Origin: Ignisphaera sp.
Lineage (GTDB): Archaea; Thermoproteota; Thermoprotei_A; Sulfolobales; Ignisphaeraceae
NCBI GenBank assembly: GCA_025058535.1
Contig: JANXEL010000030.1
Span: 1-39,717 of the forward strand
Direction: 5' to 3'
Length of the DNA: 39,717 nucleotides
The position numbers were made by a program, and so were the translations under genes. This document shows, one piece after another, positions 1 to 39,717 of this stretch; positions within the stretch are counted from its first letter, which is position 1; each line of letters starts with the position of its first letter. The notes below the pieces were generated by a model, which saw only the letters and a program-made list of their open reading frames with translations, ran no database searches and had not been told where the DNA came from.

Positions 1-1593
1 GTATTCGTCATTAAATATGGTAAAAAATGTGGGGAAGCCCTCTTCAACTAGAGCTATAGGTCCGTGCTTGCTTTCACCCGCTGGATAGGCCTCTGCGTGT
101 ATGTAGGCTACCTCTTTAAGCTTGAGTGCGCCTTCCATAGATATTGGTACCCCTATGCCTCTACCAAGGTAGAAGGCACTCCTTCTATCCTTTATCTTCT
201 CAGCAAACCTTCTAATGCGAGGCTCACAACTATATATAATTCCACTAATTATCGTATGTATTTCCCTAAGCTCCCCCCTAATAGCATCTACGACCCTCAA
301 ATCCTCTGCACTGTGAAGCTTCGCCACCTCTGTGGCTAGAATAGTGAATACTAGTAGTTGTGAGGTAAACGTTTTTGTTGCTGCAACCCCTATCTCTGGA
401 CCTGCACGCGTGTATATTGTGGCATCAGACTCTCTTGGTATGGCGCTATCGAGTACGTTAGCTATTGCCACCACCTTGGCACCTCTCCTTTTAGCCTCTC
501 TAACGGCCATAAGAGTGTCTATTGTTTCACCAGACTGACTAACTGCTACGAGGATGTCGCCCTCTGTAAAAATTTTTCTAAACCTTAAATACTCAGAGGA
601 CACGAAGGATATAGCAGGCAATCCGCACAGAGTGCTCAGCATGTATTCGCCAATCAGTGCTGCATGAAATGATGTACCACAACCTGTAAGAAAGATTCTG
701 TTTGCACTGATAAGCATTTTAGCAACACTGGTAACCTCTGCTCCTAGACTTTCAATTGTATTTCTAAGAGATACCGGCTGTTCGTGTATCTCCTTCAGCA
801 TAAAGTGTGGAAAGCCTCCCTTCACAGCCATTTCAGGAGTCCAATCTACAATTCTTACCCTTTTCCTCCAATCTACCTCACCACTATAAATGTTTTCTAT
901 GTATATGCTATCAAATGACGCGTACCCAAAATCGCCATCCTCCAAAATAATTATCCTACTCGTATACTTAAGGAAAGCAGGAATATCACTTGCAATAAAT
1001 ATAGAATCTTTGCTCACCCCTATGATAAGTGGAGAAACGTTTCTGATAAAGTATATCTTTGCAGGCTCCCTACGTACAATAATCGCTAATGCATAAGCTC
1101 CCCTAAGAATCTTTGCAGTGCATCTAATAGCCTCCAATGTGCTGCATCCTTCTTTCATTAGTTCCTCAATTAAATGGGGTACAATTTCAGAATCCGTCTC
1201 ACTTTTAAATAGGTGACCTTTTTCAATTAATTTCCGCTTAAGCTCGTGATGATTATGAATTATGCCATTGTGAACAACCGCAACACTATATAGGCAATCT
1301 GTGTGTGGATGGGCATTAGAATCGCTTGGTTCGCCGTGTGTAGCCCATCTTGTGTGCCCAATGGCGGCAGAACCATCATATTCATCAAAACCAAGCATTC
1401 TTTCAACATCATGGATCTTACCTCGGCTTTTTTTAATGATAATCTTACCCTCTTCATCAACTATTGCAAAGCCAACTGAATCATATCCTCTGTACTCCAA
1501 ATTGAGTAGAGCCTCCTTAACAACAGTACCTAACGGTTTGCTTAAAACTTCGCTGCATCTGCGATTACAAACCACTCCTATAATTCCGCACAA
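1..1593 (-). CDS. glmS: Glutamine--fructose-6-phosphate aminotransferase (isomerizing), 3' end cut by window
   Basis: Makes glucosamine-6-phosphate from fructose-6-phosphate and glutamine, the entry to amino-sugar and UDP-GlcNAc synthesis in the cytoplasm. I translated this frame by hand; 531 codons are open to the window edge and about 70 C-terminal residues are missing. The N-terminal glutaminase domain begins MCGIIG, so Cys2 is the expected nucleophile, and has the family motifs LEYRGYDSVG, GHTRWATHG and the HNGII stretch. Two SIS domains follow, with GCGTSFHA, SQSGET, PEIGVAATKTFTSQ and, near the edge, EGALKLKEVAYIHAEAYPAGESKHGP. I chose the TTG at 1593 because it puts Cys directly after the initiator, as the mechanism needs, and a GGGTGG motif lies 8-9 bases upstream. 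An in-frame ATG at 1611 would add six residues before the cysteine. Intact as far as it can be seen. Confidence 0.96.
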   Translation of the reverse strand, partial: MCGIIGVVCNRRCSEVLSKPLGTVVKEALLNLEYRGYDSVGFAIVDEEGKIIIKKSRGKIHDVERMLGFDEYDGSAAIGHTRWATHGEPSDSNAHPHTDCLYSVAVVHNGIIHNHHELKRKLIEKGHLFKSETDSEIVPHLIEELMKEGCSTLEAIRCTAKILRGAYALAIIVRREPAKIYFIRNVSPLIIGVSKDSIFIASDIPAFLKYTSRIIILEDGDFGYASFDSIYIENIYSGEVDWRKRVRIVDWTPEMAVKGGFPHFMLKEIHEQPVSLRNTIESLGAEVTSVAKMLISANRIFLTGCGTSFHAALIGEYMLSTLCGLPAISFVSSEYLRFRKIFTEGDILVAVSQSGETIDTLMAVREAKRRGAKVVAIANVLDSAIPRESDATIYTRAGPEIGVAATKTFTSQLLVFTILATEVAKLHSAEDLRVVDAIRGELREIHTIISGIIYSCEPRIRRFAEKIKDRRSAFYLGRGIGVPISMEGALKLKEVAYIHAEAYPAGESKHGPIALVEEGFPTFFTIFNDEY

Positions 1594-1632
1594 AAAATAG
1601 TCCACCCACATGATAGAGAAAACTGCAACTGC

Positions 1633-1642
1633 TTTTAATCCT
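1633..1642 (-). promoter_or_regulatory. Putative glmS TATA box
   Basis: On the minus strand this reads GGATTAAAAG, an archaeal TATA-like element. Initiation about 26 bases downstream would fall near 1610. That leaves a short leader carrying the GGGTGG motif before the TTG start at 1593. Assigned by eye only. Confidence 0.35.
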
Positions 1643-1703
1643 TGCTACAATCAAGCATGTAGCTGATTTAAGGCCGTATACTGCGGTACGTCTACGATGT
1701 TCT

Positions 1704-2936
1704 TCACGTTCCCAGTCTATGGTGGTATAGATGGTCAGCGTTCTTTCTTACATATTCTATGAATTCTTCTGTCGAGACAATGGATTTTGGCTGATCCTCC
1801 ATAGCTTTCGCAATATCCTGTGTAACTATTCCATCTACCTCTATAGTTTTCCTCACAGCCTCTTCTAAAATTTGTGTAAACTTTATGAGCTCCTCTGATC
1901 CGTCTAGCTCCCCTCTTCTCCGTAGAGCTCTGCTCCATGCAAATATTATTGCTGTTGGGTTTGTTGAAGTCTTCTCCCCCATTAGATACTTGTAGTAGTG
2001 TCTCTGCACGGTTCCATGTGCAGCCTCTGTTAAGTAGTATCCCTCTGGAGAGAGCAACTCTGAAGTCATCATTGCTAAGCTTCCAGAGTATGCGGCTGCT
2101 ATCATATCCGACAGAACATCACCATCATAGTTTTTAGCTGCCCAGACGAATCCTCCCTCGGATCTCATAGCCCTGGAGTATGCATCATCAATTAGATAGT
2201 ATTCGTACTTTAGCCCCCTCCTCTCAAACGCATCTCTAAAATCTCTATCAAACACCTCTTGAAATACCTCTTTGAATTTAGCATCATAGATTTTAGAAAT
2301 TGTTTCCTTAGCTGCAAACCAGACATTAAGGTTGTTCATGAGAGCGTATTTAAATACAGCTTTCGCGAAACCCTCTATTGATCTGTCAAGATTGTAGTAG
2401 GCCTGCAGTACACCCGAGCCTGGAAACACACCTATCCTAACCCTCACCTCCCTACCGGATATGGACCTATATAAAATCTCTGCCTCTCCAGCTTCATCAA
2501 ACCTTATGCCAGCCCCAGAGTATATATCACCAAATGCATGTCTAGCAACGACTATAGGCTTTCTCCAAAATCTAACAGCAGGTGCGACGTTTTTAACAAT
2601 TATGGGTGCTCTGAATATTGTACCATCTAAAATCTCTCTGATTGTTGCATTGGGGCTTCTCCATTCCTTTTTCAAATTATACTCCTTAACCCTCTCAGCA
2701 TTGGGAGTAATGGTAGCGCACTTTACACCAACACCAACTCTCTTAATAGCTTCTGCAGCTTGTTTGGTAACCCTATCATCAGTTTCATCCCTGACCCTTA
2801 TGTGAAGATCATAGTACTCAACTTTAACCTCTACAAAGGGCGCTATAAGTCTCTCCTTAACCCATCGCCACATAACCCTCGCCATCTCATCGCCATCAAT
2901 TTCAACGATAGGCTTAATCATAACAATTTTTTTCAT
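1704..2936 (-). CDS. icd: NADP-dependent isocitrate dehydrogenase, eukaryote/Thermotoga-like subfamily II
   Basis: Oxidatively decarboxylates isocitrate to 2-oxoglutarate, supplying NADPH and the carbon skeleton for glutamate. The 410-residue product carries signatures of the homodimeric subfamily II enzymes (human IDH1, Thermotoga maritima): KPIVEIDGDEM near residue 8, KCATITP at 72-78, SPNATIR at 94-100, SEGGFVWAAKNYDGD ending near 273 with the metal-binding aspartates, and AAHGT at 305-309 followed by TSTNPTA. From memory the residues around ERVKEYNLKK are almost the same as in Thermotoga. Most characterised archaeal IDHs belong to the bacterial-type subfamily I, so transfer is possible. 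ATG 2936 is preceded by GGTGA at 2942-2946 with a 5-base spacer; an in-frame GTG at 2945 overlaps that motif and is unlikely. Confidence 0.95.
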   Translation of the reverse strand: MKKIVMIKPIVEIDGDEMARVMWRWVKERLIAPFVEVKVEYYDLHIRVRDETDDRVTKQAAEAIKRVGVGVKCATITPNAERVKEYNLKKEWRSPNATIREILDGTIFRAPIIVKNVAPAVRFWRKPIVVARHAFGDIYSGAGIRFDEAGEAEILYRSISGREVRVRIGVFPGSGVLQAYYNLDRSIEGFAKAVFKYALMNNLNVWFAAKETISKIYDAKFKEVFQEVFDRDFRDAFERRGLKYEYYLIDDAYSRAMRSEGGFVWAAKNYDGDVLSDMIAAAYSGSLAMMTSELLSPEGYYLTEAAHGTVQRHYYKYLMGEKTSTNPTAIIFAWSRALRRRGELDGSEELIKFTQILEEAVRKTIEVDGIVTQDIAKAMEDQPKSIVSTEEFIEYVRKNADHLYHHRLGT

Positions 2937-2941
2937 GATGT

Positions 2942-2996
2942 TCACCAGAGGGTTGCTGAAATTAGAGCTACAGCATATGTGAGAGGGTTTTTATAT
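2942..2996 (-). promoter_or_regulatory. icd promoter: TATA box and Shine-Dalgarno
   Basis: The minus strand reads ATATAAAAA at 2988-2996, a good archaeal TATA box. Initiation near 2965 would give a leader of about 28 bases ending with GGTGA at 2942-2946, five bases from the ATG. The arrangement supports the 2936 start. Confidence 0.5.
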
Positions 2997-3026
2997 GCTA
3001 CATACTCTAAAACTGGTGCAGAGAAT

Positions 3027-3434
3027 CTAACAATCTTGCTCTTCAAGTAATCCAGCCCGTTTCCTACTAATATACATGTTGTAAAGCTTCTCTACAGCTC
3101 TATTGTTAACGTAGGAGCCGTGCCCTCTCAAACCTCCTGAAAACTTGAATGGAACGTGGAGAAGTTCGTGTATCAATACCTTTATCTGCTCATCCCTGCC
3201 CAGTCGAGAGAAGTTTTCATCCACAATCTCTATTGCATACATAGCCTCCTCCCCCAATACGTACCTCCATATCGATGGAAGAGCGTGTATTCTTGCCATT
3301 GCTCTAGACCTGGAACCGTAGCTTCTAACTACAATAATTCTATTAATTAATATATAGCTGAACACGTCGCTTAACGTATCCACAATATCCTTTAATACCT
3401 CGTACACCTTTCTATCAATCATGTATCTAAGCAT
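3027..3434 (-). CDS. Small HExxH metallopeptidase-like protein
   Basis: A 135-residue protein with a zincin-type motif HELLH at residues 89-93 and a further histidine in GLRGHG at about 105, the likely third zinc ligand. This HELLHxP...GGLRxHG pattern matches the 'putative metallopeptidase' family found in archaea and phages; no substrate is known for it. There is no signal peptide or membrane segment, so it is probably cytoplasmic. AGGTG lies seven bases before the ATG at 3434. It is transcribed divergently from the glycerol operon, and the two share a 73-base intergenic region. The fold and zinc site are reasonably clear; the activity is not established. Confidence 0.8.
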   Translation of the reverse strand: MLRYMIDRKVYEVLKDIVDTLSDVFSYILINRIIVVRSYGSRSRAMARIHALPSIWRYVLGEEAMYAIEIVDENFSRLGRDEQIKVLIHELLHVPFKFSGGLRGHGSYVNNRAVEKLYNMYISRKRAGLLEEQDC

Positions 3435-3446
3435 GTTGAAGCACCT

Positions 3447-3480
3447 ATAAATTTTATATATTAGTGCCTTAACACTAAGG
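3447..3480. promoter_or_regulatory. Divergent promoter with overlapping dyads ahead of the glycerol operon
   Basis: An AT-rich TTTATATATTAG element near 3453-3464 can serve as the plus-strand TATA box for glpK, with initiation near 3482 and a leader of about 26 bases. The same tract read on the minus strand can serve the metallopeptidase gene. Directly after it are TTAGTG (3461-3466) with CACTAA (3473-3478), and CCTTA (3467-3471) with TAAGG (3476-3480). These overlapping inverted repeats sit between the TATA box and the predicted start site, where an archaeal repressor would act. The binding protein is unknown. Confidence 0.45.
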
Positions 3481-3507
3481 TAAAATTAGTATTGCTGGGC
3501 GTTCTGC

Positions 3508-5082
3508 ATGGATAGGTATATTATGGTTATAGATCAGGGAACAACGGGAACACGGGTTGCCATAGTTTCATCTAATGGAGTTCCCGCTAGAGGTGGATGG
3601 TGCTACCGTGAACACATGCAGATATACCCCAGACCTGGCTGGGTTGAACATGATCCCCTAGAAATCTGGGAGAAGACGAAACTTTGCATGGAGGAATCTA
3701 TTAGAAAATCTCGCATTAATCCAAGGGATATTGCAGCTATTGGTGTAACTAATCAGAGGGAAACAATAGTAGTGTGGAATCTTAGAACAGGGAATCCTTT
3801 ATACAATGCAATTGTCTGGCAAGACAGAAGGACAGCTAAATACGTGGATCTATTGAAGGAGATGCACCTAGACGTGATAAAGGGTAAAACGGGCTTAATA
3901 CCTGACAGCTACTTTTCAAGTGTGAAGATATGGTGGCTTATGGAGAATATCGAGAAGGTTAGAGAATATGTTAAAAGAGGTGAAGCTTTATTTGGAACGA
4001 TAGATTCATGGATTATATGGAATTTGACTAGGGGTTCGAGAGACATACTAACCAATGAGAAGATGGGGGCTCACGTCACAGATTACTCAAATGCGTCGAG
4101 AACAATGCTCTTCAACATCCATGAGCTTAAATGGGATGACGAGCTCCTAGAAATGCATGGAAGAATACCCAAGGAATCCCTTCCACTGCCACGACCATCA
4201 AGTGACAGAGAATTCTATGGATATGTAGGAGCAGAGGTGAACAACATTCTGGGCGGTGCTGATATACCAGTAGCAGCTTCCATAGGAGATCAGCAAGCTG
4301 CTCTATTTGGTCAGATAGGATTCGATGTAGGGGATGTCAAGTGTACATATGGAACCGGCAACTTTGTTCTTATTAATACAGGAGCTACGGCTGTTAAATC
4401 GCGCTACGGTCTACTCACAACAATCTACTACTCACTTGAGCCTGGTAGAGCTCTATATGCCCTTGAGGGAAGCATATTCATAACGGGTGCTGCCATCCAG
4501 TGGCTGAGGGACGGTTTAAAGATTATAGAGGTTTCAGCTGAAATAAATCCACTAGCGGAATCAGTATCCGATACTGGTGGCGTATATTTTGTACCTGCAT
4601 TTGTTGGTCTTGGAGCTCCGTACTGGGACCAGTACGCCCGTGGGCTCATTATAGGAATTACTAGAGGTACTGAGAGGAGGCATTTAGCGAGAGCGACACT
4701 AGAGGCCATAGCGTATCTAACGAGAGATGTTGTGGAGGCCATGAAGGCTGACATAGGGAAAGATATAGGGGTATTAAAAGCAGATGGCGGTGCCTCAAAA
4801 AGTGACATCCTTCTGCAGTTCCAGGCCGACATTCTTGGGGTAAAGGTTGTGAGACCAGCTGTACCTGAAACAACATCACTTGGAGCGGCATATCTAGCTG
4901 GAATAGCGGTGGGTATATGGAAGAGTTTGGATGATGTTAGAGGTGTATGGAGGATAGATAGAGAATTTGTGCCCAGGATAGACTCGTTAGCTAGAGAGAG
5001 ACTTTATAGTGGGTGGAGGGCTGCTGTAAAGAGGGCTCTAGGATGGGCGAAGGAGATCCCATGGGCGTATGGCTATGAGTAG
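3508..5082 (+). CDS. glpK: Glycerol kinase
   Basis: Phosphorylates glycerol to sn-glycerol-3-phosphate with ATP, the first step of glycerol catabolism. The 524-residue protein is typical FGGY-kinase size. Motifs include DQGTTGTR at 9-16, GWVEHDP at 44-50, TNQRET at 81-86 (the Arg-Glu pair that binds glycerol), WQDRRT at 104-109, PDSYFS with Tyr135, [10 protein letters not shown] with Asp261 as the likely catalytic base, GTGNF at 282-286, GLGAPYWD, and DGGAS in the ATPase domain. It leads a four-gene plus-strand operon in which all the other genes serve oxidation of its product. No GGTGA precedes the ATG, which fits the first gene of a transcript with a short leader. Confidence 0.96.
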
Positions 5083-5106
5083 CTACAGTAGATGGTGAAC
5101 ACTAGG

Positions 5107-6606
5107 ATGAAGAAGTACAGAGTCGTTATAGTTGGTGCTGGAATAATTGGTGTGTCTATAGCTAGAGTGCTAAGTATGTACGAAAACTTTGACGTTTCTA
5201 TAGCAGAGATGGAGCCTGATGTCGGTTGGGGAATTAGCAAGGCAAATACATCAATCATACATCCATGTCATGAAGAGGATCCGGAGAGATATCCACTAAG
5301 AGCCAGACTGTGTAGAGAGGGGAACTCTATATGGATGGAGTGGGTTAAGGAACTAGATATACTTGCTAGGTGGCCTGGGGAGCTCATGGTTTTCCATAGC
5401 AGTGAAGAGGAGCGAGAAGCCAGGAAGTACATATCATTTGCTATCAAGAACAACGTTCCTGGTGTACAAGTTATATACAGGGATGAGCTGCAAAGCTACG
5501 AACCTACAATTAATCCCGATGCAGAGGGGGCTCTCTACGCCCCAACAGCCGGCATGATATCACCGTTCGAAGCGGTTATAGCCATTGCTGAGAATGCTAT
5601 TGAAAATGGAGTTAAGCTTATTGTTGATACTAGAGTATCAAACGTCAAGATCACAAATCATAGTGTTGTAGGTGTGGATACTAACAGAGGTTCTATAGAT
5701 GCTGACATAATTATAAATGCTGCTGGTCTATATGCAGACCACGTATCGCATATGGCTGGAGTAGCACGCAGCTTTTACATAAAGCCTAGGAGGGGCGAGT
5801 ACATAGTATTTGACGAAGGTGTTGATATAAAGCCTAAAAAAATTCTGCACACAACCCCGACCCCTACAACTAAAGGTGTGTACGCTATTACAACTGTTCA
5901 TGGTAATCTCATGATAGGACCTACGGCCGAGGACCTACCCGTGGATGCTAGAGAGAGTAGAACTACTACGGAAAACGGTCTTAGCTATCTGCTCAAGGAG
6001 GGTGGAAGGATATTGAATAGAGTTCCGCCACCATCGAAAATTATAAGAAGATTTGCAGGCTTGAGACCTGAGCCTCCCCAAGGTGAGTGGCTTATAGAGG
6101 TGTACACAGATCCTTTTGGTTTTGTAAATGTAGCTGGTATACGATCTCCAGGTTTAACGGCAGCTCCAGCGATAGCCAACTATGTCCTAAAGCTAATGAT
6201 AAAAAAGTATGACATAACTCTTGTTAAGAAAGCTAGCTGGGTTCGCCATAGAAAGAGTATAAATAGAATTAGAGAACTCAGTTTAGAGAGGCTGGATGAA
6301 CTGATAAGAAAGAATCCAAGCTATGGAAAGATAATCTGTCACTGTAGAACAGTTTCAGAGGCTGAGATCCTAGAAGCAATTGATAGAATTATAAAGATAG
6401 GTGTCAAGCCTACTGTGGACGGTGTCAAGTTCAGAACTACTGCAGGTTTTGGAAAGTGTCAGGGGTCATTTTGTAGATGGAGGATAGCCCTACTAATATC
6501 AAGAAAGCTGGATATACCATTACACAGCGTTGTGATTAAGAGGAGCCCTTACGGTTTAGGAGATGTAAAGCTTCTACTAAGAAGTAGAATGGTGAACAAA
6601 ACGTGA
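5107..6606 (+). CDS. glpA: FAD-dependent glycerol-3-phosphate dehydrogenase, GlpA-like, with C-terminal [2Fe-2S] domain
   Basis: Expected to oxidise glycerol-3-phosphate to dihydroxyacetone phosphate. The 499-residue product starts with a DAO-type Rossmann motif, VVIVGAGIIG, and has a DAO core to about residue 370. The C-terminal BFD-like (bacterioferritin-associated ferredoxin) domain has cysteines at 411 and 413 (CHC) and at 451 and 456 (CQGSFC), which should bind a [2Fe-2S] cluster as in anaerobic GlpA. The start at 5107 has GGTGA at 5094-5098 with an 8-base spacer; an ATG at 5092 lies against the motif and is less likely. It follows glpK by 24 bases and overlaps the next gene by 4, so the three are co-transcribed and probably co-translated. 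The symbol is by homology of domain layout. Confidence 0.9.
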   Translation: MKKYRVVIVGAGIIGVSIARVLSMYENFDVSIAEMEPDVGWGISKANTSIIHPCHEEDPERYPLRARLCREGNSIWMEWVKELDILARWPGELMVFHSSEEEREARKYISFAIKNNVPGVQVIYRDELQSYEPTINPDAEGALYAPTAGMISPFEAVIAIAENAIENGVKLIVDTRVSNVKITNHSVVGVDTNRGSIDADIIINAAGLYADHVSHMAGVARSFYIKPRRGEYIVFDEGVDIKPKKILHTTPTPTTKGVYAITTVHGNLMIGPTAEDLPVDARESRTTTENGLSYLLKEGGRILNRVPPPSKIIRRFAGLRPEPPQGEWLIEVYTDPFGFVNVAGIRSPGLTAAPAIANYVLKLMIKKYDITLVKKASWVRHRKSINRIRELSLERLDELIRKNPSYGKIICHCRTVSEAEILEAIDRIIKIGVKPTVDGVKFRTTAGFGKCQGSFCRWRIALLISRKLDIPLHSVVIKRSPYGLGDVKLLLRSRMVNKT

Positions 6607-7853
6607 TTGAGAGAAAGGTTAGTGTTATGGTTGTGGGTGCGGGTCCTGCAGGAATAGCAGCTGCTACTAAAGCGGCGCAGCTGGGCCTTGAAACAGTGCT
6701 TGTCGAGAATAGAGATATTTTAGGTGGAATACCCCTTCAGTGTGTGCATCCGGGATTTGGACTTCATTACTTCAAAGAGGATATGACCGGATGTGAGTTT
6801 ATCCACAGATTAATAGACAGAATGCACAGGGCTGGAGTTGAGACCATAGTAAATGCCTATGTGCATTCAATAGAGTTTTACTCTCAATTAGAAAAGAATG
6901 TAAATGTAGTAACGCAAAGTGGTATACTTAGAATAAATACAAAGACAGTGATATACACGGCTGGTGCTAGGGAGAGACATCTATTCGAACTCAATGTACA
7001 CGGTGACCGCATCGATGGTATATACACTGCAGGTGAAGCACAAACCATTATGGATCTCTACGGCGTTCTACCCGGCAAAGATGTAGTTATAATTGGTTCT
7101 GGTGATGTTGGTCTTATAATGGCAAGAAGGTTTGCACTAGAGGGTGCTAACGTCAAGGCTGTTATAGAGATTATGCCGTATCCCGGAGGCCTCCTGAGAA
7201 ACATTGTGCAATGCTTAAAAGACTTTAACATTCCCCTCTACCTAGGTCATGCTGTAACCGAGATCATTGGTAGTAAAAGGGTTGAGGCTGTAAAGGTGGC
7301 TAAGGTGGATGAAGATCAAAGACCAATCAGATCTACTGAATTCGAAATAACGTGCGATACCGTAGTGATTGCCGCCGGGTTAGTGCCTAATATAGATCTT
7401 CTGGAGAAGATAGGCGTCGCAGTAGACCCTAGAACAAAGGGTCCCATAGTGAATGAGTATCTTGAGACGAGCATACCAGGGATATTTGCTGCAGGGAATG
7501 CTCTTGTGGTAAATGACCTTGTAGACTATGCTGCTGAACAGGGGGAGATAGCCGCAGATGGTGCCAAAATCTACATCGAGAATTGTGGTATTCCCACAAG
7601 GAACTGGACGAGGATAAAACCTGGTAGAAACCTAAGGTTTGTCGTACCGCATTACGTTAGCAGAGAAAGGGATGTCGTTTTGTATGCAAGGGTTCAGAAG
7701 CCTGAAAGAAATGTCTACCTATCCATTGCCAACTTCAAAGCAAAAATGCTGAGTCTAAGGCCCGCAGAAATGATTAGAATAAAAATTCCATTCAACCGAA
7801 TTTTAGAAGATAATCATAGGGTTATTTCAGTTGAGGTTGTGCCTTATGAATAG
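6603..7853 (+). CDS. FAD/NAD(P)-binding oxidoreductase, second subunit of the glycerol-3-phosphate dehydrogenase complex
   Basis: A 416-residue pyridine-nucleotide-disulfide-type flavoprotein. It has a first dinucleotide fold with VVGAGPAGIAAA near residue 9, a second with IIGSGDVG near 163, and a GIFAAGNA motif that closes the FAD site. No CxxC redox disulfide is visible. The family occurs next to GlpA and DUF1667 proteins in anaerobes, where it is thought to move electrons from the GlpA flavin and iron-sulfur site to NAD or another carrier. A complex of this make-up has, as I recall, been described in Thermococcus kodakarensis. Its start overlaps the glpA stop (ATGA-type, 4 bases) and its end overlaps the DUF1667 gene by 8. 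The electron acceptor is not visible from sequence. Confidence 0.88.
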   Translation: MIERKVSVMVVGAGPAGIAAATKAAQLGLETVLVENRDILGGIPLQCVHPGFGLHYFKEDMTGCEFIHRLIDRMHRAGVETIVNAYVHSIEFYSQLEKNVNVVTQSGILRINTKTVIYTAGARERHLFELNVHGDRIDGIYTAGEAQTIMDLYGVLPGKDVVIIGSGDVGLIMARRFALEGANVKAVIEIMPYPGGLLRNIVQCLKDFNIPLYLGHAVTEIIGSKRVEAVKVAKVDEDQRPIRSTEFEITCDTVVIAAGLVPNIDLLEKIGVAVDPRTKGPIVNEYLETSIPGIFAAGNALVVNDLVDYAAEQGEIAADGAKIYIENCGIPTRNWTRIKPGRNLRFVVPHYVSRERDVVLYARVQKPERNVYLSIANFKAKMLSLRPAEMIRIKIPFNRILEDNHRVISVEVVPYE

Positions 7854-8238
7854 CAGTGAAATTATCAGTGGTGCTAAGGAAGAGCTCATCTGCATCATCT
7901 GTCCAATAGGATGCTCACTAGAGGTGTATAGAGATTCAGATGATATCCATGTTAAGGGAGCATTGTGTCCAAAGGGTATCGAATATGCAAAACAGGAGTT
8001 TCTAGATCCTAGGAGAGTTGTCATGACAGTTGTGAGAGTCAAAAATGGAGACCTACCAGTGGTGTCTGTAAAAACTAGCGTCCCTGTACTAAAGAAGTGT
8101 ATCAATGATATAATGATGATAACAGCTTCGATTGAAGTTGTAGCACCTGTAGAAATTGGGCAGGTTATTGCCAGAGATATCTGTGGAGCTAATATAGTTG
8201 CTACAAGAGAAGTTAAGAAAATAAATAACTGTGATTGA
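7846..8238 (+). CDS. DUF1667 iron-sulfur protein, third component of the glycerol-3-phosphate dehydrogenase complex
   Basis: A 130-residue protein with CIICPIGC (Cys16, Cys19, Cys23) and LCPKG (Cys41), a four-cysteine set suited to one [4Fe-4S] cluster. It also has the YAKQE, VKTSVPV and PVEIGQ patterns typical of DUF1667. It is likely the small electron-transfer subunit, analogous in role to GlpC but unrelated in layout. I chose the ATG at 7846, with GAGGT about 8 bases upstream, over the TTG at 7831. The gene overlaps the preceding one by 8 bases and closes the operon; 147 bases follow before the next gene. Family assignment is strong; the electron-transfer role is inferred from context. 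Confidence 0.87.
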   Translation: MNSSEIISGAKEELICIICPIGCSLEVYRDSDDIHVKGALCPKGIEYAKQEFLDPRRVVMTVVRVKNGDLPVVSVKTSVPVLKKCINDIMMITASIEVVAPVEIGQVIARDICGANIVATREVKKINNCD

Positions 8239-8385
8239 AATTTTGCTACAGCCTTACCGTGTGCAAAGTAGATCTTCAATCTCTAGGTCTGCCGGCGTAT
8301 ACTAACTTACTTAAATAAATGGAGGCATTTTGTGTAGCGCTTTAATACTTATTGCATTAAACATTTTAAATGAGGTGGAGAGGTT

Positions 8386-9420
8386 GTGAATAGAGGTATA
8401 AGATTTTCCACTATTGCTATAGATGGTCTAGACTCCGTTTTTTACTGTTGGTGTAGAGTAAAGAGTTCAGTAGAAGGTATAGAAGAGTTCTTCAAACCCT
8501 GCAGACCACAGGACTTCTGGCTTTTTACTAACGAGGAAAAGAAATATACCATGTTTATATCAAGGTACATCAAGCCTGCTGGATACATCACCGTATCCTT
8601 GAGATCCAGGGAGCTGTTCAGATGGGGTGTTTTTGAAATTAGGAGCAAGCTTCCAAAAATTGCTGGTGGTCCCATGCTATGGTTTGGCTTTGAGCTTGAT
8701 GATCTTTTTGGTGGTGGCGTTGTCCACTTTATGTGGAATTGTGATAGAGGAGTTCTAGCTGCTTTTGCCGGCGGCTTTAGTTCGAGGGTAGAGATGGATT
8801 TGACTAGATATCTACCTAGTGATGCATCTATAGATCCTCATCTCTATAGGATTATTCATAGAAGGGGTTTAGCACTATGGTACATAGACGACAGGCTTAG
8901 AGCCATGGCAATACTGGGCTGCGGAACATATCGGGACTCATCAATACTGTATGACAAAAAACCCTACACCATAGGTTTTACAAGAGATGCACCATCAGCA
9001 GCCCTGCCAATACTTCTGGATATAGATGGGGGTGATACCGATAAAGCATTTGAGTGGCCCGATCTCCACCCATGGGATCTGAGAGTTTCAGAAGGAGATT
9101 CTAATACATCAATATACCTGGATCTATTCATAGAGGATAGCAATAATACCCTGAGAAATTACAGTACAGAAGGTGAAATAGTCTCTGCACCCTTTCCTGG
9201 AACGTTAGATTGGAAGGAAATTCTATTTGCAGTGGACGGTAGAGGTTTACTTACAATTGAGAGTTTTACAAATGGTCAATGGTTTGAATATAGAACAGTT
9301 GAAATCAGTGAAAAGAGACTATACAGCATTCCTATACAGGATAAAAGCTTTATGAATAGAATAGTGTTCAAATCAAATATTCCAGCTAGAATAATAGAAG
9401 CCCAAGCGGTGTTGCGGTGA
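8386..9420 (+). CDS. Concanavalin A-like beta-sandwich protein, GH16-like fold, function unknown
   Basis: 344 residues, no signal peptide or membrane segment. Residues 67-90 (GYITVSLRS...FRWGVFEIRSKLP) followed by GGPMLWFGFEL match the strand pattern of GH16 glucanases and ConA-like lectins, where the sheet reads 'YGxFExRxKxP...GxWPAFW'. The ExDxxE catalytic motif expected about 20-30 residues later is not seen; the matching stretch reads GGVVHFMWNCD. It may bind carbohydrate without cleaving it, or use other residues. A second, less recognisable domain covers about 230-344. The start is GTG with GAGGTGGAGAGG upstream. It faces the GH172 gene tail to tail and probably belongs with the sugar genes around it. 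Fold is moderately sure, function is not. Confidence 0.65.
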   Translation: MNRGIRFSTIAIDGLDSVFYCWCRVKSSVEGIEEFFKPCRPQDFWLFTNEEKKYTMFISRYIKPAGYITVSLRSRELFRWGVFEIRSKLPKIAGGPMLWFGFELDDLFGGGVVHFMWNCDRGVLAAFAGGFSSRVEMDLTRYLPSDASIDPHLYRIIHRRGLALWYIDDRLRAMAILGCGTYRDSSILYDKKPYTIGFTRDAPSAALPILLDIDGGDTDKAFEWPDLHPWDLRVSEGDSNTSIYLDLFIEDSNNTLRNYSTEGEIVSAPFPGTLDWKEILFAVDGRGLLTIESFTNGQWFEYRTVEISEKRLYSIPIQDKSFMNRIVFKSNIPARIIEAQAVLR

Positions 9421-9481
9421 CAGTAATAATGCGAACTAGTCTTTTAAGAACCTAGGAAAAACCATTATAGATAGATAGTTG

Positions 9482-9501
9482 CACTCAATTTTTGTTGAGT
9501 G
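9482..9501. terminator. Hairpin with T-rich loop between convergent genes
   Basis: CACTCAA (9482-9488) and TTGAGTG (9495-9501) form a perfect 7-base-pair stem around a TTTTTG loop. It lies between the stops of two converging genes, where a transcription end is expected. Archaeal termination depends mainly on U-tracts, so the T5 run in the loop could serve the plus-strand transcript. Confidence 0.35.
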
Positions 9502-9520
9502 ATGAAATCAGGCAAAAATA

Positions 9521-10504
9521 TTATAGGTTCTGAGGGTCTACATTTGTAAATTCGTAGTGCGGCTCCAACTGATACCAGTAAGCAACACTACTATAATCTG
9601 CTGAGACCTCATCCCATTCTCCATGATGTATTCTCACACTGAGCTCCCTTTCAAATGGTATGGGATCTGCAATGTGAAATCTGTAGGCAACTATTCTGAA
9701 GTTCTCTGAATCCTTTATTAGAAGTCCATGAAAAGGAGCATTGAACGTGCCCTTTATAAAGTACCATCCACTTAAGAAGTAGTCCTCAGTACCTGTTGAT
9801 CCATATGCAAGCTCACCATCCGCTACTATTTCCATGTTTCCTTCTAGGAAACCGAGGCCTCCAAACACTCTATGTTTTTCATGCCCTTCTATAGCAAGTA
9901 GTGTACCTACATAGTGGCCTCTACCCTTAGCTACAAGTATTGTGTATGGCTCATTCAACCTTACACGCTCCTCTCTGCGCCAGATTGCATGAAATCTTGC
10001 CATACCCTCTATATCTTCTCCGGATACGTAGCCAATCATATAGTACAGAAGATCAACATCCGTATCGCTCGTATTGATTAGTTTGATTAATGCTCTATTG
10101 AATGGCATTGGGAAGTAAGTATAGTAGCCACCACTTGTGCAGCCTATCGGAAGAGACCAGAAGTGTATATACCTACCTAGACCTATTGGCACATTCTGGC
10201 CGAGATCTATGTATTCTCCCATGCCGCCTGCAGAACCAAAGAAGTCTCCCACAGGTGCTTCAACACTGGGAATTGTTTCACCATCCCAATACACTCTAAG
10301 TATAGTTCTTCTCAAAATATTCTTATCGCGTGAACCCATTGTCATCCAAAGACTTACAATTATTCCAGGACCTTCAATTTCAGCTAGTGTATGCTCACCT
10401 TTTGCCGGAACAGTGTAGAAATCCTGGTGCTTTTCACCAGCTTTGTGAGTGCTAGATATGTATCTCATTCTACCTCTTTTCAATTTGGGAAGATCTAAAA
10501 ACAT
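9521..10504 (-). CDS. GH172 (DUF2961) family glycoside hydrolase-like protein
   Basis: 327 residues covering the DUF2961 domain, now classed as glycoside hydrolase family 172. Known members act on furanosides (alpha-D-fructofuranoside/difructose anhydride and D-arabinofuranoside linkages) and have a double jelly-roll fold. Visible motifs are GPGIIVSLW near 45, VGDFFG at 85-90, YYTYFPMPF near 127, FLEGNMEIVADGE at 219-231 and GSTGTEDYF at 235-243. Glu221 or Glu225 with Glu240 are the obvious candidates for the catalytic pair, by analogy with characterised members. No signal peptide is seen, so the substrate would be an imported or cellular furanoside. It reads convergently with the beta-sandwich gene and follows the PHP gene on the same strand by 64 bases. 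The family is confident, the substrate unknown. Confidence 0.85.
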   Translation of the reverse strand: MFLDLPKLKRGRMRYISSTHKAGEKHQDFYTVPAKGEHTLAEIEGPGIIVSLWMTMGSRDKNILRRTILRVYWDGETIPSVEAPVGDFFGSAGGMGEYIDLGQNVPIGLGRYIHFWSLPIGCTSGGYYTYFPMPFNRALIKLINTSDTDVDLLYYMIGYVSGEDIEGMARFHAIWRREERVRLNEPYTILVAKGRGHYVGTLLAIEGHEKHRVFGGLGFLEGNMEIVADGELAYGSTGTEDYFLSGWYFIKGTFNAPFHGLLIKDSENFRIVAYRFHIADPIPFERELSVRIHHGEWDEVSADYSSVAYWYQLEPHYEFTNVDPQNL

Positions 10505-10568
10505 GTAACTTAACCGTGAAAACTGTATGTGGTGAGAAGTAAATATAAGGATGGTGGTTCGTAAAGGT

Positions 10569-12050
10569 CTACGGCATGTAGATTGGGTTGCTCAAAGCCA
10601 AGAGCTCTACAACCGCACTATGCTCTAGTGAGTGTGGGTCTGTATACCGACCTATTTCCACCCTAACAAATTTGGTATCATCATCCACGGTCAACCTATC
10701 CGTAAATTTAAATGATCTTGTCCTAATACTGTATAACTTGGCAATCTCTTTAGCGGTGATGATCCTAAGCATAACCTCACCCATATACCTATCTATGATA
10801 TCTTTATCTACCTCTACATCTACCAAAACCTTAAGCTCCTTATTCACATTATCTATTCTATCTCCAATATTGCATAATTTATTGCCGCTGTATATCGCCA
10901 TATCTATTCTCCAAGTATTTGGAGTTTTGGATAGAAATACCCTTCCTCTTCTAATACTATCTAGTACATCCTCTACCGTCGGTCTATCTACAAATACCCA
11001 CGTAGTAGGAGTAGCTAGCTCAACGTCGCTTCCACCATGATAATCGCTCCCACCAACGATGGGCATAACTAGTCCCTCTGTGAGTAGCTTATGCCACCAA
11101 CTAACTGCGTGTGCATTCCACGTTACGGGAGTGGGGCCATTCCATACCTCAATTAAATCGAAACCCCTTAGCTCTTTGTACTTGAAGTCGCATCCAATAC
11201 AATTGGCATCAAAATTGAATGGATGATTTAGTGAGGCTAGAAGACCTTCCCTATGGATTTCATCAATAAGATTTCTAAAATCATCTAAGTTCCTCCTTCT
11301 AAAGTCAAACCATTTTGCGCCCCATGTATTTATATGCCCATAGTATGTCGTGATTTCGATTCCCGGTATTACCAGTATATCAGGACACTCAGCTAATTTA
11401 ATTTCAGATATTTGGCTTAGAGTATTGTGATCTGTTATAGCTATATAATCGAGATCCAGCTTTATAGCCTTAGAAATTAAGCTGCATACATCATCCCTAC
11501 CATCACTATGAACAGTATGCACGTGCAGATCGCCCTTAATCCACCCACTACTCAATCCACGTTCTTTCTTTTCCATGCAGCTACATTTCTTTTCACTCAA
11601 ATTAGTGATACGATGTTTAGACATCTTAATAACGATCCTGTACTTACATCCACACTCTACAATTCTAGCAAGACCAAGCACTACGGACCAGGTACCTGGA
11701 TACACCTCTCCAGCTACATAACCTGGTATTGCATGCAAATTATCTATATAGAGTTTTGTTTTTGATGACCCGCTCCAACCTCTAAACGCATTTTTTGAAT
11801 CAATCAAACCAATATCTATGATGCAGCCCCGCTCTCGATCAAAATCATACTCAATTTCTATAGAGGTGTATCCATTAGGTAGAGTAAATTGTATATACCT
11901 GTAATCAGAAATCTCTTTATCTCTGGGGTATAGAATACCGTTGAACTCTTTTATGATAGATTCTCCCAAGTGCGCCACCAGATACACGAGATGTTTATCG
12001 GATGTTGCACTGCACTGAGATAAAAACTTTCCTGCGTTCACGGCTTTCAA
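10569..12050 (-). CDS. PHP-domain phosphoesterase of the CehA/McbA type
   Basis: A 493-residue, three-part protein. Residues about 40-145 form a beta domain with the FRGWSGSSK and IPGYVAGEVYPGTW patterns that commonly precede CehA-type PHP domains. The PHP metal-binding core covers about 170-380: DLHVHT at 174-179, ITDHN at 205-209, GIEITTYYGH at 230-239, NHPF at 275-278 and GGSDYHG at 333-339. These supply the histidines and aspartates of a trinuclear metal site. A C-terminal beta region follows. Such enzymes hydrolyse phosphomono- or phosphodiesters; its place between a GH172 and sugar-metabolism genes suggests a sugar- or glycerol-phosphate ester. A short insert near 154-163 has two cysteines (CSC). 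The start is TTG at 12050, GTG at 12041 being the alternative; neither has a good ribosome-binding site. Confidence 0.85.
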   Translation of the reverse strand: MKAVNAGKFLSQCSATSDKHLVYLVAHLGESIIKEFNGILYPRDKEISDYRYIQFTLPNGYTSIEIEYDFDRERGCIIDIGLIDSKNAFRGWSGSSKTKLYIDNLHAIPGYVAGEVYPGTWSVVLGLARIVECGCKYRIVIKMSKHRITNLSEKKCSCMEKKERGLSSGWIKGDLHVHTVHSDGRDDVCSLISKAIKLDLDYIAITDHNTLSQISEIKLAECPDILVIPGIEITTYYGHINTWGAKWFDFRRRNLDDFRNLIDEIHREGLLASLNHPFNFDANCIGCDFKYKELRGFDLIEVWNGPTPVTWNAHAVSWWHKLLTEGLVMPIVGGSDYHGGSDVELATPTTWVFVDRPTVEDVLDSIRRGRVFLSKTPNTWRIDMAIYSGNKLCNIGDRIDNVNKELKVLVDVEVDKDIIDRYMGEVMLRIITAKEIAKLYSIRTRSFKFTDRLTVDDDTKFVRVEIGRYTDPHSLEHSAVVELLALSNPIYMP

Positions 12051-12106
12051 GTTCTTCTACTAAATTCACTCTATTTCAGAACCCGCAAGGCCACAGTGAT
12101 TATACT

Positions 12107-12118
12107 TTAAATATTTCT
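12107..12118 (+). promoter_or_regulatory. TATA box for the sugar isomerase gene
   Basis: ACTTTAAATATT ahead of the 12153 gene is a clear archaeal TATA element. Initiation 26-28 bases from its centre falls near 12140, leaving a leader of about a dozen bases that contains the GGTG motif at 12143-12146. The divergent PHP gene starts 57 bases the other way. Confidence 0.5.
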
Positions 12119-12152
12119 TCAGCTGATAGTCGATACCTGTGGGGTGTTGGAA

Positions 12153-12950
12153 GTGGTACTTCGGATAGCACTACAGCTGTACTCTCTAAGGCATGAACTC
12201 CAGGAGTCTTTCGAACGCGTACTTGAAGATGTATCGAGTATAGGTTTTGAGGGTGTTGAGTTTGCTGGTCTCTATGGTAGAGATCCTACTGGGCTGAGAG
12301 AGCTTCTGTACAAAATTGGTTTAGAGGTTGCAGGTGCCCATACTCCAGTTAATACTCTTATTGGACCAGAATTAGAAAAAACTGTAAGGCTGCATATAGC
12401 ACTTGGAAATAGGTACCTTATCATACCAGGTCTTCCTGAGGAGTTGAGAAAGACGAGGAACGACTGGATAAAATTTTCAGAGATATTAGATAGTATTTCT
12501 GGAAGACTCGTACGGCACGGAATGAGGGTGGGGTACCATAATCACAGAATAGAATTTACTGCAATTGAGGGAGAGAAACCTTGGGATATAGTGTTTAGCC
12601 GGACATCTAGAGATGTCATTATGCAGCTTGATGTGGGACACGCGCTTGCTGCACAAATCAATGATAACGAAATTATAGAGATTATTAGGAAGTACAGAGG
12701 AAGGGCTGTGACAGTACATGTTAAGGAGTATTCAAAGAGAAAAGCAGTAGAATTGAAAAGTGTTGAGAAGGGTTATGAGGTAGTTATCGGAGAGGGGGAA
12801 ACTAGGTGGGCTGATATACTGAAGGCATTAAGGGACTACGGTGGAACTGAGTGGATTATAATTGAACAAGAAGTCTATCCGTACAAGCCACCTATAGAGT
12901 CTATAAAGAGATCCTTTGTATTTATAAGTGAATTGCTCAAAACACTGTAA
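12153..12950 (+). CDS. Sugar phosphate isomerase/epimerase, IolE/xylose-isomerase-like TIM barrel
   Basis: A 265-residue AP-endonuclease-2-type TIM barrel. N-terminal IALQLYSLR, then GFEGVEFAG, AHTPV, GYHNHRIEF, QLDVGHA, VHVKEY and a C-terminal IIIEQE give the usual strand ends and metal ligands (Asp of LDVGHA, His of VHVKEY, Glu of IEQE). Members isomerise or epimerise keto-sugars and inositol derivatives, or dehydrate 2-keto-myo-inositol. I prefer GTG 12153, which has GGTG at 12143-12146 with a 6-base spacer and places the family's first strand four residues from the start; an upstream GTG at 12144 is possible. It is likely one step of the route formed with the aldolase and dehydrogenase genes downstream. 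The exact substrate cannot be told. Confidence 0.85.
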   Translation: MVLRIALQLYSLRHELQESFERVLEDVSSIGFEGVEFAGLYGRDPTGLRELLYKIGLEVAGAHTPVNTLIGPELEKTVRLHIALGNRYLIIPGLPEELRKTRNDWIKFSEILDSISGRLVRHGMRVGYHNHRIEFTAIEGEKPWDIVFSRTSRDVIMQLDVGHALAAQINDNEIIEIIRKYRGRAVTVHVKEYSKRKAVELKSVEKGYEVVIGEGETRWADILKALRDYGGTEWIIIEQEVYPYKPPIESIKRSFVFISELLKTL

Positions 12951-13368
12951 ATTAAGAGCAAGACTCACTCCAATAAATGAGCCATCACACTGCTGCTCAG
13001 AGATTAAGAGAGGGTTATTGCAAACCCTTGGGAAATTTATAGCCTTGGAGGCAAAACGCGCACGGTATCTACCAAAACCATCTACATTGCCATCTAAACC
13101 ATGGGCTACGAATAAAAGGTTTAGCAACTATGAGAGCGCTATGCTTAAATCCTCATGAAAGATTTTCCAGAAACAATTAATCAACTCAATGTCAAGCAAT
13201 TGCATCTTCCTACAGAGAAATTTGCGCTAAGACAGCTTCCTCCATATTTAATGGAGTGGTGTCACAGTCTCGCTTTTTAACAAGCAAGCCTCTTACTGTT
13301 AAGATTCAACGGCTCAGTTAATAATTAATAAAAAAATTTTAATTTTGCCTGGAATAAACTTTCTGGCG
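12951..13368. other. Gene-poor interval with hairpins and a TATA-like tract
   Basis: No gene is supported here. Two perfect short stems are visible: AGGGTT/AACCCT near 13010-13028 and CTCCAT/ATGGAG around an ATTTA loop near 13241-13258. AT-rich sequence at about 13321-13344 can act as promoter for the aldolase gene. Open frames on both strands at about 12930-13150 match no family I recognise and overlap the end of the isomerase gene, so I do not call them. Confidence 0.5.
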
Positions 13369-14286
13369 ATGCCTTATATGAGGTTTAAAGTTGAAGGTAT
13401 ACTCACAGCACTGCTAACACCATTAACAAGAGATGGTGATCTATGTGTAGAGTGCCTTGAATCATTGATAAAGTTTCAGATAGGTAAGGGCATTAGTGCG
13501 CTATTTCTAACAGGTACATATGGGGAGGGTGTTATATTATCCAGTACTGTCAAGCAGAAGATCTACAAGTACGCTCTCGAATTTTCATCCAGCAAACTCA
13601 CTCTCCTCCCACATGTTGGTGGAGCCGATCTAGAATCTATAACCTCTGTAGCTAAATTTGCTAGCGATCTTGGCTACAGTGTGGTTAGCGTCGTTGGACC
13701 TATATACCATAAACCTACTAAGAGAGGTTTGGCAGAATTCTTTAGCCACATATCATCAAAGGCCGACGTAGATATTGTTATTTACAATAATAGAGGTAGG
13801 CAGGGCTATAACATATCGCCAGACGATTTTGATTATATATCTAGGGAGGTGCCAGCCGTTGTAGGTATAAAGGATACCAGCTATGATATTGAACAGATGA
13901 TTGAATATGTTAAAAGGTTTGGAGCAAAATACTTCATAGGAGGGGCTGGCGATAACCTTCTCTATGTTACTTTCGCAATAGGTATGCCTGCACATATATG
14001 TGGAATGTCAAATGCGTTTCCAGAAATTGCTATAGAGTTGTATAGGGCTGTGAAAAATGGAGATCATAATGCTGCTCTAGATCTTCAGTACAAGATTACT
14101 AGGATTAGAAAGGTGTTAGCTAAATTTAATCTGGAGACTCAGGAGCTACTAAGGGAGGTGCTGAAATTTAGAGGTCTGAACCCAGGATACCCACCTATCC
14201 AAATGCGTGAAGGTTTGGAGGCTAGGCAAACTGAAGAACTTAGAAGATCTCTCGAACAAATTGTCGGGGAGTACTTGGTAAGGTGA
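13369..14286 (+). CDS. Dihydrodipicolinate synthase/N-acetylneuraminate lyase family aldolase or dehydratase
   Basis: A class I aldolase-fold TIM barrel of about 305 residues. The Schiff-base lysine is in GIKDTS at residue 168, and the proton-relay tyrosine is in YNNRGR at 139; the GTTGE phosphate/carboxylate motif appears as GTYGEG. The usual YNxP after the tyrosine is replaced by YNNRG, somewhat closer to keto-deoxy-sugar-acid dehydratases than to true DapA. No lysine-pathway genes lie nearby, so a role with a 2-keto-3-deoxy sugar acid is more likely than lysine synthesis. An AT-rich promoter centred near 13340 would start transcripts close to 13367, suggesting a leaderless ATG at 13369; ATG 13378 is also possible. 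It is followed after 6 bases by the hydroxyacid dehydrogenase gene. Confidence 0.83.
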   Translation: MPYMRFKVEGILTALLTPLTRDGDLCVECLESLIKFQIGKGISALFLTGTYGEGVILSSTVKQKIYKYALEFSSSKLTLLPHVGGADLESITSVAKFASDLGYSVVSVVGPIYHKPTKRGLAEFFSHISSKADVDIVIYNNRGRQGYNISPDDFDYISREVPAVVGIKDTSYDIEQMIEYVKRFGAKYFIGGAGDNLLYVTFAIGMPAHICGMSNAFPEIAIELYRAVKNGDHNAALDLQYKITRIRKVLAKFNLETQELLREVLKFRGLNPGYPPIQMREGLEARQTEELRRSLEQIVGEYLVR

Positions 14287-14292
14287 CCATTG

Positions 14293-15300
14293 GTGGTTAT
14301 AAAAATAGCTATAGTCAACTCTAAATCGTTTGGAGCTTACACCAATGCCGTAGACAGGCTGAGGAGAGTGGGCGAGATTATAAGAATTGATGTCCCTAGG
14401 GATATATCTGGCACAGAGCTAGCTGAAAAACTTAAAGGTGTACATTTCATTGTGGCCAGCGTCACTCCATTCTATACAAGAGAATTTTTTGAAAATAACA
14501 AGGATGTTGTAATGATCGTAAGACATGGTATAGGCTATGACAATATAGATGTTAAGGCTGCTGAAGAACACGGAGTTATAGTTGCAAGAGTTCCCGGGTG
14601 GAGGGAAAGAGAAGCCGTGGCCGAACTTACAATAGCACTAATGCTTGCTGCTATTAGAAGGGTTGTAGAGTCCTCCAACAGCGTAAGAGCTGGTAAATGG
14701 CATGAAAGGGCAAAGTACGTAGGCAAAGAGCTGCCGAGTCTCACCATAGGTGTTGTGGGGTTCGGCAATATCGGATCTAGAGTCGCTGCAATTCTTATAA
14801 ACGGTTTTAATTCTAAGGTTATCGTGTATGATCCGTATGTACCTAGAGCGTATGTAGAGAGGCTTGGATGCGTATATGCAGAGAGCGTCGATGAGCTGCT
14901 AGCTCAGAGCGACGTAATAACACTTCATGCAATTTTGACAGATGAAACTAGACACATGATTAATAGAGAGGCATTTGAGAAGATGAAAGATGGTGTTATA
15001 ATAGTTAATACAGCTCGAGGAGAACTTATAGATACTCAAGCCCTTATCGAGTACATAGAGAAGGGAAAGATAGCAGCTGCTGCTCTCGATGTTATTGAAG
15101 GTGAGCCTATAGATGAAAAACACCCCCTCCTGAAATACCAAAATGTCATTGTAACCCCTCATATAGGAGCCTATACATACGAATCCCTTGTAGGGATGGA
15201 TGAAGCCGTTGTGGAGGCCATCGATAATTACCTGAATAATAAACCCATTGATGGTATCGTCATAATGCCCAGAGAGAGGAGGGCACTAAGAGTTAATTGA
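14293..15300 (+). CDS. D-isomer-specific 2-hydroxyacid dehydrogenase
   Basis: NAD(P)-dependent reduction of a 2-keto acid to a D-2-hydroxy acid, or the reverse. The 335-residue product shows RHGIGYDNID, the cofactor motif GVVGFGNIG with an acidic residue in VYDPY (NAD preference), NTARGELID carrying the substrate-binding arginine, DVIEGEP with the catalytic glutamate, and PHIGAYTYES with the catalytic histidine. Length and layout resemble phosphoglycerate or glyoxylate/hydroxypyruvate dehydrogenases without the C-terminal ACT domain. The start is GTG 14293, with GGTGA at 14282-14286 and a 6-base spacer; that motif overlaps the stop of the aldolase gene. Translational coupling suggests it works on the aldolase product. 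Its 3' end overlaps the convergent aminotransferase gene by 15 bases. Confidence 0.9.
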   Translation: MVIKIAIVNSKSFGAYTNAVDRLRRVGEIIRIDVPRDISGTELAEKLKGVHFIVASVTPFYTREFFENNKDVVMIVRHGIGYDNIDVKAAEEHGVIVARVPGWREREAVAELTIALMLAAIRRVVESSNSVRAGKWHERAKYVGKELPSLTIGVVGFGNIGSRVAAILINGFNSKVIVYDPYVPRAYVERLGCVYAESVDELLAQSDVITLHAILTDETRHMINREAFEKMKDGVIIVNTARGELIDTQALIEYIEKGKIAAAALDVIEGEPIDEKHPLLKYQNVIVTPHIGAYTYESLVGMDEAVVEAIDNYLNNKPIDGIVIMPRERRALRVN

Positions 15301-16542
15301 GGCTTGCAGTTTTTCCTCCTTTCCTTCAGTCAATTCCACTATAAAACTTTTAAGCCTTTCAATACCTTCAGCAATGGCGCCATCATTTAAGGCAAAGCTT
15401 ATCCTAATAAACTCTGCACCAGCTCTCTCGGGAAACACTGTACCTGGTAGTACGATTACATGCTTTCTCTCAACAAGTTGCTCTACAAATTGCTCTGAGG
15501 ACATACCTATCGACCTTAGTATGCTGCCCATGTAGGGAAAGAGATAGAAGGTCCCCTTGCTAGGCCATACTTCAACTCCCTTAATCTCTCTCAACTTCTC
15601 TATCGCTAGATTCCTTCTCTTTTCAAAGAGTCTTATCATATCTTCAATTGGCTTCCACGATCCCTTTAAAGCTACTATACCCGCCTTCTGCACAAATGAT
15701 GTAGCACATGACCATATGTTTACTGCTAGCCTGGTTATTTTGGATGCTACTTCGCCTCTAGCTACAAGGTAGCCAAGCCTCCAACCGGTCATTGAGAATG
15801 TTTTTGAGAATCCGTTTACATAAAGCAGGTGGTCTCTCCAATCTGCAAAACTTATGAAGGACCTTAGCCTACTTTCATCGTAGAGAAAGTTATCGTAGAT
15901 TTCGTCAGCGAGTATGAGGAGTTTGTTTTCGACGGCAATTCTATAAACCTCATCAATTTGCTTAGAATTGAATAGAGCACCCGTAGGATTGTGAGGATTA
16001 TTTATAACGATCATCTTTGTTCTATTCGTTACAGCCCTCTCTATACCATCGAGATCTAGCTCAAAACCTCTATCCTCACCCAACCACTTGAGTGGAACGT
16101 ATACAGGCTTAGCCCCAAGGAATCTAACTATCTCTGGATATGCTGGAAATGATGGTTCTGGGACAATCACCTCATCACCAGGCTCTATATAGGAGGCAAT
16201 AGCTAAGAAGATGGCCGGTTTAGCCCCGGGAGTCACTATAAGCTCGTCAGCCTTGACGTCCGATCCGTATCGATCATTTAGATATTCTGCTATAGCCGCC
16301 CTTAGCTCCGGTATTCCCGAGGTCTCAGTGTACCCCGTAAAACCACCGTCGAGAGCCCTCTTAGCCTCATCGACAATATGTTGAAAGGTTGGAACGTCTG
16401 GCTGTCCTACTCCAAAATTTATTACCTTAAAGCCGGCCCTGGCTATCTCCCTAGCTCTAGCTATGTATCGAAACCCTGCTTCACCACGAAGTGAGTTGAT
16501 CACACCTTTAAATAACTTCATTGTTGGCGGTTCTATCTCCAT
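15286..16542 (-). CDS. Class I/II pyridoxal-phosphate aminotransferase, aspartate aminotransferase-like
   Basis: Transfers an amino group between an amino acid and a 2-keto acid using PLP. The 418-residue protein has GVGQPDVPTF, GYTETSG, TPGAKPAI, VINNPHNPTG (Asn that contacts PLP), LADEIYDNFLYD (Asp and Tyr for the cofactor) and NGFSKTFSMTGWRLGY with the Schiff-base lysine, plus FPERAGAEFIRISFAL containing the substrate-carboxylate arginine. This matches the archaeal fold type I aspartate/aromatic group; substrate preference cannot be read from it. ATG 16542 is used; a second in-frame ATG at 16521 is possible. It diverges from proC over 85 bases. It is convergent with the hydroxyacid dehydrogenase and overlaps its last 15 bases. 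Confidence 0.92.
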   Translation of the reverse strand: MEIEPPTMKLFKGVINSLRGEAGFRYIARAREIARAGFKVINFGVGQPDVPTFQHIVDEAKRALDGGFTGYTETSGIPELRAAIAEYLNDRYGSDVKADELIVTPGAKPAIFLAIASYIEPGDEVIVPEPSFPAYPEIVRFLGAKPVYVPLKWLGEDRGFELDLDGIERAVTNRTKMIVINNPHNPTGALFNSKQIDEVYRIAVENKLLILADEIYDNFLYDESRLRSFISFADWRDHLLYVNGFSKTFSMTGWRLGYLVARGEVASKITRLAVNIWSCATSFVQKAGIVALKGSWKPIEDMIRLFEKRRNLAIEKLREIKGVEVWPSKGTFYLFPYMGSILRSIGMSSEQFVEQLVERKHVIVLPGTVFPERAGAEFIRISFALNDGAIAEGIERLKSFIVELTEGKEEKLQASINS

Positions 16543-16627
16543 ATATCCGTACCTAGCATAGTAGGTGGGTATTGAGTCGAGAATAAAAGGGTTTCTAGAT
16601 ACGATATTTCAGTTAGGTGAAGATTGT

Positions 16628-17425
16628 ATGGAGAAAGGTGTTGGAATAATAGGTTTCGGAAGGATGGGGAGAGCTATAGCCGTGGGCCTTATGAATAGAG
16701 GTGCAAGCCCGTATAGCATTATTGTATGTGATAAGGAGCCAGCTGCCCTTCAGCAGGCCAAGATACTGGGGGTGAGAATTGCCCCAAGCATGACAGAGAC
16801 TGTGCTAAATAGCGACCTAGTTATACTAGCTGTGAAGCCTGGTGACATTATCAAGGTTGTTGATGAGATTTCAACCATAGCTGAAAACAAGGTTGTGATT
16901 TCTATTGCGGCTCTGATCCCCCATAGAACCATCAAGAACCGTCTGCCCAGATCCCACGTATATAGAGCGATGCCAAACATAGCTGTGGAAGTTAATAGTG
17001 GATTTATAGCGCTTACCCCACGTGGAGAGATGGATTTTGAAGTAGAGAAGTTCTTTCAGTACCTAGGTGACGTTGTATGGGTTGATGAGGAGACACTCGA
17101 TATGCTCACACTTATATCAGCATCAGCACCTGCCTTACTGGCTGAGATAGCCGATGCACTTATATTGGCTGCCCTTAAATCAGGCATACCGTATGCTATT
17201 GCTAAAAAGGCGATCTCCTCACTATTTAAAGGCACCGGAGAGATGTTAAACAATAAATCTGTGTGTGACATAAGGGATAGCGTCATAACCCCTAGGGGGG
17301 TCACCATAAGGCTTATAGAGAAGTTCTACACCCATGACGCAAAGTCAAAATTGCTAGAAGTACTGTCACACACCATTGAAGAGTACTTGTCTATGCTAAA
17401 TGAAGCTAGAGATAAATATAAATAG
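16628..17425 (+). CDS. proC: Pyrroline-5-carboxylate reductase
   Basis: Reduces 1-pyrroline-5-carboxylate to proline with NAD(P)H, the last step of proline synthesis. The 265-residue product has the Rossmann motif GIIGFGRMGRA near its N terminus, LAVKPGD, YRAMPNIAVEVNSG, and the dimerisation-domain signature ISASAPALLAEIADAL with ITPRGVTIRL, a variant of the common TSPGGTT. ATG 16628 has GGTGA at 16616-16620 with a 7-base spacer. The open frame runs back to 16565, but those 21 residues would precede the normal first strand. It is followed after 52 bases by a small zinc-ribbon gene. Confidence 0.92.
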   Translation: MEKGVGIIGFGRMGRAIAVGLMNRGASPYSIIVCDKEPAALQQAKILGVRIAPSMTETVLNSDLVILAVKPGDIIKVVDEISTIAENKVVISIAALIPHRTIKNRLPRSHVYRAMPNIAVEVNSGFIALTPRGEMDFEVEKFFQYLGDVVWVDEETLDMLTLISASAPALLAEIADALILAALKSGIPYAIAKKAISSLFKGTGEMLNNKSVCDIRDSVITPRGVTIRLIEKFYTHDAKSKLLEVLSHTIEEYLSMLNEARDKYK

Positions 17426-17477
17426 CTCTCTATCACTATAATAGCAAAGTCTCTGGTTATACAGCTATGGTGTGAAA

Positions 17478-17705
17478 ATGCCTGTAATGTACAGATGCTC
17501 AAACTGTGGAAAACTCTTGTACTACTATATAACTGGATTCAATGATGATTCAACAGGTATGAGATCTATTAACGATATAGTCAACCTCTATATGGGTGTG
17601 TGTCCATACTGCAGAAAACCTCTGCCAAAGAATAAACTGAATGGTATAGATATAAGAGCTGTAGAACAGATTATAGAAAAAAGTAAAGATGCAAAGAAGA
17701 TGTGA
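17478..17705 (+). CDS. Small zinc-ribbon protein
   Basis: About 75 residues with two CxxC knuckles: CSNCGK near residue 7 and CPYCRKPLP near 43. This is a rubredoxin/zinc-ribbon arrangement with about 32 residues between the pairs. A charged C-terminal helix follows. Such short ribbons bind nucleic acids or act as adaptor subunits; nothing more specific is visible. GGTG at 17469-17472 lies five bases before ATG 17478; GTG 17472 overlaps the motif. It follows proC on the same strand. Confidence 0.72.
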   Translation: MPVMYRCSNCGKLLYYYITGFNDDSTGMRSINDIVNLYMGVCPYCRKPLPKNKLNGIDIRAVEQIIEKSKDAKKM

Positions 17706-17784
17706 GTAGGACGGCATAAAAAGTAAAAGCCACAATTAGAGATCACCATAGCTACGATCCTCTTACGATACGATGCAATTACCA

Positions 17785-17900
17785 ATTTAAATGTTGTCTG
17801 AATTAAGGACAAGGTTATTAAACTATCTAATGCCTAATTAGTTTAAGGATGATGAATGGGACCCTCTATGACTGATGAAGATGGTTAGAGATTCTGACAA
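17785..17900 (+). ncRNA. Possible small RNA with C/D-box-like motifs
   Basis: TTTAAAT near 17786-17792 could be a TATA box with initiation near 17815. The predicted transcript would begin with an 8-base-pair inverted repeat, TTAAACTA (17818-17825) with TAGTTTAA (17839-17846). Then come ATGATGA (17849-17855, a C-box consensus), CTGATGA (17872-17878, a D'-like CTGA overlapping a C'-like TGATGA) and CTGA (17894-17897, D-like). The spacers of 16 and 15 bases are longer than the usual 12, and the D' and C' motifs overlap. I found no rRNA or tRNA target. Weak candidate only. Confidence 0.2.
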
Positions 17901-18014
17901 TCGATTAATCCTTGAGATAAACCCTACATGCCCAGTTGAAGATAAGTGTGCGTGAATCAGCATCGAGGGGTTAGTATCGAGATAAAACTGGGCTTTAGTA
18001 TTACCATCTTCACT

Positions 18015-18808
18015 TCACAGCTGACCTTGACCGTGCATTATTCTTGCTAGATTTCCTAGACCTACGTATGTTAGCACCCAGGCGATCAGCCTCATAACGT
18101 TTATAATGATGTCAACAAACAACCCTGTAAAAGATATGGCTGCAGCTAAACCAGCAATAGTTACAACTATGAAAATCACGGCTGCTGCTAGAAGTGAAGC
18201 CTCATTAAATGTGCTGTGAAGTTTAAAGAGAAGAATTATCAACCCTATGGTTCCAACCAAGCCATAGGAGGTTCCCCATTAATATGACTATTAGTCCTCC
18301 AGATAGTGGTGCTAATAGTCTTTTGTGATTCATAGGATTTGAAAGTATTGATTCACCATTTATTGTGGGGAGTAACGCTATGGCTAGAACTATCACCAGG
18401 GTTCCAACTACTATAGTCACCAGCCCTCCTACATAGCCGGTCTTCATGAGCAGTGAGGCTGTTGAATACTCCTCCCTCTACTTCCTCAGCTTGCTCGACC
18501 TAGGAGTAATTTTTAGGTAAACTGCATATACTGTGAAGATAAGGGAAGCAATACAGAATACTCCAATAACTACGGCTACCGTAATCAATGGAGTCGTGAT
18601 CTCAGCAGGCTTGGTAAATCCATGGAAGGCATTGTTCTATGAGCTGCTATTCCGGTTGGTAGCACAATTAGTAATGGAAGGATGAGAATGGCCGTCAAAA
18701 ATGCCAGTATTAATGAAATTATACTCACTACAATCATGGCTAGTGATCCACTTCTGAAATCTTTATACCTTTAACGACCGAATCTCTAACGTCCTCATCA
18801 ACACTCAT
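18015..18808 (-). pseudogene. Decayed multi-pass membrane protein gene (DUF973-like)
   Basis: Joined across frames, the minus strand encodes one membrane protein of about 260 residues. It runs MSVDEDVRDSVVKGIK from ATG 18808; a frameshift near 18765; DFRSGSLAMIVVSIISLILA and a second hydrophobic segment; a frameshift near 18635; then TTPLITVAVVIGVF and on to SKLRK. An in-frame TAG at 18478-18480 follows, then REEYSTASLLMKTGYVGG and further segments; a frameshift near 18280; and YGLVGTIGLIILLF to the stop at 18015. At least five hydrophobic segments are seen. The layout (short charged N terminus, RSGSL, and C-terminal TYVGLGNLARI) recalls archaeal DUF973 proteins, at low confidence. A TATA-like ATTTATATATC near 18842-18852 remains. 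Three frameshifts and one stop in 800 bases indicate real decay. Confidence 0.7.
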
Positions 18809-18991
18809 GTGTCTTCCCACAACAGAGTACGCAAATTCTCCCCGATATATAAATGCTAGGTGGGCAGTCCAAAATAGAGATCTTGGTTAAATCGTGGAAG
18901 CCTTCCCTCAGTGTTTGATGGAGTTTGAGAGATTCAATTATGAAAGCTTAATTATCTTTACTAATGCATAGTAGTAGGCGAAGGCGATAGG

Positions 18992-20392
18992 ATGACGGTG
19001 ACAAATAGAGATATTGAAAGCATTGTCAATACCATTACGGAGTGCATTGATGAGAATAAGCTCGAGGAAGCTGTTAAGCTATTTGAGGCTCTGGATCCTC
19101 CGAAGGCAATGGATGTGGTTATTAGGCTTGGTAGCGATGAGAAGAGGAAACTATTCGCTTCTTCAAACCTCAACAATCTTACCGAAGTTCTAGCACGTCT
19201 ACCTGATGAAATTATATATGAAATCTCTTCTGTTAAGGGCGTTGACGATATGGCTAAAATATTATCGAAGTTGCCTATCGATGAGGTTGCTGACGTCCTC
19301 TTTAAGCTTCCGTCAAGAATGAGGTTTGAAATTCTAAGAGTTCTTCCAAGCGATCTCTCATCTGAGGTTGCTAGAGTTATGAAGTTTTCTCCAGAGAGCG
19401 TTGGAGGTGTAATGACCACACAGATACCTGTTTTTGAAGAAGATCTAACTGTAGGTGAAGCTATTGATCTATACATACAGAAAAGTCGGCTTGGCCTGTA
19501 CGATAAGCACAGTTATATATACATTGTTGATAAAAATAGAAAGCTTGTTGGTCACATAGATGTAAGGATCCTCTTGACTAAACCAAGAAATATGAAGCTG
19601 GGTAACTGCATGGAGAAGGTGCCAGTGTTTGTAGATCCTTTTAGCGATCGAGAAGAAGCTGCTAAGGTAGCTGTTGCCTACGATCTTATAGAGGTCCCGG
19701 TCGTAGATTTTGATGGAAGATTTCTAGGTATTGTATCACTGGACGATATACTTGATGTTATGATCAGCGAGTACTCTGAGGACTTACTAAAATACGGTGG
19801 TTTCATAGAGACTATAAGAGGTAGCTATATAGCCACAAGCCCATTCAAGCTCGCTCTAAGAAGGGCCCCTACACTACTATACCTCTATCTCATAAACATT
19901 GTCACCGGTGGAATTACAGCACTATTTGAAAACGTTATAGAGAAAGTAACCCTACTTGCAGCATTCATGCCCATGCTGGCAGACAATTCCGGTAATGTTG
20001 GTTCTCAAGCCTCTGCATTAATTCTGAGAAGTCTTGTTACAGGGGAAATCAAGTTATCTGGAAGCGATTTAATGAAGATATTGTTAAAGGAATTCATAAC
20101 GACGAGCATCATGCTTATTCTACTAGCCCCTTTAGCATTTACTATAGGATTCTCCCTACCCTACATATCAAAGTGGGATCTGGGATACGCCGTGGGTATA
20201 GCATCGATAGTAACGATTGCCCTAATAGCCTCCTGCTATGTATCAGATGTAGTAGGAGCTCTATTGCCAATACTTCTAGCTAAGTTGAAAATAGATCCTG
20301 CAACAGCGTCAGCTCCAGTGGTTACAAGCATAGGTGATATAATTACGGTAACGGTCTACTTCACCATAGCATCTCTAATATTTAGACTATAA
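18992..20392 (+). CDS. mgtE: Magnesium transporter MgtE
   Basis: A Mg2+-gated Mg2+ channel of the cell membrane. The 466-residue protein has the full MgtE layout. A helical N domain of about 1-140 has repeated leucine-rich helices. Tandem CBS domains cover about 145-265, including VGGVMTTQIPVF and VSLDDILDVM, and sense cytoplasmic Mg2+. A C-terminal five-helix pore covers about 285-466. The pore signatures PMLADNSGNVGSQASALILRSL and SIGDIITVTVYF are present; the aspartate in the latter lines the ion path in characterised MgtE. ATG 18992 is used. A TATA-like tract near 18947-18957 lies upstream. The gene stands alone, between the decayed membrane gene and a MobA-like gene. Confidence 0.95.
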   Translation: MTVTNRDIESIVNTITECIDENKLEEAVKLFEALDPPKAMDVVIRLGSDEKRKLFASSNLNNLTEVLARLPDEIIYEISSVKGVDDMAKILSKLPIDEVADVLFKLPSRMRFEILRVLPSDLSSEVARVMKFSPESVGGVMTTQIPVFEEDLTVGEAIDLYIQKSRLGLYDKHSYIYIVDKNRKLVGHIDVRILLTKPRNMKLGNCMEKVPVFVDPFSDREEAAKVAVAYDLIEVPVVDFDGRFLGIVSLDDILDVMISEYSEDLLKYGGFIETIRGSYIATSPFKLALRRAPTLLYLYLINIVTGGITALFENVIEKVTLLAAFMPMLADNSGNVGSQASALILRSLVTGEIKLSGSDLMKILLKEFITTSIMLILLAPLAFTIGFSLPYISKWDLGYAVGIASIVTIALIASCYVSDVVGALLPILLAKLKIDPATASAPVVTSIGDIITVTVYFTIASLIFRL

Positions 20393-20582
20393 TGAAATAA
20401 ACATACTGCATCAATGGAATCTTATAAAATGAAAACATAACCATAAAAATAGTTACCCTACCAAAGTGCTTCACAAGCCACGTAAGATCTAACTTGCATA
20501 CATAATAACAACCAGTTAATGTGGATTGAGAAACGCTTTAAATAAGTTTGCATAACAATATCACTCAACATGATGCGCAGTA

Positions 20583-21185
20583 GTGAATACAATGATTGTC
20601 GTAGCAATATTGGCCGGAGGCATGTCATCCAGGTTTTTAGCAGGTGACAAGCTGCTTTACCCAGTAAGAGGAAAACCACTAATTAGATATGTGGTTGATT
20701 CTTTAATGATGTGCAGATACGTATCGAAAGTTATAGCCATCTCCTCACAAAGTAATATAAATAGCATTAATGAACATGTGGAGACTGTGCAAGACCCTTT
20801 TCAAATTGGTCCTTTAGGAGCTTTATATCTAGCTCTAAGGATGTTTAGCGAAGTCTTTGTAGTTGGGGGAGATATGCCCTTTATAAACTGTGCATGTCTG
20901 TACACTATTTTGGAGAAATGTGGATTTGATGGAACCATCTCTGCATGTATGCCACAGTGCAATGACTATCTAGAACCCCTTCTATCACTATATAGAAGAT
21001 CTATGATAGGTATAATAGAGTACGGTATAGCAAATAGAATACTGAGCTTGCAGAAACTTATAAAAATATTTAGGGTCTCGATAAAGACCATCAATATTTG
21101 TAATTCAAGTGAATTGAAAACATGCCTCACCAATGTAAACTCCGTGGAGGACGTACACTACAGATTACATCAGATATTACTCTGA
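20583..21185 (+). CDS. MobA-like nucleotidyltransferase
   Basis: About 200 residues with the nucleotidyltransferase loop LAGGMSSRF...DK at residues 10-23, and VGGDMPFI near 100 holding the metal-binding aspartate. This is the layout of MobA (molybdenum cofactor guanylyltransferase) and of related NTP transferases such as CofC or the MocA type. QDPFQIGPLGAL matches the MobA 'D...GPL.G' substrate loop fairly well. A molybdenum or tungsten cofactor role is plausible because a MoaB gene lies 4 kb away, but they are not in one operon. The C-terminal third is divergent. GTG 20583 and ATG 20592 are both possible starts; a TTTAAATAAG TATA box lies near 20537. Confidence 0.75.
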   Translation: MNTMIVVAILAGGMSSRFLAGDKLLYPVRGKPLIRYVVDSLMMCRYVSKVIAISSQSNINSINEHVETVQDPFQIGPLGALYLALRMFSEVFVVGGDMPFINCACLYTILEKCGFDGTISACMPQCNDYLEPLLSLYRRSMIGIIEYGIANRILSLQKLIKIFRVSIKTINICNSSELKTCLTNVNSVEDVHYRLHQILL

Positions 21186-21250
21186 TAAAGTAGGGACTGA
21201 TTGAGTGAATGGGTTTGCACTGTACTACTCTAGCACGCTGTGAATGCTAT

Positions 21251-22009
21251 CTATACTTGCATAGAGTAGATATTCAGTTTTACATCTTCGTCTCTATGTA
21301 TCTGATTAAGTGTCTCTAGAGCCTTCTCACCAAGCAGTCTTAAGTTGCTACTCCATACCACTAGCGATGGTGTGAACTCCCTCGTATCCAGGTCCACCGC
21401 TATGCTAAACATCCAATCCGAACCAAGTAATATAATAACATACTTTCCATTTTTATATTTGGAGTAGAGATATTCAATTATTCCAAGTATTTCCTTTGGA
21501 CCGTTTAACTTGATAGTTTTTCTCTCCACTATAGGATACTTTATTGCTGCCGAAATAGCTGTGATTTCAGCAAGCCCATCAAGAAACGATTCAAATGCTC
21601 TACTTATTTTAAAAGCATGCTGGTCCACATTACTACTGCTCTTTTCTGTAATTTTCCTCTCATACATTTTAATACCACTCTTAATTGCGCTGAGAATTGA
21701 TGAACATAAGTGGCTGTGCTCCTTTTTTATACACTCAAAATACCACTCGCCCCCCTTCTGATATAGTCTAGCGACCACCTCTAACATTCCTCTCTCTGTC
21801 TGTATTCCAAAGCTGAAATTATCGTTTCCAATCATATATATCTTTACATTGTATATTGTTTCAAGCTTCTTTATAAAACCCTTTCTACTTTTAAATAGGA
21901 CTGTGCCCTCCATATCATTTACGGTAAATCCTAGTCTGGAAAATAGTTCATACATTTCATCTATTTTGCTTATCGGTAGTGTGCCACTGTACACTTTTAC
22001 TGCGGACAT
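21251..22009 (-). CDS. Hypothetical protein, 252 residues
   Basis: I do not recognise this protein. It is soluble, with no membrane segments, signal peptide, cysteine motif or known nucleotide-binding loop. It appears to have two alpha/beta halves: about 1-110 (alternating strands such as KIYMIGNDNFSFGIQ) and about 165-252 (KYVIILLGSDWMFSIAVDLD), joined by a charged helical linker near 112-150. The two halves share a loose pattern of strand, 'SF/MFSI', strand, so it may be an internal duplication. ATG 22009 is followed by a plausible coding sequence throughout, and codon use resembles the neighbours. It is transcribed alone, between the MobA-like gene (convergent) and ogt. Confidence 0.65.
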   Translation of the reverse strand: MSAVKVYSGTLPISKIDEMYELFSRLGFTVNDMEGTVLFKSRKGFIKKLETIYNVKIYMIGNDNFSFGIQTERGMLEVVARLYQKGGEWYFECIKKEHSHLCSSILSAIKSGIKMYERKITEKSSSNVDQHAFKISRAFESFLDGLAEITAISAAIKYPIVERKTIKLNGPKEILGIIEYLYSKYKNGKYVIILLGSDWMFSIAVDLDTREFTPSLVVWSSNLRLLGEKALETLNQIHRDEDVKLNIYSMQV

Positions 22010-22133
22010 GTTTAGTAACCGTAAGTTGGTGCTCGTCAGCCTCTCTCCTATGTGTAGCCGGCTAAACAGATTAATAAACGCTTATCCTGTTACACCCAAC
22101 GTGTTCTGACCCTATTGATTAAAAGATTACATT

Positions 22134-22508
22134 CTAACGATCTGTGAAGCCCTGTATTCTGATCAGCTCATCTTTTAACCTACAGAGCGGTTTTCCAAGG
22201 CTTTCCAGCCTAAGGAGCCTCTCTTTAAAATAGCTAGCTCTTTTGCCATCGAGCGTATACCCACCTACTTTACCATTAGATTTTATTACTCTATGACATG
22301 GTACAGCTATAGGATTTCTATTCTCTTTAAGAATTCTAGCAATGTATCTTGGGCTTAACCCTACAACCTTAGCTACATCACCATATGTTGCTACACATCC
22401 TAATGGTATTAATTGTATTAATGCGTACACGATTTCGGCTATATCGTTTTTCGTAGCCCTCCTTACAACAGTGACACCTTTATGAACCTCAACTACAAAG
22501 AATGTCAT
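22134..22508 (-). CDS. ogt: Methylated-DNA--[protein]-cysteine S-methyltransferase
   Basis: Removes alkyl groups from O6-alkylguanine in DNA by transfer to its own cysteine, a one-use repair protein. The 124-residue product is a short form consisting mostly of the C-terminal DNA-binding domain. IPLGCVATYGDVAKVVG is the HTH region, SPRYIARIL the recognition helix with the arginine finger, and PCHRVI at 70-75 holds the acceptor Cys71. Retention of the cysteine separates it from alkyltransferase-like proteins. It follows the aminopeptidase gene by 7 bases on the same strand, so the two are probably co-transcribed. Confidence 0.92.
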   Translation of the reverse strand: MTFFVVEVHKGVTVVRRATKNDIAEIVYALIQLIPLGCVATYGDVAKVVGLSPRYIARILKENRNPIAVPCHRVIKSNGKVGGYTLDGKRASYFKERLLRLESLGKPLCRLKDELIRIQGFTDR

Positions 22509-22515
22509 GATAGAG

Positions 22516-23634
22516 TTAGCCCATGAAGTCTTTTATAAACCTCCCATTCTCGTATACGAGATCTCCATCAGCATACACCCTACCCTTCCTCATATCTTTA
22601 ATCATGTCCCAATGTATAGATGACCTGTTAATACCACCTGTTCTCAAATATGCTGCTCCTAGTGCTAAATGTATGGTGCCTCCAATCTTTTCATCAAATA
22701 GGATTTCCTTGGTAAAGCGTGTTATATCATAGTTAAGTCCGAATGCTAATTCACCAACTCTCTTTGCGCCCGCATCTACTTCTATTAGCCTCTTTAAAAA
22801 TTCTTCACCCTTTAGAGCTGAAGCACCAACTACTTCACCCCTTCTAAACTCTAGCTTGATACCCTCAACCTCAACGCCATTGTATATTGCTGGGTAGCCA
22901 AACACTATCCTCCCCTCAACGCTATCTTCATGAGGCGCTGTAAAGATCTCTCCCCCAGGCATATTATGTTTTCCATCATCGTTTATCCAGCTCCTTCCTC
23001 CGATTTTGACCATCAGATCCGTATCACTATCAATAATTCTGAGCTCATCAACTCTACCAAGAAGAGCTATCACCTTTTCCTGTGCTTTTGCCTGGTGGAT
23101 CCATGCATCAACAGGATTCTCGTTATGGAGCTTAACAGCCCTATAGACAAATTCTTCAAAATCGGTAATCGACATGCCGGCTTCCTGTGCCATTGCCTTA
23201 GTTGGATACGGTGCTACAACCCAACGTAGACTCCCTGTAGCATCCCTTTTCATAAATATTTCCCTAATTTCGCTCATTGCCTTAGATCTAATTCTTATTC
23301 TATCGGGGTCAATGCCTATGAGGGGCTTCGAGTGCGTGGGTGATAGAATGCTTATTCTTACGTCTATCCTCTCCATTATGAACCTGTCTATTGGTGATGT
23401 ATAGCTCAAGAGTTCATGTGGCGCATACCTATACAGTATTTCAGTCAAGATGTCATCAGTCAAAATAAGCCTTGGATAGCCTCCTCTCATAACTATACCC
23501 TTCCACAGTTCTCTAACTAGTGGAAAAGCCTCAGTAGATGCATACAGCGCCACCTCATCAAGCTTCTTAACTCCCACACAGTAATCTAAAATGAGCTTAG
23601 AATACTTAACTAGATCCAATCTCTGTACCCCCAT
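22516..23634 (-). CDS. M29 family aminopeptidase (leucyl aminopeptidase, thermophilic AmpS type)
   Basis: A dinuclear-metal exopeptidase that removes N-terminal residues from peptides in the cytoplasm. The 372-residue length is typical of AmpS/aminopeptidase T. M29 motifs are clear: NMPGGEIFTAPHEDSVEGRIVF (metal-binding Glu residues), KRVGELAFGLN, GTIHLALGAAY, then GINRSSIHWDMIKDM, which supplies His and Asp metal ligands. GTG or ATG near 23634 begins MGVQRLDLVKYSKLILDYC, normal for the family. It sits directly upstream of ogt with a 7-base gap. No signal peptide. Confidence 0.93.
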   Translation of the reverse strand: MGVQRLDLVKYSKLILDYCVGVKKLDEVALYASTEAFPLVRELWKGIVMRGGYPRLILTDDILTEILYRYAPHELLSYTSPIDRFIMERIDVRISILSPTHSKPLIGIDPDRIRIRSKAMSEIREIFMKRDATGSLRWVVAPYPTKAMAQEAGMSITDFEEFVYRAVKLHNENPVDAWIHQAKAQEKVIALLGRVDELRIIDSDTDLMVKIGGRSWINDDGKHNMPGGEIFTAPHEDSVEGRIVFGYPAIYNGVEVEGIKLEFRRGEVVGASALKGEEFLKRLIEVDAGAKRVGELAFGLNYDITRFTKEILFDEKIGGTIHLALGAAYLRTGGINRSSIHWDMIKDMRKGRVYADGDLVYENGRFIKDFMG

Positions 23635-23849
23635 CCATATAATACTTTCAACTCTGGCAATAAAAAGCTATATGTGGATTGTGCACACCGTTAGATTTAG
23701 GCTCAATCTAAAATGCTAATATGAGTCTAAGTGTGTATACAATTACAATATTTATTACTAAGTGAAAAATAATAATGTACGCAATCTGTGAATAGACTGC
23801 TATAAGCTAATAAAGTTATAAAGATTGCTAAGCACAGTAAGTTGGTTGT

Positions 23850-24917
23850 ATGAGCGTTCATGTACTTTACAGTGATGTGTTTTACCTACATAGACCGTTA
23901 CCCGGAGCATACCATCCTGAAAATCCCAGCAGGCTAGACGTAGCAATTAGCGCTATAAAGAGAGTTTACATGCCTCAAAGAATAATCGTGAACAGTAGGA
24001 TCAACTACAGTATTGATTACCTTCACTATATCGCTAAAGTCCATGACGCAAGCTATATAGAGCTGATCAATAGTCTCTGCAGTACTGGTAACACATACAT
24101 AGATAGCGATACTTACATCTCAAGAGATACATGTAGAGTTGTTGAAGTGGCTGTAGCGGCATCTATAAAATCAATTGAAATAGCGTTGAGCCAAAGCGAT
24201 ACACTAGTATTTGCATTAGTCCGTCCCCCAGGGCACCATGCAGGTAGGTATGGAAGAGCTATGGGTGCACCCACACAGGGTTTCTGCATATACAATAATA
24301 TTGCAGCCGCCGCTCTATACGCCGTTGATAGGGGTTATGCACCAATTGCCATAATGGATATAGATGTGCATCATGGTAATGGAACACAGGAAGTTTTCTG
24401 GTACGAACCGACCGTAATACACATTGACATTCATCAGTATGGCATATATCCAGGCACGGGCTCTATAGATGCCATCGGTGGTGGGGAAGCCAGGGGGACA
24501 AAGATCAACATCCCTCTCCCTCCCTATTCCAGGGATGACGACTATCTTTATGTTATCAATGAAGTCTTAACGCCGGTCATGGAGGCTGTTAAACCTAGAG
24601 CTATAGCTGTGTCAGCAGGCTTCGATGCATACAGGGGTGATGGTCTTAGCGAAATGGAGCTCACACAAAAGTTCTATGGCTTCTACGGTATGTTACTTAG
24701 AGCACTAAGCAAGAAAATCGGCATTGGTGTAGCTGCAGTCCTTGAAGGTGGCTATAGTGTTGGTTTGAGGGATGGTATACCATCCTTCATAAATGGTTTT
24801 CTTAGTGATTTCAAGAAGTATGAAGAGGAATTGAAAGCAATTTCACCCTCTAGAAAGACGGTTGAGATTGCTATGAAGATTAAAAATGTTCTAAAACCAT
24901 TTATGTCAATCAGCTAG
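23850..24917 (+). CDS. Histone deacetylase superfamily protein (AcuC/APAH-like amidohydrolase)
   Basis: Zinc-dependent hydrolysis of an acetylamide. In archaea the substrate may be acetyl-lysine in protein or a small acetylated amine. The 355-residue protein has the arginase-deacetylase core: RPPGHHAG at 125-132 with the catalytic His pair, DIDVHHGNGTQ at 170-180 with zinc ligands Asp172 and His174, SAGFDAYRGD with zinc ligand Asp259, and EGGYSVG with the transition-state tyrosine. All catalytic residues are kept. GTTATAAAG near 23816 is a likely TATA box, giving a transcript that starts almost at the ATG. A 7-base inverted repeat, TTAGATT/AATCTAA, lies at 23691-23711 in the region upstream. 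Confidence 0.92.
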   Translation: MSVHVLYSDVFYLHRPLPGAYHPENPSRLDVAISAIKRVYMPQRIIVNSRINYSIDYLHYIAKVHDASYIELINSLCSTGNTYIDSDTYISRDTCRVVEVAVAASIKSIEIALSQSDTLVFALVRPPGHHAGRYGRAMGAPTQGFCIYNNIAAAALYAVDRGYAPIAIMDIDVHHGNGTQEVFWYEPTVIHIDIHQYGIYPGTGSIDAIGGGEARGTKINIPLPPYSRDDDYLYVINEVLTPVMEAVKPRAIAVSAGFDAYRGDGLSEMELTQKFYGFYGMLLRALSKKIGIGVAAVLEGGYSVGLRDGIPSFINGFLSDFKKYEEELKAISPSRKTVEIAMKIKNVLKPFMSIS

Positions 24918-25104
24918 CTCAAAATAACAGTAGATAGACATGAGGAGGTAATATTATTGTGAATGAATTTCGTAGGTCCAAATTCACTTGAACTGCCCGT
25001 GAAAAATCTCTTCTAATCTATGAGAAAAGAGAATCTCGATATAATCAAGCCTGCTGGTTTTATGGTGATAAGCATTAGAACTGCGCTATTTAATTTACAC
25101 AGCA

Positions 25105-25611
25105 TCACTCTAGCTGCCTTTTCAATTCATATACAGCATGCGGTGCCAATTTACATATTATCTCACTTAGTGCGAACTTTACCGCATTAGGGTTCCCCGG
25201 CACTATAAAAACGATAGAATCTTTAACGATGTACGCCGTAGCCCTTGAGAGATACGCAGCAGCACCTACTTCTCTATGACTAAGGAGTCTAAATAGCTCT
25301 CCAAACCCAGGCAGCTCTTTCAACGCTATCTCTCTAACGGATTCAACACTCACATCTCTACGGCTTATACCCGTACCTCCAGTAACAACAATAACATCAC
25401 ATCTCGCTGTACACTCTACAACTCTTCTCTGAATCTCTCTAACATCGTTTGGAACAACTGTGTAGGTGGATACCAGTGCCCCCTTGCAGAGAATGGGCAC
25501 ACTATTGACAATAGGCTTTACATCATCATCTTTAAGCCCCTTATATACAGAGTCACTAGTCACTATGAAACACATTCTGTAGCTCTCTACAACATAATCT
25601 CTATGGCCCAC
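25105..25611 (-). CDS. MoaB/Mog-type molybdopterin-binding protein
   Basis: Likely adenylates molybdopterin ahead of metal insertion, the archaeal MoaB role; Mo or W cofactor chemistry. The 168-residue protein has VTSDSVYKG, DVIVVTGGTGISRRDVSVESV (the MPT-binding glycine-rich loop), ELPGFGELFR and IVFIVPGNPNAV. GTG 25611 is supported by GGTGA lying 6 bases upstream, within the gap to the rhomboid gene, whose stop is 12 bases away. This shows co-transcription with the rhomboid protease although no functional link is known. The ATG at residue 13 is a less likely start. Confidence 0.9.
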   Translation of the reverse strand: MGHRDYVVESYRMCFIVTSDSVYKGLKDDDVKPIVNSVPILCKGALVSTYTVVPNDVREIQRRVVECTARCDVIVVTGGTGISRRDVSVESVREIALKELPGFGELFRLLSHREVGAAAYLSRATAYIVKDSIVFIVPGNPNAVKFALSEIICKLAPHAVYELKRQLE

Positions 25612-25623
25612 GATCCCTCACCA

Positions 25624-26982
25624 CTATATGGGCCCCGGCATCATTGGCGGTACGTGGTACAGCGATTCCTCAACAACTATTTCCTTATCCTTATTAACAG
25701 CTATGTAGAGCGCTATCATTGTTATTATGCTGCTTGAATATGAGAGTGGAGAGACTATATTTCTTCCCGTTTCACCTGCCAAATCCTTTGATGAGAGGTT
25801 GACTTCATAGGCAATATTCTTATCAACGCCTACAACAACGTTCCACATAGGTGAAATTTTTAGAACGTCCGTCACGATCCTTCCACTGAAGCGGATGAGA
25901 ACCCCATAACCATCGTACGAAGCCACACCGCTGATTTTAATGGTTATACGCACACCCTGCTCCGATCTTACTATCATTGTATCTGATAGTGTTATCTCTG
26001 ATGATGGTGGTCCATTGAATAGGCCGGACCAGTAAAGTCGATTGAAAACAACCCGCGGATCATCCTTAGATGGAGTTATTTTGTCTCCCGTCATTGGAGT
26101 AAATGCCGCCTGATCTTCACTGTAGGTTTCCCGATCTATATTCCACACATTTATGTTAACTACATATGCACCTCTAAGGTTTGGTGCTACAAGTGCTGAA
26201 TATACGCCTCCAGCCATAACAGCTATCAACAGTATTGCCAAGATCGTTTTGGTGATTTTTCCTAGACCTATGGGCTCCATCCATGTAGTGTATATTCTAA
26301 AGAACCCGAAATCTTCTGCGAAACTGCTTGCGGATTTTCTCTTAGATAGAGCATAGATAGATGCGATACCTGCTACAAAACCCCCCACATGTGCAAAGAA
26401 CGCAACGCTTCCAAACCTCATATATCCATAGACAACCTGAAGTGCAAACCAGAATAGTAGAAATGCTGAGGCAATGGTAGTGAAACAAAGTGGTACTATG
26501 AAGAGGAAGTAGCAGATGGATAGTCTTCGCCTGGGAAACAACATTAAGTATGCACCGAGGATGCCACTGATTGCACCTGAAGCACCAACGGCTGGTATAA
26601 TGAGGTTGAGGGGTCCCCAAAGGGGAATGAAGCCTGTATGAAAAACTATTGCAGACAATCCGGATGCGAAATATAGTAGTGTAAATTTAACGCTCCCTAG
26701 AGTATTCTCCAGCTCCTTACCAAACATGTAGAGAAACCACATATTGAAGAATATGTGAAATATATCACCATGTGTAAACATGCTCGATAATATTCTATAC
26801 CACTGCTCTGGATACTGAAGAAGAACTGGGACGTAGGCCAATACATCTATCCATTCATTAGATGTGGAGTAGAAGAAGTTTTGAGATGATGTTACAAGGT
26901 ACACAATGGTATTTAAAGCGATGAGCAGGTATGTAGCCCACGGTCTTCTTCTCTTTTCCCACCACAGCAGCTCATAGGACAT
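25624..26982 (-). CDS. Rhomboid intramembrane serine protease with long C-terminal extension
   Basis: A 452-residue membrane protein. Six helices of the rhomboid core fill about 15-212, with HIFFNMW at 76-82 (oxyanion Asn80), GASGAISG at 133-140 (nucleophile Ser135) and AHVGGF at 197-202 (general base His198). A cytosolic link to about 245 leads to a seventh helix at about 247-265. A roughly 150-residue beta-rich domain on the outer face (270-420) follows, with repeated 'V/I-x-V' strands, and a last hydrophobic segment near 421-437. Ordinary prokaryotic rhomboids end soon after the core, so this appended domain is unusual; it might present or recognise substrates. It is first in an operon with moaB. 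Confidence 0.9.
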   Translation of the reverse strand: MSYELLWWEKRRRPWATYLLIALNTIVYLVTSSQNFFYSTSNEWIDVLAYVPVLLQYPEQWYRILSSMFTHGDIFHIFFNMWFLYMFGKELENTLGSVKFTLLYFASGLSAIVFHTGFIPLWGPLNLIIPAVGASGAISGILGAYLMLFPRRRLSICYFLFIVPLCFTTIASAFLLFWFALQVVYGYMRFGSVAFFAHVGGFVAGIASIYALSKRKSASSFAEDFGFFRIYTTWMEPIGLGKITKTILAILLIAVMAGGVYSALVAPNLRGAYVVNINVWNIDRETYSEDQAAFTPMTGDKITPSKDDPRVVFNRLYWSGLFNGPPSSEITLSDTMIVRSEQGVRITIKISGVASYDGYGVLIRFSGRIVTDVLKISPMWNVVVGVDKNIAYEVNLSSKDLAGETGRNIVSPLSYSSSIITMIALYIAVNKDKEIVVEESLYHVPPMMPGPI

Positions 26983-27070
26983 CCAGTACGTACCTCATTG
27001 ACTCGGTTATAGATAAATATCTTTAATGCCGTATAAAAGTATTATCAGCCTACGCCCATATACAGCAATG

Positions 27071-27973
27071 CTAAACATGAACGATTACACCAGGTTTCCA
27101 TAATGGTACTCCACTATACACTGATACTGGGTAGCACTTAGCTACAAACAGGTATATGATTGGCCTCCCTATGACGTTCTCCACTTCAGTTAAATACTCG
27201 TAGTTCGCCATACCCTTTGATATAATCACATCTGCATTAACTACAGCGTCGATTACTTCCTTCTTAACATCAGAGAGAAATATGCTTGAAGCATCGATAC
27301 CTGAGTCTATTACGCGACTAAAACTTTTCTCTAATTCAGCATAGGGTGCGTCGTTTATGGATACATCATTCTGGAAGGCTCCACCCTTAATAACTGCTGT
27401 TACATTCTTACCACTACTCTTGAGAACATCAGCAAGGAGTCTATCTAGGACAGCCTCCCCAGCATTATCGAGAATCACAACTATGTTTCTCGCTTTTTCA
27501 ATGATTTCCAAAGCAGCATTAATATCCCCATGTATTTCCAGTGTGAGTGTCTTTCTTAACAATTCTGCTGCTTCGGGAGGTTTATAGTTTACAACACCCA
27601 TGTCCAGCAGATTTCCAGCTATAGAGAATTTTATAGCCATCAATAGTTTCTCTCTGAGATCTCCTAACATTGAAATCCATTCACTAGCTTCCCGATAAGC
27701 ATCTAAGAGCTTCTTATGAAGCTCTATTTTAAATCTTAGATACGGATCCTCAGTATCCGAAAGTCTTTTAACTAATCTAAATAACTCTGTTGCAATATAT
27801 GTTGGTATGCACCTTGCACTATTTTTATCATCACATGAGGACAGCAACCTATTCAATTCCTCAACAACTCTCCTCATTGCCTCAATTCGCTCACCTTCAC
27901 TGTTAAACAGCATTGATATCTCTCTATACCTAACCTGCAGCTGGCATGATATGCATTCAGCATAGAGCTTCAT
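27071..27973 (-). CDS. DUF89 / ARMT1-like damage-control phosphatase
   Basis: A metal-dependent phosphatase family that removes phosphate from damaged or side-product sugar phosphates and nucleotides. The 300-residue form is normal for archaea. It begins with a CxxC (Cys7, Cys10), continues with FSIAGNLLDMGV, then VVILDNAGEAVLDR, which contains the Asp/Asn pair that binds metal, VIKGGAFQNDVS, and ISKGMANYEYL. The open frame extends to 28087, but an ATG at 27973 fits the family start, has GGAGGGT upstream, and is consistent with a TATA-like tract near 28025. The extra 38 residues do not look like protein of this family. It diverges from the MATE exporter gene. Confidence 0.9.
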   Translation of the reverse strand: MKLYAECISCQLQVRYREISMLFNSEGERIEAMRRVVEELNRLLSSCDDKNSARCIPTYIATELFRLVKRLSDTEDPYLRFKIELHKKLLDAYREASEWISMLGDLREKLLMAIKFSIAGNLLDMGVVNYKPPEAAELLRKTLTLEIHGDINAALEIIEKARNIVVILDNAGEAVLDRLLADVLKSSGKNVTAVIKGGAFQNDVSINDAPYAELEKSFSRVIDSGIDASSIFLSDVKKEVIDAVVNADVIISKGMANYEYLTEVENVIGRPIIYLFVAKCYPVSVYSGVPLWKPGVIVHV

Positions 27974-28239
27974 TGATATACCCTCCATTGCCGCCTGGTT
28001 AATTGGATATATTATAGAGATTGAACTTAAAAGTGTGGTACTCGTAACATTCTCCAACGAGTGTGATATTGGAGTACACCTAGACACTCTCTTTCTCTAC
28101 TAAACTCTAGCAGCAATATACATGCTGGACAAGCTGTCTAGAATCTAGAAGTATTTACTTACTTTTCAATCCTCCTTTAAGGGTCACGTTAAGCTTTAAT
28201 ACTTCTAATCCATCTCTAATTCTTAATGCAGTAGATATA

Positions 28240-28259
28240 ACTATAGATATATCTATAGT
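28240..28259. promoter_or_regulatory. 20-base perfect palindrome ahead of the MATE gene, possible operator
   Basis: ACTATAGATATATCTATAGT is a perfect palindrome ending 13 bases before the predicted start codon of the MATE exporter and 4 bases before the upstream GTG. Its TATATA core could also form part of the initiation region. The symmetry suits a dimeric winged-helix repressor. No regulator gene is next to it. Confidence 0.45.
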
Positions 28260-28272
28260 ATAGGTGGATGGA

Positions 28273-29664
28273 TTGAAAAGAGCTGACGATGGACTCATTA
28301 CTAAGTACAGGGATAAAATACTGCACGGCTCATTATACAGAGTCTTAATTTGGCTTGGACTACCCATAGTCTTAGTTCAGCTGGTTAACATCTCCTACAA
28401 CCTTGCAGATGCATTCTGGCTTTCACAATACTCAACAGTCACCTTAGCGGTACCGAGGCAGGTTTGGCCTACATTCATGCTTTTTCAAGCACTTGCTATG
28501 GCCCTAAGTGCTGCAAATCAGACCCTCATCTCGCAGTACGTTGGAGCAAAAATGTATAATGAAGCTGCTAGGGTTATCAGACAGTACCTCACAGTTTCAA
28601 CATCATTTGGTGCAATCTTAGGTATCTCCTACTATCTACTCAGACCCTTAGTGTTTTCATCAATAACCACCGTACCACAAGAAATCTACAATGACGTGCT
28701 TAGCTACTCTGCTATAATAACCGTTGACCTAACAGCTAGCTACTTCGGTCTATGTTTTACCACAATTCTTCAAAGTATAGGCGATACCAAGAGTCCTGCT
28801 GTGGTAAATGGTGTATCAGCGCTCATTAACATCGTTCTAGACCCCTTTATGATACTGGGTATAGGCCCTTTTCCGAGAATGGGTGTAGTAGGAGCTGCAA
28901 TAGCAACTGTTATAGCACGCATCTCTGGAGGTGCGATACTTGTGCATATTGTCCTTAAGAGATTTTCATTTCTAAGGATAGCATTTACCAGCGCTATAGA
29001 CGCGTTTTGGGTTAAATCAATGATTCGTATAGGCCTTCCAATACTGCTGATGAATGTGCTAAACAGCACCGCCTTCATGTTCCAGCTTAGACTCATTAAT
29101 CTTTTCGGTATTGTGGCTTCTACCGCTTGGGGTATAGGCTTTACTACTATAGACCTTGCTGATGCCGTAATGTGGGGGCTTACACAGGCCACAGCAATCG
29201 TTATAGGACAGTGTCTCGGAGCTCAAAGCACAGACAGAGCTAAGCTGACTGCAAAGGCTTCGAACACCATCGTTGGTCTAAGCCTTACAGTTGGAGGTGC
29301 AGTAACCTATTTGATTAGAGGAGCCATAATATCCCTCTTCCTATCTAACGACAATCCGCTGTCTATGAGCATATACATCGAAACCGAAAGATTCCTCACG
29401 TGGGCACTTGGAACGCTTCCGTTCTTTGGCCTATTCTTTGTTGGAATGTCCGTTGGGAGAGGATCTGGACATACACTCTATCCAACAGTAATAGGCATTG
29501 TAAGGCTGTGGATTATAAGAATAGGTCTGGGCTACCTGCTCTCCCTATACATAGGGTCGAGCGGTGTATGGATGGCGTTCGGCCTAAGCAATATATTCTC
29601 GGGTATAGCCTCACTTATATGGGTTAACAGAGGAGGGTGGGCAAAACCTGTCATAAAGAGGTAG
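28273..29664 (+). CDS. MATE family multidrug/toxin efflux transporter
   Basis: Exports drugs, metabolites or cationic compounds using an ion gradient, in the cell membrane. About 463 residues form twelve hydrophobic segments in two six-helix halves. The first half holds LPIVLVQLVNISYNLADAFWL and ALAMALSAANQTLISQYVGA; the second holds IGLPILLMNVLN and LTQATAIVIGQCLGAQ, the repeated MATE signature. The preferred start is TTG 28273, with GGTG at 28263-28266 and a 6-base spacer; GTG 28264 overlaps that motif. A perfect 20-base palindrome sits just upstream. The next gene, CinA-like, begins 74 bases downstream on the same strand. Confidence 0.93.
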   Translation: MKRADDGLITKYRDKILHGSLYRVLIWLGLPIVLVQLVNISYNLADAFWLSQYSTVTLAVPRQVWPTFMLFQALAMALSAANQTLISQYVGAKMYNEAARVIRQYLTVSTSFGAILGISYYLLRPLVFSSITTVPQEIYNDVLSYSAIITVDLTASYFGLCFTTILQSIGDTKSPAVVNGVSALINIVLDPFMILGIGPFPRMGVVGAAIATVIARISGGAILVHIVLKRFSFLRIAFTSAIDAFWVKSMIRIGLPILLMNVLNSTAFMFQLRLINLFGIVASTAWGIGFTTIDLADAVMWGLTQATAIVIGQCLGAQSTDRAKLTAKASNTIVGLSLTVGGAVTYLIRGAIISLFLSNDNPLSMSIYIETERFLTWALGTLPFFGLFFVGMSVGRGSGHTLYPTVIGIVRLWIIRIGLGYLLSLYIGSSGVWMAFGLSNIFSGIASLIWVNRGGWAKPVIKR

Positions 29665-29738
29665 TAGCATAGTCTACCATTGCTAGCAATACCGCTTATA
29701 AAAATTAGATGCAGAAACTCTTATCCCTGGTGAGGTTC

Positions 29739-30557
29739 GTGTCGTCATACGATGCGTGGATAATGAGTCTGGGAACTGAAGTCGTTCAGGGAAGAGTCTT
29801 AAACACAAATGCTTCGTATCTTGGTAGGAGACTTACCCTACTCGGTTTTAGAGTTGTTGGAATCCTATCTCTAATAGATGATGTCGATATCATTGCTAGA
29901 TACATAACGGTAGTTCTACGTGATAGACCTAGAGTCATTGTAACAACGGGAGGTCTCGGTCCCACCTACGATGATAGAACCCTAGAGGCTGTTGCAAAAG
30001 CACTCAATAGAAAACTCGCACTAAGCTATGATGCACTCAATATGGTTAAGAGAAAGTATGAAGCCAGAAATATGCCTTTAACTGAAGAGAGAATTAAAAT
30101 GGCCTATCTACCCGATGGCAGTATTGCTATACCGAATCCCGTGGGTACAGCACCCGGCTGCTGGATTGAAGTGGAGAACGCGATTATGATATCTCTACCG
30201 GGTGTGCCTCAAGAAATGGAGGCAATGTGGGAGTCCTGGGTTGAACCAAGACTTAGACTAATAGGTCCTTCAGTATACATTGCTGAAATTTTGATGAAAA
30301 TTGTTGGTGTCCCGGAATCCTCCCTTGCACCAATAGTGAAAGGTGTTCTCAGGGAAGCTCCGGCTGAACTCTATATAAAATCGCATCCAAAAGGGGAGGA
30401 GCTGGGTAAACCGGTAATAGAACTTTACATAATGTGCTCAAGCAGGGAAAAAGAAAAAGCAATGACAACAGCTGAAAACACTGCTAGTAAGATAATGAGT
30501 ATCATAAAGACCGAGTTTAAAGCATCAGTGGAGGTGCTGACTAGGGGGGTAGTATAA
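29739..30557 (+). CDS. CinA N-terminal (molybdopterin-binding-fold) family protein
   Basis: A 272-residue COG1058-type protein. SLGTEVVQGRVLNTNASYL at the N terminus, VTTGGLGPTYDDRTLEAVAKAL, NPVGTAPGCWIE and SLPGVPQEMEAMW are the standard motifs of the CinA domain, which in bacteria acts as an ADP-ribose or related pyrophosphatase in NAD salvage. The C-terminal NMN-deamidase domain of bacterial CinA is absent, as in other archaeal members. I chose GTG 29739 because GGTGA lies at 29729-29733 with a 5-base spacer and the family normally starts about six residues before the first strand. An ATG at 29709 would add ten residues. It converges on the acylphosphatase-like gene with a 3-base gap. Confidence 0.88.
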   Translation: MSSYDAWIMSLGTEVVQGRVLNTNASYLGRRLTLLGFRVVGILSLIDDVDIIARYITVVLRDRPRVIVTTGGLGPTYDDRTLEAVAKALNRKLALSYDALNMVKRKYEARNMPLTEERIKMAYLPDGSIAIPNPVGTAPGCWIEVENAIMISLPGVPQEMEAMWESWVEPRLRLIGPSVYIAEILMKIVGVPESSLAPIVKGVLREAPAELYIKSHPKGEELGKPVIELYIMCSSREKEKAMTTAENTASKIMSIIKTEFKASVEVLTRGVV

Positions 30558-30560
30558 CCT

Positions 30561-30878
30561 TTAGAATTCCCTATAATCTACATCAAACATAGGTGAACCG
30601 CAGGATTCACCAGCACCATCAGAGACTGTTACGCTATTAATCAATGCAAATGGAGGACCTCTACTGAGGTTCTCTAAAAACTCATTAATCTGCTCCTCCC
30701 CGCCTTCAATACAGATGAGCTCCTTACCCTCCTCTACATCCTTTAGATGGCCTCTCAAACCAAGTCTCCTAGCAAGTAGATATACATGTGCCTTAAAACC
30801 CGTACCCCTTAGCACGCCCTCTACAACTATTTTAACGGTTTTCGTACCATAACACCACGAACTGGTGCTAGCACACAA
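30561..30878 (-). CDS. Acylphosphatase-fold protein with altered catalytic residues
   Basis: A 105-residue ferredoxin-like alpha/beta protein with the acylphosphatase pattern. VEGVLRGTGFKAHVYLLARRLGL corresponds to 'V.G.VQGVGFR..', GHLKDVEEG to 'GWVRN..DG', and FLENLSRGPPFALINSV to the GP segment. The catalytic arginine of GVGFR is Lys29 here, and the catalytic asparagine of the second motif is Asp47. Loss of both makes acylphosphate hydrolysis doubtful; it may bind phosphate compounds or act as a structural or sensor domain. The TTG start at 30878, with GGGGAG just upstream, is uncertain because no other in-frame start precedes the first strand. Confidence 0.75.
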   Translation of the reverse strand: MCASTSSWCYGTKTVKIVVEGVLRGTGFKAHVYLLARRLGLRGHLKDVEEGKELICIEGGEEQINEFLENLSRGPPFALINSVTVSDGAGESCGSPMFDVDYREF

Positions 30879-30961
30879 TTACTCCCCAATATAAGGATAA
30901 AAACGTTTTGATGGTTGTGATCTCCTTAGTATCTTGCAGTATGTCGCCATAGATGGGGAGA

Positions 30962-31501
30962 TCACTTTACTCTATTACCATATGAATTGATGTACACTAT
31001 TTCCTCTAATGGTTTTCTGGATCTTGGCTCAGGTTTTTCAGCTGGCCAGCCCACTGCTATTATTGCTATTGGCACTTTTTCACTTGGGATATTAAGGATG
31101 CGCTGAACCTGCAGCCTCTCCTCATCTCTTAGTATACCCTGCCACACTGTTCCAAGTCCGTAAGCATGAGCAGCTAGCATTATATAGTTTATTGAGTTTG
31201 CACAGTCTTGCTGGTATGTATTTGGTGATGATTTAGAATCACATATAACTACTATTCCCACAGGTGCTCCTCTTATTGGTTGAGGCCAAGGGTAGACTTC
31301 TGCAAGCCTATTTTTAACTACGCTGTCCGTAACCACTATGAATTCCCATGGCTGTATATTTCTTGCACTGGGAGCGTACCTTGCAACATCGAGAACTTTA
31401 AGTATTAAGTCGAGCGGAACTGGCTCATTTCTATACTTTCTAATACTTCTTCTCGTTCTTAGGAATTCTATATATAGATCCACACTTTTTTGCGCCTCCA
31501 C
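30962..31501 (-). CDS. Nitroreductase family FMN-dependent oxidoreductase
   Basis: An FMN protein that uses NAD(P)H to reduce nitroaromatics, quinones or flavins; the native substrate is unknown. The 179-residue product has the FMN phosphate motif RTRRSIRKY, ARYAPSARNIQPW, and LGTVWQGIL for the second flavin loop, plus AIIAVGWPAEKP near the end. The frame extends back to 31570, but a TATA element at 31538-31546 would place initiation near 31515, downstream of that codon. GTG 31501 has GGGGTG four bases upstream and suits the usual family length. I therefore use 31501. Confidence 0.88.
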   Translation of the reverse strand: MEAQKSVDLYIEFLRTRRSIRKYRNEPVPLDLILKVLDVARYAPSARNIQPWEFIVVTDSVVKNRLAEVYPWPQPIRGAPVGIVVICDSKSSPNTYQQDCANSINYIMLAAHAYGLGTVWQGILRDEERLQVQRILNIPSEKVPIAIIAVGWPAEKPEPRSRKPLEEIVYINSYGNRVK

Positions 31502-31537
31502 TTGGCACCCCGTTAGTGATAACTGCCGGTGCTGGTC

Positions 31538-31546
31538 TATAAAAAT
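31538..31546 (-). promoter_or_regulatory. TATA box for the nitroreductase gene
   Basis: The minus strand reads ATTTTTATA, a TATA-type element with predicted initiation near 31515. That position rules out the longest open frame (start 31570) for the nitroreductase and supports GTG 31501 with a leader of about 14 bases. Confidence 0.45.
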
Positions 31547-31617
31547 CTTGCAGCTCGTAGTAATTATCATGTTTGTTTTGGAATTGTAGACTACTTATTT
31601 TAGGTAGCTTTAGAGAG

Positions 31618-32532
31618 CTATGTGCGATCTAGAATATTTTCGACGATCTGTAGAACGTTTATAGCATTCCTGGGGCTTGCTAACCTACCGTACTTTCCAA
31701 ACTTTATAGCTTCTATAAAGCTCCTTACCTCTCTCTTTAGCGGTTCCTCACCGCTAAGCTTTAACGTATCGGTTGAACCATTATTCCACTCTATTACAAC
31801 ACTCTCTCTACTGCTGTCGCTCCTAACAAAAGCGTTTGTACCTATCACATCTATCTCCCTAACTTTATACGGTGCCACACCATCAGCATGTATACTGCAG
31901 TATATGTTTCTCACATTCAGAACCGCAATGACACTATCATCGGTCTCTGTGTGAAATACCTTCGCCAGTTCAACCCGCCAACTCTCTGCATCTGTGAGAA
32001 ATAGACATAGATCTATATCGTGTACCGCTAAATCTAGCACTATGCTGGTGCCCTTCAAGTGGTTAGGTCTTCTAGAAAATCTCCTGAATAGTATGAACTG
32101 CGGATTGAATTTTGATAGGAATTCTTTAATGAATTCCACAGTGTGACTAAACCTCATTACGTAGCCTACCCCTACAACTACATCCCTGCTGGTTGCCACC
32201 CTCTCAATTACCGAGAGGTCTCTAGAGTTTAGAGCTCCAGGTTTCTCAATAAGTGCGTGCTTACCAATACCCACAACTTTTAGTGCAATATCCGAGAGCG
32301 TATCTATAGGTGTTGCAATTATGACCGCATCCACATATCTTACGAACTCATCTAAATTACTAAAAGCATACGGAACTCCATAGATTTTAGCAACATCTAG
32401 AGCCCTAGATATATCAATATCACAAACAGCTGTAAACTCGAGATCTGAAGATAACTCTCTACTAAGTTCATATACCACCCTAGCATGGTTTCTACCCCAT
32501 CTACCAACACCAATAATACCCATTCTTATCAT
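31618..32532 (-). CDS. Gfo/Idh/MocA family oxidoreductase
   Basis: An NAD(P)-dependent dehydrogenase acting on sugars, inositols or amino-sugar nucleotides. The 304-residue product starts with the Rossmann motif MGIIGVGRWGRNHA, then AVCDID, DAVIIATP, the EKPGALN motif with the catalytic lysine, and LDLAVHDIDLCLFL with the catalytic aspartate and histidine. It is shorter than many members but complete. ATG 32532 is used; a GTG three codons earlier is possible. A TATA-like ATATTTATATG lies at about 32577-32590. The layout resembles dehydrogenases that act on UDP-sugars (WlbA-like), but the substrate cannot be fixed. Gene-poor sequence follows upstream. Confidence 0.9.
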   Translation of the reverse strand: MIRMGIIGVGRWGRNHARVVYELSRELSSDLEFTAVCDIDISRALDVAKIYGVPYAFSNLDEFVRYVDAVIIATPIDTLSDIALKVVGIGKHALIEKPGALNSRDLSVIERVATSRDVVVGVGYVMRFSHTVEFIKEFLSKFNPQFILFRRFSRRPNHLKGTSIVLDLAVHDIDLCLFLTDAESWRVELAKVFHTETDDSVIAVLNVRNIYCSIHADGVAPYKVREIDVIGTNAFVRSDSSRESVVIEWNNGSTDTLKLSGEEPLKREVRSFIEAIKFGKYGRLASPRNAINVLQIVENILDRT

Positions 32533-33259
32533 ACAACACACCCGCTTGTGCCACTAGATAGTGTGCAATAGAGCACCCATATAAATATAAGAATCTACCA
32601 TATTTTGTTGTGAGACCTCTCACTATTCGATTACAATAATTAAATCTCCTATAGCATTTCGCTAACTGCGTAGTGATTAGCTCTACACTACTTCTTACGA
32701 CTGGCCCAATTCATAGGCTTTCTCCACTACTAACTATCTTACATGTAACCAATGTGATGGTTTAATACACCACTTCAAAATCAACACAACTGTGTACCGT
32801 ATCTCCAATAGAACCACTTTAAATTGCTATCTAAAACTCTAGCTCATCTGCATCGGACTTTTGTCGCTGAATAGATGCAACCGACACCTGCGTTCATGAG
32901 AGTGCATTTTAATTCAGCGTTATGCTGAGGGAGACGTTGGCTGAAAGTCTTGATCAAAGTAGTAATGGCGGCTTAGGTTGATACACATCTAAAATAGTGT
33001 ACATGTGGCTGGGCGTGGCATATACATTAAAGTTGGTCGCTACACGGCCATAGTGTAAGAGGCTATCACAGATTCTCTACTTAGAATCAGGTAAACAACT
33101 AAGCAAAGGAGAGAATAGCCAAATAAAGGCGGATAGGTACAAATAGCAGTAGAATCAAAATAGGTTCATTACGATCCTAGCCTATTCCTCTGAGGAATAG
33201 AGTAAACAAAGTCTTTAATGAGTCTCTTCCTATGAAATCAACTTCCTAATACCCTCTCT
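32533..33259. other. Gene-poor interval, no supported gene
   Basis: All six frames are broken by stops every few dozen codons. Short runs such as those near 32940-33120 on the plus strand look weakly protein-like, but I cannot match them to a family. The interval holds the promoter of the oxidoreductase gene and the palindrome at 33182-33200. Together with the fragments at 33260-33756 it forms about 1.5 kb of apparently decayed DNA on the 3' side of tRNA-Leu. Confidence 0.5.
33182..33200. repeat. Perfect 19-base palindrome
   Basis: CTATTCCTC, a single T, then GAGGAATAG: nine-base arms with a one-base centre. As RNA such a tight loop is unfavourable, so a DNA-level site or a chance remnant is more likely than a hairpin. 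It lies in gene-poor sequence with no adjacent start codon. Confidence 0.5.
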
Positions 33260-33468
33260 CTAACTAATAGAGATAATGCAGACAATGAGTGATGGAGACA
33301 ACAACATGATAAGAATAATGAGTACACACAGTATTGTATACTCTCGATATTCAGCCAGTGAAAGCCATGTCAAGTGAATTAGTGTGCTGCATAAAACAGC
33401 ACTTACCACAGCACCAAGATATCTATCCCACTCGGTTCTCAGTGGAACCTCCCACTTGTGTACTTCAC
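33260..33468 (-). pseudogene. Hydrophobic reading-frame remnant without a start
   Basis: The minus-strand frame, starting after a stop near 33470, encodes about 70 residues ending at TAG 33260-33262. It contains two strong membrane-type segments, YLGAVVSAVLCSTLIHLTWL and ILCVLIILIMLLSPSLIVCII. There is no ATG, GTG or TTG in frame before the first segment, so it cannot be an intact gene as it stands. It overlaps the end of the PD-(D/E)XK fragment in another frame. It may be the remains of a membrane protein gene; a chance frame is possible. Confidence 0.25.
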
Positions 33469-33756
33469 CAACTGTTTACTAGCTCTAGCCACATCCTGTG
33501 CTGAAGAAAGCCTCCCCGGTACCTTGTACTCAATGATAACGTGCCCATACAGGGCATCCAATCTAGCACCTGAAACGAGAGTGTACTCATAGTGTCCATA
33601 TTGCGTTATGCCCAAGGACTTGAGGACTTTCTCCTCAATACACCTAGAAACTCCAATCCTCACTCCTTCCTCGTTAGTAGCTCTCCTAATACTGGATTTG
33701 AAACAGTTTAGAACATCATCCACATCTATTTGGGGGAAAGCGATTCTGCTACCCAA
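33439..33756 (-). pseudogene. PD-(D/E)XK nuclease-like fragment (restriction/methylase N-terminal type)
   Basis: 105 residues. HYEYTLVSGARLDALYGHVIIEYK contains an Asp67...Glu76-x-Lys78 arrangement like the PD-(D/E)XK nuclease core. The same segment is found near the N terminus of large Eco57I-type restriction-methylases and related helicase-nucleases in thermophilic archaea. After it the protein goes on only to QLVKYTSGRFH and stops, where relatives continue for hundreds of residues. The only start is a weak TTG at 33756 with no ribosome-binding site. I read it as a truncated leftover of a defence or mobile-element gene next to tRNA-Leu. A free-standing small nuclease is the alternative. Confidence 0.5.
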
Positions 33757-34012
33757 ATCTAATCACAGATAACCAACCACTCCTCTCGTACCAGCTCCAG
33801 TGATCCTCAGATAGGCTCTACCCATAAAGTTTCCTAAAAAGCCCTCTAATAAAGCTTATTCTATGGGTGAGACCGGCTTTAAGCCAAACAATTTCTCCTA
33901 AGGCTGAAGTCCACCCAGGCTGAGCTACATAGTTGTGTTCTAGGAATCTAGTGAGATTTCCTGCACTGTAAAAAAGGAAGAGGTGGTTAACTCATTTATG
34001 CAGGACCGTAGG

Positions 34013-34097
34013 TGCGGGGGGTGGGATTTGAACCCACGCAGGCCTATGCCATCGGGGCCTAAGCCCGACCCCTTTGACCTAGCTCGGGCACCCCCGC
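34013..34097 (-). tRNA. tRNA-Leu (anticodon UAG)
   Basis: On the minus strand GCGGGGG (34097-34091) pairs with CCCCCGC (34020-34014), with discriminator A at 34013. The anticodon stem is TCGGG/CCCGA around the loop CTTAGGC, giving anticodon TAG. A long variable arm follows, then the T arm GTGGG-TTCAAAT-CCCAC. The 85-base length and long variable arm fit a class II leucine tRNA. No intron is seen. The 3' end is followed by CCT, so CCA must be added after transcription. TTATTTAAG on the minus strand near 34139 is a likely TATA box. The 5' leader carries a 12-base complement of the T arm. Confidence 0.96.
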
Positions 34098-34110
34098 ATT
34101 CAAATCCCAC
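34021..34110. repeat. 12-base inverted copy of the tRNA-Leu T arm in the pre-tRNA leader
   Basis: GTGGGATTTGAA at 34021-34032 (the T loop and 3' T-stem strand of the tRNA gene, read on the plus strand) has an exact inverted partner, TTCAAATCCCAC, at 34099-34110, one base outside the tRNA 5' end. In the precursor RNA the leader GUGGGAUUUGAA could therefore pair with the T loop and stem of the same molecule, competing with normal T-arm folding. A 12-base exact match so near its partner is unlikely by chance. Confidence 0.85.
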
Positions 34111-34156
34111 TTCAGTAGTGTCTTGGATCAGCTTAAATAATTTTATTGCTGTTTAC

Positions 34157-34468
34157 TCACTGTAATTGGAACTCTATTATGTAGATGTATGGATTTGAAT
34201 TTATTTTCCTACTCCCATATATCCTTGCAAGTGCTCTGTGTAGATCCTCCCTTGTCTTAAAGCCATCCATTTTAATCTCTTCCTCGCTTAGCTCCTCTAA
34301 CTTCTTTCTACACACCCTCTTTATAACAGCTCTGCCAATTCTTACGCATCCTGCAAATACTTCAACTACATCTCCTTCCTTTAAATCCGTTGAAAGCCTT
34401 ATTGTTGACCTCTTCTCACCTGTAAGTATCTTACTTATGTAGTCGAATTTGAATACAAGCTTCTTCAT
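34157..34468 (-). CDS. ASCH-domain protein
   Basis: A 103-residue protein with a single ASCH (PUA-like beta-barrel) domain. FKFDYISKILTGEKRSTIRL is the conserved N-terminal 'K...I..G.K..TIR' element, KEGDVVEVFAG the following strand, and IGRAVIKRV the next. ASCH domains bind RNA or act on modified nucleosides; several are N4-acetylcytidine amidohydrolases. Start 34468 (MKKLVFKFDY) is chosen because the frame upstream to 34552 overlaps the regulator gene and is not family-like. The gene follows the regulator by 34 bases on the same strand. Confidence 0.85.
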   Translation of the reverse strand: MKKLVFKFDYISKILTGEKRSTIRLSTDLKEGDVVEVFAGCVRIGRAVIKRVCRKKLEELSEEEIKMDGFKTREDLHRALARIYGSRKINSNPYIYIIEFQLQ

Positions 34469-34502
34469 ATCCAATACCTTTTCGGTACACAGAATCTTTG
34501 TA

Positions 34503-35138
34503 CTATTGTTCAGCTGTGGTCTGCTCCTCAAGCTCCTCCGACGTTTTAACAATCAGATACCCATCCCTAACTATATGCACGACGTCTCTCTTCACAACCT
34601 CAATTACGATTTCCTTAAAAGCTTCCAGAGGCTTTTCCGATCTTATCTTTACCTCTAATCTTTTTGCCAGACCCTTTACAGCTGATAGACACTCATCCCT
34701 TACTACACACACATCGCATCTACATAGCTCTCCCTTGACGAAAACGAATCCCAGCATTTCATCGATAAATCCACCTCTGTTTGGATATATAGTCAATCTG
34801 ATGCTTCCATCATCGCTGAGCAGAGTGTCGTAGACTAGAAACAGTCTGGCTGCTACGTAAAATCTACCATCTCTATACAGAGCCAGTCCGTTTCTCCTTA
34901 AGGAGTGTAGATGCCTGTATATAGCGGTTCGTGAGATGCCTAGAGAGGTGGCTATATCGGAGGCCATCACCATACCTCTCGCCATAAGGGACATTATAGT
35001 ACACCTCATCTCATTGTTAACACAGCTCTCAAAAGCTCTGTAGTTAATCATTCTAATCAAATCTATCTCAGGATAGTCCTTAGGCACTGAGAGCATTTTA
35101 AGTCTCGCAGCATAGTTCTGAACCATTGGAGCCCCCAT
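34503..35138 (-). CDS. Winged-helix transcriptional regulator with C-terminal cysteine cluster
   Basis: 211 residues. The ArsR-like winged helix spans about 38-97: NNEMRCTIMSLMARG, then the HTH MVMASDIATSLGISRTAIYRHLHSLRRNGL and a wing LYRDGRFYV. The C-terminal domain has Cys139, Cys141, Cys144 and Cys150 in a CxCxxCx5C pattern, suggesting a metal or iron-sulfur site that could sense metal or redox state. RDGYLIVKTSEELEEQ closes the protein. It stands between the ASCH and TatD-like genes on one strand, 21 bases after the latter, so it may regulate its own operon. The DNA target is unknown. Confidence 0.82.
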   Translation of the reverse strand: MGAPMVQNYAARLKMLSVPKDYPEIDLIRMINYRAFESCVNNEMRCTIMSLMARGMVMASDIATSLGISRTAIYRHLHSLRRNGLALYRDGRFYVAARLFLVYDTLLSDDGSIRLTIYPNRGGFIDEMLGFVFVKGELCRCDVCVVRDECLSAVKGLAKRLEVKIRSEKPLEAFKEIVIEVVKRDVVHIVRDGYLIVKTSEELEEQTTAEQ

Positions 35139-35159
35139 ACCGTAGTCTGTACTGTACTA

Positions 35160-35891
35160 TTATAATATTCTTAACGTTCGTAGGAATTTATAGCTATTCT
35201 CCATAATGCTTTTCCTAACCTCATCAAAGCTCATACCCTTCAGCTCTGCAATATATCTGAAGGTTGCTGAAATTTCTCTAGGGTGAAAAACAAAGCCTCT
35301 ATAGTTGTAAGGAGCATCGCTCTCAACAAGCATTATATCCAGGGGTGCCACCTTTACAACATCTCTATATCTCTGCTGAACTGCAAGAGCCGGGTTCGCC
35401 GTAATGTAGTACCCCCTATCTGCGATATCCTTAACTAGGTCTGCAGGACCTGTGTACCAGTGCAGTATGGCTAGAGGAATATCGTTTCTATAGAGAGCAT
35501 TCAGCACATCGATCCATGCATTCGCTGCATGTATATTTAGTGCTAGACCCCTCTCCCTTGCCATCTCAATAAATCCTCTAAACACTGCATCTTGATATTG
35601 TGTGGTATGTGGTCTAAATTTTCTATCCAGACCTACCTCTCCCAGTATTCTAACCATATCGTTCTCAGAAAGCAGCCTCTCTACACCAGCAATTTCACTC
35701 TTGTAATCGGGCCCAACGTTCCATGGATGCAGACCAACAGCAGGTATGACCAAGCGGTACCTTTTCGAAATTTCTACTGTTCTGATTGACGAATTGTAGT
35801 TGTCGCTTACGGCAATTATGTACATGCTCAAATTCATAATAGATTCTACTTCATCATCTCCATACTCATGGAGGTGGCAGTGCGCATCCAT
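35160..35891 (-). CDS. TatD-like metal-dependent hydrolase
   Basis: A 243-residue amidohydrolase-fold protein. MDAHCHLH at 1-8 gives the first metal histidines, LGEVGLDRKF the bridging glutamate, NIHAANAW and LHWYTG two further histidines, and VESDAPY the catalytic aspartate. TatD proteins are DNases or exonucleases acting on 3' ends; archaeal members are poorly characterised. ATG 35891 begins just before the HxH as in the family. The frame runs back to a GTG at 35918 that overlaps the AmrS gene by 11 bases. The gene follows amrS closely, so the two are co-transcribed. Confidence 0.88.
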   Translation of the reverse strand: MDAHCHLHEYGDDEVESIMNLSMYIIAVSDNYNSSIRTVEISKRYRLVIPAVGLHPWNVGPDYKSEIAGVERLLSENDMVRILGEVGLDRKFRPHTTQYQDAVFRGFIEMARERGLALNIHAANAWIDVLNALYRNDIPLAILHWYTGPADLVKDIADRGYYITANPALAVQQRYRDVVKVAPLDIMLVESDAPYNYRGFVFHPREISATFRYIAELKGMSFDEVRKSIMENSYKFLRTLRIL

Positions 35892-35907
35892 TAATACGCC
35901 ACTCAAT

Positions 35908-37104
35908 TCATACCCCACTCAACACGAACTCACGTATGGAATCGTTCTTTATATGTATGAATTCGCTGAATGCCTCTAGGGGTATGTGGATAAATCTATC
36001 CAGTTTGTACATGGGATGTATCTTACCAGCTACGTTAACTTTATATCCGCAGTAAGGACACTGCATGCCCTCCCTTAAATTGACCTCTAGAATATCAAAT
36101 CCCATTCTCCTAATAAGAAGTCTGCCACAGTTGGCGCAGTAGGTATTCTCGAATTGGTGCCCAGGCACATTACCTATGTAGACGTGTTTTAAACCCTCAC
36201 CTTTTGCAACCTCTACATGCTTCTCAAGAATCTTTACATTTGTTGAAGGGAGATCTAGCATGCGATAGTCTGGATGGAATCTCAGGAAGTGCACGGGTGT
36301 TTCTGGGCCAAGGTTCTCTGCAATCCATCTAGCTAGCCTCCTTGCCTTCTCTAGATCATCACCATACCTAGGCACGACGAGATCCGTGATCTCAATGAAT
36401 ACCCCCTTCCTCTTCAGTTCAATTAGTGCATTAAATATTGGCTCAGTGTCGTAGACCATTGAAAACTTCCTTGCGAATTCTCTATCCCCGTGACCCTTAA
36501 GATCAACCGCCGCAGCATCAATGAATTTCACTACAATATCTATAGACTCATCGGTCATATAACCGTTTGTAACCATAGTATTGAATAGTCCATGCTTTTT
36601 AGCTATAGTACCAGTGTCGTAGGCGTATTCCAGGAATACTATAGGCTCATTGTAGGTGTACGTCATACCCTGAGCCCCATATGCAGTAGCAAGCCTTACT
36701 GCCAGATCCGGCGGTAGCTTCCATCCGGCTATAACCCTCCTCTGGCTTATATCCCAATTCTGGCAGAATTGGCACCCCCAACTGCACCCTGTAGTAGACA
36801 TTGAGAAGACGAGAGAACCTGGATTGAAGTGATAGAGCGGCTTTTTCTCTATAGGATCGATCGCAACAGCTATAGCGAGTCCGTACGAAACGAGGTACAG
36901 CTTCCCTTCAAAGTTCCATCTAATTCCACAGAAGCCAAATTGTTCATCGAGTAATTTGCATCTCCTTGGACACGCCGTGCACTCCACTAACTTCTTCACG
37001 CTATCTATAACTCTATACAGTAGTGCTTCCCTAGGCAGCGTTCTCACCCTGAGTTTCATTATATCGATTGAACGACTTGTATACGCCTTACGGTGAAGGT
37101 CCAT
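35908..37104 (-). CDS. amrS: AmmeMemoRadiSam system radical SAM enzyme
   Basis: A radical SAM protein of 398 residues, the AmrS component of the AmmeMemoRadiSam set (with AMMECR1 and Memo proteins, whose genes are not in this window). An N-terminal CTACPRRC...FGFCG holds Cys42, 45, 49 and 59. The radical SAM CxxxCxxC is Cys107, 111 and 114 (GCSWGCQFCQNWDIS). YTYNEPIVFLEY, NGYMT and DLKG follow in the barrel. A C-terminal zinc-ribbon-like pair is formed by CANCG and CPYCG. The reaction is not established. ATG 37104 is used; ATG 37059 (MKLRVRTLPREALLY) is an equally family-like start. A TATA-like AAATTTATAT near 37149 precedes it. Confidence 0.92.
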   Translation of the reverse strand: MDLHRKAYTSRSIDIMKLRVRTLPREALLYRVIDSVKKLVECTACPRRCKLLDEQFGFCGIRWNFEGKLYLVSYGLAIAVAIDPIEKKPLYHFNPGSLVFSMSTTGCSWGCQFCQNWDISQRRVIAGWKLPPDLAVRLATAYGAQGMTYTYNEPIVFLEYAYDTGTIAKKHGLFNTMVTNGYMTDESIDIVVKFIDAAAVDLKGHGDREFARKFSMVYDTEPIFNALIELKRKGVFIEITDLVVPRYGDDLEKARRLARWIAENLGPETPVHFLRFHPDYRMLDLPSTNVKILEKHVEVAKGEGLKHVYIGNVPGHQFENTYCANCGRLLIRRMGFDILEVNLREGMQCPYCGYKVNVAGKIHPMYKLDRFIHIPLEAFSEFIHIKNDSIREFVLSGV

Positions 37105-37244
37105 CTCCTGTGGAAAGATCTAGTAAAGGATATACTGATAGTAGGCATATAAATTTTACAACTAGAAGCTCAACACTAATCCCTAAAAAGGGGCAGTGCA
37201 TTAAAAGCTTAATCTGCATACTAAAATCTGTACAGTGTAGCTGT

Positions 37245-38189
37245 TTAAGATCTACTGTTTGCTGTTGCTGCACCATATCCTAATTCATACTTCTTTGAAC
37301 ACAGAGCAATCAATGGAACAACCTCCTCACCGTGTCTAATCAACAGACCTTCTTCAGAAATTCCGTCGTAATAGTTTTTACACGTATTTGATTTCCTTCT
37401 CAGCCTCTCTCTATGCTGAATAGAATCTTTGTATAAGGCTGGGCAATAGTGGACTGCTATATTCAACTTTGCTGCAGATGCCCTTTCTACAGCCTCCATG
37501 GCGGTTTCCATGCTACCATGAACTGTTCTGCCATTACTTGAAAGTTTAAATCCTCTGAGGAGTATGTTATCAATGTTAGTTTCGCTCACCTCTAGCTCAT
37601 TAATATTAACGAATTTTGCACCTATGGAGCTGGCAGTAGTGATGATCTTCCAAAGCATCTCCCTACTGCCTGGAAGCGCCGGCACCTCTATACCTACATC
37701 CATGGAGGTGTTATTCACTGTGTATTTAACTAATCTCCACACACTCTCACTCACAATATGGAATCTTATCTCGTCAAGACCAATCTTATCTAGATACTCT
37801 ATGGCGCTTCTTGTCGCACCTAATCCTGAAGTATACAGATGGATGTGGAATCTGCTACCGATAGCGCTTTTAACCATCTCAATAATCTTGATAACTAGAT
37901 CGTACCTCTGAAAGGGTTCCCCACCTGTTATTGATAGTCCCTCGGCCTGCACGAAGGAGATTTCATCCAGAACATCTTCTATTCTTTGGATACTCTCTTC
38001 ATCAGCGTAGAGCGCTCTCATTTTCCTCCTCTCTACGCTTATTGGACAGTAGAAGCAGTTCACCCCACATACACCAGTTACAAACACCACTACCTTAGAA
38101 CCCCTCATGCACAGCTGACAGCCTTTTGGCAGAGAACCGTACCACCATCCAATCACTTCATTGCCACATAAACTATGTACACAGTCCAT
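37245..38189 (-). CDS. Radical SAM protein, PFL-activase-like
   Basis: 314 residues. GVCGVNCFYCPIS places the cluster cysteines at 41, 45 and 48. LSITGGEPFQRYDLV is the GGEP SAM-binding motif, followed by the barrel strands FHIHLYTSG and EIRFHIVS. An extra N-terminal cysteine pair, GCQLC (24 and 27), precedes the radical SAM motif, as in archaeal proteins annotated as pyruvate formate-lyase-activating-like. The substrate is unknown. ATG 38189, with GGAGG just upstream, is chosen over the GTG at 38228. It overlaps the nucleotidyltransferase gene by 17 bases, suggesting translational coupling and a shared pathway. Confidence 0.87.
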   Translation of the reverse strand: MDCVHSLCGNEVIGWWYGSLPKGCQLCMRGSKVVVFVTGVCGVNCFYCPISVERRKMRALYADEESIQRIEDVLDEISFVQAEGLSITGGEPFQRYDLVIKIIEMVKSAIGSRFHIHLYTSGLGATRSAIEYLDKIGLDEIRFHIVSESVWRLVKYTVNNTSMDVGIEVPALPGSREMLWKIITTASSIGAKFVNINELEVSETNIDNILLRGFKLSSNGRTVHGSMETAMEAVERASAAKLNIAVHYCPALYKDSIQHRERLRRKSNTCKNYYDGISEEGLLIRHGEEVVPLIALCSKKYELGYGAATANSRS

Positions 38190-38898
38190 ACTCCTCCACT
38201 CTTCTTCTAAATAGTGAATTCTCCACACATAATTTATCTATAGCAGACTCCAGTTGCTCAAATTCGGGCAGCTCAATTTTTATAAAGAGGCCTGTGTGCC
38301 CCTCCTCGACCCTTCTACTCAAAGCTTCAACTCTATCCATAACACTAGCTAGAGAGATTCCGAGAACTCTAGCAATGTAACCCTCATTTCCAATGACGGG
38401 AAACTCCGTGTGTCCAAACTCTGTAGGTGCTATGAGCATGAGCCTCTTATCGACACCCATCACCCTCGCATTGGCTACAATATCCTCAAGGCCCACCATC
38501 CCGCTGAATCTATAGTACTCAACCTCCATGGGGCTGAGCTGCACTAAGGGAATCGATACGCATAGCTCTTCTAGGGCGTCGAGATAGACATATATCTTTG
38601 GAGTGTGCCTTGGGGTTGCCTGGACAATAGATACACTATATATGCTATATCCGTTCTTCTCAAGACAGTATGCAACAATACTGTTAGATTTGGAATCGAA
38701 CACCACTATATCTACATCGCTATCCTCATCAACATCGCCTCTAGCAATGCTACCATGAGCAAATGCGTGTAGTACACCACACTTTTGCAGATCCGTAAGT
38801 ACTTTCAGTGCCCTTCTCCTCTTCTCCATAAGGATGCTCCACCTCCTTCTATCATATCGCACCTCTCTTGAAAATCCAGTAAAGGACTGTGTGTTCAT
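38173..38898 (-). CDS. Nucleotidyltransferase-domain protein, archaeal type
   Basis: 241 residues with a Pol-beta-type nucleotidyltransferase core: HGSIARGDVDEDSDVDIVV carries GSxARG at 49-54 and the metal-binding aspartates 61 and 63. A conserved middle part with FGHTEFPVIGNEGYIARVLGIS and a C-terminal helical region follow. It is larger than MNT antitoxins, and no HEPN partner lies next to it, so a toxin-antitoxin role is unlikely. Coupling with a radical SAM gene hints that it may prepare or modify the same substrate, possibly a nucleotide or RNA. ATG 38898 has GAGGGT about 7 bases upstream; TTG 38913 overlaps that motif. Confidence 0.85.
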   Translation of the reverse strand: MNTQSFTGFSREVRYDRRRWSILMEKRRRALKVLTDLQKCGVLHAFAHGSIARGDVDEDSDVDIVVFDSKSNSIVAYCLEKNGYSIYSVSIVQATPRHTPKIYVYLDALEELCVSIPLVQLSPMEVEYYRFSGMVGLEDIVANARVMGVDKRLMLIAPTEFGHTEFPVIGNEGYIARVLGISLASVMDRVEALSRRVEEGHTGLFIKIELPEFEQLESAIDKLCVENSLFRRRVEEYGLCT

Positions 38899-39002
38899 AT
38901 ACTGAACCCTCAATTAACACTCTGCAGCCTTTTGCATAATCACATCCAAAACTCCATCTTCAGTAAAGGTGCTGCGTAACTGAGTTTTAAATCTTACCAT
39001 AT

Positions 39003-39152
39003 ATGTCATCTACATCCACATTCCTCCATTCAGCTCCAGCACCAGTGATGAGTCGTGAGCTCGAAGTCGATGCAATAATTCACATGATCCGCAGAGGTAT
39101 TCAAAATGCATTTGTAGAGTCGTACAGCCGTTCATGTAGGATCTCACATTAG
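39003..39152 (+). CDS. Possible 49-residue protein in the 38899-39316 interval
   Basis: In the 418-base gap between the nucleotidyltransferase and the membrane protein gene, an ATG frame encodes 49 residues. It includes an amphipathic, helix-like stretch, SRELEVDAIIHMIRRGIQNA. TTTTAAAT at about 38983-38990 lies upstream, but initiation would fall near 39012, favouring an internal ATG at 39048 (34 residues) if it is translated at all. No family is recognised. The rest of the gap shows only an AT-rich stretch near 39255-39275 that can serve as promoter for the next gene. Confidence 0.18.
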   Translation: MSSTSTFLHSAPAPVMSRELEVDAIIHMIRRGIQNAFVESYSRSCRISH

Positions 39153-39316
39153 TAGGAGAGCTGGGACAGACATAGAATCTATATAGCAGTAGGGTCTGGG
39201 ACGGCCAGCCCTTATTATGTGGTGATGTAACTGCAAAGTGGTAGACTAATTAGCTTAAAAATTTTATCGCATTCTCTCTATATCAAAACTCGCAGCCCTA
39301 ATAGCGGTGGCTTGAC

Positions 39317-39717
39317 GTGTGGGATGTGCTCCATATAATGATGCTATTCGTAGCCATTACCACGGTAGGCTACCTTCTATCTATGAATAGGGATTACGTG
39401 ATTTCTAGATTCAGGATTAAGTTTACGTTGGGCGGTATTCTCCTCTTTATAGGAAAAGAGCATCAGCCAAAAAAAGCAGAGCCTATTGGAAGGGGGCTGC
39501 ACATAATATTCATAGCTGTGGCTCTCCTTGGTATCTTCTTCTTCTATGCAGTTTTTCTTCCAGTTATCATTAATATGGTTAAATCCTTCATAGAGTTCGT
39601 CTCAGGTTACTCAGCCCTACCACCACAACCAACACTAGTTCCACTACCTCTACTATTTCAGTATAGAGAATTAGTAGCATATCTAGTTAGTGGAATTACT
39701 ATTGGTGTAGTGGTTCA
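39317..39717 (+). CDS. Membrane protein resembling archaeal site-2 protease, 3' part beyond window
   Basis: I translated this frame by hand; 133 codons are open to the window edge. A first membrane helix, VLHIMMLFVAITTVGYLLSM, is followed by a charged loop with IGKEHQPKKAEPIGRG. A second helix, IFIAVALLGIFFFYAVFLPVI, and a proline-rich outer segment, SALPPQPTLVPLPLLF, come next, then a third helix cut by the edge, LVSGITIGVVV. In archaeal site-2 proteases (M50) this third helix leads straight into the HExxH zinc motif, so that motif is predicted just outside the window. GTG 39317 has GGTGG at 39306-39310 with a 6-base spacer. A TATA-like TTAAAAATTTTAT near 39254-39266 lies upstream. Confidence 0.6.
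   Translation, partial: MWDVLHIMMLFVAITTVGYLLSMNRDYVISRFRIKFTLGGILLFIGKEHQPKKAEPIGRGLHIIFIAVALLGIFFFYAVFLPVIINMVKSFIEFVSGYSALPPQPTLVPLPLLFQYRELVAYLVSGITIGVVV

Follow-up and report, generated by a model that had tools for sequence, protein, structure and literature searches.

A patchwork of putative sugar-catabolism genes beside a glycerol operon in an Ignisphaera genome

Gene layout and the neighbouring glycerol operon

The window, i.e. the whole stretch of DNA analysed (39,717 nt), is one entire contig (G000:C101) of an Ignisphaera draft genome of 1.72 Mb. Six genes follow one another between positions 8386 and 15300. The first, on the plus strand, encodes a protein of ConA/GH16 fold with two beta domains (8386..9420); on the minus strand lie the genes for a GH172 (DUF2961) glycosidase (9521..10504) and a CehA/McbA-type PHP metallohydrolase (10569..12050); the remaining three, again on the plus strand, encode a xylose-isomerase-like TIM barrel (12144..12950), an aldolase of the DHDPS/NAL superfamily (13345..14286) and an NAD-type D-2-hydroxyacid dehydrogenase, HADH (14290..15300). 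The initial annotation described the six as lying together. All six reading frames are present about where it placed them, but they are divided between two strands and a gap of 394 bp separates the TIM-barrel and aldolase genes. Since the strands alternate, the six genes are not one operon; they make up about four transcription units. The HADH gene starts 3 bp past the aldolase stop codon. The 394-bp gap measures ∼105 bp in the sister species (G133); a repeat element or an RNA was rejected as an explanation of the gap, as its sequence has no second copy in the genome and no Rfam match. Promoter scans (with a bacterial model) and terminator scans gave sites no more frequent than in shuffled sequence, and the repeats seen in the region are short chance-like pairs only.

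Outside the six-gene set, and directly preceding it on the plus strand, Pfam and NCBIfam models identify a glycerol operon (3508..8238) with genes for GlpK (3508–5082, score over the cut-off), a GlpA-like FAD/BFD oxidase (5092–6606), a GlpB-like pyridine-nucleotide oxidoreductase (6603–7853) and a DUF1667 protein (7831–8238). The set was said to follow a complete glycerol-3-phosphate oxidation operon. The position of the operon and the identity of GlpK bear this out; its completeness is likely but not certain because the GlpA-like protein scores 226.9 bits against the nearest curated model, type 2 glycerol-3-phosphate oxidase (NF033460), below the cut-off of 460.

The initial annotation proposed that both the six genes and the operon are fed by a glycan or lipid head group containing a furanose and glycerol phosphate. 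Set and operon are indeed directly adjacent in the window genome and in the sister species, and the distant G129 genome has a truncated GH172 gene at a distance of 3.5 kb from the operon, likewise in convergent orientation. The distribution of the operon is discordant, however. Its gene order is the same in five Ignisphaera genomes, three of which lack the six-gene arrangement; it is missing from G126, a 99% complete genome with every other family, whereas G131 has the operon but, apart from a weak DHDPS match, none of these families. Across 11 Ignisphaera genomes its co-occurrence with the TIM-barrel family is not significant (Fisher p 0.067, relatedness ignored). Moreover, the six genes include no glycerophosphodiesterase, and the enzymes after which the PHP family is named are carbamate esterases, not phosphatases. 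The glycerol operon is probably independent of the six genes, and a shared glycerol-phosphate substrate is highly improbable.

Predicted functions of the six genes

Pfam and NCBIfam searches confirmed four of the initial family calls, namely GH172, CehA-type PHP, DHDPS-like aldolase and D-2-hydroxyacid dehydrogenase. The GH172 protein matches DUF2961 over the whole model with 239.7 bits (cut-off 27, E 4e-71). Among solved structures it matches alphaFFase1 (7v1v) best; in the alignment, E221 corresponds to the acid/base E270 and E240 to the nucleophile E291, a glutamate pair that is invariant among the archaeal relatives. Residues D292, W298, Y187 (Y187′), N272 and D33 of alphaFFase1 are matched by D241, W247, Y154, N223 and D28. 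Two replacements were seen: W267, which contributes to the −1/+1 subsites, is G218, and N31 of the calcium site is H26. The characterised GH172 enzymes considered here use alpha-D-Araf or alpha-D-Fruf. With both catalytic glutamates and the greater part of the −1 subsite preserved, a furanoside, as initially suggested, is a reasonable substrate class judging from the sequence, although specificity may differ from that of alphaFFase1 given the loss of W267.

GH172 is rare in the class, with 4 of 229 genomes positive, all of them Ignisphaera; further archaeal relatives with 65% and 73% identity were found in a separate collection. Among Ignisphaera, intact full-length genes are confined to the window genome and the sister species. 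A single in-frame TAG interrupts the G126 gene, which is also truncated at a contig end, and the G129 remnant covers residues 1–138 only, spread over two frames. A 4-kb archaeal contig (L007) carries GH172 together with enolase-superfamily, xylose-isomerase-like and 2-hydroxyacid dehydrogenase genes.

The adjoining PHP protein scores 200.3 bits against the NCBIfam CehA/McbA model (cut-off 80), has the complete set of metal-site motifs (DLHVHT, TDHN, GIEIT, NHP and GSDYH) and carries an N-terminal extension of ∼165 residues. A second PHP paralogue is encoded elsewhere in the genome (G000:C1:19910-21343). Hydrolysis of phosphate esters had been taken for granted for this family; since CehA and McbA cleave carbamate esters, such chemistry is not to be assumed here. 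A CehA-type gene adjoins GH172 in G126 as well, which makes G126 the second Ignisphaera lineage with this neighbourhood. The G126 protein shares 38% identity with that of the window and represents another subfamily; in the window genome and the sister species, the orthologues from that subfamily are located on separate contigs. The adjacency therefore does not reflect plain descent of a single gene pair, and its recurrence with different PHP subfamilies mildly favours a functional tie.

The TIM barrel had been called an IolE-like isomerase. This call holds at the superfamily level, but the IolE (inosose dehydratase) model TIGR04379 gives 86 bits, below the cut-off of 290, and the best solved match is AtOGE (8bvk, E 4e-20, nearly full length), a 3-keto-O-glycoside beta-eliminase (PMC10628242). 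In a profile search started from the TIM barrel, 8tcd, 8tcs and 8bvk were near-equal and IolE structures far below. The metal ligands of AtOGE (H132, D163, H189 and E233) correspond to H132, D163, H192 and E241, and its catalytic H134 to H134; E39, H66 and N133 are kept along with these. The metal ligands, the catalytic histidine and two alternative-metal-site residues are invariant in eight aligned archaeal proteins. Relatives of the TIM barrel stand next to GFO/IDH/MocA oxidoreductase genes in G125, G126, G129 and G195, and the orthologous oxidoreductase pair of the window genome is on contig C70, beside alpha-xylosidase-like and ABC-transporter genes; no flavin glycoside 3-oxidase was seen among the neighbours scanned. 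Residues, closest structure and the neighbours of its relatives lead us to favour a predicted 3-keto-glycoside beta-eliminase, with a hydratase of the same route as the alternative in view of the near-equal scores of 8tcd and 8tcs.

The aldolase (DHDPS superfamily, E 3e-48) has GTYGE at 57, the active-site Y147 and the Schiff-base K176. HADH (E 2e-64) has both Pfam domains, NAD-binding and catalytic, and the motifs NTARG, DVIEGEP and TPHIG with the Arg, Glu and His. The sister species also has the two genes side by side, as do G103, G125, G126, G145, G147, G166 and G170. In six of these last seven genomes a relative of the G126 kinases, of the FGGY type, is encoded within ∼3 kb of the pair, with none matched in G147; the orthologous kinase pair of the window genome is on contig C61. 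Gluconokinase and xylulokinase models give the best scores for these kinases, both below the cut-offs. The literature search found nothing on a DHDPS-HADH-FGGY combination, nor on a combination of the 3-keto-glycoside route with xylose-isomerase genes.

For the ConA-like protein there is no Pfam or NCBIfam match, yet a confident AlphaFold model (mean pLDDT 88.8) yields Foldseek hits to GH16 glucanases and other ConA-fold proteins with modest TM-scores, which supports the initial call at the level of predicted fold. A regular-expression scan found the GH16 catalytic motif E-x-D-x-(x)-E in none of the eight members; thus, to judge from the model, the resemblance to GH16 is one of fold only. The family has an invariant FGFE (F100–E103), and no signal peptide was seen in the window protein. 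Relatives (L052 and L073) stand beside a GH78 rhamnosidase gene in G125 and, going by 61% identity of a neighbouring protein, in G203/G204; the latter two genomes belong to another family than the Ignisphaera genomes. Another relative (L058, in G128), with an N-terminal hydrophobic stretch, is next to genes for a GH51-type protein and a sugar ABC transporter. The same families occur in clear sugar loci of relatives, in support of the general assignment to carbohydrate catabolism.

Conservation of the neighbourhood and the favoured reading

Outside the window, the sister species (rpoB distance ∼0.08) is the one genome in which the full six-gene order was found. As the flanks are conserved there too, this synteny is weak evidence of linkage. 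In other Ignisphaera the six families are scattered over several contigs; what recurs beyond the sister species is the DHDPS-HADH and the GH172-PHP adjacency. Loss of the neighbourhood in relatives, which the initial annotation named as a refutation, therefore applies to the complete order of six beyond the sister species, but not to these two pairs. Could the genes adjoin by chance? The four transcription units on two strands, the dispersal of the genes in G125 and G129 and a sister-species synteny that reaches unrelated flanks would all fit a chance neighbourhood, while the two recurrent adjacencies and the agreement between gene distributions, in carriers scattered on the tree, argue against it and make it quite improbable.

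The distributions were compared in a small sample of 11 Ignisphaera genomes. The TIM-barrel, PHP and fucose/arabinose-type isomerase (FucI-like) families have identical carriers (five genomes), and the DHDPS-HADH pair matches one of the FGGY kinases (FGGY1) exactly (the same four genomes); pairwise Fisher p values for these exact matches are 0.002–0.003, uncorrected and with relatedness ignored. The rpoB tree places the five carriers apart from one another and requires at least four changes, which speaks against membership in one clade as the cause of co-occurrence. A shared saccharolytic lifestyle could produce the same co-occurrence without one pathway.

The densest arrangement bearing on a single pathway is a 20-kb island in G126, with the order HADH-DHDPS-FGGY-FGGY-Opp ABC transporter-GH5-like-fucose/arabinose-type isomerase-ATPase-PHP-GH172. 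The isomerase has its best matches among L-fucose and D-arabinose isomerases. One could propose that a single sugar is the target of most of the set: GH172 would free D-arabinose from a D-arabinofuranosyl glycan, the isomerase and FGGY kinases would process it further, and the aldolase and dehydrogenase would complete its breakdown. This proposal agrees with the content of the island, with the substrates of characterised GH172 enzymes, with the presence of FucI in every Ignisphaera genome that has GH172 or its remnant, and with the company of GH172 on L007. Set against it are G125, where FucI, FGGY, DHDPS-HADH and the TIM barrel occur without GH172, the DHDPS-HADH-FGGY combination in genomes of the class where GH172 was not found, and the G126 isomerase gene, which, like G126 GH172, contains an in-frame TAG. 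We regard one dedicated pathway as rather unlikely.

On balance, the segment is probably a patchwork of cytoplasmic sugar-catabolism genes from two or three routes, not one pathway, with the glycerol operon independent of it. From the observed families, active-site residues, pairings and gene distribution we infer the substrates, the intracellular action and the order of reactions as follows. GH172 would trim alpha-D-furanosyl residues, of D-arabinofuranose or D-fructofuranose type, off imported oligosaccharides, possibly assisted by the CehA-type hydrolase, whose role may be to remove a substituent. The TIM barrel would act as a Mn-dependent beta-eliminase in a 3-keto-glycoside route together with the GFO/IDH/MocA oxidoreductases from contig C70. 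The aldolase and HADH, as a fixed pair, would serve a sugar or sugar-acid route with the FGGY kinases of contig C61, and the ConA/GH16-fold protein may be an accessory carbohydrate-binding or hydrolase protein. That the furanosidase GH172, the oxidative 3-keto-glycoside beta-eliminase route and the CehA-type hydrolase form a largely uncharacterised archaeal glycan-degradation system, its parts gained and lost together across Ignisphaera though scattered in the genome, seems unlikely. The families are known ones throughout; two sub-units recur, and one enzyme is re-assigned. The joint-pathway reading based on adjacency is corrected accordingly, and two testable predictions arise: an archaeal GH172 with intact catalytic residues and, with GFO/IDH partners, an archaeal eliminase acting on 3-keto-glycosides.

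Comparison with known systems

The window GH172 resembles alphaFFase1 of Bifidobacterium dentium and the exo-alpha-D-arabinofuranosidases of Dysgonomonas and others in its full-length DUF2961 domain and both catalytic glutamates, and shares with alphaFFase1 most −1 subsite and some calcium-site residues. It differs from alphaFFase1 in being archaeal and in having Gly for W267 and His for the calcium-site Asn31. The TIM barrel is like AtOGE in its near full-length alignment, in the presence of the metal and catalytic residues compared and in having relatives that adjoin GFO/IDH/MocA oxidoreductases; unlike AtOGE it is archaeal and has Gln for E161. At the level of gene neighbourhoods, a survey of bacterial DUF2961 loci (PNAS 2022, PMC8812541) reported ABC transporters, solute-binding proteins and FGGY kinases. 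The G126 locus, with an ABC transporter and FGGY kinases near GH172, is similar to these bacterial loci and differs from them in also having a CehA-type hydrolase and the DHDPS-HADH pair.

The spacer between the IolE-like and DHDPS-type genes

In the window, the IolE-like and DHDPS-type aldolase genes are separated by a gap of 394 bp (12950-13345); in the sister species this gap measures about 105 bp. The gap sequence was found in one copy only when the window's genome was searched, and an Rfam search with it returned no match.

Broken ConA-like genes

The ConA-like gene is disrupted at two loci read in relatives. In a genome of another family (locus L073, G204:C2:426000-445999), an ISH3-family transposase interrupts it at 8822-11394, and the split gene is flanked by GH78-like and alpha-xylosidase-like genes. 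An Ignisphaera genome (L076, G124:C1) carries a broken copy at 9834-10440, a remnant with two internal TGA stops.

GH172 genes in relatives

In the sugar island of another Ignisphaera genome (L009, G126:C74), the fucose/arabinose-type isomerase (FucI-like) and GH172 genes (about 14122-15633 and 19200-20000) contain one in-frame TAG each, which may reflect draft-assembly error or decay. A 4-kb archaeal contig (L007, JAGGUS010000090.1) carries a GH172 relative accompanied by enolase-superfamily, xylose-isomerase-like and 2-hydroxyacid dehydrogenase genes. In a further Ignisphaera genome (L010, G129:C71), a truncated GH172 remnant (9857-10268) and the glycerol operon are about 3.5 kb apart; their orientation is convergent, as in the window.
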